The notes beneath the pieces are model-generated. The model saw only the letters and a list, made by a program, of their open reading frames with translations, did no database searches and was not told the DNA's origin. Shown in pieces: positions 1 to 64,000 of a DNA stretch of 64,000 bases. The DNA is from Rhizobium sp. N324 (GTDB lineage Bacteria; Pseudomonadota; Alphaproteobacteria; Rhizobiales; Rhizobiaceae). Made by a program: the position numbers and the translations under genes. Within the stretch, counting starts at the first letter, position 1. Each line of letters opens with the position of its first letter. The DNA lies in assembly GCF_001664485.1 (NCBI RefSeq), contig NZ_CP013635.1, positions 372,001 to 436,000 on the forward strand, given 5' to 3'.

Positions 1-703
1 CTAGCGATTGCTGTACGCGATGCTCGTCGATGAACCATCTCTCGTCGAAATCCCACCAGGCCATCGACGAAAAACAACCGTCGAAACCTGTTCCCTTGAT
101 CCCGCCCCTCACCGCAAAATCGGTGCCGGGCGTCCAGGCGAAGAATTGCGCCTCGGTCTTTTCGCGCACCGCCGCAATCAGCGATTTGAAAAGTGTCGGT
201 GCGACGCGATCGATCCCAAGCATCCGGTAGCCGGAGAGACCAAGACCGCTCAGCCGCTGCAGCCGTTCGGTCCATTCCGCCAACAGCTGCGATTGCCGTT
301 CCGCCCCCATCGCCGTCAGCGGCTCCACCGGGTCCAGCGGCGAACGTCTCGGGTCGACAGGGCGAAAGCCCGCCTGGGCGTCGCGTGCCCTACCGTCGAG
401 CATCAGGTCCATCATCAAGGCGACACCGCTCTTGCGGCCAGCCTCCGCCAGGCGCGCCACCCCATCCTCGACCGCGCTTGCGAGCGACAGTTCAGGATCG
501 AGGCGGTCGAAATCCCGGGAAGCAAACACGCTGCGCTCCCCGCCCCGATCGAAGAGGGGTGCCGTCAGCACATGATCGAAACCGGTATCCGCCGCATGGT
601 CGAAAACCTCGCGCCATGTATCGATGCCCTGGAGAAGGAGCGGATTGACATAATAGATCCGGGGTGGGGTGCTCAACACACCCCCGTTCGCAGAAAATGA
701 CAT
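1..703 (-). CDS. GlgE-like alpha-amylase-family protein (alpha-1,4-glucan:maltose-1-phosphate maltosyltransferase-like), N-terminal part
   Basis: The minus strand is open from an ATG at 703 to the left edge, giving 234 residues with the C-terminus outside the window. The protein starts MSFSANGG. It has an early PRIYYVNPLLLQGIDTWREV segment, an amylase-barrel-like stretch (GVALMMDLMLDG), then LSGYRMLGIDRVAP, QFFAWTPGTDF and FDGCFSSMAWWDFDERWF. This matches my memory of the rhizobial GlgE-type protein, whose N-terminal half is a degenerate GH13 barrel. GlgE extends alpha-1,4-glucan from maltose-1-phosphate in the cytosol. A GAGGCGG ribosome site lies 8 bases before the ATG. The frame stays open upstream for a few hundred more bases, so an earlier start is possible. 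The exact family member cannot be fixed without the C-terminal half. Confidence 0.6.
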   Translation of the reverse strand, partial: MSFSANGGVLSTPPRIYYVNPLLLQGIDTWREVFDHAADTGFDHVLTAPLFDRGGERSVFASRDFDRLDPELSLASAVEDGVARLAEAGRKSGVALMMDLMLDGRARDAQAGFRPVDPRRSPLDPVEPLTAMGAERQSQLLAEWTERLQRLSGLGLSGYRMLGIDRVAPTLFKSLIAAVREKTEAQFFAWTPGTDFAVRGGIKGTGFDGCFSSMAWWDFDERWFIDEHRVQQSL

Positions 704-942
704 CGGCCGCCGCCTCGAGTTGCTTTTCAGGCAAACTACCTTTGGCGGTTGTTGTTCCACCGGCACGGCCAATTCGCGGCTGTACGAAATCATCGGTCGC
801 ATCGGCGCCGGATCGACGGGGCGCGCTTCTTCGAGCTTCAAAACTTTCCCGTGAGACGACGAGACCTTGAGAATTCCAGCCGCATCCGAGTAGTCTCCCC
901 TTGTCCAGGGGGGTGAGTCGTTTGGCCGTTGAGAGCGCATCC

Positions 943-1305
943 ATGCTTCGATCGATACTCTGCGCCACAACCCTTTCGGCCTGCGTCCTGTGCCTGACCT
1001 CCTGGAGCATCGAGACCGATCGTTCCACAGAGTACAAACACGGCCTGTTCGAAATCCGCGAGGAGGCCAGGCACTTCGTCGAGCGGGAGAATACCAAAGG
1101 GCAGCAGCCATGGGAGGTGCTGGAGCCCAACGCGAAGGTGCTGGTACCCCGATGCGCGGTCCCGCTCCGGTCACAATGGACGCCGAAGAGCCTCGGCCGC
1201 TCGAAACCCAGCGTGATGGTGATATGCGCAACCGCCGTGCCGAATGATGTGATGAGCCATTGGGATGTCCATGTCCCCGTACAGCGGAAGCCACACCATC
1301 CTTAA
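943..1305 (+). CDS. Small exported protein of unknown function
   Basis: This is a 120-residue protein. Residues 1-22 (MLRSILCATTLSACVLCLTS then WS) look like a signal peptide with an apolar core. The mature part has no domain I recognise. It contains VPRCAVPLRSQW and VMVICATAV, so a disulfide between two cysteines is possible in the periplasm. I prefer the ATG at 943 over an upstream in-frame GTG because the hydrophobic segment then sits at the N-terminus. The gene stands between the divergent GlgE-like gene and the beta-lactamase-fold gene. Only one strand here shows a plausible protein, but codon evidence is modest. Confidence 0.5.
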   Translation: MLRSILCATTLSACVLCLTSWSIETDRSTEYKHGLFEIREEARHFVERENTKGQQPWEVLEPNAKVLVPRCAVPLRSQWTPKSLGRSKPSVMVICATAVPNDVMSHWDVHVPVQRKPHHP

Positions 1306-1375
1306 AGGGCAGGTACCTGAGCAGGATTTGATGTAGTGAATGAAAGCACTCCGACTCCTATAGAGGCGACCAGAC

Positions 1376-2257
1376 GTGAACGCACCGGTAGAATTATGCT
1401 CCTATCCCGAACTTGACGATCGGATCGTAATCGTTCGGGCGGGGGAGGAAGTCGATGCCGTGTTTGTCCTGACCGAGAGATTCAACGTCCTTATCGATAC
1501 GCTCGGAACGCCAGAGCAATGCCTGAGGGCGCTGGATCTGCTTGAAGAAAAGGCTGCAGCCCGCCCGCTGATCGTCATCAATTCGCACATGGATTGGGAT
1601 CACTTCTGGGGAAATGCCGCCATTGCGGGGCGCGCTCCGATTATCGCGCATACCGCAGCGCTCGATCGTTTGCGCGACCCCTCGGCGCAGCAACTCCTCA
1701 AAGACAAGATGAACCAGGAATCGCGGTTTCAGAATGTCGAACTCATTGGCCCCGACATTACCTTCTCCGGCGCGATGGTCCTCAACGGCGGCGATCTGAC
1801 GCTCGAACTCATCCATACACCCGGGCACACGCCCGACCATATCGCCGTGTGGATTCCCGAACTGCGCACCTGCCTGGCTGTCGACGCAGTGGAATACCCC
1901 ATTCCGGAGGTCTGGAGCAGAACTGCCGGCGATCTTCGCCTGATCCGTTCCTCGCTGCAGCGAATCCGCGATCTCGACGCGCGGCTGATCATCCCCGCGC
2001 ATGGCCAGACATCTTCGCCTTCGACGGTGAAGGCGAACCTCGCCTATTTCGAGGCCCTGGCCGATCGTGTCGACGGGTTGAGCGAACGCCAGCTGGCCGA
2101 TGGGCGGCTCACCCGTTCAAGCGGTTTCCGGCTTGAAGACTTCGTCGCCATCCCCGACGGGATGCCTGCGGATACGGCGACCTTCTACCGGAACTGCCAT
2201 GAGACCAACCTTGGCGCCACGGTTCAGGCCCACATCGAAAAACGGAAATCCGCATAA
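1376..2257 (+). CDS. Metallo-beta-lactamase-fold hydrolase
   Basis: This 293-residue cytosolic protein shows the metallo-beta-lactamase fold. The metal motif at residues 70-80 reads SHMDWDHFWGN. The usual H-x-H-x-D-H is therefore H-x-D-x-D-H, with Asp73 in place of the second histidine. Later metal-ligand positions are present: HTPGHTPDH near 149-157, an Asp in CLAVDAVEYPIP, and IPAHGQ near 207. Family members hydrolyse thioesters, lactones, phosphodiesters or similar bonds, and the substrate is not evident here. The start is a GTG with a weak upstream GAGG. The next gene, a kinase, begins 17 bases after the stop, so the two are probably co-transcribed. Confidence 0.85.
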   Translation: MNAPVELCSYPELDDRIVIVRAGEEVDAVFVLTERFNVLIDTLGTPEQCLRALDLLEEKAAARPLIVINSHMDWDHFWGNAAIAGRAPIIAHTAALDRLRDPSAQQLLKDKMNQESRFQNVELIGPDITFSGAMVLNGGDLTLELIHTPGHTPDHIAVWIPELRTCLAVDAVEYPIPEVWSRTAGDLRLIRSSLQRIRDLDARLIIPAHGQTSSPSTVKANLAYFEALADRVDGLSERQLADGRLTRSSGFRLEDFVAIPDGMPADTATFYRNCHETNLGATVQAHIEKRKSA

Positions 2258-2274
2258 AGGTGGGAGGCGATGAC

Positions 2275-3048
2275 GTGAAACCGTTGGAAGGCGGGCGAAC
2301 CGGGCAGATCTGGCGCGACGGCGATACCGTCATCAGACCGGCAGGCGCTTGGACGCCGACCGTGCATCGGTTTTTGCGCCATCTCCGGAGCCGCGGTTTT
2401 CTGGCGGCGCCGATGCCGGTCGGCATCACGGGGGAAAACCAGGAAGTTGTCAGCTATGTCACCGGGCGCGTCTGCGAACACTTGGCGGATCCATTTGTCG
2501 GGTCGGAGACCATGCTGCTGTCTGCGGCCAGGCTTCTGCGGGATTTTCATTCGACATCCGAAGGGTTTCTGGCAACGGATCGAGGGGTCCAGACATGGAT
2601 GCTGCCGCCGCAGGAACCGCGCGAGATCGTCTGCCACGGAGATTATGCACCGTACAATGTCGCCACGGCAGAGCATGAGGCCGTCGGCATCATCGATTTC
2701 GACACCGCCCATCCCGCCCCGCGCCTCTGGGATCTGGCCTATACGGTCTACCGCTGGGCACCCTTGTCCGATCCCTCCCATCCCGGCGTGACATCAAGCC
2801 CCGACGAGCAGCTGCGGCGAGCGGAAATCTTCTGCAACGCCTATGGAACGACGGCAAAAGAACGGCGCCAGCTCCCGGAGATGATCTGCCGGCGGCTTCA
2901 GGCGCTCGTCGACTTCATGCAGGCGAGCGCCTCGGCCGGAGACGAGACCTTCGCGGAGGACGTGGCTGCGGGAGACGCCCGGCTGTATCTCGGCGATATC
3001 GACTATATCAGAAGGCATCGGGATCGACTGCTGAAGGCTTTGTCCTGA
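2275..3048 (+). CDS. Aminoglycoside/choline-kinase-like phosphotransferase
   Basis: This 257-residue protein belongs to the APH/choline kinase superfamily. The Brenner motif CHGDYAPYNVA sits at residues 120-130, with catalytic Asp123. The metal-binding IIDFDTA follows at 139-145, with Asp141 and Asp143. It would transfer ATP gamma-phosphate to a small hydroxylated molecule in the cytosol. Homology alone does not show antibiotic resistance, since most environmental members have metabolic or unknown substrates. I chose the GTG at 2275 because a GGGAGG sits 7 bases upstream. A GTG at 2260 is in frame but overlaps that ribosome site. It probably forms a two-gene unit with the preceding hydrolase. 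Confidence 0.8.
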   Translation: MKPLEGGRTGQIWRDGDTVIRPAGAWTPTVHRFLRHLRSRGFLAAPMPVGITGENQEVVSYVTGRVCEHLADPFVGSETMLLSAARLLRDFHSTSEGFLATDRGVQTWMLPPQEPREIVCHGDYAPYNVATAEHEAVGIIDFDTAHPAPRLWDLAYTVYRWAPLSDPSHPGVTSSPDEQLRRAEIFCNAYGTTAKERRQLPEMICRRLQALVDFMQASASAGDETFAEDVAAGDARLYLGDIDYIRRHRDRLLKALS

Positions 3049-3131
3049 CGCGGCTCGCTGCGTCCCGCCTGCCGCTTATGTCACATATCCAATCGTTCCG
3101 GAGTGATCATCTATCGATATGCGCAGTGGGG

Positions 3132-3401
3132 TTATCTTCGTGGCGATTTGAACGGGACGATTGCGGCCCTGCCAATATCCTGTTCGATCTCGACCCGCAT
3201 GCTGTCTATAAGCTCCTGGTACTCAGTGACGCGTTCATCTCGCTCCGGATCGGATGATTGCTCCCATTTCTGTTTCTCGGTGTTTGCCATTGCGAAGTCG
3301 TCGCAGAGATCGCGGAACCCCTCGCTGCGGGCGGCGAGTTCCTCGATCACATCGGCGCGCTCCTTAAAGACGCTTTTTACGAATCCAACACCGTTCTCCA
3401 T
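3132..3401 (-). CDS. Small conserved-looking hypothetical protein
   Basis: This is an 89-residue charged, mostly helical soluble protein, starting MENGVGFVKSVFKERADVIE. It is rich in Glu, Asp and Arg and has no signal peptide or membrane segment. I recognise no family. It is convergent with the kinase gene. It faces the same way as the HupE operon, but a 119-base gap separates it from the last HupE gene, so linkage is uncertain. The helix-compatible composition and lack of a better frame support it as a real gene. The ribosome site before the ATG is weak. Confidence 0.5.
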   Translation of the reverse strand: MENGVGFVKSVFKERADVIEELAARSEGFRDLCDDFAMANTEKQKWEQSSDPERDERVTEYQELIDSMRVEIEQDIGRAAIVPFKSPRR

Positions 3402-3520
3402 CCGGTTTATCCATCCGCGTCCATCGCCTCACAGCAGGCGATGGCAAAACATCATGATCCAAACTTCTCGCTTGGCACTGTATCTTGCCGTTACAAACAG
3501 TATCGACGCGGCAATGCCTC

Positions 3521-4135
3521 TCAACGCAACCCCCACCCCAGAAGCAGCATGCCGCTCGCAGCCGTCCAGCTGCCAACCACCCGCATTGCAATGCGTGTCC
3601 AGTTCCACTTCGCTTTCAGGATGGCAGCCGAGACGAGGGTGATCAAAACGAAGACAAGGCCAGCTGACCCGATGACCGCAGCCGGACCGTCGCCGATGGC
3701 AAAGTATGCCGAGCCGAAATTGTACCCTTCAAACGCGCCGAACAGTATCGCGAGCAACGCCAAACACCAGGCGGGCATTCGAATGTCGGTCGCCACCAGT
3801 CCTCCCAGCATGAGCAAGGGCAGACTTTCGTAGGCAGGACTGACGGCGAGTGGGCCGAGCAACATCCCGACGAACCCGAATACGACCCACGCGGTCGGCA
3901 GGATCACCACCGAGGCCCGGGCATGGGCCAGCCCTCGAAGTCCGGCCAATATGCCAAGCGCGATGATGGGCAGAATGACTTCCGGCGACATCGCAAAATG
4001 CGCGACGCCATCGTAGACAGGTCCCAATCCCGTATTGACCAGATGAGCGCCGGCGTCCGCCGGACTCGCAAGAATTCCGGCGGCCGCCAACGCAGCGCGA
4101 ACGCGTTTTCTTCCGGGAGCCCCAGCCTCTGTCAT
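3521..4135 (-). CDS. HupE/UreJ-like membrane protein, third copy
   Basis: This 204-residue inner-membrane protein has about six hydrophobic segments. A signal peptide ends in ADAGA, so cleavage would leave a mature N-terminus starting HLVNTGLGPVYDGVAHF. This resembles HupE/UreJ proteins, some of which import nickel or a related divalent metal. It lacks the HPITGLDH motif of its neighbour, so it is a divergent relative. The ATG at 4135 overlaps the stop of the upstream HupE gene (ATGA), which fixes the start and implies translational coupling. It is the last gene of the DUF3604-parvulin-HupE operon. The transported metal is unknown. Confidence 0.75.
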   Translation of the reverse strand: MTEAGAPGRKRVRAALAAAGILASPADAGAHLVNTGLGPVYDGVAHFAMSPEVILPIIALGILAGLRGLAHARASVVILPTAWVVFGFVGMLLGPLAVSPAYESLPLLMLGGLVATDIRMPAWCLALLAILFGAFEGYNFGSAYFAIGDGPAAVIGSAGLVFVLITLVSAAILKAKWNWTRIAMRVVGSWTAASGMLLLGWGLR

Positions 4136-4731
4136 GCGAGTGCATTCCACAAAAAGAGTGCGCCGACTGCGCCGACCGCTCCCCCTGCGGCCCTGACGGT
4201 GATCTTGCCCCACGGCCACTGGTAGAGCAGTCCAATGACGATGCCGGTCGCGTGCAACAGTCCCGTGGCGATCACGAAGCCGAGGCTGAAGAACAGTGCG
4301 TTTTCACCGGGAGGCAATTCGGCACCGTGTGCGTAACCGTGGAAGATCGCGAATACTCCGACGAGGATCGCTGCAGCGACGAGCGGCGGCCGGATTTCGG
4401 CCAGAACAGCCGCCCCCAGCAGGATACCAGATAGTGCTATGCCGATTTCAACGCCCGATAGGGACACGCCGAGAAGGCCGAGGAAGCCGCCGAATGCCAT
4501 GACCAAGGGGAAGGTGATGGGAAGCAGCCAGATTGCCGGCTTGCCCAACTGCGCGCCCCACAGACCCACCGCGATCATCGCCACGACGTGATCGAGCCCG
4601 GTGATGGGATGAAGGAAGCCGACGGCCAAACCCGATGCGCCTCCCGTTCCGACATGCGCCTCGGCAACGCCCGCGGAAAGGAGAAGCGCCGTGACGACAA
4701 GACCCGTATTCCGATTTGATCCGCCTCTCAT
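4132..4731 (-). CDS. HupE/UreJ family membrane protein (putative metal permease)
   Basis: This 199-residue protein is the canonical HupE/UreJ member of the trio. The signal peptide ends GVAEA and the mature chain begins HVGTGGASG. The family motif HPITGLDHVVAMIAVGLWG lies near residues 41-59, with FHGYAHG in the second half. Those histidines are the expected metal ligands. HupE proteins of hydrogenase loci are nickel permeases, but no hydrogenase or urease gene is in view here, so copper, nickel or cobalt are all open. It overlaps the genes on both sides by four bases (ATGA-type), so the three HupE proteins are probably made together. Confidence 0.87.
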   Translation of the reverse strand: MRGGSNRNTGLVVTALLLSAGVAEAHVGTGGASGLAVGFLHPITGLDHVVAMIAVGLWGAQLGKPAIWLLPITFPLVMAFGGFLGLLGVSLSGVEIGIALSGILLGAAVLAEIRPPLVAAAILVGVFAIFHGYAHGAELPPGENALFFSLGFVIATGLLHATGIVIGLLYQWPWGKITVRAAGGAVGAVGALFLWNALA

Positions 4732-5762
4732 GCGGCTCCCCCCAACATTGCTGCGATGCGATCAATGGTCCAGTAGGCGCCCAATATCCCGACTACATAG
4801 GCAGGCATCAGTTCCAGGCCGCGCGGCAATCTAACCTCGATCGATTTCAAGGCGGCAGTAAGCAGCAGGATCAGTCCCACGAATGCCAGTTGGCCAGCCT
4901 CGACCCCAAGATTGAACATCAGTAGCGCAAACGGGATGTCGCCCTGCGGCAGGCCCAGCGCCGTCAGTCCGCTCGCAAATCCAAACCCGTGCAACAGCCC
5001 GAAGGCGAAGGAGACGATCCACGGGTGACGGATGGTAAAGCTCGTCTGCCCACGCCATACCCGGACGATCTCGGGGCCGAGAAACAGGATGGACAGTGCA
5101 ATCACCGCATTGAGCGGCAGCGCCGGAACAGCGATCTCTCCCAGCGTCGCGACCGCGAGAGTGATGGAATGGGCGACCGTAAAAGCGGTGATCGTCTTCA
5201 CCAGCATCCACCGCGAGCGGACGATGAAGAGCAGACCGAAGACGAATAGCAGATGATCTATGCCGAGAAGAATGTGCTGGATGCCGTTCACGAAGTACAC
5301 TCTCGCCGCAGCAAGTGGGCTGCGGCTGGCGGCGAAGTCGATCCAGGGCTGAGATGGATGGATCATCGTCGTCTCGACGGTGCCATCCTGCAGATGAACG
5401 CGAACCAGTACATCGGTGATGGTCGCCTGCAAGCCGACGAACTCAACCTGCTTGCCTGCAAGGCCATCGCCATCCGTCTCGATCACCCGCGTTTCGACAA
5501 GCGAATCTGGAAGATCACGTTCTGCCGGCATCGTCACGTTGCGCACACCGTCCGAAAATCTGATCGTAACCGGGAGGCGCATGCCCGATAGCATGGGCGT
5601 CCGCCAAACGACCTTGTAGCGGTTTGCTGCCATCTCATCGATCTGGAGGTAGGCAGGCCGTATCTCGTGGGCGCAGGCGGCTTCAACGAGCGTAAGGACG
5701 GCGACGACGACGCCGAAAAGCAGATGCCCAAGGTCCCCGGACAATATCCACGCGCGCCTCAT
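4728..5762 (-). CDS. HupE/UreJ_2 family membrane protein with periplasmic N-terminal domain
   Basis: This 344-residue protein has a signal peptide ending EAACA. A periplasmic domain of roughly 125 residues follows, starting HEIRPAYLQIDE. Then come about six to seven membrane helices containing GIQHILLGIDHLLFVFGLLF and FGLLHGFGFA, the His/Asp-rich motifs of the HupE/UreJ_2 type. The mature N-terminal histidine, as in the two other copies, suggests metal binding in the periplasm. It overlaps the parvulin gene upstream and the next HupE gene downstream by four bases each. Metal transport is inferred from family and motifs. Confidence 0.85.
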   Translation of the reverse strand: MRRAWILSGDLGHLLFGVVVAVLTLVEAACAHEIRPAYLQIDEMAANRYKVVWRTPMLSGMRLPVTIRFSDGVRNVTMPAERDLPDSLVETRVIETDGDGLAGKQVEFVGLQATITDVLVRVHLQDGTVETTMIHPSQPWIDFAASRSPLAAARVYFVNGIQHILLGIDHLLFVFGLLFIVRSRWMLVKTITAFTVAHSITLAVATLGEIAVPALPLNAVIALSILFLGPEIVRVWRGQTSFTIRHPWIVSFAFGLLHGFGFASGLTALGLPQGDIPFALLMFNLGVEAGQLAFVGLILLLTAALKSIEVRLPRGLELMPAYVVGILGAYWTIDRIAAMLGGAA

Positions 5763-6745
5763 TGCGCCGACACCTCAAGCCCGAGGTTGAAGCCTGGCGG
5801 CACCCGCAAGTCCTGAAAGTCGGCGGCGTCGATGGGCGGCGCGACAATCGTGTAGCGCGACCGCATTTCATCCAGCGCCGAGTTCTTGATCTCGCGATAC
5901 TTGTCGTCGATCCAGCCCGCCTTCACGTTTGGCATCACCTCGGCATAGGTTGGGATCCGGCCTGGTTCGATGGAGTCGATCCAGACGAGATGCCAGCCGT
6001 ATCCCGATTTGACCGGTCCGGCCCATTTCCCCGGAGCGAGCTGGAAGAGTGTCTTGGAGAACTCCGGCCCGAATTCCTTCGCCATCTGATCGGGAGTGGC
6101 GTCGCCGTAATTGCTCTGGAACATGAAGGGATCGCCGATTGCGGCCACTTCGCTGGATTCGGGAGAATTCCCCTCGATTAGAGCCAGAGCGGCTGCGGCC
6201 GCCTCCTTGGTTTCTTTCCCGTGCCGGTCCGTCGAGAAATAGAGATGTCGGAACGTCGCATGTGCAGGGAGCGCGAAGGTATCCGAATTTTTCTCGAACC
6301 AGTCCTTCAGCTCCGCGTCGGTCGGCTCCTGCAGGGCGGCTACGTCGCTGGCGAGAAAGTCCATCTTCTGCGCCAGCCGGCGCTTGACCACCTCGTCGTC
6401 GCGATCAAGCCCGAGGGCGACGGCTTCCCGAAAGAGGATTTCCTGCGTCACTTTCTGATCGACGAGGCCGCGCACCTGTTCCGGCGTCGGGGTCGACCTT
6501 CCCTGCGCCAGCCAGCTTATCGCCAGTTGCCGGACGTCGTCCTTGGTCAAAACGATCCGGTTTATGGTCGCCGCGCCATCCCGCGCTGGCGTCAGCACAT
6601 AATAGCCTCCAAACAGCAAGGCTCCGGCGGCGACGAAGTGGAGCAGCGGCTCGCTGACAAGTCGCCGCAATCTCCCCGAGGCGTTATGGTCGCCGCCGTC
6701 TGCATTGCCGAAGGGCTCAGGCCTTTCTTCAGGAGGCAGTTTCAC
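5759..6745 (-). CDS. Membrane-anchored parvulin-type peptidyl-prolyl isomerase
   Basis: This 328-residue protein has one N-terminal membrane helix at about residues 34-51. A SurA/PrsA-like helical region (VDQKVTQEILFREAVALGLD) follows. A PpiC domain lies around residues 160-265, with the typical end YGWHLVWIDSIEPGRIP. The catalytic part should face the periplasm and isomerise prolyl bonds in exported proteins. The gene lies 12 bases after the DUF3604 gene and overlaps the first HupE gene. A dedicated folding role for the operon's secreted or membrane products is the simplest reading. Confidence 0.87.
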   Translation of the reverse strand: MKLPPEERPEPFGNADGGDHNASGRLRRLVSEPLLHFVAAGALLFGGYYVLTPARDGAATINRIVLTKDDVRQLAISWLAQGRSTPTPEQVRGLVDQKVTQEILFREAVALGLDRDDEVVKRRLAQKMDFLASDVAALQEPTDAELKDWFEKNSDTFALPAHATFRHLYFSTDRHGKETKEAAAAALALIEGNSPESSEVAAIGDPFMFQSNYGDATPDQMAKEFGPEFSKTLFQLAPGKWAGPVKSGYGWHLVWIDSIEPGRIPTYAEVMPNVKAGWIDDKYREIKNSALDEMRSRYTIVAPPIDAADFQDLRVPPGFNLGLEVSAQ

Positions 6746-6757
6746 TGGCCCGCCTCC

Positions 6758-8965
6758 TTATCGAATTACGGCCTGGACTTCGTAGTTCGCATAGCCGAAT
6801 TCATCGCTCCTGGCGGCCACGTACTTGTCGCCGGACGAATAGACCGTCAACTCGAACGGAGTACCATCGATCGTCGTGATGATGTGGCCGTCCTTGATTG
6901 CATAATCGGCCGACGATCCCGACGTGCTCGGATGCATGATCTGCAGAACGTCATCCACGCTGGGTTGACCACCGTTCAGCTCGGTTATGACGCGCTGACC
7001 ATGCTCACCGAACAGGACATCGAAATTCTGGTTGGTGACCCTGTTGCGTACTTTCAACGTCTTCCCAACGACGAGTTCCTTCAGTTGATCGTTGGTGAGC
7101 GCGACGGCTCCTGCCTTGGTCAGATCGTCGACGATCAGCCCGCGCTCGGCCTTGGCGACGGCCGCAGGGGTCGGCGTATACCAGATTGGTGTCGTCCAGG
7201 CGCGTTCCTGAACCGTCGCCGCCACGCTGCTCGGGGGCAGGATGCCAAGCTTGACGGCATCGTACGTGCTCCAGCGCGGCGTCGGGATCTGCAAGACACG
7301 CGAGTAATAGAAGGCATGCAGGCTTGGCTCGAACTCCGGGTCGCTCCACACCGCCTTCAGTTCCACGGCGCCGATATCATTGGTGTAGGTCGCCTTGGTG
7401 ATGTCGACGGTGCTTCCCACCGGAGGGAGTTTGCCGGTCACCGGATCCGGTTGACGACTTCCTGCCCAGGCCACGTCGAATATCTTTTCGAAGATCTGGC
7501 CCTGCTTGGTCCAGCCCTTGACGATCTGGATACGATCGAGATTGGCGTCGTCGGGGTCCTTCACCGCAGCAACGATGAAGGTGGGAACCTTGTCATCGGC
7601 CGCAGGAAGATCACCGCCCATCGGGACGCCGCCGGCGTATGCGGTTTTTGCCCAGCCCGCGTTGGCAAGAACGCCTTTGTCGTAGTCCCAGCCGCCAAAC
7701 ATGCGTGCCTGGATCCGCACGCCGCTGGTGGCATAGACCTCCTTGCGCTGCATGGCGTTGAAGATGGAATCACGCGTGTTCTGTTCCGCCCAAACGACGG
7801 TCAAACCCGAGGTCCCAGTCTCCATAATGTTCATGCCGGACGCAACTTTGCCGGCCAGTCGTGCGGCCGGCGTCGCGTCGACGAGCCCGTGATCGCCGAA
7901 GAAGTTGGACTGCGAGTAAGCGGTGACGGTGTTGTGCGAGTCGCCGGCCCCGACCACCCCGAACTTGTAGGGGTTGTAGCCGCGGGTCGCCTGCATGGCC
8001 AAACCGTTCTCGTAGGCTTCGCGCGCGTAGCTTCCATGCAGCTTGGACGTGCTGTTGTCGATCCCGATCAGGTAATTCATGATCTCGAAGTTGGCGAACT
8101 CGTCGTTCGGCGAGAGATCAGGATGCGTCTCGGAGGCCCCCTTTGCCTGCTTGAGTTCCGTCAGCGGCTCGTTGGTCATGCGTTGTTGCGCCCAGGCGGC
8201 GTCGAGCGGATTGCCCTTGCTGTCGACGTCAGTCGGAAACATGATCCCGTTGGACAGGTTCGCGTTGTGAGAGATGGCCAGCACCTCGTTCCCGGCCTTG
8301 CGCTGGCCGTCCATCCACGCCCATAGGTCTTCGGGATGGTCTGAATCGAGGGCAGAGAACGGCATCACCGGGACCTTTGCGCAGTCCTTGAAGAAGACGT
8401 TGCGATGCATGTTCTGGTTATTGGGCATCGATGTCCACTCGTACGAGCAGAAGGCGGTGAACTGGCCGGGCTTGTTGTACTTGTCGGCGATGGCGACGTT
8501 CTGCTTCCAGATAGACCCGGCGAGTTCCGGCTTCACCAGCTCCGTGAGCGGTTTGCCGCTTGCAATGCTGTCGGCCAGAAACGAGAAAATCTTCGTGGCG
8601 CTATTTTCTTTGGTCACCTTCAGCTTCTCGGCGATCGGAAGCTTACTGATCGGCGATGTGGGATCGTTCGCAAGACGAACGACGCCCACATACTCCGAGT
8701 GATCGGTCACGCCCTGAAAATCGAGGGGTGTTTTGATCTTCACGTCGAAGCCCGCCGGATGCTTGATCGTCTGCCCCATGGAGTACTGGTAAGCCTCTTC
8801 CGGCCCAGTCACCGTGTTTCCGATGATGTAGGCATCAAGCGACCAGCTCGTGTGCTGGTGGGTCTGCCCGAAGTATGCGTGCCGTTCCTGGGCGCCAGCT
8901 CCGGTCGCAGCCACTGCGAGGATCGTTGAGGAAAGCAAAATTGTGACCCGGTTTGCCCTGCGCAT
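6758..8965 (-). CDS. Secreted DUF3604 protein (PHP-like metal-dependent hydrolase candidate)
   Basis: The protein has 735 residues from an ATG at 8965, with GAGGG about 10 bases upstream. An earlier in-frame ATG at 9097 would bury the signal peptide. Residues 1-25 are a Sec signal ending TGAGA. The mature part carries PHP-like metal motifs: YFGQTHQHTS (His36, His38), GVTDHSEY (Asp88, His89), SYEWT, MHRN, AISHNANLSNG (His233) and GAGDSHN (Asp342, His344). DUF3604 proteins are widespread and have no settled function. The motifs suggest a periplasmic metallohydrolase, perhaps phosphoesterase-like. It is the first gene of an operon with a parvulin and three HupE-type proteins. Confidence 0.9.
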   Translation of the reverse strand: MRRANRVTILLSSTILAVAATGAGAQERHAYFGQTHQHTSWSLDAYIIGNTVTGPEEAYQYSMGQTIKHPAGFDVKIKTPLDFQGVTDHSEYVGVVRLANDPTSPISKLPIAEKLKVTKENSATKIFSFLADSIASGKPLTELVKPELAGSIWKQNVAIADKYNKPGQFTAFCSYEWTSMPNNQNMHRNVFFKDCAKVPVMPFSALDSDHPEDLWAWMDGQRKAGNEVLAISHNANLSNGIMFPTDVDSKGNPLDAAWAQQRMTNEPLTELKQAKGASETHPDLSPNDEFANFEIMNYLIGIDNSTSKLHGSYAREAYENGLAMQATRGYNPYKFGVVGAGDSHNTVTAYSQSNFFGDHGLVDATPAARLAGKVASGMNIMETGTSGLTVVWAEQNTRDSIFNAMQRKEVYATSGVRIQARMFGGWDYDKGVLANAGWAKTAYAGGVPMGGDLPAADDKVPTFIVAAVKDPDDANLDRIQIVKGWTKQGQIFEKIFDVAWAGSRQPDPVTGKLPPVGSTVDITKATYTNDIGAVELKAVWSDPEFEPSLHAFYYSRVLQIPTPRWSTYDAVKLGILPPSSVAATVQERAWTTPIWYTPTPAAVAKAERGLIVDDLTKAGAVALTNDQLKELVVGKTLKVRNRVTNQNFDVLFGEHGQRVITELNGGQPSVDDVLQIMHPSTSGSSADYAIKDGHIITTIDGTPFELTVYSSGDKYVAARSDEFGYANYEVQAVIR

Positions 8966-9184
8966 GTCTTGCCCTCGAGTGCGATTGACCTTGGGAATGA
9001 AAGTTCGCGTCAAGCTGTGAACCGCGAGGGCAAAAGCGCAAGTATGTAACGGTAACATACGGTCCCGCGGCACTAACTCCGGCATGGAGGCCGCCATTGC
9101 GACAGGCTACCTCGCTTGGGGCTCAACGAACCTAGGGCAGCCCTTCAATTGACCTTTGTGGACGATGACCGGTTTATGCAGTAG

Positions 9185-9210
9185 GCTATATTCGCAAACG
9201 GTGATATAGC
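9185..9210. promoter_or_regulatory. Inverted repeat in the DUF3604/TPR-protein divergent region
   Basis: The arms GCTATAT (9185-9191) and ATATAGC (9204-9210) form a perfect 7-bp inverted repeat with a 12-base spacer. It lies 29 bases before the GTG of the TPR gene, inside the 273-base divergent intergenic region. This spacing fits an operator for a dimeric regulator. No binding protein is known. Confidence 0.35.
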
Positions 9211-9238
9211 AAAAAAATGTCCCTCAAGAGCGGGTGAG

Positions 9239-11059
9239 GTGCAGGCCGTGCAGAACAAATTGCCGATGGGAGGCGAAGATGCGCCGTCCCTGTCACGCCC
9301 TGCTCCGGCTCCCGATGATATTCGTGATCAACTCGCGATCATCATCGCCAGTCCCGAATTCCCCCATATTGGTCGTAGCGCCGCGTTCCTGACCTATGTG
9401 ACAGAAGAAGCGCTCGCTGGCCGCGCAGAACGCATTAAGGGCTACACCATCGCGGTCGAAGTCTTCAAGCGTAACGAAGATTTCAAACAGGACGACCCCG
9501 TAGTGCGGATAGAGGCTGGGCGTCTGCGGCGTTTGCTGGAGCGCTATTACCTCGTAGCAGGGCAGCATGATCCCATAAGGATCGACATTCCCAAAGGAGG
9601 ATACGCACCTTCCTTCGCCTGGAATGACGAGGTGGAACACCTCCCCACGCAGGATGTCATCTCAGCGGCAACTCAAGGGTTGCGCTTCCGCTTGCACAAC
9701 CTGACGCCGGCCGGTGTCGGAGCCGGCGTAATGCTCGGTATTGGCGTCGTCGTCTTGGCCTTGTCCACCCACCTGTTGCCCGGCGGGCCGAACACGCTCC
9801 TATCGCATGGGGGTCCGACATTGGTCGTCGCCCCGTTCGCCGATCTTGGCGACGGGCGGCAAGCGGAACTCTACTCGGCCGGCCTGACCGAGGAATTGTT
9901 GACGGCCCTCCCTCGCTTCAAGGAAGTGCAGGTGTTCGGGCGTGAGACGTCCAAATCGCTGTCACCCGGCGTGCCCGCCTTCCAGGTGCGCGGAGAGCTT
10001 GGCGCGCGGTTTCTGCTCGCAGGCAGCGTGCGTGTTTCAGGCAAGCGGGTGCGCGTGGCAGTGCGCCTGGTGGATACCGAAACCGACAAGATTCTCTGGT
10101 CGGATACCTATGACGACGACACCGACACCCGCGACTTGTTCAGCATTCAGTCCGACGTTGCGAACAAAGTTGCGACCACGGTTGCCCAGCCATATGGAAT
10201 CATGGCCCAGGCGGATGCCGTCAATCCTCCCCCGGACAATGTTGGCGTCTACACCTGCACCCAGAGTTTCTACGCCTACCGCGCGGAGTTGACGATGAAT
10301 CTGCATGCCAAGGTGCGGAGTTGCCTTGAGAGGGCGGTCGAACGCTACCCGACGCTGGCCACAGGCTGGGCTATGCTGTCGATCCTCTATCTCGACGAGG
10401 AGCGATTCCGGTTCAATACAAGGTCCGGCATACCGACACCGGTCGAGCGCAGCCTCAGCGCCGCTCGGCGCGCAGTTCAACTGGACTCAGGCAATACCCG
10501 CGCACTGCAGGCTCTGATGACCGCGCTATTCTTCAACCAGCAGGTCGCCGAGGCGTTCATGGTCGGCGAACAGGCATTGGAAACCAACCCGAACGATACG
10601 GAGCTTCTGGGCGAGTTCGGCACGCGTGTCGCCCAGAGCGGGCAATGGGAGCGCGGGGCAGCGTTGCTGGATCGTGCACTGGAACTCAACCCCGGTGGCG
10701 GCGGCTTCTATCACGGAACGCGTGCCCTCGCCGCCTACATGCTACATGACAACAGAACTGCAGTCTTAGAGATCCGGCAGGCGGATATGCAGAAGTTTCC
10801 GCTTTATCATGCGGTTGCGGCCGTCATTTACGTAAACGCCGACATGATGGACGAGGCCCGCCGAGAGGCCGCCCGGTTCAACGAACTGCGTCCCGACTTC
10901 ATTCCGAACATCGTGACCGAGCTGAAATCGCGCAACTTCCAGCCCGCGGATCGGGCGAGATTGATCGCCGACATCAGGAAGGCCGGACTGCCTGCGGTGG
11001 ACGAGGTTCAGGCGTCGATGCTGCTTCCGGCAGAGAGGCGCCCATTTTCTCTGCCCTAG
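9239..11059 (+). CDS. Membrane-anchored TPR protein with TolB-like domain (CadC/adenylate-cyclase-associated type)
   Basis: This is a 606-residue protein. Residues 25-125 form a cytosolic N-terminal domain found in many rhizobial TPR proteins (RSAAFLTYVTEEALAGRAER, then VVRIEAGRLRRLLERYY). One membrane helix spans about 158-180. A TolB/FlgO-like domain (LVVAPFADLGDG to RDLFSIQSDVA) covers 193-325. TPR-like helices run to the end. Such proteins are often misnamed adenylate cyclases, but no cyclase domain is visible here. The layout suggests a membrane sensor or regulator with a periplasmic TolB/TPR part. The start is GTG, and a second GTG at 9248 is possible. It is divergent from the DUF3604 operon and may control it. 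Confidence 0.75.
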   Translation: MQAVQNKLPMGGEDAPSLSRPAPAPDDIRDQLAIIIASPEFPHIGRSAAFLTYVTEEALAGRAERIKGYTIAVEVFKRNEDFKQDDPVVRIEAGRLRRLLERYYLVAGQHDPIRIDIPKGGYAPSFAWNDEVEHLPTQDVISAATQGLRFRLHNLTPAGVGAGVMLGIGVVVLALSTHLLPGGPNTLLSHGGPTLVVAPFADLGDGRQAELYSAGLTEELLTALPRFKEVQVFGRETSKSLSPGVPAFQVRGELGARFLLAGSVRVSGKRVRVAVRLVDTETDKILWSDTYDDDTDTRDLFSIQSDVANKVATTVAQPYGIMAQADAVNPPPDNVGVYTCTQSFYAYRAELTMNLHAKVRSCLERAVERYPTLATGWAMLSILYLDEERFRFNTRSGIPTPVERSLSAARRAVQLDSGNTRALQALMTALFFNQQVAEAFMVGEQALETNPNDTELLGEFGTRVAQSGQWERGAALLDRALELNPGGGGFYHGTRALAAYMLHDNRTAVLEIRQADMQKFPLYHAVAAVIYVNADMMDEARREAARFNELRPDFIPNIVTELKSRNFQPADRARLIADIRKAGLPAVDEVQASMLLPAERRPFSLP

Positions 11060-11222
11060 ACAGGATGTCGTCCGAAAACCACTTACACTTTTTCGGCGTC
11101 ATTCTCTCGAGGATCCACCTCGAGGACGGCCGTCACGCCACAGAACATACCAGAAGTTACGGGCGCCCGACGACTTTGAGCGTTAGGTTTTCTTGCCTGA
11201 GCGGGTTGGCCGGAGTGGGTTG

Positions 11223-12563
11223 ATGGCTTTGCGTGTGTTCGGTTTCAACAGAGGGCAATCTGTGCGCATTGGTGGTGGGGGAGTGTCGGCTCCAAAGAGC
11301 TGGTGTCGTTGGTTTGTTGTCTGTGTCGTCACTGTCCTGCTTCCAGGATGTGGCGGCCATCCGAAGGACGTTCTGACTCCGGTAGCCGACACGTCTCCAC
11401 AGTCGACGAAAGTCGACATGTTGATTGCGACGACCCGCACCCGGTCGGCGGTTCCAGGTGAGATGTTCAACGGAGAACGCGCGCGGGCACCCGCCTTCGC
11501 CGACATGACGATATCCATCCCGCCGGGCAAAGTTCGCAAGGAAGGACAGGTCGCCTGGCCGAAGAGATTGCCGGCCAATCCCGCCACCCACTTCGCCACC
11601 GTCAAGGCCGACGATCTCGACATCGATGCAGCCAAGAAATGGCTGAGCACGAGCGTCAGGAAAACGCCCGACGGCAGCGTCCTCGTGTTCATCCATGGTT
11701 TCAACAATCGGTTCGAGGATGCCGTCTACCGTTTCGCGCAAATCGTCCACGATTCCGGCGTCCATAGCGCACCGATACTCGTCACATGGCCCTCGCGCGG
11801 TAGTCTGCTCGCTTACGGCTACGACCGTGAGAGCACCAACTACACGCGCAACGCGTTGGAAACGCTCTTCCAATATCTGGCTAAAGACGCCGAGGTGAAG
11901 GAGGTCTCTATCCTCGCGCATTCGATGGGCAACTGGCTGGCGCTGGAGTCCTTGCGCCAGATGGCCATCCGCAACGGCCGCCTGCCGCAGAAATTCAAGA
12001 ACGTCATGCTCGCGGCACCCGACGTCGACGTCGATGTCTTCAGCCAGCAAATCGCCGACATGGGCAAGCAGCATCCGCAGTTTACACTATTCGTATCGCG
12101 CGACGACAAAGCGCTGGCGTTTTCGCGCCGCGTCTGGGGCGACGTCTCCCGGCTTGGCGCGATCGACCCGGAGCAAGCTCCTTACAAGAAGGAGCTTGAA
12201 GACAACAAGATCATGGTCATCGATCTCACCAAGATCAAATCCGGCGACAGGATGAACCATGGCAAGTTCGCGGAATCGCCTGAGATCGTCCAGCTCATCG
12301 GCCAGCGCATCTCCGAGGGGCAGACGTTGACGGATAGCAGGGTCGGACTGGGGGACCAGATCCTGGTTGCAACAACTGGGGCGGCGGCGGCCGCCGGAAA
12401 TGTCGCCGGTCTGGTTCTGGCCGCGCCCGTCGCCGTGGTCGATCAGGACACGCGCGACAACTACGCAACCCACGTAGGAAGCCTCGCGGGTACAGGCGGC
12501 ACCTCGCCGACCGCGCCCCAAAATTGCGACGAGACCCGACCGGCTCCGGGCTGCAAACGCTGA
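11223..12563 (+). CDS. DUF900-type alpha/beta-hydrolase lipoprotein
   Basis: The protein has 446 residues. A lipobox VLLPGC lies near residue 43, so it is probably a lipoprotein in the envelope. The hydrolase core shows VLVFIHGFNNRFEDAV, the nucleophile elbow ILAHSMGNW and VMLAAPDVDVDVF, all typical of DUF900 serine hydrolases. The substrate is unknown. I chose the ATG at 11223, 8 bases after GGAG. A GTG at 11283 would give a cleaner 23-residue lipoprotein signal and may be the true start. A paralogue lies at 18525-19676 on the other strand. The Thr/Pro-rich tail after residue 400 looks disordered. Confidence 0.8.
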   Translation: MALRVFGFNRGQSVRIGGGGVSAPKSWCRWFVVCVVTVLLPGCGGHPKDVLTPVADTSPQSTKVDMLIATTRTRSAVPGEMFNGERARAPAFADMTISIPPGKVRKEGQVAWPKRLPANPATHFATVKADDLDIDAAKKWLSTSVRKTPDGSVLVFIHGFNNRFEDAVYRFAQIVHDSGVHSAPILVTWPSRGSLLAYGYDRESTNYTRNALETLFQYLAKDAEVKEVSILAHSMGNWLALESLRQMAIRNGRLPQKFKNVMLAAPDVDVDVFSQQIADMGKQHPQFTLFVSRDDKALAFSRRVWGDVSRLGAIDPEQAPYKKELEDNKIMVIDLTKIKSGDRMNHGKFAESPEIVQLIGQRISEGQTLTDSRVGLGDQILVATTGAAAAAGNVAGLVLAAPVAVVDQDTRDNYATHVGSLAGTGGTSPTAPQNCDETRPAPGCKR

Positions 12564-12674
12564 CGTCGCGGACAGAGACTACTGTAATATACATGGCTAT
12601 GAGCAGCTTTTTACTGCATGTTTTGATGGGGGACACAGACGGAACGATTCCGTCTCGGCCAAATGAGGGACTGC

Positions 12675-13463
12675 ATGCGGATTTTATTGTTGCGAACCGC
12701 GGTGTTGTGCGCCGGCCTTAGCGTTGCGTCTTCAGCATATCCAGCCGACATCGCGCCAGGCATTCCGGAAGCCAAGGTGATTGAGAGCGAAAGCGGCTGG
12801 ACCTATACGGCCGCCCCATACTTCTGGGCTGCCGGATTGTCGGGAGACATGGCGCAGTTTGGCTTGCCGGAAGTCCACATCGACTCCAGCTTCGACGACA
12901 TACTGGAGAACCTCGACTTCGCCTTCATGGCTGCGGGTGAAGCCCGCTACGACCGTTTCAGCATCTTTGCCGACATCATGTACACCAAGCTCGGAGCGGA
13001 CGCGAGCACGCGAAACGGAATCCTGGCCGACAGCGTCGACGTCACCTCGAAGACCTTCGCGGGACTGCTCGGGGCCGGATATTCCGTGATCGAGAACCAG
13101 TCAGGGCATCTCGACATCGTCGGCGGCGTCCGTGTTTGGTCGGTCGACACGACGATAGGATTCAATGGCGGCCTACTCGGCGGCCGCGAAGCGGACGACG
13201 GTGCGACCTGGGTCGACGCCGTCGCCGGTGTCCGGGGCAATTACTTCTTCACGCCCGAAATCTATGTGACCGGATGGGGCCTGGTGGGCGCCGGCGGCGC
13301 CGATCTCGACTGGGACGTCTCGCTCGCCCTCGGCTACAAATTCAACGACACGATCTCGGCGGTCGCCGGCTACCGGGCGGTCGGTGTGAATTACGACAAT
13401 GACGGGTTTGTCTTCGACGTCGTCGAGCAGGGACCGATCATCGGCGTGGCCTTTCACTTTTAG
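12675..13463 (+). CDS. Outer-membrane beta-barrel protein
   Basis: This 262-residue protein has a Sec signal (MRILLLRTAVLCAGLSVASS) ending near AYPA. The mature part alternates polar and apolar residues, as in eight-stranded beta-barrels. Examples are WTYTAAPYFWAAGL, NYFFTPEIYVTGWGLVGAGG and LALGYKFNDTISAVAGYRAV. It ends GVAFHF, the C-terminal aromatic typical of outer-membrane proteins. The ATG at 12675 has AGGGA upstream, better than the in-frame ATG at 12663. Function is structural or porin-like, otherwise unknown. It is convergent with corA across a strong hairpin. Confidence 0.75.
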   Translation: MRILLLRTAVLCAGLSVASSAYPADIAPGIPEAKVIESESGWTYTAAPYFWAAGLSGDMAQFGLPEVHIDSSFDDILENLDFAFMAAGEARYDRFSIFADIMYTKLGADASTRNGILADSVDVTSKTFAGLLGAGYSVIENQSGHLDIVGGVRVWSVDTTIGFNGGLLGGREADDGATWVDAVAGVRGNYFFTPEIYVTGWGLVGAGGADLDWDVSLALGYKFNDTISAVAGYRAVGVNYDNDGFVFDVVEQGPIIGVAFHF

Positions 13464-13554
13464 GCCGACCCGGGCCAAAACCATCCTGTTCTCATGCATG
13501 TCGCCGGGACGTGTGCAGCGGTTCCCGGATAACGACATGCATAAAACAAAGAGC

Positions 13555-13596
13555 TAAAGCGCGTCGCATGTATCAAGTTAACCGCGACGCGCTTTA
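13555..13596. terminator. Bidirectional hairpin between the OMP gene and corA
   Basis: The arms TAAAGCGCGTCGC (13555-13567) and GCGACGCGCTTTA (13584-13596) are perfectly complementary with a 16-base loop. The right arm contains the corA stop codon. It can terminate both convergent genes. From memory, the arm resembles short repeats common in Rhizobium intergenic regions. Confidence 0.65.
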
Positions 13597-14637
13597 GAGC
13601 CACTTCCTCCGGCGGAAGAAGCCGAACAGGCCGAGGCACAAGACGGCGATGACGCCGAGCACGACGAAATAGCCATACTGGGTTTTCAGTTCCGGCATAT
13701 CGCTGAAATTCATGCCGTAAATGCCGGCGATCGCCGTGGGGACGGCGAGGATCGCCGCCCAGGCGGCAAGCTTGCGGGCAATCGCCGTCTGCTCCGTCTG
13801 GCCGATCATCACGCTGGCCTCGAAGGCAAAGGCGAGCACTTCGCGCAACGCGTCGATATCTTCCTGAACCCGGCGCACGTGATCGGTCACGTCGCGAAAC
13901 AGCGACTGCAGCGTCGGATCCATGCCGGGAAGATCGATATGCTCATAGCGCCGGCAGACGTCGACGAGCGGCACCACCGCATTGCGCAGCCGCAGCAGCT
14001 TGCGGCGTAACAGGTAAAGCCGCTCGATATCGGCCTTTGCGAGCTGTTCGCGCAGCACCAGATCTTCAAGCTTCTCGACCTCCTCATGCACGACCTCGAT
14101 GACCGGCATGTAGTTGTCGACGATGAAATCGAGGATGGAATAGAGAATGTAATTCTCGCCGTGAGCCAGCGCCGCGGGCGTTGCCTCGCATCGCTGCCGC
14201 ACCGCCAGATAAGAGGACGAATCCCCGTGGCGAACCGAGACGACGTAACCGCGGCCGACGAACAAATGCGTTTCGCCGAAGATGATTTCGTCATCCTTCA
14301 TATGGGCGGTCCGGGCGACGATAAACATTGCGTCCCCATAAATCTCCAGCTTCGGGCGCTGGTGGGGCTGTGCCGCGTCCTCGATCGCCAAGGCATGGAG
14401 ATTGAACTCGGCCTGAACCTGATGCAGCAGCACTTCATCCGGCTCGTGCAGACCGATCCAGACGACTGCATTCTCCCGACTGCGCCATTCGCCCGCCTCT
14501 TCTATGCGGATGTCGCGAATGCGCTGCCCGTGCTGATACACGGCGGCGGCCACGACGCCGCGCCGCTCATACGGCGGCGATGCAGTGCCGCTGCCGGCCT
14601 GCGGGGAAACACTGTCCAGATCCTTCAGCCGTTCCAA
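13594..14637 (-). CDS. corA: CorA-family magnesium/cobalt transporter
   Basis: This 347-residue protein has a cytosolic alpha/beta domain and a long helical stalk (VEKLEDLVLREQLAKADIER). Two C-terminal membrane helices flank the signature YGMNF (residues 307-311), the GMN selectivity loop. It ends in the basic tail RRRKWL. CorA forms a homopentameric Mg2+ channel in the inner membrane and can also pass Co2+ or Ni2+. The start is TTG at 14637, with GGGAGG upstream, and no better ATG is near. Its 3' end lies within the bidirectional hairpin. Confidence 0.92.
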   Translation of the reverse strand: MERLKDLDSVSPQAGSGTASPPYERRGVVAAAVYQHGQRIRDIRIEEAGEWRSRENAVVWIGLHEPDEVLLHQVQAEFNLHALAIEDAAQPHQRPKLEIYGDAMFIVARTAHMKDDEIIFGETHLFVGRGYVVSVRHGDSSSYLAVRQRCEATPAALAHGENYILYSILDFIVDNYMPVIEVVHEEVEKLEDLVLREQLAKADIERLYLLRRKLLRLRNAVVPLVDVCRRYEHIDLPGMDPTLQSLFRDVTDHVRRVQEDIDALREVLAFAFEASVMIGQTEQTAIARKLAAWAAILAVPTAIAGIYGMNFSDMPELKTQYGYFVVLGVIAVLCLGLFGFFRRRKWL

Positions 14638-14984
14638 TCCTGCCGTCCTCCCGCTCCCGCGCGGAACGTATCCGCACCCGACGCCCGGCAGGCGTCACGT
14701 CAATCATAATGCTATTTTGTAAAACATGCATCCGTCTCTATGCGAGGCTGAGTGGGCCTGCTCCGCCCGGGGAGAGGCGTCAACCGACTTCATTATGTCT
14801 GGCTCCTCTCAACTCTCTGACGCATCGATAAACATTTCCGGCGCGATGGGGATATGTTCTGCGCAAAAGCGACGTCAGGCTGTTAAGCGGCATTTTACAA
14901 ATTGAGCAAATCGTTAAATTTTTTTCTGTACAAAAGTCCCTAGCCAGGCGGCATGTGGCCGGACCGTTCGATCGAGGACTTTCA
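14638..14984. other. Divergent intergenic region, corA / MCP
   Basis: This stretch of 347 bases holds promoters for corA (minus) and the MCP (plus). It has an AT-rich block at about 14895-14935, likely the MCP promoter, and another near 14700-14725. I see no convincing gene, riboswitch or strong repeat. Confidence 0.4.
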
Positions 14985-16868
14985 ATGCGTCGTCCAAACA
15001 TTAAATCGAGTTTGCTGTTTATTTTCAGCGGCATAGCTCTTCTCTTCGGTCTCGTCGCCTATCTTGCGGTCGACGGTCTTCGAAACACGAACGGCTCCAC
15101 CGAAGAAATAGCGACCCATTGGCTGCCGAGCGTGCAGGCTTCGCAATCAATCAATCTCGCCATGACGAATTTGCGCCTCGCTTACCGCGATCACATTATC
15201 GCTCAGACAGAGGCGGAAAAGAAAACACGCGAAGAGGCCATTAAAGTCGCGGAGGATACGGTTGGCAAGTCGGTGGATGCTTATCTCCCGCTGGCATCAT
15301 CGGACCACGAACGCGAACTGATCAAGACGATCAAGGAGAGCGTCGGTGGCTACATCGGCAGCAGCTCGCAGCTGCTCGCCCTTTCCCGCGCCAACAAGAC
15401 TGAAGAGGCCGGGCAATATCTGGGCGGCGAGATGCGCTCCTATTCGGACAAGCTCAAGGAAGCCACGACGACCCTGGTCGAATTGGACGTCAGCGGCAGC
15501 AACAAGGCTGCGGCGCTCAGCAAAGAAACCTTCGATTCCATCGAATTCTATCTGCTCGTCGCAATCAGCGTTGCCGGGTTGGTCGTTATCGGCGCCGTCG
15601 CCTTCGTGCTGACGGGCATCGCCAATCCGATTACCGGCATCACTGCTGCGATGCGGCGGCTGGCCGACGGCGACACCGATGCGGAGATTCCGTTTGCCGA
15701 CCGCGCTGACGAAATCGGATCGATGGCGGGAGCCGTCGAGATCTTCCGCCAAGCCGCGATCACGAATAAGCGGATGGCGCTGGACGCCGAGGAAAACCGC
15801 AACAGGGCGGAGGCCGATCGCATGGCAGCCCAGAAGCAGGCGGAGGCCGATGCCTCGGAGCGGCTGCGCATCGCCACCTCGGGTCTCGCCGCCGGTCTGA
15901 AGCGGCTGGCCGCAGGCGACCTTGCCTTTCAGCTCAACGAGGCCTTCGCGCCCGACTTCGAGGCGCTGCGCCACGACTTCAACCAGTCCGTCAACCAGCT
16001 TGGCGCGACGCTCCGAGCAATTTCCGACAGCATCGGCACGATCGACGAAGGCACACGGGAAATCTCCTCCGGCGCGAGTGATCTGTCGAAGCGCACAGAG
16101 CAGCAGGCGGCATCACTCGAAGAGACGGCAGCCGCACTGGAAGAGATCACTGCAAACGTGGCGAACTCCAGCAAACGGACCGAGGAGACGCGGACGGTGG
16201 CCACCGAGGCAAATCGCAGCGCCGGCATCTCCGCGGAAGTCGTTTCGCATGCCGAAGAGGCGATGGGGCGCATTGAGACCTCGTCGCAGCAGATTTCCAA
16301 CATCATCAGCGTCATCGACGAAATCGCCTTCCAGACCAATCTTCTCGCCCTCAATGCCGGTGTGGAAGCCGCCCGTGCCGGTGAGGCCGGCAAGGGCTTC
16401 GCGGTCGTCGCCCAGGAAGTACGTGAACTCGCCCAGCGCTCGGCAAGTGCTGCCAAGGAAATCAAGGGCCTGATCCAGAACTCTTCGAAGGAAGTCGAAA
16501 GCGGCGTCAAGCTCGTCCGCGATACCGGCCAGGCCCTGAAGACCATCGGCGGCTTCATTACCCAGATCAATCACCATATGGATTCGATCGCCACCTCTGC
16601 GAAAGAGCAGTCCATCGGACTCAGCGAAGTCAATGTCGCGGTCAACCGGATGGACCAGACCACGCAGCAGAACGCGACCATGGTGCAACAGTCGACGGCG
16701 GCATCCGATTCACTCGCCCAGCAAGCCCAGACACTTCGCGAGCTTATCGCCCAGTTCAAGCTCGACGACGCCGCTTCCGGCCAGTCCGCGGCCCTGCGCT
16801 CGACAGCGAGAACGATGGCGCAACCCACGGCCCGTGCACCGGTGCATGCGGTTGCCGCACGGCGCTGA
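14985..16868 (+). CDS. Methyl-accepting chemotaxis protein
   Basis: This 627-residue transmembrane chemoreceptor starts at an ATG 6 bases after GAGGAC. A first membrane helix (about residues 9-28) is followed by a four-helix-type periplasmic sensor of about 160 residues. The second membrane helix lies near 188-212, followed by a HAMP domain and a second HAMP-like segment. The C-terminal signalling hairpin contains [20 protein letters not shown] and [19 protein letters not shown]. It would signal to CheA/CheW at the cell pole. The ligand is unknown. The C-terminus (VHAVAARR) carries no CheR-docking pentapeptide. The gene is monocistronic, bounded by a strong terminator. Confidence 0.92.
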   Translation: MRRPNIKSSLLFIFSGIALLFGLVAYLAVDGLRNTNGSTEEIATHWLPSVQASQSINLAMTNLRLAYRDHIIAQTEAEKKTREEAIKVAEDTVGKSVDAYLPLASSDHERELIKTIKESVGGYIGSSSQLLALSRANKTEEAGQYLGGEMRSYSDKLKEATTTLVELDVSGSNKAAALSKETFDSIEFYLLVAISVAGLVVIGAVAFVLTGIANPITGITAAMRRLADGDTDAEIPFADRADEIGSMAGAVEIFRQAAITNKRMALDAEENRNRAEADRMAAQKQAEADASERLRIATSGLAAGLKRLAAGDLAFQLNEAFAPDFEALRHDFNQSVNQLGATLRAISDSIGTIDEGTREISSGASDLSKRTEQQAASLEETAAALEEITANVANSSKRTEETRTVATEANRSAGISAEVVSHAEEAMGRIETSSQQISNIISVIDEIAFQTNLLALNAGVEAARAGEAGKGFAVVAQEVRELAQRSASAAKEIKGLIQNSSKEVESGVKLVRDTGQALKTIGGFITQINHHMDSIATSAKEQSIGLSEVNVAVNRMDQTTQQNATMVQQSTAASDSLAQQAQTLRELIAQFKLDDAASGQSAALRSTARTMAQPTARAPVHAVAARR

Positions 16869-16894
16869 CACGGACGGCAGCAGGCACTCGATAC

Positions 16895-16923
16895 AAAGGC
16901 GCCCGGCATTGCCGGGCGCCTTT
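16895..16923. terminator. Bidirectional terminator between MCP and NCS1 permease
   Basis: The arms AAAGGCGCCCGGC (16895-16907) and GCCGGGCGCCTTT (16911-16923) are perfect complements around a 3-base loop. A-tracts and T-tracts on both sides serve the two convergent genes. Confidence 0.85.
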
Positions 16924-16929
16924 CGTTTG

Positions 16930-18381
16930 TCAGGAGGCAAAGGCCGGATTGCGGCGGGAGCCCATTCTCAACACGAAATAGATCGCTCCGCCAATTCCGA
17001 CGCCGAAGAACCAGCCATAGGTGCCCCACCAATCCGGCAGGATCGAGGTGAAGGTCGGCAGGATCGACGAGAAGAGCGCACCGACCACGAATGCGATAAA
17101 GGCATTGCCGTGCCATCCGCTCTGGAAGCGGAACTCGCCATTCTCATGGTAGAGCGCCTCGACGTTCAGCTGGCTCTTCCGGATGAGATAGTAGTCCACC
17201 ATTATGATGCCGAAGATCGGCCCCATGGTCGACCCGATGAAGTTGACGAAATGCGCCGCCCCCGTTTCCCAGGGAGCAAACGGATAAAGCACCAGCGCAA
17301 TCAATGCGGCGATGTATCCGCCGCGTTTGAAGTTGATCTGGCGCGGGAAGACATTGGCGAAGTCGAAGGCCGGCGAGACGAAATTCGCCACGACGTTGAT
17401 GCCGAGCGTTGCGATGGCGAATGTCAGCGCCGCAAGCAGCGCCAGGAACCAGCTGTCGAATTTCGCCGATATCATTTCCGGATGCAGCAGGACCTCGCCA
17501 TAGACGGTGAAGGCGGCGGTGGTCGTCACACCCGCGACAAGGCAGAACGCCAGGAGGTTGATGGGCAGACCCCAGAGGTTCCCCTTGCGCAGCGCCTTTT
17601 CGCTCGTGGCGTAACGCGAGAAATCGCAGAAGTTCAGGTAAAGCGCTGCGAAATAGGTGATCCAGGTGGCGGCCACCGCGGCAAGTGCTGCGATCGAGCC
17701 GGGCTCGCCCGGCACGCCGGCATCCTTGGTCTTCTCGATCAGCACGTCGCGCGGGATTTCCGAGCCGAAGGAGAAGGTGCCGGACTTGGCGACCAGATAG
17801 ACGGCCAGGATCAGCATCATGATCCAGACGGCCGGACCGGCCCAATCCTGGAACTTGCGAACCGTTTCCATGCCCCGCTGGATGATCAGCAGCTGCAGCG
17901 CCCAGACGATGACGTAGCAGATGAGTTCGAGGGTGGAGTGGCCGAGCATATGGCTGTTCTGATGGAAGGCGAGCAGGCTCTCGTTTCGGATCAGAAGAGC
18001 GACGATGGCGCCGGATGCGGCGGCGGTCTGCGCGCCATACCAGAAGCAGGCGACCACCGCCCGGACAAGGGCCGGAACGTTGGCGCCGAACGTGCCGAAG
18101 GAGGCGCGCGCCAGCACCGGAAAGGGTACGCCGGTGCGCACGCCGGCATTACCGACCAGGCTCATCAGCACAAAGATGACCAGCGAGCCGATGCCGATGG
18201 CGATGACGAAATTGACGAAGCTGCCGCACAGCAGGAACAGGCTTGCCGCCAGATAGTAGCCCCAGAGGCTGTGAACATCAGATGTCCAGACGTTAAAGAT
18301 ACTGAACGCACCCCATTTGCGCTCCTCGGCGGGTGCAAGATCCTCGTTGTATAACGAGGGAGATGGATTTCGAATGCTCAT
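16930..18381 (-). CDS. NCS1-family nucleobase/allantoin/hydantoin-type permease
   Basis: This 483-residue protein has about 12 membrane helices. Early signatures are NEDLAPAEERKWGAFSIFNVW and WGYYLAASL, with the core segments GVPFPVLARASFG and FVNFIGSTMGPIFGIIMVDYY. These place it in the NCS1 nucleobase:cation symporters. Substrates in the family include cytosine, purines, allantoin, hydantoins and thiamine, and the sequence alone does not choose among them. The ATG at 18381 has GGGAGG upstream. A palindrome of GntR type lies 85 bases upstream. No catabolic enzyme gene adjoins it. Confidence 0.85.
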   Translation of the reverse strand: MSIRNPSPSLYNEDLAPAEERKWGAFSIFNVWTSDVHSLWGYYLAASLFLLCGSFVNFVIAIGIGSLVIFVLMSLVGNAGVRTGVPFPVLARASFGTFGANVPALVRAVVACFWYGAQTAAASGAIVALLIRNESLLAFHQNSHMLGHSTLELICYVIVWALQLLIIQRGMETVRKFQDWAGPAVWIMMLILAVYLVAKSGTFSFGSEIPRDVLIEKTKDAGVPGEPGSIAALAAVAATWITYFAALYLNFCDFSRYATSEKALRKGNLWGLPINLLAFCLVAGVTTTAAFTVYGEVLLHPEMISAKFDSWFLALLAALTFAIATLGINVVANFVSPAFDFANVFPRQINFKRGGYIAALIALVLYPFAPWETGAAHFVNFIGSTMGPIFGIIMVDYYLIRKSQLNVEALYHENGEFRFQSGWHGNAFIAFVVGALFSSILPTFTSILPDWWGTYGWFFGVGIGGAIYFVLRMGSRRNPAFAS

Positions 18382-18465
18382 GAATGCCCTCCCATATCCC
18401 CTGAGGCCGACTCGGCCACGAATGAAAGTGTGCTCCCCATTTAGGCATCTGACAATTTAATAGTC

Positions 18466-18481
18466 ACATTGTACACAATGT
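18466..18481. promoter_or_regulatory. GntR-type palindrome upstream of the NCS1 permease
   Basis: ACATTGT-AC-ACAATGT is a perfect 7-bp inverted repeat with a 2-base centre, 85 bases before the permease ATG. Its size suits a FadR/GntR operator. The cognate regulator is not adjacent. Confidence 0.45.
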
Positions 18482-18524
18482 CGGCGGCCGCGCTGTACAG
18501 ATCCTCCTGAGCCTGCCGGGCTGT

Positions 18525-19676
18525 TCACTGCGCGCCGATGACACGTCCGGCCAGGCGAAACGGGCTTGCGACTGCAGCGCCGGCCGCATCGAAGACATAG
18601 GCGCCGACATCGCCGGCGGATGCACGCTTGCCGCTTTCGAAGGAGGCAAGCTGCGCACCGAACTTGGCGAGCGACGCATAGCGGTCGTGTCCCAGTCCGT
18701 CCGACGCCTGGATCGACGTGATGTCGATGACCCGAAGCCTTTCCCTTAAGGCTGCCTCCTCGATGACGGGATCGTCGATGTCGAGCCGTCCGACGCGCGG
18801 CCGCTCTCCGGCGATAAAGCTCGACGCGACGAGCGCCCGGTCGTCCTTGGAAACGAGCAGGGATATGGGGATCGGCATTCGCCCGATATCCGCCAGTTGG
18901 GAGCGGAAGACATCGACGTCGATATCGGGGGCGGCCAGCACCACCGCCAGTTTGCCGGTGACATCGTCGCGATGCTGCAGCTTGAGCTGCCGCACCGTTT
19001 CCATGACCAGGAACCCGCCCATGCTATGGCCGAAGAGGATGATGCGTTTCACCTTGCCGGAAGCAGAGAGCGAGGTGACGAGGGTTTCGAGCTCGCTGCG
19101 CGAGGAAAGCGCTGCGTCGCGATCGGCGACATAGCCGGCAACGGCTGCGGCCGAGGGCCAGGAAAACAGGATGGGCGCACCCTGAATTTTTGCGTCCGCG
19201 GCAATCTGCGCGGTGCGAAACAGCGCTTCCTGATAACTGTAATTGTAACCGTGCACGAAGATGCCGATGGTGCCGTCGGATTGCATCGAACGGATTGCCT
19301 CCTGCACGAAGGCATCCTTTGGCAGCTGCTTGCGGGTGGTAACGGCAAACTGCCGGTCGGGATCGGGCTTTGACGTCGGATAGCTGATCACCGTTCCCTT
19401 CCTGCCGGGAGGGACTGAAAATTGGTATTGTTCATAGGTAAGGGTCTCGGACCACGCGCTCCCGAACCCGCCCCGCACGGCATCCGGGCTCCGGTTGGTC
19501 GCAGCCAGAACGCTCACCCGGTCCGAATTGACTTCGGAACGAAGCGCCTCATTCAGGTGAACCGGCTTCAGAACCTCGGGCGACGGCCTTGTGGCGCAAC
19601 CCGATAGCATGACCAGCGCGACTGCCGCCAACGTCACTGGGCCCGCTTTCGGCAGTAATTTCAAACGCCGTTTCAC
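18525..19676 (-). CDS. DUF900-type alpha/beta-hydrolase lipoprotein, paralogue
   Basis: This 383-residue protein has a lipobox MLSGC at residue 27 after MKRRLKLLPKAG. The core shows TIGIFVHGYNYSYQEALF, the nucleophile elbow ILFGHSMGGF and AVVLAAPDIDVDVF. These parallel the paralogue at 11223-12563 (IHGFNN, AHSMGNW, AAPDVDVDVF). It is probably an envelope-anchored serine hydrolase of unknown substrate. I chose the GTG at 19676 with GAGGG upstream. The frame continues to 19904, but that extension is unlike protein. The next gene upstream, the RND pump, ends 122 bases away on the same strand. Confidence 0.82.
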   Translation of the reverse strand: MKRRLKLLPKAGPVTLAAVALVMLSGCATRPSPEVLKPVHLNEALRSEVNSDRVSVLAATNRSPDAVRGGFGSAWSETLTYEQYQFSVPPGRKGTVISYPTSKPDPDRQFAVTTRKQLPKDAFVQEAIRSMQSDGTIGIFVHGYNYSYQEALFRTAQIAADAKIQGAPILFSWPSAAAVAGYVADRDAALSSRSELETLVTSLSASGKVKRIILFGHSMGGFLVMETVRQLKLQHRDDVTGKLAVVLAAPDIDVDVFRSQLADIGRMPIPISLLVSKDDRALVASSFIAGERPRVGRLDIDDPVIEEAALRERLRVIDITSIQASDGLGHDRYASLAKFGAQLASFESGKRASAGDVGAYVFDAAGAAVASPFRLAGRVIGAQ

Positions 19677-19797
19677 TATCGACCCTCTTCTTCGAAGCCG
19701 TGGTACCGCACCCTGCTCCGGTGTGGGATGGTTTTGCCTTTGCCATCCCGTACATTGCGTCCCGGTCCGTGTTGCAAGCCGTGGCTGCATGAACTGT

Positions 19798-22700
19798 TCA
19801 TGCCTCCGCCGCGGCATCGGCCGGGACAGTTTCATCCCTCGGGATCCTGAACCATGCGACATAGAGCGCCGGCAGGAACAGCAGGGTGAGCGCGGTTCCC
19901 ACAACGATGCCGCCCATCATGGCGTAGGCCATCGGTCCCCAGAAGATCTCGCGCGAGATCGGGATCAGCGCGAGGGTGGCAGCGGCAGCCGTCAGCATGA
20001 TCGGCCGCATGCGGTGCTCGGTCGCCTCGATGACCGCCTGCCACGCCGCGACACCTTCGGCGCGCAGATGCTCGATCTGCACGACGAGGATGACCGAGTT
20101 GCGGATCAGGATGCCGATCAGCGCCAGTATGCCAAGGATTGCGACGAAGCCCATGGGGGAATTGCTGAGCAAGAGCGCCGCGACCACGCCGATCAGCGCC
20201 GTCGGCGCCACTGCGAAGACCAGGAAGAGCCGGCTGAAGCTCTGCAGCTGGATCATCAGGATCGTCGCCATGATGAACAGCATCAGCGGAGCCACCGCCG
20301 CGATCGGCCCCTGGGCCTCGGCGCTCGATTCGACCGCGCCCCCCACTTCCACCTTGTATCCCACCGGCAGGTTCTTCTGGAATTCCTCAACCTTCGGCTT
20401 GAGCTGGTCGACGATCGTGGCCGGCTGCGTCGCACCGATGACGGCCGCCTTCAGCGTGATGGTCGGCTGCCGGTCGCGACGCCAGATCGTCGGCTGCTCG
20501 AGCTCGTAGCGGAAGTTCGCCACCGCCGAGAGCGGCACGACCTTGCCGTTGGAGGTCGACAGCTGCAGATTCTCGAGCGTCTGGATGGAGTCGCGCTCGG
20601 AAGCCCTGGCGCGCCCGATGACATTCACCAGATAGATGTCATCGCGGATCTGTGTAGCGGTGGAGCCTTCGACGATACCGTTGAGGGCAGTCGCAATGTC
20701 CTCGGAGGAGACGCCGAGTTGGCGCGCCTTGTCCTGCAGCACATCGACCTTGACCACACGCGAGGGCTCGTTCCAGTCCAGCACCATGTTCGACAGCAGC
20801 GGATGCTGCCCGACGACGCCGGCAAACTGCTGGGAGACATCCCGGACCCTCTGGATATCGGGGCCGCTGATGCGGTACTGGACCGGTTTACCCACCGGCG
20901 GGCCGATATCGAGAAGCTTCACGAAAGCGTCGGTGCCTGGGAAGGTTTTCGTCAGATAATCCTGCAGTTCCGCCCGCACCTTGTCGCGCACGTCGAGGCC
21001 TTTGGTGACGATCACTGTCTGCCCGAACGACACGTCGGGCGTCTGCACGTCGAAGGAGAGGATAAAGCGCGGGGCGCCCTGGCCGACATAGGTCGTCCAA
21101 TGATCGACATCCTTGTTATCGGCCAGCATTTCCTTTTCGAACCTGGCCATCTGCCTGTTGGTCTCGGCAATCGAACTGTTGTGCGGCAGGTTCCAGTCAA
21201 TGATCAGCTCGGGCCTGTCGGAATTGGGGAAGAACTGCTGCTGCACCAGCCCCATGCCGCCGATCGAGAGGCCGAAGACGCCGACCGTCAGGATGATGGT
21301 GATCCAGCGCCAGCGCATCGCCAACCCGAGGAGCCAGGAGAAGATGGCGGCAAAGCGGCCCTTCTTTTCGTGATGCGACTTCATGGTCTTCGGCAGGATG
21401 GTGACGCCGAGAAGCGGCGTGAACAGCACCGCCACGACCCAGGAAACGACCAGCGAAACCGCGATGACCACGAAAAGCGTGAAAGTGAATTCGCCGGCGG
21501 CGCTGTTGTTGAGACCGACGGGAATGAAGCCCGCGACGGTGACGAGCGTTCCCGTCAGCATCGGAAAGGCAGTCGACGTATAGACGTAGGTCGCGGCTTT
21601 CCTCAGATCGTCGCCCGCCTCCAGGCGGGCCACCATCATTTCGACGGCGATCATGGCGTCGTCGACGAGGAGCCCGAGCGCGATGATCAGCGCGCCGAGC
21701 GAGATGCGCTGCAGCGAGATGCCGGAATATTCCATCACCACGAAGGTGATCGCCAGCACGAGCGGTATGGAGATCGCCACCACCATGCCGGCGCGAAGGC
21801 CGAGACTGATGAAGCTGATGACGAGCACGATGACGATCGCTTCGAAGAGCGCGCGGGTAAAGCCCGAAACCGCTTCATCGACGACCTGCGGCTGGTCGGA
21901 AACACGGTGGACATCCACGCCGATCGGAAGATCGGCGACGACGCGTTTCATCTGCGCATCGAGCCCTTCGCCGAATTCCAGCAGGTTGGCGCCCTGCTTC
22001 ATGCCGATGGCAAGCCCGATCGCCGGTTGGCCGTTGAAACGGAACAGCGCCGACGGCGGATCGACGTAGCCGCGCTTGATCGTGGCGACATCGGTCAGCG
22101 GGAAGAAACGGTCGTTGATGCGAAGGTTGATCGACCGCAGGCTTTCCTCGGAGGTGAACTGTCCGCTCACCCGCAAGGCGATGCGCTCAGGCCCGGCATC
22201 GACGAAGCCGGATTGCGTCACGGCATTCTGCGCCTGCAGGGTCTGGATGACCGACTGCTGGTCGATGCCGAGGGCCGCGATCTGGCGGGTGGAGAATTCG
22301 AGATAGATCGCCTCGTCCTGCGCGCCGACCACATCGACCTTGCCGACATTCGGCACGGTCAGAACCTCGGAACGGGCATTTTCCACGAGATCACGAAGCT
22401 GGCGCTGGGTCAGCCCGTCGCTGGTGAAGGCATAGATGTTTCCGAATACGTCGCCGAAGCGGTCGTTGAAGGAAGGACCGACGACACCGGTCGGAAAATC
22501 GCCCTTGATATCGGCGATCATGTTGCGGATGCGCAGCCAAGTCGGCGCGACGTCCCTGGCCTTGGTCGTCGGCAGCAGCTCGACGAAGACGGTCGTCTGG
22601 CCGGCAACGGTCTCGCTCTTGGTGTAATCGAGCGATTCCAGTTCCTGGAGCTTCTTTTCGATCCGATCGGTCACCTGGCGCGTCACCTCATCGGCGGAGG

Positions 22701-22869
22701 CGCCCGGCCACTGCGCGGTGATCACCATGGTCTTGATGGTGAAGTTCGGGTCTTCCTCGCGGCCGAGGTTCAGATAGGAGAAAGCGCCTGCGAGAATGAA
22801 GACGATCATGAAGTACCAGACGAGCGAACGGTGTTCGAGCGCCCAGTCGGAGAGGTTGAAGGACTTCAC
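19798..22869 (-). CDS. RND efflux transporter, inner-membrane pump
   Basis: This 1023-residue protein is of AcrB/HAE1 type. It starts MKSFNLSDWALEHRSLVWYF and has two large periplasmic loops and about 12 membrane helices. The TM4 proton-relay segment GLLVDDAMIAVEMM lies near residue 400, and a second such region (GILIRNSVILVVQIEHL) is in the C-terminal half. It would export toxic compounds by proton antiport through a tripartite complex. It overlaps the adaptor gene upstream by four bases. No outer-membrane TolC-like gene is in the operon, so a distant one must be used. TetR control is likely from the divergent regulator. Confidence 0.93.
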   Translation of the reverse strand: MKSFNLSDWALEHRSLVWYFMIVFILAGAFSYLNLGREEDPNFTIKTMVITAQWPGASADEVTRQVTDRIEKKLQELESLDYTKSETVAGQTTVFVELLPTTKARDVAPTWLRIRNMIADIKGDFPTGVVGPSFNDRFGDVFGNIYAFTSDGLTQRQLRDLVENARSEVLTVPNVGKVDVVGAQDEAIYLEFSTRQIAALGIDQQSVIQTLQAQNAVTQSGFVDAGPERIALRVSGQFTSEESLRSINLRINDRFFPLTDVATIKRGYVDPPSALFRFNGQPAIGLAIGMKQGANLLEFGEGLDAQMKRVVADLPIGVDVHRVSDQPQVVDEAVSGFTRALFEAIVIVLVISFISLGLRAGMVVAISIPLVLAITFVVMEYSGISLQRISLGALIIALGLLVDDAMIAVEMMVARLEAGDDLRKAATYVYTSTAFPMLTGTLVTVAGFIPVGLNNSAAGEFTFTLFVVIAVSLVVSWVVAVLFTPLLGVTILPKTMKSHHEKKGRFAAIFSWLLGLAMRWRWITIILTVGVFGLSIGGMGLVQQQFFPNSDRPELIIDWNLPHNSSIAETNRQMARFEKEMLADNKDVDHWTTYVGQGAPRFILSFDVQTPDVSFGQTVIVTKGLDVRDKVRAELQDYLTKTFPGTDAFVKLLDIGPPVGKPVQYRISGPDIQRVRDVSQQFAGVVGQHPLLSNMVLDWNEPSRVVKVDVLQDKARQLGVSSEDIATALNGIVEGSTATQIRDDIYLVNVIGRARASERDSIQTLENLQLSTSNGKVVPLSAVANFRYELEQPTIWRRDRQPTITLKAAVIGATQPATIVDQLKPKVEEFQKNLPVGYKVEVGGAVESSAEAQGPIAAVAPLMLFIMATILMIQLQSFSRLFLVFAVAPTALIGVVAALLLSNSPMGFVAILGILALIGILIRNSVILVVQIEHLRAEGVAAWQAVIEATEHRMRPIMLTAAAATLALIPISREIFWGPMAYAMMGGIVVGTALTLLFLPALYVAWFRIPRDETVPADAAAEA

Positions 22870-23954
22870 TGGCTGATCTCCTGGTCGATCCTGATGGCCT
22901 GGCCATCCTCAAGTTTATGCACGCCGGCCACGACCACCCTGTCTCCGGGGGCAAGCCCTTCGGTGACGCGGACGGTGCCGCCGTCGACCACTTCGCCGTC
23001 GATCTTCACGCGGCGAAACGATACCTTCTTGCCGGGCACGTCGACGATCCAGACGCTCTGGCCGTCGGTCGCGGCAAGGATTGCGGAAGACGGCAGCACG
23101 ATCTCAGGATCGGCGGCGACGGTGGCCGAAGCCGATATCACGGCGCCCAGCCTGAAGGCTTCGGGCGGATCGCTCAGCGCAATCTTGGTCCTGCTCGTGC
23201 GTGTGGCCGTCTCCGCCTCCGGCGCGATCTCCCGCACCACTCCCGACGTGCGAATTGAGGGATCGAGCTGCAGCGTCACCTCGAAAGGCGCGCCGATCGT
23301 CAACCTCTGGGCGGCGCCCTGCGGCACGTCGACCACGGCGTCGCGCTTGTCCGGCCGCGCGATGGTGACGACGGTCTGGCCGGCCGAGACGACCTGCCCG
23401 ACCTCGGCCGAGGTCGCCGTCACCACCCCGTCGAACTCCGCCTGAAGCTGGGCATAGCCGAGTTGCTCCTTGGCCTTGTCGAGATTGGCCTGCGCCTTGG
23501 CGACGGCAGCGGCGGCGGTCCGTCTCGCCTGCTCGGCCTCTTCGAGCGCGGCCTCGGTGCCAGAACGCGACTCCAGCAATGCGCGCTGGCGCTGCTCGGT
23601 GGTCACCGCGTTTCTGAGCTGAGCGTCGCTGTTTTCCACGTCGGACTGGGCGCTGCGCACCGCAAGCTCCAGCCCCAGCGGATCGATGGCGGCAACCACG
23701 TCACCCTTCTTGACGACATCCCCGACATTGACATTGCGGGCGATCATTCGCCCGAGAATCCGGAAACCGAGTTCGGTCTCGATCGTCGGCTCGATCGTGC
23801 CGGTCAGGCTGAGCCTCGAAGCGGACGTCTGCTTGACGGTCATCGACAACACCGGACGAGGCGCCTCGTCCCCGCCCTCTTCTTCCTTCGGCGCGCAAGA
23901 GGAAACCAGCGCCGTGCCCACCGTCAGTGCGACTATCTTGAGACGAATACTCAC
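22866..23954 (-). CDS. RND efflux periplasmic adaptor (membrane fusion protein), second
   Basis: This 362-residue lipoprotein has a lipobox VSSC near residue 20. The lipoyl-like half-motifs (ILGRMIARNVNVGDVVKKGD and AQLQAEFDGVVTATSAEVGQ) flank a coiled-coil hairpin at about 95-165. A beta-barrel and membrane-proximal domain follow. It bridges the RND pump to an outer-membrane channel. It overlaps both neighbours by four bases. The operon encodes two different adaptors, which may form a mixed hexamer. Confidence 0.92.
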   Translation of the reverse strand: MSIRLKIVALTVGTALVSSCAPKEEEGGDEAPRPVLSMTVKQTSASRLSLTGTIEPTIETELGFRILGRMIARNVNVGDVVKKGDVVAAIDPLGLELAVRSAQSDVENSDAQLRNAVTTEQRQRALLESRSGTEAALEEAEQARRTAAAAVAKAQANLDKAKEQLGYAQLQAEFDGVVTATSAEVGQVVSAGQTVVTIARPDKRDAVVDVPQGAAQRLTIGAPFEVTLQLDPSIRTSGVVREIAPEAETATRTSRTKIALSDPPEAFRLGAVISASATVAADPEIVLPSSAILAATDGQSVWIVDVPGKKVSFRRVKIDGEVVDGGTVRVTEGLAPGDRVVVAGVHKLEDGQAIRIDQEISQ

Positions 23955-25024
23955 TTGGAAGCTTCCTTGAGATAAGACACGATTTCACCGGGCCTGAGGA
24001 ATTTGGTCCCGTCGGTCACCACGGTCTCTCCTGTCGAGACGCCCGATTTCACGATGAAGCTGCCGGTCTCGTAACCGGCAACCTCGACCGCCCTGACCGA
24101 AACCGCCGACGATGCCGGATCGACGATCCAGACGGCCGGTTTGCCGTCCTTGGAGGTCATGGCCGACCAGGGCAATTGGATGACGTCCTGCGGGACGTAG
24201 GTGAATCGCCCGACGACGGGAGCGCCGAGCGGAATGGGAGCATCGCTCGTTATCGCGACCTTGACCCTGATCGTGCCGGTGGAGGAATCGATCGTCGGAG
24301 AAATTTCGCGGACCTTCGCCGTGATCTTCTGCGAAGGGTCCGACAGAAGGGTCACGGTTCCATCGCCGTCCACCGGACGCAGGAACGCGCTTTCGACCAC
24401 TTCGAACACGGCGTCACGGTCGCCGTCATGAGCAAGGGTGAAGACGAGCTGGGCTGCCTGCGCCACCTGCCCTACTTCGGCATTGCGGGCGGTGATCACA
24501 CCGTCGGCATCCGCCTTCAACTCCGTGTAGGACAGAGTGTCCTGAGCGGTTTCCAACAGTGCCTGCGCCGACTTCGCCGATGCCTGCGCGGTCAGAAGCG
24601 CCTCCTGCGCCTGATCGAGCGCGGCCCGCGTCGTCACCTGCGTTCGAAACAGGCTCTGCTGGCGATCGAATGCAAGCTGCGCCTGGGTCTGCTGCGCCTC
24701 AGCGGACTGAAGATTGGCGGCGGCCACATCCAGGTCGGCCTTCTGCTCTTCCGGATCGATGCGCGCCAGCAGCTGGCCCGCCTTCACGCTCTGCCCGACC
24801 TCCACCAGCCGCTCGACGATCTTGCCGCTGACGCGGAAGGACAGATCGGTCCGGATACGGGCCCGGACTTCACCGGTCAGCGCGCCGCCCTCGGCCAACG
24901 GCTCAGACTTGGCCACGACGACGCCGACCTGCCGCGGGATCGGCTCTGTCGGCCCGCTCGAATCGCTGCATGATCCGAGACCGATGGCGCATACGATCGC
25001 AGTGGCGATCAGAATGGTTCTCAT
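23951..25024 (-). CDS. RND efflux periplasmic adaptor (membrane fusion protein), first
   Basis: This 357-residue lipoprotein begins MRTILIATAIVCAIGLGSCS, with the lipid cysteine at 19. The two lipoyl halves (RLVEVGQSVKAGQLLARIDP and ADGVITARNAEVGQVAQAAQ) flank an alpha-helical hairpin rich in Ala and Gln. The ATG at 25024 is chosen because the frame upstream to 25117 overlaps the promoter and operator. It is the first gene of the pump operon, and its start lies 37 bases from the TetR-type palindrome. It is distantly similar to the second adaptor, suggesting an old duplication. Confidence 0.92.
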   Translation of the reverse strand: MRTILIATAIVCAIGLGSCSDSSGPTEPIPRQVGVVVAKSEPLAEGGALTGEVRARIRTDLSFRVSGKIVERLVEVGQSVKAGQLLARIDPEEQKADLDVAAANLQSAEAQQTQAQLAFDRQQSLFRTQVTTRAALDQAQEALLTAQASAKSAQALLETAQDTLSYTELKADADGVITARNAEVGQVAQAAQLVFTLAHDGDRDAVFEVVESAFLRPVDGDGTVTLLSDPSQKITAKVREISPTIDSSTGTIRVKVAITSDAPIPLGAPVVGRFTYVPQDVIQLPWSAMTSKDGKPAVWIVDPASSAVSVRAVEVAGYETGSFIVKSGVSTGETVVTDGTKFLRPGEIVSYLKEASK

Positions 25025-25060
25025 AGTTGACCTCTTGCTCTCAACGGCAGCTGCTATATA

Positions 25061-25082
25061 ATTGACTGACGCATTAGTCAAT
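25061..25082. promoter_or_regulatory. TetR operator between the pump operon and its regulator
   Basis: The arms ATTGACT (25061-25067) and AGTCAAT (25076-25082) form a perfect 7-bp inverted repeat with an 8-base centre. It lies in the 110-base divergent region between the adaptor and the TetR gene. It contains a TTGACT that may be a -35 box, so binding would block transcription on one or both sides. Confidence 0.7.
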
Positions 25083-25134
25083 GAAACTTTGCGTCGCAGG
25101 GACGAGGGCGCGCACAACAGCAGGGAGGCGGGAA

Positions 25135-25767
25135 ATGGCAGCTCAGAAGAAGCTCACACGCGCGGAACAGAAGGCGCTACGGCCCATCCAGATTCTGGAT
25201 GCGGCCTTCGAGGAATTCGTCAAATGCGGTTTTGCCGGCACGCGTGTCGAAGACATCGCCGACAGGGTCGGCGTCACCAAGGGCACGGTCTATGTCTACT
25301 TCGAAACCAAGGAAAAACTATTCGAAGCCATGATCAACCACTTCTCCGTGCCGTTTCAGGAGCTGGTGGTGATCGCCGATCGGCTCAGCGGCAGCGCTGC
25401 CGAGAGACTGACGTCCATTCTCGGCCTCTTCTACGAGCAAATTCCCGAGGACCGCGCGACGCGCGAATTGACGCGGCTGGTCATTTCGGAGGGGCAGCGT
25501 TTCCCCGACCTGATCGACCGCCACCACGATCAGTTCATTGCGCCGATCATCGCCAAGATCGACGCCCTCATCCTGGAGGGCGTGGCGGCGGGCGAATTTC
25601 GTCCAGTTCCGGTGGAATTTTCTGAGATCGTGGTCGCGCCCATCCTGACGACGACGGTGCTGCGGCTGATATTCGACGACCGCCGCGTGCCCACTCCCAA
25701 CAAGGAGGCCTTCCTGCGAACCTATTTCGACCTGCTGTTCAACGGTCTGCTCGCCAAGCCTCAGTGA
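25135..25767 (+). CDS. TetR/AcrR-family repressor of the RND operon
   Basis: This 210-residue protein has an N-terminal TetR helix-turn-helix at about residues 36-57 (TRVEDIADRVGVTKGTVYVY). An all-helical ligand and dimer domain follows, with LTRLVISEGQRFPDLIDRHH. The ATG at 25135 follows GGGAGGCGGGAA. An ATG at 25081 is in frame but lies on the operator. It is divergent from the efflux operon, so it is expected to repress both itself and the pump until an inducer binds. Confidence 0.88.
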   Translation: MAAQKKLTRAEQKALRPIQILDAAFEEFVKCGFAGTRVEDIADRVGVTKGTVYVYFETKEKLFEAMINHFSVPFQELVVIADRLSGSAAERLTSILGLFYEQIPEDRATRELTRLVISEGQRFPDLIDRHHDQFIAPIIAKIDALILEGVAAGEFRPVPVEFSEIVVAPILTTTVLRLIFDDRRVPTPNKEAFLRTYFDLLFNGLLAKPQ

Positions 25768-25943
25768 TCGCCAAGGGCTCCGAGCACAGCGATCATTGCT
25801 CGTTTGCCGCAGCGCTGTGGCTGGTTTTCGCCGAAAGCGAAAAAATAGGCCAAGGCGCACGTAGCTTTTCTGAAGTCTTTATGTGAAAACATCGCGTTAG
25901 CTTCTGTCTTCAAAGGTACAACCGCAATTCGCGACGGAATAAG

Positions 25944-26981
25944 GTGGAACGCAAAGTCAATCTCAAGGATGTCGCGCGCGACGCGGACGTTTCGCTGAGC
26001 ACGGCCTCGCACGCGCTGAACGGAACCGCGCCGCTGACGGTCGAAGTGCGCGAAAGGGTTCTGGATTCGGCCAAACGCCTGGGGTATCTCGACCGCCGCC
26101 GGAAGAAGGCGACGATCGCGGCACTGCGCGTCCTGCTTCTTGCCATTCCCGGCGATGCCGCGCCGGAGAGCGACCTCAACCTGGTGAGCTGGACGATCCT
26201 CAACGGCCTCAGGAAAGAGTGCGAGCGTCGCGGCATCCGGATCGTGCCTTTCGTTAGCACCGGCCGGCGCATCGACGGCGCTCAGGTCAGGCAGATCGCG
26301 CTCTCCGAGCGCGCCGACGGCATCGTGGTGCTGAACGACGATCAGCCGGAACTCATCCGCAGCCTCTCCTCCCCTGACATGCCTGTTGTCATCGTCAACG
26401 GCGAGGATCCGGCCATGCTGGTCGATACGGTGACACCGGAAAACCGCTTCGGCGCCAGGCTCGGCATCGAGCACCTGCTGGCGCTCGGGCATCGCCGCAT
26501 CCTGCACCTGACCTGGAAGGGCCGCACGACGATCCAGCGCCGATATGACGGTTTTTCCGATGCCTATTTCGCCGCGCAGCTTCCGGTGCCCGAAGACATG
26601 ATCGTCGAGGCCGAAGGATATGAGCCTCGTCACGGCGAGGCTGCCATCAACGCGCTGCTTGACCGCGATCCCACGATGAAAGGCGCCACCGCCGTCTTCT
26701 GCGCCGCCGACAATCTGGCGCTCGGCTGCCTGAAGGCATTGGCCGATCGCGACATAGGCGTGCCTGAAGCGATCTCCGTGCTGGGCTTCGACGATATCGT
26801 CCCCGGCGAATTCAGCCGTCCGCCGCTTTCAACGGTCAGCGTCCCCACCGACAAGCTCGGTGCCGCCGCCTTGGCGCTCATCGAACAGAGGCTGATCGCC
26901 AACGATCCGCAGCGGCCGGCCCATCGCCTGGAACTCGGTTGCCACCTCGTCCTGCGCGGCAGCATCGCACCGCCGCGCTGA
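25944..26981 (+). CDS. LacI-family transcriptional regulator
   Basis: This 345-residue protein has a LacI helix-turn-helix and hinge at residues 5-58 (LKDVARDADVSLSTASHAL). A periplasmic-binding-protein-like sensor follows, with ADGIVVLNDDQPEL, HLLALGHRRILHL and ISVLGFDDIVPGEFSRPPL. The start is GTG with GGAATAAGG upstream. No transport or sugar gene adjoins it; it lies between the TetR gene and a convergent AraC gene. It may act on a distant operon such as the pectin-type locus, whose LacI palindromes have no adjacent regulator. That link is speculation. Confidence 0.88.
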   Translation: MERKVNLKDVARDADVSLSTASHALNGTAPLTVEVRERVLDSAKRLGYLDRRRKKATIAALRVLLLAIPGDAAPESDLNLVSWTILNGLRKECERRGIRIVPFVSTGRRIDGAQVRQIALSERADGIVVLNDDQPELIRSLSSPDMPVVIVNGEDPAMLVDTVTPENRFGARLGIEHLLALGHRRILHLTWKGRTTIQRRYDGFSDAYFAAQLPVPEDMIVEAEGYEPRHGEAAINALLDRDPTMKGATAVFCAADNLALGCLKALADRDIGVPEAISVLGFDDIVPGEFSRPPLSTVSVPTDKLGAAALALIEQRLIANDPQRPAHRLELGCHLVLRGSIAPPR

Positions 26982-27026
26982 AAACTTGTCGGAAAGTCTG
27001 AAAATCTTGAAGGCTCGATGCCTGCA

Positions 27027-28055
27027 CTAACGCAGGCGCTCCGCCCGCAGGCGTGTATCCCGCGGACTTTCGCCGAAGGTGCTGCGGTAGATGATGGAGA
27101 ACCTGCCCGCATGTGCGAACCCCCATATCATGCAGATTTCGCGGACGGATCGCTGGTTGGTTGGATCCCGCAATTGCTCACGGGCGGCTTGCAGCCGGAT
27201 CGTGCGCAGATAACCCGCCGGCGAAGTTCCCCTGAAGGCTTTGAAGCCCGTCTGCAACGCGCGAAGTGAAACGCCGACATCGTCGGCAACCATCGTCATG
27301 GTGAGAGGCTCTGCGATATTGGCATGCATATAGTCGATGGCACGCCGGACATGCCAGGGCGCGACCAACGACACTTTCTTTTTTTCCAGATGGCCGGACA
27401 GACGGTGGTGGCCAAATCGGATGACAAGATGAGCGAGCGTTTCGCTCATCGTTGCCATGGCGAGAGGAGAAGACAGAAGCGGACCGCCGTTGCGCATGCC
27501 CTGCACGACCGTCTGCACCAGATTGCCGATAAGCTGGCCCGACTGTGTCGCGAGATCCAGGATGGGCTCAAGGTCGAGCGATTCGGAAAGCGGCGTCTCC
27601 ACCAGCGAAACGAGCATCCGCCTGACGACCTGCCAATCCAGGAAGAGAACGTCCGAGCTGTGCGGACCTTGGATGAAGCGATCACCGACCTCATGGTTGT
27701 TGGCCATGAGAAGATGATCCGCCCCGCTTTCAACCATCCTTTTTCCGATCGACAATCGAAAAGATCCCGTCTGCGGCAGGTAAAACGCAAGATGTTGTGG
27801 CGTTTCGTCGAGCGTTCGGAGTTTCCAGGAACTCTGGTACACCGAATGAATCACCGTGAATGGCTCGGTCCTCCTCAGGTCCGCCGCCCAGGCGAAAGTC
27901 CGGTCGTCACTCAGCGGTTGCGCGCCGAAAACCCCGTATCCTGACGAAAACGCTTGAACCATCGATTCGAAGTTGGTGCCTTCGTGAGTCGGCACGAACC
28001 CATAACCCTCAGGTTCAAGAACGCGGGCTGTATTCTCGGGTCTCAATGAAATCAT
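27027..28055 (-). CDS. AraC-family transcriptional regulator
   Basis: This 342-residue protein has an N-terminal sensing domain with no recognisable enzyme motif. Two helix-turn-helix units occupy about residues 235-338 (AEPLTMTMVADDVGVSLRAL and REICMIWGFAHAGRFSIIYR), ending FGESPRDTRLRAERLR. The N-terminal half resembles AraC proteins with an AraC-binding-like domain. It is divergent from the ROK gene across 173 bases. The genes it controls are not identifiable from position. Confidence 0.87.
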   Translation of the reverse strand: MISLRPENTARVLEPEGYGFVPTHEGTNFESMVQAFSSGYGVFGAQPLSDDRTFAWAADLRRTEPFTVIHSVYQSSWKLRTLDETPQHLAFYLPQTGSFRLSIGKRMVESGADHLLMANNHEVGDRFIQGPHSSDVLFLDWQVVRRMLVSLVETPLSESLDLEPILDLATQSGQLIGNLVQTVVQGMRNGGPLLSSPLAMATMSETLAHLVIRFGHHRLSGHLEKKKVSLVAPWHVRRAIDYMHANIAEPLTMTMVADDVGVSLRALQTGFKAFRGTSPAGYLRTIRLQAAREQLRDPTNQRSVREICMIWGFAHAGRFSIIYRSTFGESPRDTRLRAERLR

Positions 28056-28228
28056 GCAACTCGATTCTTTTCCCTAGCCACACGAGACGCCATCTCGGAC
28101 TGGCCTGACCAATCTTGATGCGGTAAGCAGGATCACCAACACCATGGATGAATTTCCTTGCCTCTGATGGAAATAAAGCGTCCCCTCCATAGCTTCACAC
28201 TCATAGTGTAAATCAAAACGATCCGAAA

Positions 28229-29380
28229 ATGAAGTACGTTCCTCTAAACCATGTCGCGGCACATTTTCTGCGAGACGTACAACCGGCGCGGGTTGCCTCC
28301 CGCAACGAACGGGATCTCTTGCGGTTGATCTGGAAGTCTCCCGGGATCGAGCGCTCCGACCTGACCGAGCCGCTCGATCTCACCCAGCAATCCTTGCACA
28401 GGATCGTCGCCCGGCTTCACGAGCGCGGTATGATCGTCTTTTCGCATTCGGAGGGCCGGCGGCCGGGTCCGCCCAGTCCGGAGCTGACCCTTCGAAAGGA
28501 TTGGTGTCTGACGCTTGGCATCTCCGTGAATGTCGGCTCGATCGGCCTTTGCCTCATGGGTTTCGGCGAACCTCTGGAAAACATGGAAATCCCGCAAGCC
28601 GGCGCCTCGCTGTCGGTGGAACTGGGACGCATCGAAGCGGCGGTCGAAGACATTCTTGCCCGCCGCGGCGCCACACGGCGCGATGTCCTCGGCGTCGGTC
28701 TCGCGGTCGCCGGCCACCGCATGCTGGAGACGGCCTTCAACTGTCCTCTGCCGCTTGCTCATTGGTCATTGATAGATTTGGCGCCTTTGCTTGGGAACCG
28801 GCTTGGCCTGCCGGTCTGGGCAGACAATGTCGCCAGGACCGCCGCTTTGGCGGAAGCAATTTTCGGCGTTGGCCGCGATGTCGCGGATTTTGCCTATATC
28901 GCCCATCTTCATGGTTATGGCGGCGGCCTGGTTTCCGGGGGCATGCCGTTTCGCGGCAGTTTCGGCAACGCCGGCGAATTCTCCGTTCTCTTTGCGCGTC
29001 AGGATTACGACGACCGTCCCGCACTCGGCCAATTGCTCGAATTTCTTCGCAGCAAGGGGTGCTCGGACCTGACCCTCAAGGATCTGAAGGACGAAACGCT
29101 GGTAGATTGGGACGGCGTTCGCGAATGGGTCGACCGCGTCATGCCGGCCCACAATCGCGCGATCAATGCGATCTGCGCGATATTCGATCCGGCCCTCATC
29201 GTCCTTGGCGGCGAGCTTCCGCCTTCGCTGGCGAGAATGCTTATCGAACGGACCGAATTCAACAATCTGCCTCGGCATGGCGTATTGCGCGACGTTCCCA
29301 GCCTTGCCGTGGCACAGATCATCGACGCCCCCGGCGCAATCGGCGCAGCCCTGATCCCACTCTTCGAAACCGTTTTGTGA
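28229..29380 (+). CDS. ROK-family transcriptional regulator (NagC/XylR type)
   Basis: This 383-residue protein has an N-terminal winged helix at about 25-80 (ERSDLTEPLDLTQQSLHRIV). A sugar-kinase-like ROK domain follows, with VLGVGLAVAGHR, GRDVADFAYIAHLHGYGGG and ALIVLGGELPPSL. The ROK zinc motif CXCGXXGC is not evident. The region after GNAGEFSVLF has Cys only at GCSDLT. It probably binds a sugar or sugar phosphate without zinc. It is convergent with the MCP downstream and divergent from the AraC gene. No sugar operon adjoins it. Confidence 0.82.
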   Translation: MKYVPLNHVAAHFLRDVQPARVASRNERDLLRLIWKSPGIERSDLTEPLDLTQQSLHRIVARLHERGMIVFSHSEGRRPGPPSPELTLRKDWCLTLGISVNVGSIGLCLMGFGEPLENMEIPQAGASLSVELGRIEAAVEDILARRGATRRDVLGVGLAVAGHRMLETAFNCPLPLAHWSLIDLAPLLGNRLGLPVWADNVARTAALAEAIFGVGRDVADFAYIAHLHGYGGGLVSGGMPFRGSFGNAGEFSVLFARQDYDDRPALGQLLEFLRSKGCSDLTLKDLKDETLVDWDGVREWVDRVMPAHNRAINAICAIFDPALIVLGGELPPSLARMLIERTEFNNLPRHGVLRDVPSLAVAQIIDAPGAIGAALIPLFETVL

Positions 29381-29444
29381 TTTCTTTCCCCGCGGCCGCG
29401 CCCTTGATGACGCGGATTCCCGGGCATTGCCTAAAAACGAATTC

Positions 29445-29474
29445 GGAGCGGCCCAGGCAAGCCTGAGCCGCTCC
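29445..29474. terminator. Hairpin between the ROK gene and the MCP
   Basis: GGAGCGGC (29445-29452) pairs with GCCGCTCC (29467-29474), with extra AGG/CCT pairing inside. There is no clear T-run, so it may be a weak terminator or transcript-end stabiliser for the convergent pair. Confidence 0.4.
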
Positions 29475-29525
29475 TGTCTGACGCAGCAGGGTCGAGACGC
29501 CCCTGCCCGTGTCATGGTGCCGATA

Positions 29526-31448
29526 TCAGAACTCGGCCCATTCTTCCTGTTTCAGAGCCACATTGCCGCGCGAGACAGGGCGGTTGGCACTGAGGCCGCG
29601 CGCCGGCGATGCCATGGCCGATGCGGTCTTGCGCAGGGCTGCGGCCTGGGAGATGCTGCTGTCGCCGAGCTGGAACCGGCCGATCAGATCGCGAAGGCGA
29701 CCGGCCTCGGTGGCAAGGGTTGCACTCGCCGCGTTGCTTTCCTCGACCATCGCCGCATTCTGCTGCGTCACCTGATCCATCTGATTGACGGCGGTATTGA
29801 CCTCCGAAAGCCCGAGGGACTGTTCCTTCGCCGATGTGGCGATCGCATCCATGTGCTGGTTGACCGTGACGATATAGTCTTCGATCGTCTTCAGCGCCTG
29901 GCCGGTTTCGCTGACGAGCTTGACGCCGCTCTCCACTTCGACCGAGGAGTTGCGGATCAGGTCCTTGATTTCCTTTGCCGCCTGCGCCGATCTCTGGGCA
30001 AGTTCGCGTACCTCCTGCGCGACGACCGCAAAACCCTTGCCGGCATCGCCGGCACGCGCCGCTTCCACGCCGGCGTTCAGCGCCAGCAGGTTGGTCTGGA
30101 AGGCGATCTCGTCGATCACGCCGATGATGTTGGAAACCTGGTTCGAGGACTGCTCGATCTTCTGCATGGCATGGACCGCGTCCGCAACCACCTTACCTGA
30201 TTGAACGGCGCTGGTATTGGCCTGCACCGCCACCGTGCGGGCTTCGTCGGCGCGCTTCGAGGAGTTCGAAACATTCGCGGTGATCTGGTCGAGGGCGGCG
30301 GCGGTCTCCTCCAACGAGGCGGCCTGCTGCTCGGTGCGCTTGGCAAGATCCTGGGCGCTGATGCTGATCTCCCGTGTGCCGCTGTCGATCTGGCCAGTCG
30401 ACTGGGCGACCGCCCTGAGCGTCTGCTGAAGCTGGTTGACGGCGGCGTTGAAGTCGGCCCTCAGGCTTTCGAAATCCGGCGCGAAGGGCTGGACCAACTG
30501 ATAGCCGAGGTCTCCGCCGGCCAGATGCTTCAGACCATCGGCAAGACCGGAGGTCGCTTGCGCCATCTGCTCGGCGCGCAGCCTGTCGGCCTCCGCCTTC
30601 TGGCGGCGCTCGTCTTCGGTCATATTGCGGTTGGCGGCCGCCTCTTCTTCCAGCCGCCTGTTGGCCAGGCCGTTGGCCCGGAAGACTTGGACGGCGGCCG
30701 ACATTTCGCCGATTTCGTCGCCGCGGTCGGCACCCGGAATATCGAGGGCGAGGTTGCCGCCGGCGATGGCGCCCATCGTTTCGGTCAAGCCGCGGATCGG
30801 TCGCACGATCTGCCCGATGCTGATTGCGGTCCCGAGGCCCAATGATATGAGCGCGCCGATCACCAGCACGATGTAGCTGGTGGCGATCGTTTCATTGGTC
30901 ACGGCGCTCGCAGCATCATTTTTCCGCTGCAACTCTGCCTTTGCCCAATCGTAGAGTTCGGTCGCGTCGCCATCGAACTTCAGTCTTGCAGTCTTGAAAT
31001 CCTCGCCTGCCAGCTGCAGAGCCGTGACGTTGTCACTTGCCATGGACGCTTTCACGATGGCCGGCGTCGTCGCCCTCAGAGCTTGCAGATCCGATTTAAG
31101 GTCGTCGAATCGCGCCTTTTCACTGGGGTAATGGCTTGTTGCGTCAGCGATGAATCCAGCGGTTTCATCGAATACCTGCGCCAGTTCACTTTCCGATTTC
31201 TTCATGCTGTCCACATCCGGCTCGGCAATGAGGCGAAAGAGAACGCGCCCGATCGAGTCCGAATTGCCGGTAATTTCAGCAAGCCTGTTGGTCCCGCTTG
31301 CATCGATGTCGAGAAGCGCGCTGTAGGTGTCGTCAATCGACCGCAGCTGTGTCGAGACATAGAGGCTGATGCCGACCCCGATGATGACGATCAAAGTCGT
31401 CAATCCCAGCAGCTTTGAACCTATTTTGAGAGACTTCAGGGAGATCAT
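29526..31448 (-). CDS. Methyl-accepting chemotaxis protein with C-terminal EEWAEF
   Basis: This 640-residue chemoreceptor starts MISLKSLKIGSKLLGLTTLI, with a first membrane helix at about 12-30. A helical periplasmic sensor follows, then a second helix near 190-212 and a HAMP domain. The signalling hairpin contains [20 protein letters not shown] and [19 protein letters not shown]. The last residues, EEWAEF, resemble the aromatic pentapeptide that tethers CheR/CheB to high-abundance receptors; the two other MCPs here lack it. I chose the ATG at 31448 because the membrane helix then sits at the N-terminus, while the frame extends to 31544. The ligand is unknown. Confidence 0.9.
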   Translation of the reverse strand: MISLKSLKIGSKLLGLTTLIVIIGVGISLYVSTQLRSIDDTYSALLDIDASGTNRLAEITGNSDSIGRVLFRLIAEPDVDSMKKSESELAQVFDETAGFIADATSHYPSEKARFDDLKSDLQALRATTPAIVKASMASDNVTALQLAGEDFKTARLKFDGDATELYDWAKAELQRKNDAASAVTNETIATSYIVLVIGALISLGLGTAISIGQIVRPIRGLTETMGAIAGGNLALDIPGADRGDEIGEMSAAVQVFRANGLANRRLEEEAAANRNMTEDERRQKAEADRLRAEQMAQATSGLADGLKHLAGGDLGYQLVQPFAPDFESLRADFNAAVNQLQQTLRAVAQSTGQIDSGTREISISAQDLAKRTEQQAASLEETAAALDQITANVSNSSKRADEARTVAVQANTSAVQSGKVVADAVHAMQKIEQSSNQVSNIIGVIDEIAFQTNLLALNAGVEAARAGDAGKGFAVVAQEVRELAQRSAQAAKEIKDLIRNSSVEVESGVKLVSETGQALKTIEDYIVTVNQHMDAIATSAKEQSLGLSEVNTAVNQMDQVTQQNAAMVEESNAASATLATEAGRLRDLIGRFQLGDSSISQAAALRKTASAMASPARGLSANRPVSRGNVALKQEEWAEF

Positions 31449-32017
31449 GATACTGTTCCAGTCGTGTGCGTCAGATATTTGAATGAATTCCAGAAGCGCA
31501 CCCGCTCCGCATTCCGGCCTTGCATAACTGGCAACGGGAAGCATGCATTCATTTCACAGACAATATATCTTCGCGTTTATAGAATATTAGAACGATATTT
31601 ATTAGAATTTTCGATGCAAAACACCCGCCGCCCCAGCAGCTCCACGCACCGATGCTTATCATTCCAGGAAAATGACAGAGATATTTCGGCCGATCATGGC
31701 CGTATTTATTGTTGTGCCTGTCTGACACCAGAAATTGCACGCGGAAATTAAGATGGTGTAAACGATACTCGAGGGTTGCCGCCTGCGCTCGATAATATGC
31801 GCATTTCGGATAGGTCCGTATAATTCGTACAGCCTGAACGAGAAATTTCGCCCAGAAAATGGGCATCATCCCTGGAAGCCATGCGCAAAGATAAAGGCAG
31901 GAAGCCCGCCGCATCCATTAAGTCGGATGCGGCGGGCTTTGGCCGGCGCGGGAGAGTGGAATGCGGCCTTCAATGCTTGGGAGGATATTGCTCCACGTCT
32001 CCATGCGCCAGGTCGTT
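31449..32017. other. Intergenic region of 569 bases between MCP and ABC operon
   Basis: This region holds the MCP promoter at the left, AT-rich around 31560-31620, and a strong terminator for the ABC operon at the right. Short open frames here have no protein-like composition. I see no RNA gene, but the AT-rich middle could host a small RNA. Confidence 0.35.
31902..31939 (-). terminator. Terminator of the pectin-type ABC operon
   Basis: AAGCCCGCCGCATCC (31902-31916) pairs perfectly with GGATGCGGCGGGCTT (31925-31939) around an 8-base loop. It lies about 80 bases after the last permease stop on the minus strand. The T-run on the exit side is short. Confidence 0.7.
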
Positions 32018-33076
32018 TCACTTCATCCCTGTTCCCGCGATACCAGTGGTGATGTATTTCTGCAGGAACAGGAAGACGACGGTGACGGGCAGCAGGCTGA
32101 GGAAGGTCATCGCCAGGATATAGTGCCACTGCACGGAGAACTCTCCCTGAAAGGCATTCAAGCCGACCTGCAGCGTAAAGTTCTCGCGGCTGTTGAGGAC
32201 GATGAGCGGCCAGAGGAAGTCGTTCCAGCGCCAGAGCACGGAGAAGATCGCCAGCACGGCGAGAGCGGGTGCCGTCAGCGGCAGGATGATGCGCCAGAAG
32301 ATGCAGAATTCGCTCGCCGCATCGACGCGCGCCGCCTCGATCAGCTCATCGGGGATGGTCAGCATATATTGCCGCAGCAGAAAGACTGCCGTCGGAGAGG
32401 CGACCGTCGGCAGGATGACGCCCCAGAGGTTGTCGGCGAGCCCGACCCCGACGATGACGAGATAGGCCGGCACCATGACGACGGCGAGCGGGATCATCAG
32501 GGTCGAAATGATGATCACGAAGACCGTCGTGTCGCCTTTGAATTTATATTTCGACAGCGCGAAGGCCGCCATGGCGTTGACGATCAGCGTCAGCAGCGTC
32601 GCAACCACAGTGACGAACACCGAATTCTTTAGAAAGGTCAGGAAGTTGAAGCGCGTCAGCGGATCAGTGTAGTTCTCGGTGGCGACGGTCAGATGCTGCA
32701 CCGGCGTCATTCCCTTGACGTCGACGCTGACCGGCGGTCCCGGATTTGCGGGATCGACCATCTGCGCCTTGAGGCCGATGCGCCGCACCATGGCCATTTC
32801 GCGCTGCTGGCCGTCGACAGTGACCTGCCAGAGGCTGAGCGGCTTGTCGAAGCCTGGCACGGTCTGCTCCACGGCGGCGCGCGGAAGCAGCGTCGGCGGA
32901 AAGCGGGTGATCTCGGCCGCCGGCTTCAGCGAGGAGAGGCCGGCCCAGACGACGGGAACGAGCACAGCGAGCGTTCCGCCGATCAGCCAGACCCATGACA
33001 GAATATCGGTGATGTCGATGCGTCCGGCCCGGCGCGTGCGCGAGAGAAAGCGGATCGGGTTCATAGAGCTGTTCAT
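32018..33076 (-). CDS. Carbohydrate ABC transporter permease (MalG type) with large periplasmic insertion
   Basis: This 352-residue protein has about six membrane helices and the EAA-like loop (PDELIEAARVDAASEFCIFW) near residue 260. It ends KYITTGIAGTGMK, typical of MalG-type sugar permeases. Between helices 1 and 2 there are about 80 extra residues (from EQTVPGFDKPLSLWQVTVDG to QHLTVATENY). Related permeases have only a short loop there. The ATG at 33076 starts one base after the stop of the partner permease. It pairs with the upstream MalF-type permease, the UgpC-type ATPase and the divergently encoded binding protein. Confidence 0.88.
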   Translation of the reverse strand: MNSSMNPIRFLSRTRRAGRIDITDILSWVWLIGGTLAVLVPVVWAGLSSLKPAAEITRFPPTLLPRAAVEQTVPGFDKPLSLWQVTVDGQQREMAMVRRIGLKAQMVDPANPGPPVSVDVKGMTPVQHLTVATENYTDPLTRFNFLTFLKNSVFVTVVATLLTLIVNAMAAFALSKYKFKGDTTVFVIIISTLMIPLAVVMVPAYLVIVGVGLADNLWGVILPTVASPTAVFLLRQYMLTIPDELIEAARVDAASEFCIFWRIILPLTAPALAVLAIFSVLWRWNDFLWPLIVLNSRENFTLQVGLNAFQGEFSVQWHYILAMTFLSLLPVTVVFLFLQKYITTGIAGTGMK

Positions 33077-33077
33077 C

Positions 33078-34073
33078 TCAGGACTCCATTCGCTTGCCGA
33101 GGCGCAGCTGTATGAGGGTGAGAACCAGAAGCACCAGGCCCATGAGAACCGATGCGGCCGAAGCCAGTCCGAACAGGCGGAGGTCGCTGCTGAAGGCCAT
33201 CTGGTAGATATATTGGACGATGAAGCTGTTGGCCGTGCCGGGGCCGCCGCCATTGGTCAGAACCCAGGCCTCATCGAAGATCTGCACCGACTTGATCATC
33301 AGAAGGATGAAGACGACGAGCAGGTTCGGCGCCAACAGAGGCAGCGTGATCCTGAAGAGCGTGCGGCGCGGCGAAGCGGCGTCGATGGAAGCGGCCTCGT
33401 AAAGTTCCTTCGGGATGGCCTGGAGGCCGGCAAGCAGGATGAGCGTGTAGAAGCCCATGTGAAACCAGACCGACACCACGACGACGAAGAAGCGCGACCA
33501 GCCGACATCCAGCAGGAAGATCTCCGGCGGCACGCCGATCATCTGGAAGAAGGCGTTCAGCAGCCCGTTGCGATCGAGGAACCATTTCCAGATCAGGCCG
33601 ATGACGACGGGCGACAGCAAGACGGGATAGAAGAACATCGCCCGGAAAAAGCCGCGCGCAAAGATCGCCCGATTGAGGATCAGCGCGGTGATCAAAGCCA
33701 CCAGCAATGTCGCGACGACATTGAATCCCACAAACCAGAGCGTGTTCCACACCGCCGTCCAGAACAGCGATTCCTGGCAGGTTCCCGGCTGCAGATAATT
33801 GCCGCAGGAAAGCAGCGTGCGGAAATTGTCCAAGCCGACATAGGGCCGCTCCGACACGAAAAGATTGGTGCCGCCGGTGAAGGCGTAGCCCACCGCGATC
33901 GCAATCGGAAGGAATGTGAAGATGGCGAAGAGAACGAGGTTCGGCGCCAGGAACAGCCACGGCATGCGCTTGCGGCCGAAAATGCGTTCGATCGCATTCA
34001 TCGGAGCCTCGACCACCCTCATCGCCGTGTCGCCTGCCTGAGCCAGTAATGCCCCTGCCTTGAGCGCCGCCAT
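33078..34073 (-). CDS. Carbohydrate ABC transporter permease (MalF type)
   Basis: This 331-residue inner-membrane protein has six to seven helices. The first is MPWLFLAPNLVLFAIFTFLP, and the coupling loop is ELYEAASIDAASPRRTLFRI. It is one half of the channel for the oligosaccharide transporter. It starts 2 bases after the ATPase stop and ends one base before the MalG-type gene, so the cassette is tightly coupled. The N-terminal 36 residues are cytosolic. Confidence 0.9.
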   Translation of the reverse strand: MAALKAGALLAQAGDTAMRVVEAPMNAIERIFGRKRMPWLFLAPNLVLFAIFTFLPIAIAVGYAFTGGTNLFVSERPYVGLDNFRTLLSCGNYLQPGTCQESLFWTAVWNTLWFVGFNVVATLLVALITALILNRAIFARGFFRAMFFYPVLLSPVVIGLIWKWFLDRNGLLNAFFQMIGVPPEIFLLDVGWSRFFVVVVSVWFHMGFYTLILLAGLQAIPKELYEAASIDAASPRRTLFRITLPLLAPNLLVVFILLMIKSVQIFDEAWVLTNGGGPGTANSFIVQYIYQMAFSSDLRLFGLASAASVLMGLVLLVLTLIQLRLGKRMES

Positions 34074-34075
34074 GG

Positions 34076-35169
<1,094 letters not shown>

Positions 35170-35182
<13 letters not shown>

Positions 35183-36534
35183 GCCCCACTCCCATCAGGT
35201 GCCGCCGTTTCGAAGACGACGTCGATTGCGTTCCAGCCTTGCGGCAGCGGTGTCGGTCTTGTGATCCGCACCTCGTTCATCAATATGCCGGTGACATCAG
35301 CCACATAGACGGCGGGCATTCCGCCTGGATAATCCTGCAGGCCGATCACCCGCCCGTCCGCCCCACGCGTCCAGGCATTGGCGCGGCCGCCGCCGTCTGC
35401 CTTCGGAGCAAGATCGGCGTTGGTCGGGCGCAGGTCATAGGTCTGTCCAGTGCCGAGCAGGCCCGGCCGCTGTTCTATGCCGACGCGCCGCAGCCAGACA
35501 TTGCGGATGCCTGCAGGTCCGGCCGCGATGACTGTGATCGCCCCTTCCATCTGCCCGATCACGTCCTCGACGATGAGGTTCTCGATGGCGCCTGCAGGAC
35601 GCTCGGTGACACGGTCGACGACATTGACTGTCAGTGCTTCGCCCGAGCCCCAGAAGCCATCGGGCGTTTCGCAGCACTCTATAGCGATCCGCGAAAACCT
35701 GACGTTCGATATCCGGCCGCCGTCGCGGGAGAAGATGCCGAGCCCCCGGTTGGAGGATGAAACGCTGCAATCCTCGAACACGACATTGGTGACGTCGCCA
35801 TGCGTTTCCGTGCCGATCTTCAGCGCGCAGCTGAGGCTCTGAACCGAGCATCGGCGGACAAGAATGTTCTCGCATCGGCCGATGGCGACACCATCAGGGC
35901 CGATGCTGGTCTTCAGGCAGATGCCATCGTCGGCTGTCGATATCGTGCAATCCTCGATGACGGCGCCGCGGCAGGCATCGAGCACGATGCCATCCGTGTT
36001 GGGAAGGCGACGGTCGTTGTCGATCGTCACGTTCCGGACCCTGACATCGGTGCAGTCGACGAAATGCAGCGTCCACATCGGCGAGCGGCTGATATGCAGC
36101 GCGCTAACCTCGACCTCGTCGCAGCCCTCGAAGACCACGACACGGGGGCGGAATTCGGCCGGGATGAAGGTCCCCACCGTCTCGTCGTCTCCAATGATGA
36201 AGCTCTCGCAACCGGCTTCGATGCGCCCTTCCCCTGTCAGGCTGATCCGCCGCGCGCCCTTGGCGACGATCATGCCGCGGTCCGACCTCTCGGCGATCAC
36301 CGAAACAGCCGTATGCGCGTAAGCCGCATAGTCGGGAATAGGACGCAGGATCGCGCCGGCGGCCAGATGCAGATCGACGCCGGAGCGAAGCCGGAGCCCC
36401 TGGCAGAGGTGAATGCCCGCCTGGAGTTCCAGGCGTCCGCCGCCGGAGGCCGAAAGACTGTCGATCGCCGCCTGCAGGTGCTCTGTGTTGTCGCCGTCGA
36501 GCGCCTCAATCGCGACGAGGGAGGTTGAAGTCAT
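35170..36534 (-). CDS. Glycoside hydrolase family 28 (polygalacturonase-like), cytosolic
   Basis: This 454-residue right-handed beta-helix protein carries GH28 motifs: NTDGI (179-183), ADDGICLKT (201-209, catalytic Asp pair) and GTETHGDV (241-248, equivalent of the GHG region). It cleaves alpha-galacturonosyl or related linkages. There is no signal peptide, so it should act in the cytosol on imported oligosaccharides, probably in exo mode. Its ATG overlaps the stop of the GH105 gene (ATGA), and its end overlaps the ATPase gene. The exact linkage, homogalacturonan or rhamnogalacturonan, is not determined. Confidence 0.87.
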
Positions 36535-37625
36535 TGGCGCTGGCCGCCTTCGAGAAAGACTTCCGTCAGCAGCAGCATGGTCAGCGCCTGGCCGTAAGGC
36601 GTCGGGATGTTCGGGATGCGCCGGTAGAAATCGAGGTCGTGCCCCATCGGCGTGCCGTCCGAGACGCCGTGGACGACGCCTTCCTCGTCGATCTGCGCCA
36701 GCACCGCCGCAAGCGCGCGCTCGGCATGGGCTCTGTCGCTCTCGTCCAGAATGCCGGCATCGATGGCGCGCAATATGCCATAGGCGATGCCTGCCGTGGC
36801 CGAGGTTTCCAGCGGCGAGGACGGATCGTCCAGCAACGTCGTGAACATCCCGTCGGGCCGCTGATAGGCCTTCAGCGAACGCACCTGGCTAACGAGAACG
36901 TTGGAAAGGAAGCGCTTGTCCTTCTCGCCGAGCGTCGGAACGAGATCGAAGAGCTCGGGAATGGCCACGGTGATCCAGGCATTGCCCCGCGCCCAGAAGG
37001 CATTGGCGAAATTATGCCGGCCGTTGAAGGTCCAGCCGTGATACCAGAGGCCGCTGACCGGATCGGAGAGATAGCGTGTGTGGATGACAAACTGATAGAC
37101 GGCCTCGTCGATCCAGTCGCTGCGCTCGCAGAGCACGCCGGCCCGGGCGAGGAACAGGCAGGCCATGAACAGCGTATCGTCCCACAATTCGCCCTCATTC
37201 AGGCGCTCCTTGACGACGTGCTGAAAGCCGCCTTCCTCGGTCTTCGGCAATTCCTTGACGAGCCATTCGGCCCAGTCCTCGACGAGGGCGCGGAAGTCGG
37301 GACGGTCGACATGCTGGACGAGGATTGCCAGCGGCAGCATCGGCGCCGTGCTGTTGATCTGGCGCGGCGGCAGGCCGCGTTCGATCTGGCCGGCATACCA
37401 GGCGACAAGCTCCTGCAACGCCTTCTGATCGTTGGTGGAAATCGCGCGGCGCAAAAACCCGTAAAGGCCGACGCCGACTTCCCAGTCCCATTCGTCGAAC
37501 TGGATCCCGGAGGTGGTGCTTCCGGTTACCAGACCTTCCTTGATGCCCCTGAGCCGGCTGAAAGCCGTCGCCACGCGATCGATCGTCGTCAGGAGCGCGG
37601 CGTTATCGACAGATGTTGTGTTCAT
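36531..37625 (-). CDS. Glycoside hydrolase family 88/105 (unsaturated rhamnogalacturonyl hydrolase-like)
   Basis: This 364-residue alpha/alpha-barrel protein has LNEGELWDDTLFMA (catalytic-type Asp149/Asp150), WYHGWTF and FWARGNAWITVA, all hallmarks of YteR/YesR-type GH105. These enzymes remove the unsaturated uronic acid left by pectate or rhamnogalacturonan lyases. The absence of a signal peptide places it in the cytosol. It begins 16 bases after the 840-residue protein and overlaps GH28. Together with GH28 it points to rhamnogalacturonan-I or oligogalacturonide catabolism. Confidence 0.88.
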   Translation of the reverse strand: MNTTSVDNAALLTTIDRVATAFSRLRGIKEGLVTGSTTSGIQFDEWDWEVGVGLYGFLRRAISTNDQKALQELVAWYAGQIERGLPPRQINSTAPMLPLAILVQHVDRPDFRALVEDWAEWLVKELPKTEEGGFQHVVKERLNEGELWDDTLFMACLFLARAGVLCERSDWIDEAVYQFVIHTRYLSDPVSGLWYHGWTFNGRHNFANAFWARGNAWITVAIPELFDLVPTLGEKDKRFLSNVLVSQVRSLKAYQRPDGMFTTLLDDPSSPLETSATAGIAYGILRAIDAGILDESDRAHAERALAAVLAQIDEEGVVHGVSDGTPMGHDLDFYRRIPNIPTPYGQALTMLLLTEVFLEGGQRQ

Positions 37626-37641
37626 GCTGGAGACCTATGTT

Positions 37642-40164
37642 TCAGGAGTAGAATGGTCCGTCAGTGCCGGCACCAGAAGCGGCACTGTCGTGGGTGAGGA
37701 TCGGGTGCGGCTGATCATGGATGAACGGCCGGGGCTTGCCGGCGATCGAAAGACCGTCGGCATAGGAAAGCGAGAGCGCTGGGCCGCCCGGCGGCGTCAA
37801 TGAGAGATGCCGAAGCGCAGGATCGAAGCTAACCGTCGTCTGGCACAGGCGCTCAAGGAACGCCTTGAAGGCGTCGCCATTGCCGCATCCAACGATGGCA
37901 GCCCAGCCGCAGAGAGACCCATAGGAGCGCGCCTCGCGGCCGGCGGTCGGCCCCTCGGTGATCAGCTCCAGGCCGTTCGACGCCCAGAGAGCGGAAAATC
38001 CCCGGCCCGAACGGGCGATCAGCCATTTGTCTTCGACGATGAGATCGTCGAGGCCGTCGCGGCCGATATAGGCGTGCGTCCATGCATGCCGTGCATCGCC
38101 CGTGTCTTCGATCAGCAGGGCGACGTCGCGATGCTGGGCGACGCGCGGCAGGATGCCGTTGCCGGCCCAATAGGACGGCCTTTGATTTCCCCAGGGATCG
38201 TCCTCGCCGGGATGATTGACCCACAACCTCGCCATCGGATGGCCGGCCAGCCTGACATCGAGGACATGCTGCTGGTGGCCCTTCCGGCCGGTCTTGTGAT
38301 CGACGACCGTCGAAAGCTGCGCCGCCTCGTTCTTGAACAGCACGAGCTTTCCGCTCTCCAGCCCCTGGCTGTAGCGCGCCTCGACGTTTCTGCCCCTGGG
38401 AAGGGCCGCAAGCTCGATCAGATCGGCGGGCGGTTCGTAGCCGCCAGCGCAGAACATCGTCAGCGCCGCCACGCCGTTGTTGAGCCAGCCGGTGCCGAAG
38501 GCGACCTGCGCGAAGGGCGCAAGCTCGGTCAGCGGGCCGGCGCGCAGTTCCTTGTCATAGGAGCGCCCCTGCGAACCGGCCGGAACGCCGGCCAGCGTAT
38601 GAAGGGCGATCATCCGGAAGATAAGATCGATCTGACCGCGGGCGCGATCGGCGATCCCGCGCTCGGCCCAGCGCTCCAGCGCCAGCAGGCCGATGAAGTC
38701 GATCGGGTAATAGGCCGCTGAATTCCACTCCGCCAGCCCATGGGCTTCGACGCTGTCGAACCAGCGCCCGAGACGCTCGACGGCGAGTTCCGCCTGCTGC
38801 CGTCCGGTCCGTCCCGAAGCCGAGAACACCGCGTCGGGAAGCAGAAGGCCGGCCAGCAGCTGGCTGGTATGGAAGCAGAGCACGTGGTTCTCGCTCCAGA
38901 ACCACATTGCGTCATTGCCCGGCTCATCGACCCAGTAGCGGTAGGAGAGAACGGAACGGCGGATGCGTTCGACCGTCGCCTCGGGCATCCGGTCGTCATA
39001 GGCGCCGAGCAGCCACAAAAGCGGCACCATGATGAAATCGGAGCAATCCTCCCGCGCATCGATCGAGGCGAGCGTCGCATCGATGATGCGGTCGAAGCTT
39101 TCATGGTCTTGATGGCCGGTTTCCATCATCGCGATGAGACGCCCGGCGCGGTTGGCCCCGAAGCGGGCGCTGTATTCCAGCGCATGGCGCTTGCGCGCGG
39201 AAAGCGAGGTCTCTTCAGGCAAGGGCGAAAGGCTGCTCATGAACGCAGCATCGATGACGCGGGTGACCGAACCCGGCCCGGACCCGATCGTCATGTGGAT
39301 GCCGTGATAACCGTCGGCAATGCCGCAGACATCGTCGGCCGTCAGGCTGTTTTCATGGGCATGCAGGATCAGTTTCGAATGGGCGAGAACCGGCCGCTCG
39401 TGGCCATGGCCGACGACCTTGAGTTCCATCGGCAGGTCGCGCTCCGGCGCTGTGTCGAAGATGATCTCCAACGGCTGGTTGACGAAAACATCGCGGGCCG
39501 GTCGCACGCCACGCGAAAGAGCTTCCAACTCGCGTACCTCGTCCTGATCAAGCGATACCGGCAGCAGCACGCAGAGCGGTTCGCTGTCCAGCATTTCAAG
39601 CTCGAAGAACCAGGTCGTGTCGCGCTCGGCGAGGTCTTCGCTATGGACGAGAATCTCGTTGTCGCCGGCGTCGAGCAACAGCGCTATCTCGGTTGCGCTT
39701 TCCAGATTGCGCTTGAAGGGCTCGAAGCGCACCGCCTCCTGGCCGTTGACCCAGATGCGAACGCCGCCGCAGGTCTTGAGCGCGAGATTGAGCGTGCGTG
39801 GGGCTTCCGTCCTGAAGGTGCCCTTCAGCCATCGCCTGACATGTGTGGGCACATGCCAGAAGCTGGTAAACTCGACACGGCGGTTCGAGCCGGGAAGATA
39901 GAGGCTTTCGGTCGGCCAGGACGTGTCGGGCATGAGCGCCCGCCCGACCATGGTGGACCAGAAGGCCTTGCGGCACGGCAGGTCGCCGACATCGACGAAA
40001 CCGTTGATGAAACGGTAGTTGACGCGATCTTCGGCGAGCGCCGGCTCGCCTGGAAAATAGCGGGCAATGAGGGCTGAAACGGCCCATGCCGTTATCGTCT
40101 GGCCCTCGGCCACGCTGTAGGCCGGCGCCATATCGTCCGGCTGCTTGATGCTTTCCGTTTTCAC
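37642..40164 (-). CDS. 840-residue probable carbohydrate-active enzyme of unrecognised family
   Basis: The protein starts at GTG 40164, with GGAGGCGATC upstream. There is no signal peptide. Residues 95-190 look like a jelly-roll or sugar-binding domain (LALKTCGGVRIWVNGQE, DAGDNEILVHSEDL), as in accessory domains of glycosidases. Residues 320-640 are mainly helical, like an alpha/alpha toroid, with the distinctive MWFWSENHVLCFHTS (420-433) and EWNSAAYYPIDF (479-490). The C-terminal 200 residues look beta-rich, as in heparinase-like lyases. I could not assign a CAZy family. Context makes it a glycosidase or lyase acting on imported pectin fragments. It is the first gene of the operon under the LacI-type palindrome. 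Confidence 0.75.
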   Translation of the reverse strand: MKTESIKQPDDMAPAYSVAEGQTITAWAVSALIARYFPGEPALAEDRVNYRFINGFVDVGDLPCRKAFWSTMVGRALMPDTSWPTESLYLPGSNRRVEFTSFWHVPTHVRRWLKGTFRTEAPRTLNLALKTCGGVRIWVNGQEAVRFEPFKRNLESATEIALLLDAGDNEILVHSEDLAERDTTWFFELEMLDSEPLCVLLPVSLDQDEVRELEALSRGVRPARDVFVNQPLEIIFDTAPERDLPMELKVVGHGHERPVLAHSKLILHAHENSLTADDVCGIADGYHGIHMTIGSGPGSVTRVIDAAFMSSLSPLPEETSLSARKRHALEYSARFGANRAGRLIAMMETGHQDHESFDRIIDATLASIDAREDCSDFIMVPLLWLLGAYDDRMPEATVERIRRSVLSYRYWVDEPGNDAMWFWSENHVLCFHTSQLLAGLLLPDAVFSASGRTGRQQAELAVERLGRWFDSVEAHGLAEWNSAAYYPIDFIGLLALERWAERGIADRARGQIDLIFRMIALHTLAGVPAGSQGRSYDKELRAGPLTELAPFAQVAFGTGWLNNGVAALTMFCAGGYEPPADLIELAALPRGRNVEARYSQGLESGKLVLFKNEAAQLSTVVDHKTGRKGHQQHVLDVRLAGHPMARLWVNHPGEDDPWGNQRPSYWAGNGILPRVAQHRDVALLIEDTGDARHAWTHAYIGRDGLDDLIVEDKWLIARSGRGFSALWASNGLELITEGPTAGREARSYGSLCGWAAIVGCGNGDAFKAFLERLCQTTVSFDPALRHLSLTPPGGPALSLSYADGLSIAGKPRPFIHDQPHPILTHDSAASGAGTDGPFYS

Positions 40165-40186
40165 AGATCGCCTCCTCCGCAATCCT

Positions 40187-40202
40187 ATGAAAATATTTTC
40201 AT
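40187..40202. promoter_or_regulatory. LacI-type operator, copy 1
   Basis: ATGAAAATATTTTCAT is a perfect 16-bp palindrome, 22 bases upstream of the GTG of the 840-residue protein gene. A near-identical copy is at 40328-40343. Confidence 0.7.
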
Positions 40203-40268
40203 TAGGTCATTTGGGTGCGTGATTTTTGAAAATTGCTCAAAAACATCGCTATTCGCGTAGAAAATAGC

Positions 40269-40296
40269 TTGACGGCGCGAATGTCAAGTATATGAA
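40269..40296 (+). promoter_or_regulatory. Probable sigma-70 promoter of the binding-protein gene
   Basis: TTGACG (40269-40274) and TATGAA (40291-40296) are separated by 16 bases. They lie 60 bases before the start of the solute-binding protein and between the two palindromes. Confidence 0.5.
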
Positions 40297-40327
40297 ATTT
40301 ACATATCGATGGCCGAGGCCGCGATTG

Positions 40328-40343
40328 ATGAAAATGTTTTCAT
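40328..40343. promoter_or_regulatory. LacI-type operator, copy 2
   Basis: ATGAAAATGTTTTCAT matches the first copy at 15 of 16 positions. It lies just before the GGGAGG ribosome site of the binding-protein gene, where a bound repressor would block elongation. Confidence 0.7.
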
Positions 40344-40355
40344 GGGAGGATGAAA

Positions 40356-41642
40356 ATGAAAACCTATCTTTCAGGGGCTTTCGCACTGGCGCTTGCCACC
40401 GTTTCTTTTGCATGGTCCAGCGTGGCCATGGCCGAAACCCAGACGATCACCTTTCTCTTCACCGACGACGACCAGGCTTACGTCGAGCGAATGGAAGCGC
40501 TGAGCAAGGAATTCGAGACCGCGCATCCCGACATCAAGGTCAACTTCGTCTCCTCCGGTTATGATGCCGTCGCCAAGCAACTGCCGGTGCAGCTTGCCGT
40601 CGGCGAAGGCCCCGATGTCGCCAAGATCACCGACTGGCAGCTGGCGCCCTACTACCTCGACATGCGCCCGCTGATGAAAGACCCGGACGGTTTCGCCAAG
40701 CTGCACGGCGACAGCCTGAACACGCTTCGTTTTCCCGGCGTCAACGATCCGAACTCGATCAACGGCTATGTCGCGTCGCAGACCTTCAACCTGCCCTTCG
40801 TCAACAAGACGCTGTTCGAACAGGCGAAAGAACCGCTTCCGAAGCCGACCGCCACGCTGAAGGACATCGTCGAAGCTTCCGCTCGCGTCGCCAAGGCGAC
40901 CGGCGCCCAGATCCCCTTCACGATGGACCGTTCAGGCCACCGCTTCTCGGGTGCTGCCTTCTCCTACGGCTCGAACTACGTCAAGGACGGCAAGTTCGCC
41001 TTCCCCGACGATGCCGCAAAACACTACATCACCGATCTCTACAACTGGACTAAGGACGGCTCTTTCCCGAAGGAAATGTGGGGTGCTGCCGGCGGAACCC
41101 AGTACAAGAATATGGGTGACGAGTTCGTCAACGGCAATGTCGTGACCTATATCGCCGGCAACTGGATGGTCAATCCGTTCCAGAAAAAGATCGGCGACGC
41201 CTTCGACTGGACGGCGATCAGCGCGCCCTGCGGCGATGCCGGTTGCTACGCAATGCCGGGTGGCACCGCGATCGTCGGCTTCAAGCGCACCAAGTACCCG
41301 CAGGCCGTCGCCTCCTTCATCGAGTTCCTCGGCTCTGAAAAGGTCCAGCGCGAAGTCGCCGAAAACTACGTCATCCTGACCGGCGCCGACATCAAGGACC
41401 CGCAGTACAAGCTTGAGAGCAAGAACGCCAAGGACGCCATGGCCGTCTTCCTCGCAAGCCGCGACAGCGCACCGAAGGCCGCCCGCGACCTGGAACGCCT
41501 CAAGGGATCGTCCGCCATCTACCAGCTCATCGTCCAGCGCATGAGCCAGCTGATCGTCGGCGAACTTTCGCTCGACGAGACCTTCAAGGCGATGAGCGCC
41601 GACGTCGACAAGGTAAACGTGGCGCTCGCCGCCAACAAGTAA
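40356..41642 (+). CDS. Extracellular solute-binding protein of the pectin-type ABC transporter
   Basis: This 428-residue periplasmic protein begins MKTYLSGAFALALATVSFAW and has a signal peptide ending AMA before ETQTITFLF. It belongs to the family 1 sugar-binding proteins, with GYDAVAKQLPVQLAVGEGPD and YIAGNWMVNPF. The ATG at 40356 is preferred because GGGAGG at 40344-40349 directly touches the other ATG at 40350. It is divergent from the operon holding its permeases, ATPase and three enzymes. The likely ligand is a pectin-derived oligosaccharide, by context only. Confidence 0.92.
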   Translation: MKTYLSGAFALALATVSFAWSSVAMAETQTITFLFTDDDQAYVERMEALSKEFETAHPDIKVNFVSSGYDAVAKQLPVQLAVGEGPDVAKITDWQLAPYYLDMRPLMKDPDGFAKLHGDSLNTLRFPGVNDPNSINGYVASQTFNLPFVNKTLFEQAKEPLPKPTATLKDIVEASARVAKATGAQIPFTMDRSGHRFSGAAFSYGSNYVKDGKFAFPDDAAKHYITDLYNWTKDGSFPKEMWGAAGGTQYKNMGDEFVNGNVVTYIAGNWMVNPFQKKIGDAFDWTAISAPCGDAGCYAMPGGTAIVGFKRTKYPQAVASFIEFLGSEKVQREVAENYVILTGADIKDPQYKLESKNAKDAMAVFLASRDSAPKAARDLERLKGSSAIYQLIVQRMSQLIVGELSLDETFKAMSADVDKVNVALAANK

Positions 41643-41679
41643 TCGGCCGCGCCTGCGCCCTCCGCAGAATGCGCGCTGC

Positions 41680-41720
41680 ATCAGCCACGGCCTCGCAACG
41701 GGCCGTGGCTGATCGTTTTT
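41680..41720 (+). terminator. Rho-independent terminator after the binding-protein gene
   Basis: ATCAGCCACGGCC (41680-41692) pairs with GGCCGTGGCTGAT (41701-41713) and is followed by seven T residues. It is a strong terminator on the plus strand, 38 bases after the stop. Confidence 0.92.
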
Positions 41721-41806
41721 TTGCTTGCACACGCCGGCGTTTCGAATTGTCTACGACCGTTCCAACACACCGCCGTCAGGCGGGAAGGAAACCGCGAGCT
41801 GGAAAC

Positions 41807-42688
41807 TCAGACCCAATGGGCCGCCGAATGATCCGCAGATACGCCGAGCAACTTCATGATCGAAACTTTTACCTGCTGCGCTGCTTTCGATAGGCCATCC
41901 TCCCGTTCGACCAACTGAATACAGCTCTCCGGAAGTTCCGGGAGGCCGACCTCTTTCTGAAGGAGAGAGAAACCATAGGGCACGATCCCTTCAGCCATGA
42001 CCGTTATCGCTGTCCCGGAACTGACCGCGCTTTTGATGGCCTCGCCGCTTCCTGTGGTCAGTACCTCACGATAGGCGTGACCTTCCCGTTTCAACGCCGC
42101 CTCCGCGGCCGCACGAAATGCGCAGCCTTCGGAATAGAAGGCCATTGGCCATGGCTTTTTCCTGTCGACGACGTAATCCCCTGAAGAGACCCAGACCAGT
42201 TTCGGACGGCTCAGCAGAGTCGAGCGGTCTCTCTGATTTGGCAATGTGACGATCGCAAGGTCGAGCTTCCGCGACTCCAGCAATTTCTGCAACCTGACGC
42301 TCATCGCGCATGTCACGTTCAATTCGATCCCGGGGAACGAACTGTCGATCACGCGCATGAGACGGGATAGAAACGGCTCGCCGTAATCCTCGGCGATACC
42401 GAGGCTGACGCTTCCCGAGACTTTTCCGCTTCTCATCTTGTCGAAGAGAGCATCATGATGGTCGAGGATGATCTGCGCGTGCGGCAGGAGTTCTTTACCT
42501 GCAACACTCAGTTCGACGAGATGATAGCTCCGGTTGAAGAGCCGTCGCCCGAGAATGTCCTCCAAACTCTTGATGCGCAGCGACACCGTGGCCTGCGAGC
42601 AGCCAAGCCGCTCGGCGGCGCGGGAGAAGTTCCTCTCGGTCGCGACCGATACGAACGATCGCAGCAGTCTCATATCGATGTCGATCAT
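41807..42688 (-). CDS. LysR-family transcriptional regulator
   Basis: This 293-residue protein has an N-terminal winged helix (FSRAAERLGCSQATVSLRI) and a LysR effector domain (SVSLGIAEDYGEPFLSRLMR). I chose the ATG at 42688, since the frame upstream begins only with TTG at 42703. It is divergent from the betaine-type operon across 100 bases, with a CCTATAGG palindrome at 42709-42716. It should activate or repress that operon in response to a quaternary amine or related compound. Ligand identity is inferred from neighbours. Confidence 0.87.
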   Translation of the reverse strand: MIDIDMRLLRSFVSVATERNFSRAAERLGCSQATVSLRIKSLEDILGRRLFNRSYHLVELSVAGKELLPHAQIILDHHDALFDKMRSGKVSGSVSLGIAEDYGEPFLSRLMRVIDSSFPGIELNVTCAMSVRLQKLLESRKLDLAIVTLPNQRDRSTLLSRPKLVWVSSGDYVVDRKKPWPMAFYSEGCAFRAAAEAALKREGHAYREVLTTGSGEAIKSAVSSGTAITVMAEGIVPYGFSLLQKEVGLPELPESCIQLVEREDGLSKAAQQVKVSIMKLLGVSADHSAAHWV

Positions 42689-42788
42689 TATTAAGATACT
42701 CAATCATACCTATAGGAACTTCTCATTTTACCAATAACGGTGCTGCGGTCTAGTCTCTCCACCGACAACATGCATCCGGGAGGGTTGA

Positions 42789-43739
42789 ATGAAAGTCGGC
42801 TTTATCGGGCTGGGAACCATGGGCGGCAATGCCGCGAAGAACATCATCCGCGCGGGGTTCGAAACTTCTGTCTTCGATCTGCGGCTGGAAGCGGCGGCGG
42901 ATCATCTGTCCATGGGCGCCACCTGGGCCGACAGCCCGGGCGAGATGATCAGCCGTGTCGACTGCGTCGTCTCCATGGTCTTCGGCCCCGCGCATCTGGA
43001 CGCAGTTCTCAACGGACCGGAAGGGCTGCTCGGCGGCGACTGCCGGGGCAAGCTCTGGATCGACATGACGACGTCGTCGCCGCGCTTCATGCGCGATCTC
43101 ATCAAACCGTTTGTGGCAGCCGGCGGCCGTCCGGTCGACGCCCCGGTCACTGGCTCGGTCGATGCGGCGATCCGAGGCGACATGCCGATGTTCGTCGGCG
43201 GCGAGGACGATGATGTCGAGGCGGCACGCCCGGTCATCGAGGCGATGGGCGAATTGAGAAAGGTCGGCGGGTACGGAAACGGTTATGTTGCCAAGCTGGT
43301 GAACAACCAGTTGTGGAAAGTCCATGCCGCGGCGATCGGCGAAGCCATGGTCTGCGCCAAACAGGCGGGCCTCGAGCCGGATGTCTGGTGGGACGTGATG
43401 AAGGGCGGCGCGGCGGACAGCTTCGTCATGCAGCACGACGTTCCCTCGATCTTCGCCGGTCACTACGACCCCTCGTTCCCGCTGAAACTGTGCCTGAAAG
43501 ATCTCGGGCTGATCAAGGAACTGCTCGAAGAGACCGGCACGCGTTCCGACCTGCTCGATGCCTGCCACGCGCGCTTCCGGGAAGCGAGCGACCGCTATGG
43601 GCCTGACGCCGGTGAAATGACCGTCTGCAAGGTCGTCGAGGACGATGCCGCGGTCGAGCTGCGCGTCCAGGGCGACTGGGTGGCGCCTTGGCTGGTGGTT
43701 CATCAGACGGTTGAGCGACGGCCGGCCGCATCCAACTGA
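42789..43739 (+). CDS. NAD(P)-dependent beta-hydroxyacid dehydrogenase (HIBADH family)
   Basis: This 316-residue enzyme has the dinucleotide site GFIGLGTMG (4-12), the substrate motif DAPVTGSVDAAIRG (117-130) and the catalytic lysine in GYVAKLVNNQL (Lys169). The family oxidises 3-hydroxy acids such as 3-hydroxyisobutyrate, tartronate semialdehyde or sulfolactaldehyde. The specific substrate is not clear. GGGAGG precedes the ATG. It is the first gene of the operon that continues with a betaine-binding protein, a GMC oxidoreductase and a cupin. Confidence 0.85.
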   Translation: MKVGFIGLGTMGGNAAKNIIRAGFETSVFDLRLEAAADHLSMGATWADSPGEMISRVDCVVSMVFGPAHLDAVLNGPEGLLGGDCRGKLWIDMTTSSPRFMRDLIKPFVAAGGRPVDAPVTGSVDAAIRGDMPMFVGGEDDDVEAARPVIEAMGELRKVGGYGNGYVAKLVNNQLWKVHAAAIGEAMVCAKQAGLEPDVWWDVMKGGAADSFVMQHDVPSIFAGHYDPSFPLKLCLKDLGLIKELLEETGTRSDLLDACHARFREASDRYGPDAGEMTVCKVVEDDAAVELRVQGDWVAPWLVVHQTVERRPAASN

Positions 43740-43873
43740 CCCTCCCAGGGCAGGAGACGGCCACCAGCCACCAACACCATAGGCAAGGCGTGAACCTTCC
43801 GGGCGAAGTCCTGGATGGCTGTCTCCCCGCGCGGGAGAAAAACAACAAGAAACAAACCAACGGAGCAAGGAAC

Positions 43874-44872
43874 ATGAAGAAAACGATTACTGGCGCTGCG
43901 ATTGCATTGCCCCTCCTCTTTTTCGGCCATGGAGCGATGGCGGGCTGCGGCGAAGTCACCATCGCGAGCATGAACTGGCAGAGCGCCGAGGTGCTTTCCA
44001 ACATCGACAAGATCATTCTCAACGAAGGCTACGGCTGCAGCGCGGACATCGTGGTCGTCGACGCAGCGTCAGGGATTACCTCCCAGGTGGAAAAGGGCAA
44101 GCCCGACATCATTCCGGAAGCGTGGGTCGACCTCTTTCCCGAACTGGTGAAAGCCCCCTTGGCCGAGGGCCGCGTCGTTGCCCTGGTGCCCTCATTGTCG
44201 GACGGCGGCCAAGCCGGTTGGTTCATTCCCCGCTACATGCTCGAGAAGCATCCCGGCCTCAACAAGATCGAGGAAATCCTCGCCCATCCGGAATATTTCC
44301 CGTCGCCGGAGGATTCCTCGAAAGGCGCGATCTTCAACGGCCCGACCGGATGGGGCGGCACAATCGCGACCAACCGGTTGGCGAAGGCCTTCGACGTTGC
44401 CGGGAAAGGCTTCAGCGTTATCGACACCGGCTCCGCCGCCGCCCTCGACAGCTCCATGGCCAAGGCCTACGAGCGGAAGGAGCCCTGGCTCGGCTTTTAT
44501 TGGGAGCCGACCTCCCTCCTTGGCATGTACGACATGGTGCCGGTGGACTTCGGGGTGAAGCATGACGCCGCCGAATGGAAACGGTGCACATCGGTCGATA
44601 CTTGTACCGATCCCAAGCCCAACAGCTTCCCGCGTGACAATGTCCTGACCCTCGCGTCGAAATCCTTCATCGAACGCACAGATCCAGCCGCAGTCGATTA
44701 CCTGAAGGCGCGCAGCTGGAACAACAAGACCGTCAACACGCTGATGGCGTGGATGACGGAAAACCAGGCAACCGGAGAGGAAGGTGCACGCCATTTCCTC
44801 GCTGAACATCCTGAGATCTGGACCAAATGGGTCTCTCCTAAGGCAGCGGAATTGCTCAAGTCGTCGCTCTGA
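43874..44872 (+). CDS. ProX/OpuAC-type quaternary-amine-binding periplasmic protein
   Basis: This 332-residue protein has a signal peptide (MKKTITGAAIALPLLFFGHG, ending AMA). The mature chain is typical of glycine betaine or choline binding proteins: ITIASMNWQSAE-like start, GKPDIIPEAWVD, GPTGWGG, and aromatic residues in GFYWEPTSLLGMYDM that could form a cation-pi box. No permease or ATPase gene adjoins it, so it must use a transporter encoded elsewhere or serve sensing. GGAGCAAGGAAC precedes the ATG at 43874. Confidence 0.87.
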   Translation: MKKTITGAAIALPLLFFGHGAMAGCGEVTIASMNWQSAEVLSNIDKIILNEGYGCSADIVVVDAASGITSQVEKGKPDIIPEAWVDLFPELVKAPLAEGRVVALVPSLSDGGQAGWFIPRYMLEKHPGLNKIEEILAHPEYFPSPEDSSKGAIFNGPTGWGGTIATNRLAKAFDVAGKGFSVIDTGSAAALDSSMAKAYERKEPWLGFYWEPTSLLGMYDMVPVDFGVKHDAAEWKRCTSVDTCTDPKPNSFPRDNVLTLASKSFIERTDPAAVDYLKARSWNNKTVNTLMAWMTENQATGEEGARHFLAEHPEIWTKWVSPKAAELLKSSL

Positions 44873-44884
44873 CGCGGAACTTCG

Positions 44885-44913
44885 GGAGGGCCGGCGCTGT
44901 GCACCGGCCCTCC
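44885..44913 (+). terminator. Intercistronic hairpin after the betaine-binding protein
   Basis: GGAGGGCCGG (44885-44894) pairs perfectly with CCGGCCCTCC (44904-44913). It probably stabilises the binding-protein mRNA or partly terminates, giving more binding protein than enzyme. Confidence 0.65.
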
Positions 44914-44950
44914 ATTCACCACCTTTTTGCCCTTTGGAGGAGAGTTATCT

Positions 44951-46639
44951 TTGAGGACGTTTCGCGCTGAAGGATACGACTACATCATCGTTGGCGCGGG
45001 CACGGCAGGATGCGTCCTTGCAAGCCGGCTGAGCGAGGACGAAGGCGCCTCCGTCTTGCTGCTGGAGGCCGGTCCTTCCGACCGGAGCTGGATCCTGCGG
45101 ATGCCCGCCGGCCTTCGCTCCGCTTTCAAGCCGACCAGCACCTATAATTACTGGTTCAAGACGACACCCCAGCGCCACCTCAATGACCGCGAGATCGATC
45201 AACCCCGCGGCCGCGTGCTCGGTGGTTCGTCGTCGATCAACGGCATGACCTTCCTCCGTGGCAACCCACGCGATTTCGACGACTGGCGCGATAATGACGG
45301 CTGCAAGGGCTGGTCCTTCGCCGACTGTCTGCCATACTTCAAGCGTCTCGAACGCCGCGAAGGAACTGAAGATCCGTTCAGATCCTCCGGCGGTATGGTG
45401 CCGGTCAAGCGACAGGAAAATCTGGGCGCGCTGAACCAGGCATTTCTCGATGCCGGAAAGCAGGCCGGGCTCGAAGAGGTTTCGGATTTCAACGGCTTCC
45501 GTCAGGAGGGTGTCGGCCGGTTCGAGATGAGCGTCGGCCGTGGCGTCCGCTCCAGCTCGTCGATTTCGTATCTGCATTCACAACCGGTCCGGAAGAACTT
45601 GCACATACACATCGGCTGCCAGGTGCTGAAGGTTCTGTTCAAGGGCAATCGGGCGATCGGCGTCCGCGTCCGGCGCGGCTCGGAGACGGTCGATGTCTTC
45701 GCCGTGCAGGAGGTCATCATGAGTTCGGGGGCTTTCGGCAGTCCCCAGATCCTGATGCTCTCAGGAGTCGGGCCGGCGGACGACCTGACAAGGCTGGGGA
45801 TCAAGCCCCTGCTCGATATTCCGATGCTCGGGCAAAATCTCCAGGATCATTTCGAGACCCACATCCAGGTCGAATGCGACCTCAGCTACAGTCTCAACCA
45901 CTACCTCCGGCTCGATAAGATGGTCGCCGCCGGCATCCAGTGGTTCGCCTTCAAGGGCGGTGTTGCGGCGGTCAACCAATGCCATGTGGGCGCTTTCCTG
46001 CGGAGCGACAGCGCCGTCACCCACCCGAATCTTCAGATCCATTTCTTCCCTGTCTTCTTCGGACCGAACTGGATCCCGGATCCGCACCGGGGAGGCTATC
46101 GTCTGGGCGTCGGCCCGATGAGACCGGAAAGCCGAGGCTCGGTGCGCCTGCGCTCCTCCGACCCGAACCAACCCCTGCTCATTGATCCGAACTATCTCGC
46201 AACGGAGCGGGACCTCAAGGAAACCTTGCGGGGTCTCAAGCTCGGCAGGGAGATCCTGGCCCAGCCGGCATTCGCGCCCTATCGGAAGCGGGAAGACGCT
46301 CCCGGCGAACAATGCCGGAGCGATGCCGAGCTGGAGGCATTCATTCGACAGGATGTCACCAGTTCGTTCCATCCCTGCGGCACCGCCCGGATGGGTCGGG
46401 CGGAAGACCCTCGCTCGGTCGTCGATCTCAATCTTCGCCTCATCGGAGCAGAAGGCCTGCGTATCGTCGACGCCTCCATCATTCCCTCGATCCCGAGCGC
46501 CAACATCAATGCCACGACCTTCATGATCGCTGAAAAGGCATCCGACCTCATCCGGGGCCGGATGCCGCTGTCTGCAAATGAGGTCGCCTACTACAAAGCC
46601 CCGACAGAAGGATATCATGACCATGCAGTCAGATCGTAG
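44951..46639 (+). CDS. GMC-family oxidoreductase (choline dehydrogenase-like)
   Basis: The enzyme has 562 residues from a TTG at 44951, 10 bases after GGAGG. A TTG at 44927 is also in frame but precedes the ribosome site. The FAD site [10 protein letters not shown] is at 11-20, followed by the GMC signatures [13 protein letters not shown] and [18 protein letters not shown]. The catalytic His is in [13 protein letters not shown], with an Asn in ANINATTFM. It oxidises an alcohol, with choline or a related alcohol the natural guess beside a betaine-binding protein and BetB. Sequence alone does not separate BetA from other GMC enzymes. Confidence 0.85.
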
Positions 46640-46934
46640 TTTCCAAACGGACCGGATCCAGCGAGATCGCGTGACGCCCGACGCCCAAAGGAAGATCGCT
46701 TCCTGGACAAAATGGGAGGCGAACGCCACAGAGCCGTTCGAAATTCATTACGACCGCGCAGTGTCGTTCTGCGTCATGGAGGGCCGGGCGAAAATTGCGT
46801 TTACCGACGGCACGAGCCTCGATGTCCAGAAGGACGACTTCGTAACGATCAAGCCCGACATCAAAGGGGTCTGGACCGTGATCGAGCCGATAACCAACCT
46901 CTATGTGTACCATGACACCGGCGCGCCGGCATAA
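46617..46934 (+). CDS. Small cupin-domain protein
   Basis: This 105-residue single cupin contains [20 protein letters not shown] and [19 protein letters not shown]. The first metal motif is degenerate ([14 protein letters not shown]), so metal binding is uncertain. It starts at an ATG (46617) with GAAGGA upstream and overlaps the end of the GMC gene by 23 bases, which implies coupled translation. Such cupins often accompany ethanolamine-, choline- or sugar-type operons as small enzymes or sensors. No specific role is visible. Confidence 0.75.
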
Positions 46935-46979
46935 TTCACGCGTCCTCGCGTTGAGACCACTCCCGCTCAATTCGTTCCC

Positions 46980-47018
46980 AAGAGCGGCACTTGCCTGCCC
47001 GCAAGGACAGGCTCTTTT
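46980..47018 (+). terminator. Likely terminator before betB
   Basis: AAGAGC (46980-46985) pairs with GCTCTT (47011-47016), with an inner CTTGC/GCAAG stem, followed by T residues. It would separate betB from the LysR-linked operon, at least in part. Confidence 0.5.
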
Positions 47019-47075
47019 ATCTACGTCTTCCAACAGTCGCGCTTGCCTCTGAACATTGAAAAAGGGAGTAGCAAA

Positions 47076-48545
47076 TTGGAGTTCAAAGCCCAGCCGAACG
47101 CCTCGCACTTCATCGACGGCGAATATGTCGAGGACACCGACGGCACCGTCATCGAGAGCCTCTATCCGGCGACCGGCGAGGTGATCGCCCGCCTGCATGC
47201 GGCAACGCCTGCGATCGTCGAACAAGCGATCGCGGCGGCCAGACGCGCCCAGCCGGAATGGGCGGCGATGAGCCCGATGGCGCGCGGGCGCATCCTCAAG
47301 CGCGCCGCCGAGATCATGCGCGAGAGAAACCGGGCGCTTTCCGAACTGGAAACGCTCGATACCGGCAAGCCGATCCAGGAGACGATCGTCGCCGATCCGA
47401 CCTCGGGCGCCGATGCCTTCGAATTCTTCGGCGGCGTCGCACCCGCCGGCCTGAATGGTTCGCATATCCCGCTCGGCCAGGATTTCGCCTATACCAAGCG
47501 GGTGCCGCTCGGCGTCTGCATCGGCATCGGCGCCTGGAACTATCCGCAGCAGATCGCCTGCTGGAAGGCGGCCCCGGCACTCATCTGCGGCAATGCCATG
47601 GTGTTCAAGCCGTCTGAGAATACCCCGCTCGGCGCCCTGAAGATCGCCGAGATCCTGCATGAGGCGGGGCTGCCGAAGGGGCTCTTCAACGTCATCCAGG
47701 GCGACCGCGACACCGGGCCGCTGCTCGTCAACCATCCCGATGTCGCCAAGGTGTCGCTGACCGGATCGGTGCCGACCGGGCGTCGGGTGGCGGCGGCCGC
47801 CGCCGGCAGCCTCAAGCACGTGACGATGGAGCTCGGCGGCAAGTCGCCGCTCATCGTCTTCAACGACGCCGATCTCGATTCGGCGGTCGGCGGCGCCATG
47901 CTCGGCAATTTCTACTCGACCGGCCAGGTCTGCTCGAATGGCACCCGCGTCTTCGTGCAGAAGGCTGTTAAGGCCGAGTTCCTGAAGCGGCTGAAAGCGC
48001 GCACCGAGGCGATGCTGATCGGCGACCCGATGGATGAGGCGACGCAGATCGGCCCGATGGTTTCCTGGGCGCAGCGCGAGAAGGTGGTCGCCTATATCGA
48101 AAAGGGCAAGGCCGAGGGTGCAACGCTTGTCGCCGGCGGCGGCATTCCCAACAACGTTTCCGGCGAAGGCTATTATGTGCAGCCGACGGTGTTTGCCGAC
48201 GTCACCGACGACATGAGCATCGCCCGCGAGGAGATCTTCGGGCCTGTGATGTCGGTGCTCGATTTCGACGATGAGGACGAGGTCATCACACGCGCCAATG
48301 CCAGCGAATTCGGCCTGTCGGGCGGCGTCTTCACCGCCGACCTCACCCGCGCCCACCGCGTCGTCGACCGGCTGGAGGCGGGCACGCTGTGGATCAACAC
48401 CTACAATCTTTGCCCGGTGGAGATCCCCTTCGGCGGCTCGAAACAATCCGGCTTCGGCCGCGAGAATTCGCTCGCGGCGCTGGAGCATTATTCCGAGCTG
48501 AAGACGGTTTATGTCGGCATGGGGCCGGTAGCGGCGCCGTATTGA
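47076..48545 (+). CDS. betB: Betaine aldehyde dehydrogenase
   Basis: This 489-residue enzyme has general base Glu252 in [12 protein letters not shown] and catalytic Cys286 in [12 protein letters not shown]. The cofactor segment [20 protein letters not shown] and the C-terminal [16 protein letters not shown] are also present. Length and spacing match BetB, which oxidises betaine aldehyde to glycine betaine with NAD(P)+ in the cytosol. The start is a TTG with AAAGGGAG upstream. The frame continues 11 codons further upstream without a better site. It follows the GMC dehydrogenase by 436 bases and may form its own transcript. Confidence 0.9.
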
Positions 48546-48558
48546 GAGTGTCAGAAGA

Positions 48559-48710
48559 CCCCGCCCCAACCCCTCCCCACAAGGGGGAGGGGCTAGAATG
48601 CCGCACCAGTTGACCTCTCCTCGATCACACCGTTTGCGGCGCTGATTTTGGGGTGAGGCGGTGCCGCAGGTTAAGCCCCTCCCCCTTGTGGGGAGGGGTT
48701 TGGGGCGGGG
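48559..48710. repeat. Composite palindromic intergenic element (RIME-like)
   Basis: A GC-rich unit of about 36 bases at 48559-48594 recurs inverted at 48674-48710 with one base inserted. Each arm also folds on itself (CCCCTCCCC, then GGGGGAGGGG). From memory this resembles mosaic palindromes dispersed in Rhizobium genomes. It may act as terminator or RNA-processing element after betB. Confidence 0.75.
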
Positions 48711-48824
48711 CCTCCATTGCGTTGGATGGCGCCATTAGATCAGCGCAGAAGACAGTCCTGTACCACTGATCGATACCACCATGGCTCACGTGGCCGCAGC
48801 GGTCGACTGCGCGTTGGATGCTAA

Positions 48825-48977
48825 CTGACATCCGAGTGGCTTGCCAGTTTCGAGGTGTTATTGCTCGGGGCAATCTTCGCCTTCCTCGGAGAGGCCGAAA
48901 CCGGCTTCATTGTCGCGATGTCGGCCGGCAGCAGCGTGCAACTGCTCGGGAGCTTCCTTGCCTGGCGCTCATTGTGA
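48825..48977 (+). pseudogene. Short hydrophobic fragment, possible gene remnant
   Basis: This frame of 50 codons reads as a membrane-like peptide (VLLLGAIFAFLGEAETGFIV, then AMSAGSSVQLLGSFLAW). It has no ATG; a GTG at 48855 lacks a ribosome site. It is preceded by a stop in the same frame. It may be the end of a decayed membrane-protein gene. Confidence 0.25.
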
Positions 48978-49134
48978 ACGCCGGCCGGGCAGATGATTTC
49001 GAAGGCGTCGTGACAGGAGCCTCGGGAGAGGCTATAGGCGTTGTCTGCCTGGGCCAGCCTTGGGCGCCACATCAAATTACCCGGTCATTCCGCCGGCGAC
49101 CCAGCCACTGTCTACCGTATAGAGGTGCATCTCC

Positions 49135-50397
49135 ATGCCGATGGGTTCCGAGCATCCGCTGCGCAGGGAGCTTCACAACGAGCTGCATGCCCGGCCGTCG
49201 CTGTATTTCGATGGCGACACCGATGTCTGGCATGTCGCTATCGTCGGCGAGAATGGCCCTCCTTCGCCGCCCGGTTCCCTGCCGGGATTGGAAGATGTGA
49301 CCACGACCGGCGAGGGCAATCACGGCATCGGCCGCGTCGGCGACGGCCGGCTGAAATGGGAGGCCCATACCGAGTTCCTCACCCTCACCTTCGTCGTGCC
49401 GGCATCGGCCGAACCCGGCAGCAACCCGCCGGAAGCCTTTCGGGCCTGCTGCAGCCAGATTGGCGGAAAGGTCATAGCGGCCGTGCGCGTGCTGGTGCGT
49501 GACGAAAAGGATGGGCGCATCCTGGAGAAACCCAAACTCGACTATGTCGCTTCGCGGGTCGGCGGCGGTGATGCCGAGGTGCATTCGAACTTTCGACTGA
49601 CCGACAGCGGCTTCCTCGAGTTCCTGTTCTTCAACCGCAACCTCAACGCCTATCGCACCGGCCGCATGGTCCGGCGTTTCCTGGAAATCGAGACATATCG
49701 GATGATGGCGCTGCTGGCGTTGCCGATGGCGCGCGAGACCGTGTCGAAGCTTTCCGCTTTTGACCAGCGCCTCGATCTCCTGATCGTCCACATGCAGAGC
49801 GCCGTCAAAGTCGATAAGGCGCTGCTGTCCGAGGTGACGAGGCTCTCCTCCGATGTGCTCAACTTCTCGGCGCTCGCCCGCCACCGCTTCGGCGCGACGA
49901 AAGCCTATGCCGAGATCGTGGCGAGCAGGCTGTCGGAGCTTCGAGAAGAGCGGGTCGAGCAAAGACAGAGGCTCGGCACCTTCATCGACCGGCGCTTCCA
50001 ACCGGCTGTCCGCTCGGTCTATGCAGCAGAACGGCGGCTCGACGAATTGGCCGAACGCGTCAGCCTGGCCGGAGACCTGCTCAGAACCACCGTGCAGGTT
50101 CAGCTCGAAGATCAGAACGCCTCGCTGCTGACGTCGATGGAAGAGCGGGCGCGCATCCAGGTGCATATCCAGCAGGCGGTCGAAGGCTTTTCGGTCATTG
50201 CCATTACCTACTATACCGTCGGCCTGGTGAAGATCTGCCTCGAAAGCATTTCCGTACTCGGCGTCGATCCGCACGTGGCAAAACTCGCCGTCCTTGGCGC
50301 GATCCCGCTCGTGCTCTTCGCCGTCTGGACCGCTGTCCGTCATGTGCGAAAGAGCATCGCCGGCGTGCCGCACGGCCCGGCATCCGGAAGCCACTGA
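49135..50397 (+). CDS. DUF3422 family protein
   Basis: This 420-residue protein starts MPMGSEHPLRRELHNELHAR, the typical opening of DUF3422. It has a soluble N-terminal region, a helical middle rich in Arg/Glu (SRLSELREERVEQRQRLG) and two C-terminal membrane helices (VIAITYYTVGLVKICLESI and LAVLGAIPLVLFAVWTAV). The function is not known; the layout suggests an inner-membrane-anchored cytosolic protein. GAGGTG lies 7-8 bases before the ATG. It is convergent with the third MCP. Confidence 0.85.
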   Translation: MPMGSEHPLRRELHNELHARPSLYFDGDTDVWHVAIVGENGPPSPPGSLPGLEDVTTTGEGNHGIGRVGDGRLKWEAHTEFLTLTFVVPASAEPGSNPPEAFRACCSQIGGKVIAAVRVLVRDEKDGRILEKPKLDYVASRVGGGDAEVHSNFRLTDSGFLEFLFFNRNLNAYRTGRMVRRFLEIETYRMMALLALPMARETVSKLSAFDQRLDLLIVHMQSAVKVDKALLSEVTRLSSDVLNFSALARHRFGATKAYAEIVASRLSELREERVEQRQRLGTFIDRRFQPAVRSVYAAERRLDELAERVSLAGDLLRTTVQVQLEDQNASLLTSMEERARIQVHIQQAVEGFSVIAITYYTVGLVKICLESISVLGVDPHVAKLAVLGAIPLVLFAVWTAVRHVRKSIAGVPHGPASGSH

Positions 50398-50456
50398 CGC
50401 GCGCTCACCGCCGCCCTTTCGAGGCAGCGGTGTTCTCTCGCACTATCAGCAGAGCA

Positions 50457-52604
50457 TTAGGACGCCATGGCGTAATGCCGCTGCTCCGATGCCCGGCCGC
50501 TACCGGTTTTGAAGCGCCGCAGCAACTCGGCAAGGCTTTCGGTTTCCTGGGTCAGGCTCTGGGCGGCCGCCGTGGTTTCCTCGACCATAGCGGCGTTCTG
50601 CTGCGTCACCTTGTCCATCTGGTCGCCGGCGGCCGAGACCTCGCGCAGGCTCGTCGCCTGTTCGCGGGCGGCAACGGCGATCTCGGCGACGGTTGCATTC
50701 ATCGCGGTGACCTGCTCGACGATCTGTTCGAGCGAGAGGCCGGATTCGCCGACCAGCTCGACGCCGGTTTTGACCTGCGCCGAGGAGGTGGAAATCAGTT
50801 GCTTGATCTCCCTTGCCGCATTGGCGGAACGCTGGGCGAGTTCGCGGACTTCCTGGGCAACCACCGCAAAGCCCTTGCCGGCTTCACCGGCGCGCGCCGC
50901 TTCGACGCCGGCATTCAGTGCCAGGAGGTTGGTCTGGAAGGCGATTTCGTCGATGACGCTGATGATGTTGCCGATCTTGGACGACGAATTTTGAATCTCC
51001 GTCATCGCGTCGATGGCGCGGGCGACGATCTCGCCGCCCTTTTCGGCATTGGTGCGGGCCGTCGCGACGACAGCCTGGGCGCGGCCTGCACCCTCGGCCG
51101 TGCCGTTGACGCCGCGGGTGACGTCGCCGAGTGCTGCGACCGTTTCTTCCAGGGATGCTGCCTGCTGCTCTGTGCGGCGGGCGAGATCGTTGGAGGCCGT
51201 GGAGATTTCCGCAAGGCCTGACCGGATGGTGGCGACCGCGTGAATGACGGAGTCGACCGCTTCCTCGAGGCTCGCGACCGAGTTGTTGAAATGATCCCGG
51301 ATCCTGACGTAGCGATGGTCGACTTCGCCGACGCGGACGGTGAGATCACCCTTCGACAGCGCATCGAGGCCGACGGAGATCTGGCGGAAGGCATGTTCCA
51401 TCACCTGCGCATCGGAAAGCCGCTCGGCCTGCTGGCGCAGCCGCTCTTCTTCGGCGGCCAGGCGAGCCCGTTCGGCATTGGCTTCGGCGATCAGCTTGGC
51501 GCGGCCGGTCTCCTGGAAAACCTTCAGCGAACGCGCCATGGCGCCGAGTTCGTGGCGGTGCTCGACACCCGTTATCGCAATCCCCTCCTCGCCGCGGGCA
51601 AGCTGCTCCATGGACTGGGCCATCTTGCGCACCGCCGAGGAAATCAGCCGGCCGACGAGATAGGAAAGCACGAGGCCGATGACGATCAGCAGCCCGCTGA
51701 TGACGAGCGTCGTGCTGGTCGCGGAGGCAACCGTCGCGTCCACCGAACCATCCAGGTTCTTCTGCGCGCCTGTCACCGTTGCCTGCAAATCCGTGAACTC
51801 GCCTGATATCTTCGGCGCAAGCACGCCGAGCTGCGTCTGACGAATATTGCCGGAGGCCTGCAGCACCTCTTTCATGTCGCCGAGACGGGCGGTGTAGTTC
51901 TGCATGAGCTGGCCGGCGCCCATCAGGCGCTTCTTCTGCAGCTCGTTCTTGGCAGCCTTGGCGGCGGCATCATTGAGCGCCACGGCTTCGGCGAGAGCCG
52001 CCTGCGCCGTGTCGTAAGCCGCAAAATCGTTGGAATGGACGAAGCGTTCGGAGAAATAGAGGCTGCGGTTCAAGGCCTCCAGCGTCGCCGCCGTCATCTG
52101 CAGCAGGGCGACATCGTTCTGGCGCCAGGCGCTGCGCACGACGTCGTTGAGCGCGATGCTGGTCCAGGGGCCGAATTCGGTGACCTTGGAGATCAATATG
52201 TCGCGCCGGGCCTGCAGGGAGACGATCTGTTCGAATGCCTTGCCGTAAGCGGCAATATCCTGGCGGATTTCTGCAAGCCCCGACTGCAGGTCCTTGTTGC
52301 CGGCAAAACGCGGATCGTCCGCCTCGAAAGCCTTCACACCGGCGCGGAAGCTGTCGACGACAGCCTGTGTCGGCGTCGAGCGGAAAGCCTCCGCCGACAT
52401 CTGGATTTCGTGCAGCTGGTCGCTGTAGTCGGAGATGGCCAGACTCTGGCCGGCCGTGACACGGTAGGAAGCGAAGATCGCGGCGAGCCCGTTCATGCCG
52501 GAGATCGCGCTGACGGTGAGCAGACTCATCAGCAGGATCAACGGCACGAAGCCTGCGGTGATCTGCGCGCGAATGCCGAATTTATTCCAGAAATGCAACA
52601 TCAT
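50457..52604 (-). CDS. Methyl-accepting chemotaxis protein paired with a sugar-binding protein
   Basis: This 715-residue chemoreceptor has a first membrane helix at about 13-35. An unusually long helical periplasmic sensor of about 250 residues follows, like a helical bimodular domain. The second helix lies near 300-322, then a HAMP domain and the hairpin [20 protein letters not shown]. Its ATG at 52604 lies 13 bases after the stop of the sugar-binding protein gene, so the two are co-transcribed. It has no docking pentapeptide at the C-terminus. Indirect sensing through that binding protein is a reasonable inference. Confidence 0.9.
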
Positions 52605-52617
52605 AGGCCTCTTATGC

Positions 52618-53547
52618 TCACTGGCTCTTCGGCAGGTATTGGGCAATATTCTCAGGTGTGACGAGTTCGAAGGGCACGTTGTTTTCGCGCGGCACCTTTT
52701 CCTTTTTGATGAGCTTCATGGCGGCATCGACGGCCGCCGCGCCCTGCCCGACGGCGCTCTGCAGAACGGTGACATCGAGATCGCCCGCCACCATCGCGGC
52801 GAGCGCGTCGTCGGTCGCGTCGACGCCGCCGACGACGACGTCCTTCATCGGGATATTGGCTTTCTTCATGGCGCGGATCGCACCGAGCGCCATCTCGTCA
52901 TTGTTGGCGATCACAGCATCGAACTTGACGCCGGCCGCCAGCCATTCCTGCATCTGCTGATCGGCATAATCGCGCGACCAATAGGCCGCTTGCTGCTCGA
53001 CGATCTCAAGGCCTTTGCATTCCGGCGTCGCGATGACATCGGATATATCCTGGGTGCGGGTGCGGGCGGCCACATGGAAGACCTCGCCCATCAGCACGAC
53101 GACGCGGCCCTTGCCCTTGAGGAGAGAGCACACCTGCTTCGTCTCCAGCGTACCGGAGTCTTTCTCATCGGAGGCGACAACAACCTGATCGTCCGGCAAG
53201 TCCGAGAGATTGGAGGGCGTCGTATTGATGTAGATCAGCGGAATGCCGGCATCCGCGGCGATCTTGGTCATTTGCGGCCCGAGATCGCCATCAGACAGCA
53301 TCATGATAATGGCATCGACCTTGTCGGCGACAAACTGCTGAACCTGCTTCTTCTGCAGTTCATTGTCGCCATTGGCGTTCTGGGTGACGAGCTTGAGGCC
53401 TGATATCGTCTTCCCGTGCGAGACGACGCCGTTCACAAGCATCTGTCTGAACTTGTCGAGATTGGTCATCGAAACCCCGATCGTCTGTGCATTGGCAACA
53501 GAGACCGATATCGCCAAGGCGATGGATGCAAGCGTGGCCGTTTTCAT
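52618..53547 (-). CDS. RbsB-type periplasmic sugar-binding protein
   Basis: This 309-residue protein has a signal peptide ending SVANA. The type I periplasmic fold shows [40 protein letters not shown], a [19 protein letters not shown] hinge strand and [16 protein letters not shown]. It resembles ribose, galactose and autoinducer-2 binding proteins. No transporter permease or ATPase of the ribose type adjoins it. The next gene, 13 bases downstream, encodes an MCP. A receptor-presenting role is therefore likely. Confidence 0.87.
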
Positions 53548-53745
53548 GAATTCCCCTGCGCAATTCGATTTGAACGCGTTATTTCAAATTTTGGTTAAAT
53601 TTTACTTTTCGTGAGGAAGCGAACGTTAAACGCGAGGATATGATCTTGCGGCGCGGAAGCGCCTTCTTCGGCGGCGAGCAGCCGACCTTGACCGGCTTCG
53701 CCTCGAACTTCGCGCGATGCACTTAAATCTCTGTTTTTATGTAAA

Positions 53746-54630
53746 CTATCTTCCGCCGAAGCCGGAGCTGACGGTGATGCCTCTATAGATCACCCTTTGC
53801 AGCACGATGGCCAGGACGACACCCGGCAGCATGGAGATCGTCGCGCCCGCCATGATGTAGTTCCACGCCGTGCCCTGCTGGGTCTGGAACAGAGTGAGCC
53901 CGAGCGGAAGCGTGGCTTTTTCCACCCCGCTGGTGGCGATCAGCGGCCACAGGAAACTCTTCCACTGGGCGATGAAGGTGAAGAGCGACAAAAGGCCGAT
54001 CGCCGGCATGGCAAGCGGCACGATGACGGTGACGAGAATGCGCAGGCGCGAGGCACCGTCCATCATCGCCGCCTCGTCGAGATCCTTGGGAATGCCGAGG
54101 ATGAACTGCCGCAGCAGGAAGGTGCCGAAGGAAGAGAAGGCGACCGGCAAGATCATGCCGTGATAGGTGTTGATCCAGCCGAGCTTGCTGACGACAAGGA
54201 AGAGCGGGATGACCAGCATCACCTGCGGGATCATCAGCGTGCTGAGATAGGTGAGCAGCAGTCCCTCGCGGCCGGGAAACCTCAGCCGGGCGAAGGCGTA
54301 GGCGGAAAGGCAGGATACTGCAATCACGATCGCCGTGACCCCGCAGGCGACGATGATGGAATTCAACAGGAAGGTGCCGAACGGCAGGGACACCAGGGCT
54401 TCGACGAAGGTGCCCCACTGATATTCCTCGGGGAAGATGCGGACCGGCACGGCCATCACCTCGGCGTTGGAGCGCACCGCATTCGACACCATCCAGAAAA
54501 ATGGAAAGAGGAAAAGCAGCGCGATCAGCGAAAGTCCCGCATAACTCAAAAAGCTGCCGATGCGCCGCAGGATGCGGCGCCGATCCGCCGAAACGGAATG
54601 CGGATGCCGTGAGGTCGGGTCAGTCGTCAT
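53746..54630 (-). CDS. Carbohydrate ABC permease (MalG type), fucosidase locus
   Basis: This 294-residue protein has six membrane helices, the coupling loop PKDLDEAAMMDGASRLRILV and the end RVIYRGITVSSGFGGR, as in MalG-type importers. It overlaps the MalF-type gene upstream by 11 bases. It is the last gene of the GH29 operon, 198 bases before the sugar-binding protein gene on the same strand. The operon carries no ATPase gene. Confidence 0.92.
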   Translation of the reverse strand: MTTDPTSRHPHSVSADRRRILRRIGSFLSYAGLSLIALLFLFPFFWMVSNAVRSNAEVMAVPVRIFPEEYQWGTFVEALVSLPFGTFLLNSIIVACGVTAIVIAVSCLSAYAFARLRFPGREGLLLTYLSTLMIPQVMLVIPLFLVVSKLGWINTYHGMILPVAFSSFGTFLLRQFILGIPKDLDEAAMMDGASRLRILVTVIVPLAMPAIGLLSLFTFIAQWKSFLWPLIATSGVEKATLPLGLTLFQTQQGTAWNYIMAGATISMLPGVVLAIVLQRVIYRGITVSSGFGGR

Positions 54631-55546
54631 AATGCACCCATTTGCGCTGCATGTGGAACTGGAGGATGGTGAGCGCCATGATCATGACGAACATCACCCA
54701 GGCGAGAGCGGAGGCATAACCCATCTGGAAGTTGGTGAAGCCCTTCTGGTAGATGGCAAAGCCGAGGGTCGCCGTCGCCGAGCCCGGGCCGCCGCGCGTC
54801 ATCGCGAAGATTTCGTCGAAGACCTGCAGCGAGGTGATCGCCGTCATCACGGTCGCAAAGAAGACGGTCGGCGAGATCAGCGGCAGACGGATGCGCCAGA
54901 AGCGCTGCCAGGCGTTGGCGCCGTCGATCGTCGCCGCTTCGAGATAGTGCTTCGGCACCAGATCGAGGGCGGCGTTGAACATCACGACGTTGTAGCCGAC
55001 ATTGGCCCAGAGTGTGACGAGCACGACCGCCTGCATCGCCCAGCTCGAACTCAGCAGGAAATTCGGCAGGCCAAGGCCGAGCGCGCGGATGATGGTGTCG
55101 GCCAGTCCGTCCGGCGTGAAGATCAGCAGCCACACCACAGAGGCTGCGATCGTCGGCGTGAAGGTCGGCAGGAAGAAGATCACCCGGAAGATCGCCTTAC
55201 CGCGTTTCAGACTGGATATCCACACCGCCAGAGTCAGCGAGACGATGATGTTCACAGCCAGATACTCGACGGCGAAGAACAGCGTGTTCCGCAAGATGGC
55301 GTAGAAGGCCGGATCGACGGTGAAGAGTTTGATATAATTCTGAAATCCGACGAAGGACGGCGTCCAGATCAGTTGCCAGTTGGTGAAGGAGAGCGCCAGC
55401 GACGCCAGGATCGGCAGGGCCATGAAAATCATGAAGCCGAGAAAGCTCGGCAGCAGGAACAGCATGGCCGTCTGCGTCTCAGGTTTTAGAAAGCGCCGCG
55501 GCCGGCCGGGCTGCAGGGGAATTTCGGCGACGGCGCTTTGCGACAT
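54620..55546 (-). CDS. Carbohydrate ABC permease (MalF type), fucosidase locus
   Basis: This 308-residue protein has six membrane helices. The early helix is AMLFLLPSFLGFMIFMALP, and the coupling loop is KHYLEAATIDGANAWQRFWR. I chose the ATG at 55546, which has GGAGGAAGAC immediately before it; an in-frame ATG lies at 55567. With the MalG-type partner it forms the channel for the solute delivered by the binding protein encoded next upstream. Confidence 0.92.
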   Translation of the reverse strand: MSQSAVAEIPLQPGRPRRFLKPETQTAMLFLLPSFLGFMIFMALPILASLALSFTNWQLIWTPSFVGFQNYIKLFTVDPAFYAILRNTLFFAVEYLAVNIIVSLTLAVWISSLKRGKAIFRVIFFLPTFTPTIAASVVWLLIFTPDGLADTIIRALGLGLPNFLLSSSWAMQAVVLVTLWANVGYNVVMFNAALDLVPKHYLEAATIDGANAWQRFWRIRLPLISPTVFFATVMTAITSLQVFDEIFAMTRGGPGSATATLGFAIYQKGFTNFQMGYASALAWVMFVMIMALTILQFHMQRKWVHYDD

Positions 55547-55642
55547 GTCTTCCTCCATGCGCGGCAATCCTGCCGCGCTTTAAGCCCTTGTTTTCACGCA
55601 CGCCGTCATCGCAAAACCGCGCATATTTTTGCGTGACATGCT

Positions 55643-56863
55643 CTATTGCTGCGCAAGGCTCTGGATCGACTCCATCGTCTGCTTGGCGCCGGCGCTGCCG
55701 CCGAAGGCCGGCGGGAAATACTGGTTGAAGAGGTTTTCCACCGCCGCCCAGTTGTTGGTGATCACGTAGGGCACGGAATGCGCCAGGGAATAGTCGATCG
55801 CCTCGCCGCCATTGGTGATGTCCTTGGCCGCCACCTTGTACCAGGAGGATTGCGAGGCCGTGCGCGCCGGCAGCGCGCGGCCCTGTTCGGCGAGATATTG
55901 CAATGCCTCCGGGCTGGTCAGCACCTGGATCGCCTTCCAGGCCGCATCCTTGTTCTTACTCGTCGTGGCGATGCCGAAACCTGAGCCCGCCGTGACCGCC
56001 GTAAGCTCCGCCTCTCCACGCGGCAGGGAGGTGGAACCGATTTTGAACTTGACCTTGTCCTTCATGCCGATGATCGACCAGGGTCCGTCGACATACATGG
56101 CGACATTGCCCGAATAGAACCGGCCCTGGATGACCGTGCCGGCATCGGCGCTCGACGGCACCAGCGGCGCGACCTTGTCCTTGGCGGCAAAGCCGATCAC
56201 CTTCTCGGCCGCCGCAATGGCGCCCGGATTGGTCAGGTCGAGTTCTCCTGAATCATTGACATATTTATCGCCCCAGGCCGACGCCAGAACCGAATAATTC
56301 TGCGGTGTGATGCCGAATCCGTATTTGCCGTCCTTGGTGAGCTTCTTGGCGGCATCGGTGAATTCCGCAAGCGTCCAGCCCGGCTTCGGCAACGGAATGC
56401 CGGCGGCTTCGAGCGCGTCCTGGTTATAATAGATGACCCAGGGGCCGACATCGTAAGGTAGGCCGTAAAGCTGCTTGTCGACGGACATGCCGCCGATGAT
56501 CGAGGGGGTGAAAGCGCCGACGTCGAATTTGTCGGCCGCGATCCGGTCATTCAGAGGCTCAAGCAGCGAATAGAAATTCGGCATGCGCAGCGACTGCATG
56601 GAAACGATGTCGGCAAGCTGGCCCGATGCCGCCAGCACCGGCAGCCTTGTCCAGTAATCGACCCAGCCCGTCGTCGTCAGCGTCACCTTGATATCGGGAT
56701 ACTTGGCGGTGACCATATCGGCCAGGTGCTGCCAGCCCTTCGTATCGGCATCGGAACCGGTCCACATCTGCCAGGTCAGGGTCACCTGCTCGGCCGATGC
56801 GGTGGTTGCGAAAAGACTGCCGCCGATTGCGGCGAGCAAAAGCGTTTTCTTCAAAACCTTCAT
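55643..56863 (-). CDS. Extracellular solute-binding protein, fucosidase locus
   Basis: This 406-residue protein has a signal peptide (MKVLKKTLLLAAIGGSLFAT, ending ASA). It has a family 1 fold (VTLTWQMWTGSDADTKGW, YGLPYDVGPWVIYYNQDALE, NVAMYVDGPWSIIGM). It should bind a fucose-containing oligosaccharide, by context. The ATG at 56863 follows GGAGGGAGGAGAAACCC. It is the second gene of the GH29 operon, separated from the permeases by about 96 bases. Confidence 0.92.
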   Translation of the reverse strand: MKVLKKTLLLAAIGGSLFATTASAEQVTLTWQMWTGSDADTKGWQHLADMVTAKYPDIKVTLTTTGWVDYWTRLPVLAASGQLADIVSMQSLRMPNFYSLLEPLNDRIAADKFDVGAFTPSIIGGMSVDKQLYGLPYDVGPWVIYYNQDALEAAGIPLPKPGWTLAEFTDAAKKLTKDGKYGFGITPQNYSVLASAWGDKYVNDSGELDLTNPGAIAAAEKVIGFAAKDKVAPLVPSSADAGTVIQGRFYSGNVAMYVDGPWSIIGMKDKVKFKIGSTSLPRGEAELTAVTAGSGFGIATTSKNKDAAWKAIQVLTSPEALQYLAEQGRALPARTASQSSWYKVAAKDITNGGEAIDYSLAHSVPYVITNNWAAVENLFNQYFPPAFGGSAGAKQTMESIQSLAQQ

Positions 56864-56912
56864 GGGTTTCTCCTCCCTCCATGACGCAATGAACACGCGG
56901 ATGCGACCGAGT

Positions 56913-58232
56913 TCACGCCTTGAGGACGATCTCGATCACCGGGACGGTAACGTCAGGTCGCCGGACCGGCAGTTCGAACATGATCATGCCTTCAGGCACC
57001 ATCACGCCGATATTGGAATCCACATCCTTGGTATGGCTGAGCCAGCGCACTTCGCTGGCATCGTGCAGGAACTGCGCATAAGCGATCCTGTCGGCGAGGC
57101 CTTCGATGTGGATGTGGCGGTAGGGCCAGTTGTAGACGTGCAGATAGAGACGGTTGCCGCGCTCGGTGTAGCGGCATCCGGCCGGCACCGGCAAATCGGA
57201 TGGGCCGGCGCCGTAGATGGAGCGAGCGTTAACCGCCATCCAGTTCTGGTAGACTTCGAGCGCATCGACGGCGCGCGCGTCGAAGGTGCCGCGCCCGGTC
57301 GGGCCGACATTCATTAGCAGATTGCCGCCGAGCGCGACGGAATCAATCAGCAGTTGGATGATCTGTTCCGGGCTCTTCCAACTATCCTCGTCGCGGTGAT
57401 AGCCCCAGGAGCCACTGAAGGTGTGGCAGGCTTCCCAGAGCACGCCCTGGCTGGCGATGGCAGGCGCCACGCGCGGCGTATATTGCTCCGGCGTCGTCAC
57501 ATCGGGCAGCTTGCCCGGCGGCAGATCGAGACGGTTGTTGACGATGATTTCGGGCTGCAGCTCTCGCACCAGATCGATCAGCCGCTCGCTCTCCCAGTCG
57601 GCGCGTCCCTTGCCTGGCAAGCCATGATATTCGCGGCCGGGATAGCTGAAATCGAACCAGATGATGTCGATACGGCCGAATCCGGTCAGAAGCTCGCGCA
57701 CCTGCTCGCGCATATAGGCGGCGTAGTTGGCGACGTTGCGGCCGGCGTTCAGCGCCTTGGCCTCGGGATGGTTGCGCAAGGGATGGTGGACGTCGATCGG
57801 GAAGTCCGGGTGGTGCCAGTCGAGCAATGAATAATAGAAGCCGATCTTCAGCCCCTCGGCGCGAAAGGCTTCGACCAGCGGCGTCAGCAGATCCCTGCCG
57901 CAGGGCGTGTTCGGCGCCTTGTAATCCGTCGCCTTGCTGTCCCAGAGGCAGAAGCCCTCGTGATGTTTGGTCGTCACCACGACATATTTCATGCCAGCGA
58001 GACGCGCCCGGCGCGCCCACTCCTTGGGATCGTACAGATCGGGATCGAAATTGTCGAAATAGCGCTGGTAATGCTCGTCGGTCAGCTCTTCGCGGTTTTT
58101 CAGCCACTCGTGCCGGGCTCCGAGAGCATAGAGGCCCCAATGGATGAACATGCCCAGTCTGTCATGGCTGAACCAGGCGTGCTTACCCGCTCCCGACACC
58201 TGATTTTGCGGCTGGCGCTCCGAACTCGTCAC
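56913..58232 (-). CDS. Alpha-L-fucosidase (GH29), cytosolic
   Basis: This 439-residue enzyme has the GH29 motifs MFIHWGLYALG (28-38), VTTKHHEGFCLWDS (86-99) and IIWFDFSYPG (190-199). Asp194 is the expected nucleophile. It removes terminal alpha-L-fucose. No signal peptide is present, so it acts on imported oligosaccharide in the cytosol, unlike many secreted fucosidases. It heads an operon with a binding protein and two permeases. It is divergent from the LacI gene, with a LacI-type site in its promoter region. Confidence 0.92.
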   Translation of the reverse strand: MTSSERQPQNQVSGAGKHAWFSHDRLGMFIHWGLYALGARHEWLKNREELTDEHYQRYFDNFDPDLYDPKEWARRARLAGMKYVVVTTKHHEGFCLWDSKATDYKAPNTPCGRDLLTPLVEAFRAEGLKIGFYYSLLDWHHPDFPIDVHHPLRNHPEAKALNAGRNVANYAAYMREQVRELLTGFGRIDIIWFDFSYPGREYHGLPGKGRADWESERLIDLVRELQPEIIVNNRLDLPPGKLPDVTTPEQYTPRVAPAIASQGVLWEACHTFSGSWGYHRDEDSWKSPEQIIQLLIDSVALGGNLLMNVGPTGRGTFDARAVDALEVYQNWMAVNARSIYGAGPSDLPVPAGCRYTERGNRLYLHVYNWPYRHIHIEGLADRIAYAQFLHDASEVRWLSHTKDVDSNIGVMVPEGMIMFELPVRRPDVTVPVIEIVLKA

Positions 58233-58269
58233 AGGTTTCTCCTCCCTGTTTTCCGGCCCGACATCATAT

Positions 58270-58281
58270 CGAACCGGTTCG
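58270..58281. promoter_or_regulatory. LacI operator, fucosidase promoter
   Basis: CGAACCGGTTCG is a perfect 12-bp palindrome, 38 bases upstream of the fucosidase start. Its core GAACCGGTTC recurs at 58422. Confidence 0.78.
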
Positions 58282-58421
58282 GTGATTGAACATCTTCCTT
58301 GCTGTCCGACCTGTCAAGCCGATTCCACCACAACTGCCTTCGAAAAGTTTTCCGGCTTTGAGAGGCCATCTCAGGCAAGCCTGTTGCAGCGGGACATAGA
58401 AACTGACATAACAAGGCTTTA

Positions 58422-58431
58422 GAACCGGTTC
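58422..58431. promoter_or_regulatory. LacI operator, at the lacI-type gene start
   Basis: GAACCGGTTC repeats the core of the first site, 7 bases before the ATG of the LacI gene, on its ribosome-binding region. Binding here would block its own expression. Confidence 0.75.
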
Positions 58432-58438
58432 GATAGAC

Positions 58439-59446
58439 ATGACGACCATACGAGATGTCGCGCGCCTTGCGGGGGTTTCGATCTCGACCGTCTCGCTCGC
58501 GCTCAACAGCCCGAAACGTGTCGGCGCAGAGACGCTCGACCGCATCCAGCAAGCGATCAAATCGACCGGCTACCGCATCGATCCGGTGGCCCAGACGCTG
58601 GCGCGCGGCCGCAGTTCGCTGATCGGTTTCGTTTCGGCCAATCTCGGCAACATGTTCTTCGGCGACATCCGCCGGGAGATCGAGCACCAGGCGCTCGACC
58701 ACGGCTATTTCGTCCTGATCGCCGATTCTTCCGGCCGGGCCGAACTCGAACGGGCCTTGCTGGAGCGGATGGAAGCGCAGAAGATCGCCGGCATCGCGCT
58801 GGCGACAAACGGCCACGGCGCGGAATACGCGGCGTTCCTGCGCGACTTCAAGACCCCGATCGTGATGTTCGACCAGAAGGTGGAGGGCGCGGAACGCGAT
58901 TTCGTCGGCTCCGACAATCCGCTGACGACGACCATCCTGACCGAGCATCTGCTGCAACTCGGCCATCGGCGCATCGGCTTCATTTCCGGCCCCTCCGGCC
59001 TGCATACAGCCGATGAGCGCCTGAAGGGCTTTATGGATACGATGTCGGCCGCCGGCGTGGATGTCGACCCGTCGCTGGTGGTGGAAGGCGGCTACACCAG
59101 GACCGGCGGCCATGCGCAGGCGATGCGGCTGCTCACCCGCCGCGACCGGCCGACCGCCATCATCGGCGCCAACAACATGATGGGCCTGGCAGCATTGCAG
59201 GTGATGCAGGAAATGGGCTTCCGCTGCCCCGACGACGTATCGCTGGCGATGGTCGACGACGTGCCCTGGAGCAACGTCATCACGCCGCGCATCACGATGG
59301 TCGTGCAGGATGCCCAGAAGCTCGGCGACCTCGCAGCCCAGCGCCTGCTGGCACGGATCGCAAGCCCCGAGGCCGCCGCCGAGCCGCCGCAGGATTTTAT
59401 CCTGACGCCGAGATTCGTGCGCGGGGAGTCGACCAGGCGGCTTTGA
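58439..59446 (+). CDS. LacI-family repressor of the fucosidase operon
   Basis: This 335-residue protein has a LacI helix-turn-helix at residues 3-22 (IRDVARLAGVSISTVSLAL) and a sensor domain with IAGIALATNGHGAEYAAF, HLLQLGHRRIGFISGPSG and VSLAMVDDVPWSNVITPRI. It is divergent from the fucosidase gene. The two GAACCGGTTC sites fit an autoregulated repressor that controls both promoters. The inducer is likely fucose or a fucosylated sugar. Confidence 0.9.
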   Translation: MTTIRDVARLAGVSISTVSLALNSPKRVGAETLDRIQQAIKSTGYRIDPVAQTLARGRSSLIGFVSANLGNMFFGDIRREIEHQALDHGYFVLIADSSGRAELERALLERMEAQKIAGIALATNGHGAEYAAFLRDFKTPIVMFDQKVEGAERDFVGSDNPLTTTILTEHLLQLGHRRIGFISGPSGLHTADERLKGFMDTMSAAGVDVDPSLVVEGGYTRTGGHAQAMRLLTRRDRPTAIIGANNMMGLAALQVMQEMGFRCPDDVSLAMVDDVPWSNVITPRITMVVQDAQKLGDLAAQRLLARIASPEAAAEPPQDFILTPRFVRGESTRRL

Positions 59447-59511
59447 GCAACTCTCAGCCGGCAGCGCTTCTGGAGGACACTTTCAATAACGTGCCCAACC
59501 CCTGTCGTTTT

Positions 59512-59787
59512 TTACCGGTCTTCACGCGTATGCCAGAGCCGCAATACATAGATGGCCGACTGCTGTATTTCATAACGTAGCTCGTAGTGACCAACGAGAA
59601 TGCGGCGGACCTCCCGAGGATCGAACTCCTCCAGCCGCTCGCCAAGGCGCGGCTGCTCAAGCAGCCGCAGCGGCGCTGCCGTCAAGGCCTGCACAGTCCG
59701 AGCCGCCGCCTGTCGATTGACCGGAGCGAGAAAGGCATAGAGGCGGCCAATGTCCGAGACCGCTTTGCTCGTCCATTTGAGTTCCAT
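59512..59787 (-). CDS. RelE/ParE-type toxin
   Basis: This 91-residue protein starts MELKWTSKAVSDIGRLYAFL. The C-terminal RRILVGHYELRYEI and IYVLRLWHTREDR match the RelE/ParE fold. It would block translation or DNA gyrase; subtype is not clear from motifs alone. Its ATG shares a base with the antitoxin stop (TAATG), so expression is coupled. It is convergent with the LacI gene. Confidence 0.87.
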   Translation of the reverse strand: MELKWTSKAVSDIGRLYAFLAPVNRQAAARTVQALTAAPLRLLEQPRLGERLEEFDPREVRRILVGHYELRYEIQQSAIYVLRLWHTREDR

Positions 59788-60050
59788 TAACGAGGCAGCG
59801 AAACCGGCGCGTCACTGTCGAGACTATCGGCCCAGGCCTGGACGGACTGATGATCGACCACTTTGCCTTCATCCACATCAGCCAGCGCTTCCAGCGTCAA
59901 ACGGCGACGCTCCTCCTCCTGATCGATCCATGCCGTCAACGCCTGCTTGACGATCCAGCCGCGCGAGCGCTCAAGCCTCGCGGCGAGTTGATCGACCTTT
60001 TGCGCAAGGGACAGGGGAACATGCGCAGTCAGCACTTTGGTTTCCATCAA
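59787..60050 (-). CDS. Ribbon-helix-helix (CopG-type) antitoxin
   Basis: This 87-residue protein has an RHH motif at residues 4-45 (TKVLTAHVPLSLAQKVDQL, SRGWIVKQALTAWIDQEEE). The acidic C-terminus (ALADVDEGKVVDHQSVQAW) likely wraps the toxin. It overlaps the toxin start by one base. Tandem inverted repeats lie just upstream, consistent with RHH autorepression. Two adjacent ATGs are possible starts. Confidence 0.87.
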   Translation of the reverse strand: MMETKVLTAHVPLSLAQKVDQLAARLERSRGWIVKQALTAWIDQEEERRRLTLEALADVDEGKVVDHQSVQAWADSLDSDAPVSLPR

Positions 60051-60064
60051 AACCTCCTTTCAAT

Positions 60065-60097
60065 CATAATCAATCATAGTGATTGGTTCCGATTATG
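60065..60097. promoter_or_regulatory. Antitoxin operator region
   Basis: Two overlapping perfect inverted repeats are present: CATAATC (60065-60071) with GATTATG (60091-60097), and CAATCA (60071-60076) with TGATTG (60080-60085). They lie 15-47 bases upstream of the antitoxin ATG, over its likely promoter. Confidence 0.6.
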
Positions 60098-60159
60098 TCC
60101 AATGTCGAACCCCATGAATGGTAGCGCTCTTTTCCTCCATTGAAAGAAAGGAAAATTTG

Positions 60160-60173
60160 TCATACATGTGTGA
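60160..60173. promoter_or_regulatory. FadR-type operator before the GntR gene
   Basis: TCATACATGTGTGA is a 14-bp near-palindrome, with one mismatched pair around ACATGT. It lies about 75 bases before the start of the FadR-type regulator. Confidence 0.5.
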
Positions 60174-60247
60174 TGAATCAGGATGTCGCATGTCACCGAT
60201 CTTGGCAGCATCCGGATCAAAGCCGGAGCGGGGGTCAAGGCGTGGCT

Positions 60248-60976
60248 ATGCAGATGAAGGATCGCAGCAGAGGCACGGGATCGCTGGTCTCGCAGGTCGG
60301 CGAAAGCCTTCGGCAGGCGATCCTCAGCGGCCAGTATGCCGCCGGCGACAAGCTTCCGAGCGAGCATGAACTCACCGAGACGCACAGCGTCAGCCGCACC
60401 GTGGTGCGCGAAGCGGTTGCTGCGCTTCGTTCCGACGGACTGGTCGAGGTGCGTCAGGGCGCAGGCATTTTCGTGATCGGCGCTGATCCGGCGCTGTCAG
60501 GCCGAAAGGTCGACAAGGCCCGCGTCGCCTCCGATCTGGAAGTGCTCGAAATCCGAACGCCTGTCGAGATCGAGGCGGCGGGACTTGCCGCCTTGCGTCG
60601 CTCGCCGGCGCAGGAGGAGGCGATTTTCGAATGCCACCGGAAAATCCTCCAGCGCATCGAGACGGATCAATCCATCCGCGAGGCGGATCTCGACCTTCAT
60701 GTGGCGATCGCCGAGGCGACGAACAACCCGCTGTTCAAGCACTTCCTGGAATCGCAGGGAACCGTGATCATTCCGCAGTCGCGGCTCGTTCCGGAAACGA
60801 GAACCGCCGAGCAGACCGCTTACCGAAAGCTGATCCACAGGGAACACGAAGCGATCGTCATGGCCATCTCGGACAGGGACGATCAGGCGGCGCGCAACGC
60901 CATGCGCGAGCATCTGGTCGGCAGCCAGGCCAGATACCGCAACCTGCTGAAGGATCTGCGAAGCTTTACGAGCTGA
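60248..60976 (+). CDS. GntR/FadR-family transcriptional regulator
   Basis: This 242-residue protein has an N-terminal GntR winged helix (GESLRQAILSGQYAAGDKLP, SRTVVREAVAALRSDGLVEV) at about 18-72. A C-terminal FCD domain (ADLDLHVAIAEATNNPLFKH, with metal-ligand-like His) follows. It is of the FadR type that senses organic acids. The ATG at 60248 is chosen; the frame extends back to 60140 across the putative operator. It precedes the NitT/TauT transporter operon by 290 bases and may control it. Confidence 0.85.
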   Translation: MQMKDRSRGTGSLVSQVGESLRQAILSGQYAAGDKLPSEHELTETHSVSRTVVREAVAALRSDGLVEVRQGAGIFVIGADPALSGRKVDKARVASDLEVLEIRTPVEIEAAGLAALRRSPAQEEAIFECHRKILQRIETDQSIREADLDLHVAIAEATNNPLFKHFLESQGTVIIPQSRLVPETRTAEQTAYRKLIHREHEAIVMAISDRDDQAARNAMREHLVGSQARYRNLLKDLRSFTS

Positions 60977-61266
60977 GGCCCGCGAGAAGCGCTGCCAGCG
61001 CTACAGGTTTTCCGGGATTCACCAGCCAACCCGCCATCTGAACATGGGCTTGGGGAGCGAAGCTGCTGGCCGGTTTACGCAGCCGCCTTTATTGTGATGG
61101 CCACTGCCCAGCGCGCATCACCGGGATGCATGGCGGACTGTTTACCGCCGTCTGCGGCTGAAAGCTAACTGAAAGCTTCGAGGTCATAGGAAAGGGCAGC
61201 ATCGTGGAGGAGACACGGTCGAAGTGGCGAGACGACGATGCAGCACACCACCAGGAGGAGATATCA

Positions 61267-62280
61267 ATGCGTTCTTCACGCAGCCTTTTTCACACCGTCG
61301 CTTTTTCCGCGCTGCTGACCGCGGCATCCTTTGCCACAACGGCGGCCCACGCGGCCGACAAGATCACCATCATGGTCGGCGGCTATGAGAAGCAGATCTA
61401 TCTGCCCGCCAAACTCGCTGAATCCCTCGGTTACTTCAAGGACGAGGGTCTCGACGTCGAGCTCCTGAACGAAGCTGCCGGCGTCGATGCCGAAAACCAG
61501 TTGCTGGCAGGCGCCGTCCAGGGTGTCGTCGGCTTCTACGATCACTGCGTAGACCTGCAGGCCAAGGGCAAATTCGTCGAATCCCTCGTCCAGTTCAGCC
61601 AGGCGCCGGGTGAGGTCGAGATGGTCTCGAGCAAGCATCCTGACATCAAGTCGCCGGCCGATTTCAAAGGCAAGACCCTCGGCGTGACCGGCCTCGGCTC
61701 GTCCACCAACTTCCTGACGCTCTTCATGGCCTCGAAGGCCGGCCTGCAGCCGGGTGACGTCGTCACCGTTCCCGTCGGTGCCGGCGGCACGTTCATCGCC
61801 GCCATGCAGCAGGATCAGATCCAGGCCGGCATGACGACGGAGCCGACGATCTCGCGCCTCGTCAAAACAGGCGAAGCCAGCGTTCTCGTCGACATGCGCA
61901 CAGTCGAATCGACCCGAAAGGCGCTCGGCGGCACCTATCCGGCCGCCTCGCTCTACATGGAAACCGCCTGGGTCGACGGGCACAAGGACGAGGCGCAGAA
62001 GCTCGCCAACGCCTTCGTCAAAACGCTGCGATACATCAACACGCATTCCGCCGCCGAGATCGCGGACAAGATGCCGAAGGACTTCTACGTCGGCGACAAG
62101 GACGGCTACATCAAGGCTCTCGACGAGGGCAAGGGCATGTTCACGCCGGACGGCGTGATGCCGGAAGACGGTCCGAAGACCGTGCTTGCCGTGCTCTCGG
62201 AATTCTCCAAGAACGTCAAGGGCAAGCAGATCGACCTTTCCAAGACCTACACGACGGAATTCGTCAAGAACGTCCAGTAA
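61267..62280 (+). CDS. NitT/TauT-type (NMT1/THI5-like) ABC substrate-binding protein
   Basis: This 337-residue protein has a signal peptide ending THAHA-like at AAHAA and starts mature ADKITIMVGGYEKQIYLPA. The NMT1-like fold is shown by AESLGYFKDEGLDVELLNEA, GKTLGVTGLGSSTNFLTLF and the GMTTEPTISRLVKTGE region. The family binds nitrate, sulfonates, pyrimidine precursors or aromatic acids; the ligand is unknown. CAGGAGGAGATATCA precedes the ATG at 61267. A strong hairpin separates it from the ATPase gene. Confidence 0.87.
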   Translation: MRSSRSLFHTVAFSALLTAASFATTAAHAADKITIMVGGYEKQIYLPAKLAESLGYFKDEGLDVELLNEAAGVDAENQLLAGAVQGVVGFYDHCVDLQAKGKFVESLVQFSQAPGEVEMVSSKHPDIKSPADFKGKTLGVTGLGSSTNFLTLFMASKAGLQPGDVVTVPVGAGGTFIAAMQQDQIQAGMTTEPTISRLVKTGEASVLVDMRTVESTRKALGGTYPAASLYMETAWVDGHKDEAQKLANAFVKTLRYINTHSAAEIADKMPKDFYVGDKDGYIKALDEGKGMFTPDGVMPEDGPKTVLAVLSEFSKNVKGKQIDLSKTYTTEFVKNVQ

Positions 62281-62289
62281 GTCAGTCGC

Positions 62290-62318
62290 GCCGCTCCCGG
62301 CTCCCAAGCGGGAGCGGC
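62290..62318 (+). terminator. Intercistronic hairpin after the NitT-type binding protein
   Basis: GCCGCTCCCG (62290-62299) pairs perfectly with CGGGAGCGGC (62309-62318). It lies 10 bases after the stop and before the ATPase gene. It probably limits read-through or protects the binding-protein mRNA. Confidence 0.65.
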
Positions 62319-62374
62319 CTCCGTTCGATCATGGGCTTTGCGTGCGCGCCCTCAAGCACGCCTCAGGTATCACC

Positions 62375-63193
62375 ATGCAACAGGACAACAAACAGATCCC
62401 GGCGATCGAGCTGATCAATGTCAGCCGGCGCTTCGTCTCGCCGACCGGAAAATCCCTGACTGCGCTGCGCGATTTCAACATGACGGTCGCCCGCGGCGAG
62501 TTCGTCGCCGTCGTCGGCCCGACCGGCTGCGGCAAATCGACGACGCTCAATCTGGTGACGGGTCTCGCACGCCCCTCCGCCGGCGAAGTCCGCCTGATGG
62601 GCGGGCCGATCACCGGCATCGATCCGCGTGTCGGCTTCGCCTTCCAGACCGATGCGCTGTTTCCCTGGAAAAACGTCATCGACAACGTCATGGCCGGGCC
62701 GCTGTTCCGCGGCAAGTCTCGCGCCGAGGCTGAGAAGCTGGCCCGCGACTGGCTGGCGCGCGTCGGCCTGTCGAAGTTTCTCCATCACTATCCCCATCAG
62801 CTATCGGGGGGCATGCGCAAGCGCGTCTCGCTGGCACAGACTTTCATCAACGAGCCGGAGATCCTGCTGATGGACGAGCCCTTCTCGGCACTCGACGTGC
62901 AGACCCGCACCGTCATGCATGAGGAGCTCCTGAAGCTGTGGGCGGAGCGCAAGGCCTCGGTTGTCTTCGTTACCCACGATCTCGAAGAGGCCGTGGCGCT
63001 CGCCGACAAGGTCTATGTGCTCACCGCCGGTCCTGCGACGGTCAAGTCGGTCTACACCATCGATCTTCCCCGCCCCCGCGTCGTGTCGGAGATCCGCTAC
63101 GAACAGAACTTCATCGACTACTGCAAGACGATCTGGGAGGACCTGCGCGAAGAGGTCGAAACCAGCTACCGCCGCGCCAGCGAAGCGGCCTGA
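62375..63193 (+). CDS. ABC transporter ATP-binding protein (NitT/TauT type)
   Basis: This 272-residue protein has Walker A GPTGCGKST (48-56), the signature LSGGMRKRV (143-151), Walker B ILLMDEP (163-169) and the switch VFVTHDLEEAV. The GGM variant of the signature is usual in SsuB/TauB-like importers. I chose the ATG at 62375, since the frame extends into the binding-protein gene. It is followed after 11 bases by the permease gene. Confidence 0.92.
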   Translation: MQQDNKQIPAIELINVSRRFVSPTGKSLTALRDFNMTVARGEFVAVVGPTGCGKSTTLNLVTGLARPSAGEVRLMGGPITGIDPRVGFAFQTDALFPWKNVIDNVMAGPLFRGKSRAEAEKLARDWLARVGLSKFLHHYPHQLSGGMRKRVSLAQTFINEPEILLMDEPFSALDVQTRTVMHEELLKLWAERKASVVFVTHDLEEAVALADKVYVLTAGPATVKSVYTIDLPRPRVVSEIRYEQNFIDYCKTIWEDLREEVETSYRRASEAA

Positions 63194-63204
63194 GGGAGGA
63201 CATC

Positions 63205-64000
63205 ATGGCACACACCACTCTTGAGGCCGGTTCGGCCACCATGTTTCGGCCGGGCACATCGGACACGGAAATTGAGGCGTCGGCACTGAAGGCGATACGG
63301 CAGCGCAAACTATTGGTGCGTTTCTGGCAGATCGCTATCCTGGTCTTCGTGATCGGCATGTGGGAGCTCTCCTCCAACATGCAGTGGATCGATCCGTTCT
63401 TTTATTCCAGCCCAAGCGGCGTCGTTGAGCGCCTCTACGAATGGGCGACCGAAGGCACCACCGAAGGGTCGCTCTGGTACAATCTCTGGGTGACGATGGA
63501 AGAGGCGCTGATCGGCTTCTTCGCCGGCTCGATCACCGGCGTCTTCGTCGGCATCGGCCTCGGCCGCAACCGCTTCCTCTCGGATATCTTCTCCGTCTAC
63601 ATCAAGGCGATCAACTCGATCCCCCGTGTGGTGCTTGCCCCGATCTTCATCATGATCATGGGCCTCGGTCTGCCCTCCAAGGTGGCGCTCGCCTTCATCA
63701 TGGTGTTCTTCGTGGTCTTCGCCAACGCCTTCCAAGGCGTGCGCGAGGCCGACCGCAACATGATCGCCAATGCCCGCATCCTCGGCGCCTCGGACTGGCA
63801 GGTGACCCGCACGGTGGTCATTCCCTCGGCGATGAGCTGGATCTTCGCCAGCCTGCACGTCTCTTTCGGCTTTGCGATCATCGGCGCCATCGTCGGCGAA
63901 TTCGTCGGCGCCCGCTTCGGCATCGGCCAGCTCATCTCGATCGCCAAGGGCACCTTCGACGCGGCCGGCATGTTCGCGGCAATCCTCCTCGTCATGGTCG
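63205..64000 (+). CDS. ABC transporter permease (SsuC/TauC type), C-terminus outside window
   Basis: The frame runs from an ATG at 63205, with GGGAGGA upstream, to the window edge, giving 265 residues. It starts MAHTTLEAGSATMFRPGTSD. About five to six membrane helices are visible, with the coupling loop ANARILGASDWQVTRTVVIP and the motif IGAIVGEFVGARFGIGQLI. This is the partner of the preceding ATPase and the NMT1-like binding protein. The rest of the gene lies beyond 64000. Confidence 0.92.
   Translation, partial: MAHTTLEAGSATMFRPGTSDTEIEASALKAIRQRKLLVRFWQIAILVFVIGMWELSSNMQWIDPFFYSSPSGVVERLYEWATEGTTEGSLWYNLWVTMEEALIGFFAGSITGVFVGIGLGRNRFLSDIFSVYIKAINSIPRVVLAPIFIMIMGLGLPSKVALAFIMVFFVVFANAFQGVREADRNMIANARILGASDWQVTRTVVIPSAMSWIFASLHVSFGFAIIGAIVGEFVGARFGIGQLISIAKGTFDAAGMFAAILLVMV

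Follow-up and report, generated by a model that had tools for sequence, protein, structure and literature searches.

The core of a five-gene operon in Rhizobium sp. N324 is a pair formed by a PpiC-type peptidyl-prolyl isomerase and a HupE_UreJ_2 membrane protein, and the two PF04955 genes form an optional extension of it. On the basis of sequence, structure models and analogy, we marginally favour the reading that this pair is a cassette dedicated to folding and metalating metallohydrolases exported via Sec, a counterpart of Bacillus TerC/PrsA assembled from different protein families. Because it is inherited with DUF3604, a predicted exported metallohydrolase, and in one lineage lies beside a different exported family, the pair likely helps exported enzymes, once outside the cytoplasm, to fold and acquire their metal.

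Operon layout

All coordinates refer to the window, the whole 64,000-nt stretch that was analysed (contig NZ_CP013635.1, positions 372,001-436,000). Pfam calls identify five co-directional genes on its minus strand, in the order DUF3604, PpiC, HupE_UreJ_2, HupE_UreJ and a weak HupE_UreJ match:

6758..8965, minus strand: DUF3604, predicted exported PHP-fold metallohydrolase (735 aa; PF12228, 714.6 bits)
8852..8860, minus strand: PHP motif I of DUF3604, H36-x-H38 (codons checked; invariant in alignment A1; 87/89 and 88/89 in a wider set)
7934..7942, minus strand: PHP motif IV of DUF3604, D342-x-H344 (codons checked; invariant in alignment A1; each 89/89 in the wider set)
5759..6745, minus strand: PpiC-type peptidyl-prolyl isomerase, a parvulin (328 aa; PF13145, 75.7 bits)
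4728..5762, minus strand: HupE_UreJ_2 (344 aa; PF13795, 148.3 bits)
5667..5669, minus strand: His32 of HupE_UreJ_2, predicted mature residue 1 (codon checked; cleavage placed by eye between ACA and HEIRPAYL)
4132..4731, minus strand: HupE_UreJ permease-like protein, optional operon part (199 aa; PF04955, 181.5 bits)
3521..4135, minus strand: degenerate HupE-like membrane protein, optional part (204 aa; PF04955, 36.6 bits; longer frame 3521-4219)

DUF3604 and PpiC are separated by 12 bases and each later junction is a 4-base overlap, with the ATG of the third HupE-like gene at 4135 overlapping the preceding stop by 4. Coordinates and Pfam calls thereby bear out the five-gene, closely coupled unit of the original prediction, which had also described three metal permeases. 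That description was too strong: HX5DH and FHGX[AV]HGXE are the metal motifs of HupE/UreJ permeases, and the protein at 4731-4132 has both whereas the last one (4135-3521) has neither. The permease-like genes match only PF13795 and PF04955 (E up to 0.01), with no TerC domain (PF03741), and none of the Pfam-named window frames is a hydrogenase or urease. No regulatory RNA, riboswitches included, reached the Rfam gathering score in 19 stretches (the first 20 kb of the window, 10 other loci and 8 more), so a manganese-riboswitch link is unsupported.

Gene order and co-inheritance

The adjacency of DUF3604 to HupE and PpiC genes, on which the original prediction depended, proved common rather than rare in a neighbourhood survey: in an even sample of Pseudomonadota, PpiC and HupE_UreJ_2 both lie within about 18 kb in 31/42 DUF3604 regions. 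A DUF3604 match was present in 37/397 sampled Pseudomonadota genomes, and 30 of the 37 carry a strong, full-length protein (G121 and G360 were dropped as divergent; G031, G127, G151, G202 and G355 as weak or fragmentary). Full-length HupE_UreJ_2 of the subfamily, defined as an A2 match covering the periplasmic domain, occurs in 30/30 of these genomes and in 2/367 of the remainder (Fisher P = 4e-43, shared ancestry ignored); one of those two, G151, retains a DUF3604 remnant beside the pair. Under lenient counting the figures are 31/32 DUF3604 genomes and 3/365 others. G294 has the pair but neither a DUF3604 match nor an arginase of the long type.

In 76 of the 78 fetched members of the subfamily, the gene immediately upstream of HupE_UreJ_2 is PpiC, the two misses (L021 and L183) being cut by contig ends, and the gene order is therefore not chance; at L204 and L205 PpiC is found downstream. 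Upstream PpiC was seen for none of 49 other PF13795 proteins fetched (a subset of all matches), and four later ones also lacked it. Repeats were removed (L086 equals L004, L103 equals L008 and L185 is part of L146), and L105 was also dropped.

In a 154-tip tree, all 101 PpiC-linked members fall within one clade of 106 (support 0.87). Of the other five, four lie close to a contig end and the fifth (L117) is a deletion that fuses DUF3604 with HupE_UreJ_2. Because this fusion nests inside the clade, the largest exception-free clade has 32 tips. The arginase branch itself has support 1.0, and nodes near it 0.57-0.68. The 220-bit subfamily cut was chosen after the scores had been seen; arginase-linked members score 188-216 bits, below this cut, and are still PpiC-linked except for the truncated L209, so it is the tree and not the bit cut that defines the clade.

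Besides the pair, no constant neighbour was found among 98 flanking genes (124 were listed and 26, mostly short or doubtful frames, removed by hand; 18 loci were excluded as near-repeats or previously dropped). The commonest families were Sulfatase, DUF1254 and LysR, four times each, and clues to a substrate were scattered.

The pair away from DUF3604

Among 14 checked genomes in which DUF3604 is unlinked, a set separate from the genomes of four loci with no pair near DUF3604 (L019, L020, L022 and L030), the PpiC-HupE_UreJ_2 pair lies elsewhere in eight. Three of these (G215, G247 and G373) have only unlinked DUF3604. The other five (G546, G565, G574, G583 and G592) each have 7-8 listed DUF3604 copies (at least 520 bits) and one pair, on another contig or >300 kb from any listed copy; they share a phylum, presumably Acidobacteriota, with a Blastocatellia locus. 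No such pair was found in the remaining six: G121 (divergent DUF3604), G455 (internal stop), and G483, G501, G526 and G547 (DUF3604 on short contigs).

A second setting is provided by family f43, which lies outside the window's class and which we take to be gammaproteobacterial. Here arginase-family (PF00491) proteins occur near the pair in six genomes (L114, L206, L207, L209, L212 and L213), and in G851 three pairs adjoin DUF3604 and one adjoins arginase. At least one such arginase per genome keeps GGDHS, D[AS]HxD and SFD[VI]DVxDP (6/6), the N-termini of the arginase-family neighbours look signal-like on visual inspection, and TonB-dependent receptors adjoin the loci L206 and L207. The earlier idea of an operon belonging to the enzyme thus stands in that the genes form one unit and travel together, but the unit is not just DUF3604's operon, because the pair can be distant from DUF3604 and can adjoin arginase-family enzymes. 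This switch of neighbouring enzyme lends weight to the earlier proposal that the genes next to DUF3604 would fold it and supply its metal, which is still the best reading.

Predicted properties of the encoded proteins

DUF3604 is modelled with the fold of the PHP superfamily. Its putative metal ligands (H36, H38, D44, H89, E176, H187, H233, D342 and H344; numbered 44 higher in the alignment than in the window protein) are kept in 87-89 of 89 sequences, and their order, H-H-D-H-E-H-H-D-H, matches the PHP pattern, which suggests membership of that superfamily. The ninth PHP ligand and the mapping of PolX ligands onto DUF3604 are our assumptions. Eight PHP metal ligands are named for PolX in PMC6616362. 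The proteins are mostly about 610-750 aa long, with extra beta domains, and PDB sequence searches with a single sequence or a profile gave no match. By inspection, the window protein has an N-terminal signal sequence that lacks the twin-arginine consensus. When each frame was scanned from its beginning up to PHP motif I, 83/87 DUF3604 frames showed not even a loose twin-arginine pattern (a count made without L017 and L031). In three of the four frames that have it (L018, L030, L057 and L066) the pattern probably lies upstream of the true start, leaving L057 as the only one in which it looks like a possible Tat signal. Since a twin-arginine signal is mostly absent, DUF3604 is probably exported unfolded and metal-free. 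An exported protein with a PHP-fold model and conserved metal-ligand positions agrees well with the secreted PHP-like metalloprotein first proposed. In open-licence PMC literature DUF3604 received only passing mention, in one paper, and PF12228 none that we found, although absence there is no proof.

A close enzymatic parallel is Sb-PDE of Sphingobium TCM1, a secreted PHP phosphodiesterase with 2.1 zinc per subunit that, as is predicted for DUF3604, belongs to the PHP superfamily and is exported without a Tat motif (PMC5460133). It is shorter (441 aa, PF02811), without the extra beta domains of DUF3604. Its activity after expression in E. coli with no partner (PMC5460133) shows that such a pair is not a general requirement of exported PHP enzymes.

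PpiC has an N-terminal membrane anchor by inspection, and its PDB matches include parvulin chains, such as 5ez1 (E 3.3e-12). His252 is kept in 71/72 aligned proteins and a second position is His in 39 and Gln in 33 of 72; which of them is catalytic is an assumption on our part. A rotamase domain with a conserved catalytic-site His points to a parvulin-type PPIase.

For HupE_UreJ_2, inspection and modelling predict a signal sequence, a periplasmic beta-sandwich (residues ~32-147) resembling the zinc proteins ZrgA and PA4063, and a helical permease-like membrane domain. A Foldseek search with the whole model gave nothing at E values up to 0.001, and fold comparison covered the membrane domain only marginally; single and profile PDB sequence searches returned no match at E up to 1. 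HX5DH is kept in 65/65 distinct proteins, and H163, D169, H170, H198, H258 and E288 are invariant (72/72). Compared with HupE/UreJ nickel permeases, HX5DH is common to HupE_UreJ_2 and the 4731-4132 gene and FHGX[AV]HGXE is present in the latter, whereas HupE_UreJ_2 has an added periplasmic domain and the last gene lacks both motifs. Predicted residue 1 is His in 59/72 and Asp in 13/72 of the aligned set (which includes L107, not PpiC-linked), and some further relatives have Asn. We also observed that lipoprotein-type DUF3604 accompanies 8/11 proteins with Asp and 8/53 with His at this position (3 unassigned), a pattern-based correlation that may be due to ancestry and that contains at least one miscalled residue, that of L099, which is His in the alignment.

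Proposed function and alternatives

In the proposed mechanism, DUF3604 would leave the cytoplasm unfolded and metal-free and be bound by membrane-anchored PpiC, which would catalyse prolyl isomerisation in it. HupE_UreJ_2 would hand a divalent metal over to the enzyme as it folds, drawn either from the cytoplasm via its membrane domain or by periplasmic capture. Its periplasmic domain, for which the model shows a beta-sandwich of a metal-binding type, would begin with His or Asp after signal cleavage. The two PF04955 proteins may add an optional second route of metal transport, in which the last one, lacking a metal motif, would be a partner of the other. Our first guess for the metal is Mn(II), which arginase-family enzymes usually use and PHP enzymes often do, with zinc second.

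The nearest precedent is the TerC-family proteins MeeF and MeeY of Bacillus subtilis, which reportedly supply Sec exoenzymes with metal and co-purify with the parvulin PrsA and with the translocon, metalation being proposed during or after translocation (PMC10550928). Both systems combine a membrane protein reported or predicted to handle metal with a parvulin foldase. MeeF and MeeY, however, are LysE-superfamily proteins (PF03741) whose effects extend to several exported enzymes (PMC10550928), whereas HupE_UreJ_2 is a PF13795 protein with a periplasmic domain, is encoded with its own parvulin and is tied to one enzyme family; for it, we infer metalation by analogy. Among open-licence PMC papers, only unrelated work joined HupE with PpiC, and this absence is no proof.

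HupE relatives are known as importers, the opposite of the direction that a periplasmic client would need, and this counts against the cassette reading. Uptake is likewise argued in PMC12537917. One alternative, which we consider unlikely, accordingly centres on metal import: DUF3604 and arginase-type enzymes would act outside the cytoplasm on metal-binding compounds, an anglerase-like HupE_UreJ_2 would import the freed nickel, copper or zinc, and PpiC would be only a folding aid. Its support includes the anglerase Ang-1, which binds copper (Kd 74 nM) and nickel (220 nM), is proposed to feed an importing permease and has the same layout in Ang-1-HupE/UreJ-2, namely a signal peptide, a periplasmic beta-sandwich and a HupE_UreJ_2 membrane domain (PMC12537917). 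The window protein, like Ang-1 (PMC12537917), has His at predicted residue 1 and ZrgA (8F1B) as the nearest solved fold. The two differ in that the periplasmic domain has about 115 residues here and about 176 in Ang-1, residue 1 is His or Asp here and 100% His in Ang-1, and the window protein is linked to PpiC, with neither PpiC nor DUF3604 named in the main text of the Ang-1 paper (PMC12537917). The Ang-1 entry 9GCE is absent from the listed fold matches of HupE_UreJ_2, and a search across all PDB chains gave no sequence match at E up to 1. Import is also in keeping with the two metal motifs of the 4731-4132 HupE and with the TonB-dependent receptors at L206 and L207, but it does not account for one kind of pair common to two unrelated metallohydrolase families or for one pair occurring with many DUF3604 copies, and no consistent metal-uptake neighbour appears among the 98 flanking genes.

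More doubtful still is a role in folding only, with PpiC as a client-specific chaperone like NifM and HupE_UreJ_2 as an anchor or scaffold that holds the client in the periplasm and moves no metal. The client of NifM is cytoplasmic, and we know of no permease partner for it. NifM is the best NCBIfam match of PpiC, at 38.7 bits far below the cut-off of 168.2, and it offers the likeness of a client-specific PpiC-type protein serving a metalloprotein, as NifH maturation depends on this PpiC-domain protein in some bacteria (PMC12691677). The variation between His and Asp at residue 1 of HupE_UreJ_2 also fits a scaffold, but a pure scaffold would have no need of HX5DH (65/65) or of six invariant His/Asp/Glu positions in the membrane domain (72/72), which are expected for metal passage. 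Finally, it is improbable that DUF3604 and HupE_UreJ_2 merely share a catabolic or stress pathway without direct contact between pair and enzyme: LysR regulators, sulfatases, DUF1254/DUF1214 proteins and short-chain dehydrogenases do recur near some loci, but among 98 flanking genes no neighbour other than the pair is constant, and the pair adjoins arginase-family enzymes in another lineage.

Discussion

The folding-and-metalation reading extends to a broader claim that we hold more tentatively, falling just short of favouring it: that the pair is a portable two-gene Gram-negative machine, made of a dedicated parvulin and a HupE_UreJ_2 metal-transfer permease that has a periplasmic metal domain of its own, which folds metallohydrolases exported via Sec and metalates them, probably with manganese, whether their fold is that of PHP/DUF3604 or the unrelated one of the arginase family, and so represents a second, independently evolved solution beside TerC/PrsA. 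In the periplasm copper and zinc outcompete manganese, and how Sec-exported, unfolded enzymes are correctly metalated is a long-standing question that TerC/PrsA answers partly for Bacillus. If the claim is true, a Gram-negative system of only two genes, whose client family is fixed, would make this question testable in ordinary laboratory strains, and DUF3604 would gain its first functional frame.

An operon built on a PpiC–HupE_UreJ_2 core

The original prediction of a single five-gene unit was confirmed: DUF3604 (PF12228, an exported predicted PHP-fold metallohydrolase), the parvulin PpiC and three HupE-type genes are separated by one 12-base gap followed by three 4-base overlaps.

8965-6758, minus strand: DUF3604
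6745-5759, minus strand: PpiC (parvulin)
5762-4728, minus strand: HupE_UreJ_2 (PF13795)
4731-4132, minus strand: HupE_UreJ (PF04955)
4135-3521, minus strand: weak HupE_UreJ

The contig carrying the operon has 667,630 bases in a 6.97-Mb genome. Five plasmid records of Rhizobium phaseoli match the operon over its entire length at ~87%, and the closest DUF3604 protein among the matches listed is from Rhizobium leguminosarum (95%).

Using the DUF3604 protein itself as query, we retrieved 32 loci in named genomes, of which 24, including Betaproteobacteria, Blastocatellia and Myxococcota bins, carried DUF3604, PpiC and HupE_UreJ_2 together; three had one partner (L021, L028 and L032) and five had neither. 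Because this set was biased by its query, we also drew 397 Pseudomonadota genomes evenly. PF12228 matched in 37 of these, and both partners were present in 31 of 42 fetched DUF3604 regions, the remaining 11 being mostly additional copies in genomes with a linked one, or lying in genomes G215, G247 and G373. Within the window's genus, 10/10 fetched regions had both partners (L103 repeats L008). PpiC and HupE_UreJ_2 overlap by exactly 4 bases in 40 of the 64 pairs measured. The position of DUF3604 relative to this pair varies between loci, and the two PF04955 genes are found in some loci only. The operon core is the PpiC–HupE_UreJ_2 pair plus the enzyme.

Several other genes recur near DUF3604 (distinct loci, counts including the window where a window gene is given): a divergent TPR-repeat membrane protein (9239-11059; nine loci), annotated 'adenylate cyclase' at the matching position in Rhizobium sp. 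Pop5 and possibly an operon regulator; a DUF900 alpha/beta hydrolase (11193-12563; five loci); and a possible outer-membrane beta-barrel protein (12663-13463; ten loci). DUF1254/DUF1214-type proteins, with Pfam run on two of the frames and on flanking ones, occur in 11 loci (for example, L012:12253-18137, L023, L092, L007 and L186), with four successive frames in a Marinobacter locus. A recurrent unnamed protein lies amid or beside operon genes in four loci (L098:9929-11047, L104:4168, L061:12401 and L066:10356); the L098 and L061 copies had no Pfam match, and the former has a CxxC close to its predicted mature start. In Pop5, an unnamed 414-aa protein with no Pfam match (L186:11191-12435) separates DUF3604 from PpiC.

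Co-inheritance in trans and specificity

A HupE_UreJ_2 profile (A2) detected full-length proteins in 32 of the 397 genomes, comprising all 30 with strong DUF3604 plus G151, where a DUF3604 remnant adjoins the pair, and G294. In G215, G247 and G373, DUF3604 is unlinked and the pair is located elsewhere.

A second survey covered 149 genomes from the phylum to which a Blastocatellia locus belongs; PF12228 matched in 20 of them. The pair was present in 3 of 20 DUF3604 regions fetched (L146, L149 and L151). Five genomes (G546, G565, G574, G583 and G592) list seven or eight DUF3604 copies, each at least 520 bits, and exactly one pair each among PF13795 matches, on another contig or >300 kb from every listed copy. 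These genomes have 8–11 PF12228 matches each (for example, L152-L160 and L163-L165), some of which are fragments of a single gene. Overall, six genomes with unlinked DUF3604 yielded no pair: G483, G501, G526, G547, G121 (divergent DUF3604) and G455 (DUF3604 with an internal stop).

PpiC adjoined none of 49 fetched HupE_UreJ_2 proteins outside the PpiC-linked subfamily, nor any of four more. In a membrane-domain tree, all 101 PpiC-linked members fell within one 106-member clade (support 0.87). The clade's five remaining members are L117 and four copies close to contig ends. In L117, one frame (L117:5537-6523) joins a DUF3604 start, which bears both PHP motif I and a lipoprotein-like signal, to a HupE_UreJ_2 end, as if a deletion had removed the operon's middle.

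A change of the proposed client enzyme

Genome G354 has the pair and no DUF3604; instead, three arginase-family proteins (PF00491) with signal-like N-termini flank it. A search of 275 genomes of its family (f43, which does not belong to the window's class) with another profile, A4, gave 27 new full-length loci, all of which we inspected: DUF3604 was near in 21, arginase-family genes in five and neither in one (L210, contig end). PpiC adjoins in 25; the exceptions are L209, cut by a contig end, and L202, whose contig stops within a DUF3604 copy downstream of HupE_UreJ_2. In G863, the cluster's other end is on a second short contig (L222), with an intact arginase then PpiC. G851 has four pairs, three beside DUF3604 and one beside arginase. 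Pfam confirmed five arginase frames of the f43 set (177–257 bits), the rest coming from the genome search. Arginase-linked permeases form a single branch (six tips, support 1.0) within the PpiC-linked clade.

In each of six genomes, at least one pair-linked arginase keeps the metal motifs (GGDHS, D[AS]HxD and SFD[VI]DVxDP), with D-S-H-Y-D replacing D-A-H-x-D in the first L114 copy, L207, L212 and L213. Additional copies by the pair (L114:7838-9307, L212:2519-3907 and L209:2-1333) lack some or all motifs, which suggests non-catalytic partners. In G151, a protein of metallo-beta-lactamase fold whose N-terminus resembles a signal sequence (L112:8527-10848) lies near the pair and may be a further client.

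The proposed linkage of enzyme and folding or metal helpers is partly supported, and the survey broadens it: since the pair occurs in trans and beside arginase-family genes, it is a movable accessory module rather than an operon private to this enzyme.

Proposed role of the pair

Sec substrates reach the far side unfolded and metal-free. By analogy, the pair may fold and metalate exported metallohydrolases, a reading supported by its co-inheritance with DUF3604, by its presence in trans and by the switch to another neighbouring enzyme; manganese is our guess for the metal. Two points chiefly speak against this: relatives of HupE are known as importers, and Sb-PDE, a different secreted PHP enzyme, shows activity with no partner present (PMC5460133). 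Our literature search found no paper connecting HupE or UreJ with PpiC or DUF3604. In Bacillus, the TerC-family proteins MeeF/MeeY, which co-purify with the parvulin PrsA, are reported to metalate Sec exoenzymes (PMC10550928). The pair would likewise bring together two membrane proteins, one for folding and one for metal, here dedicated to particular metallohydrolase families.
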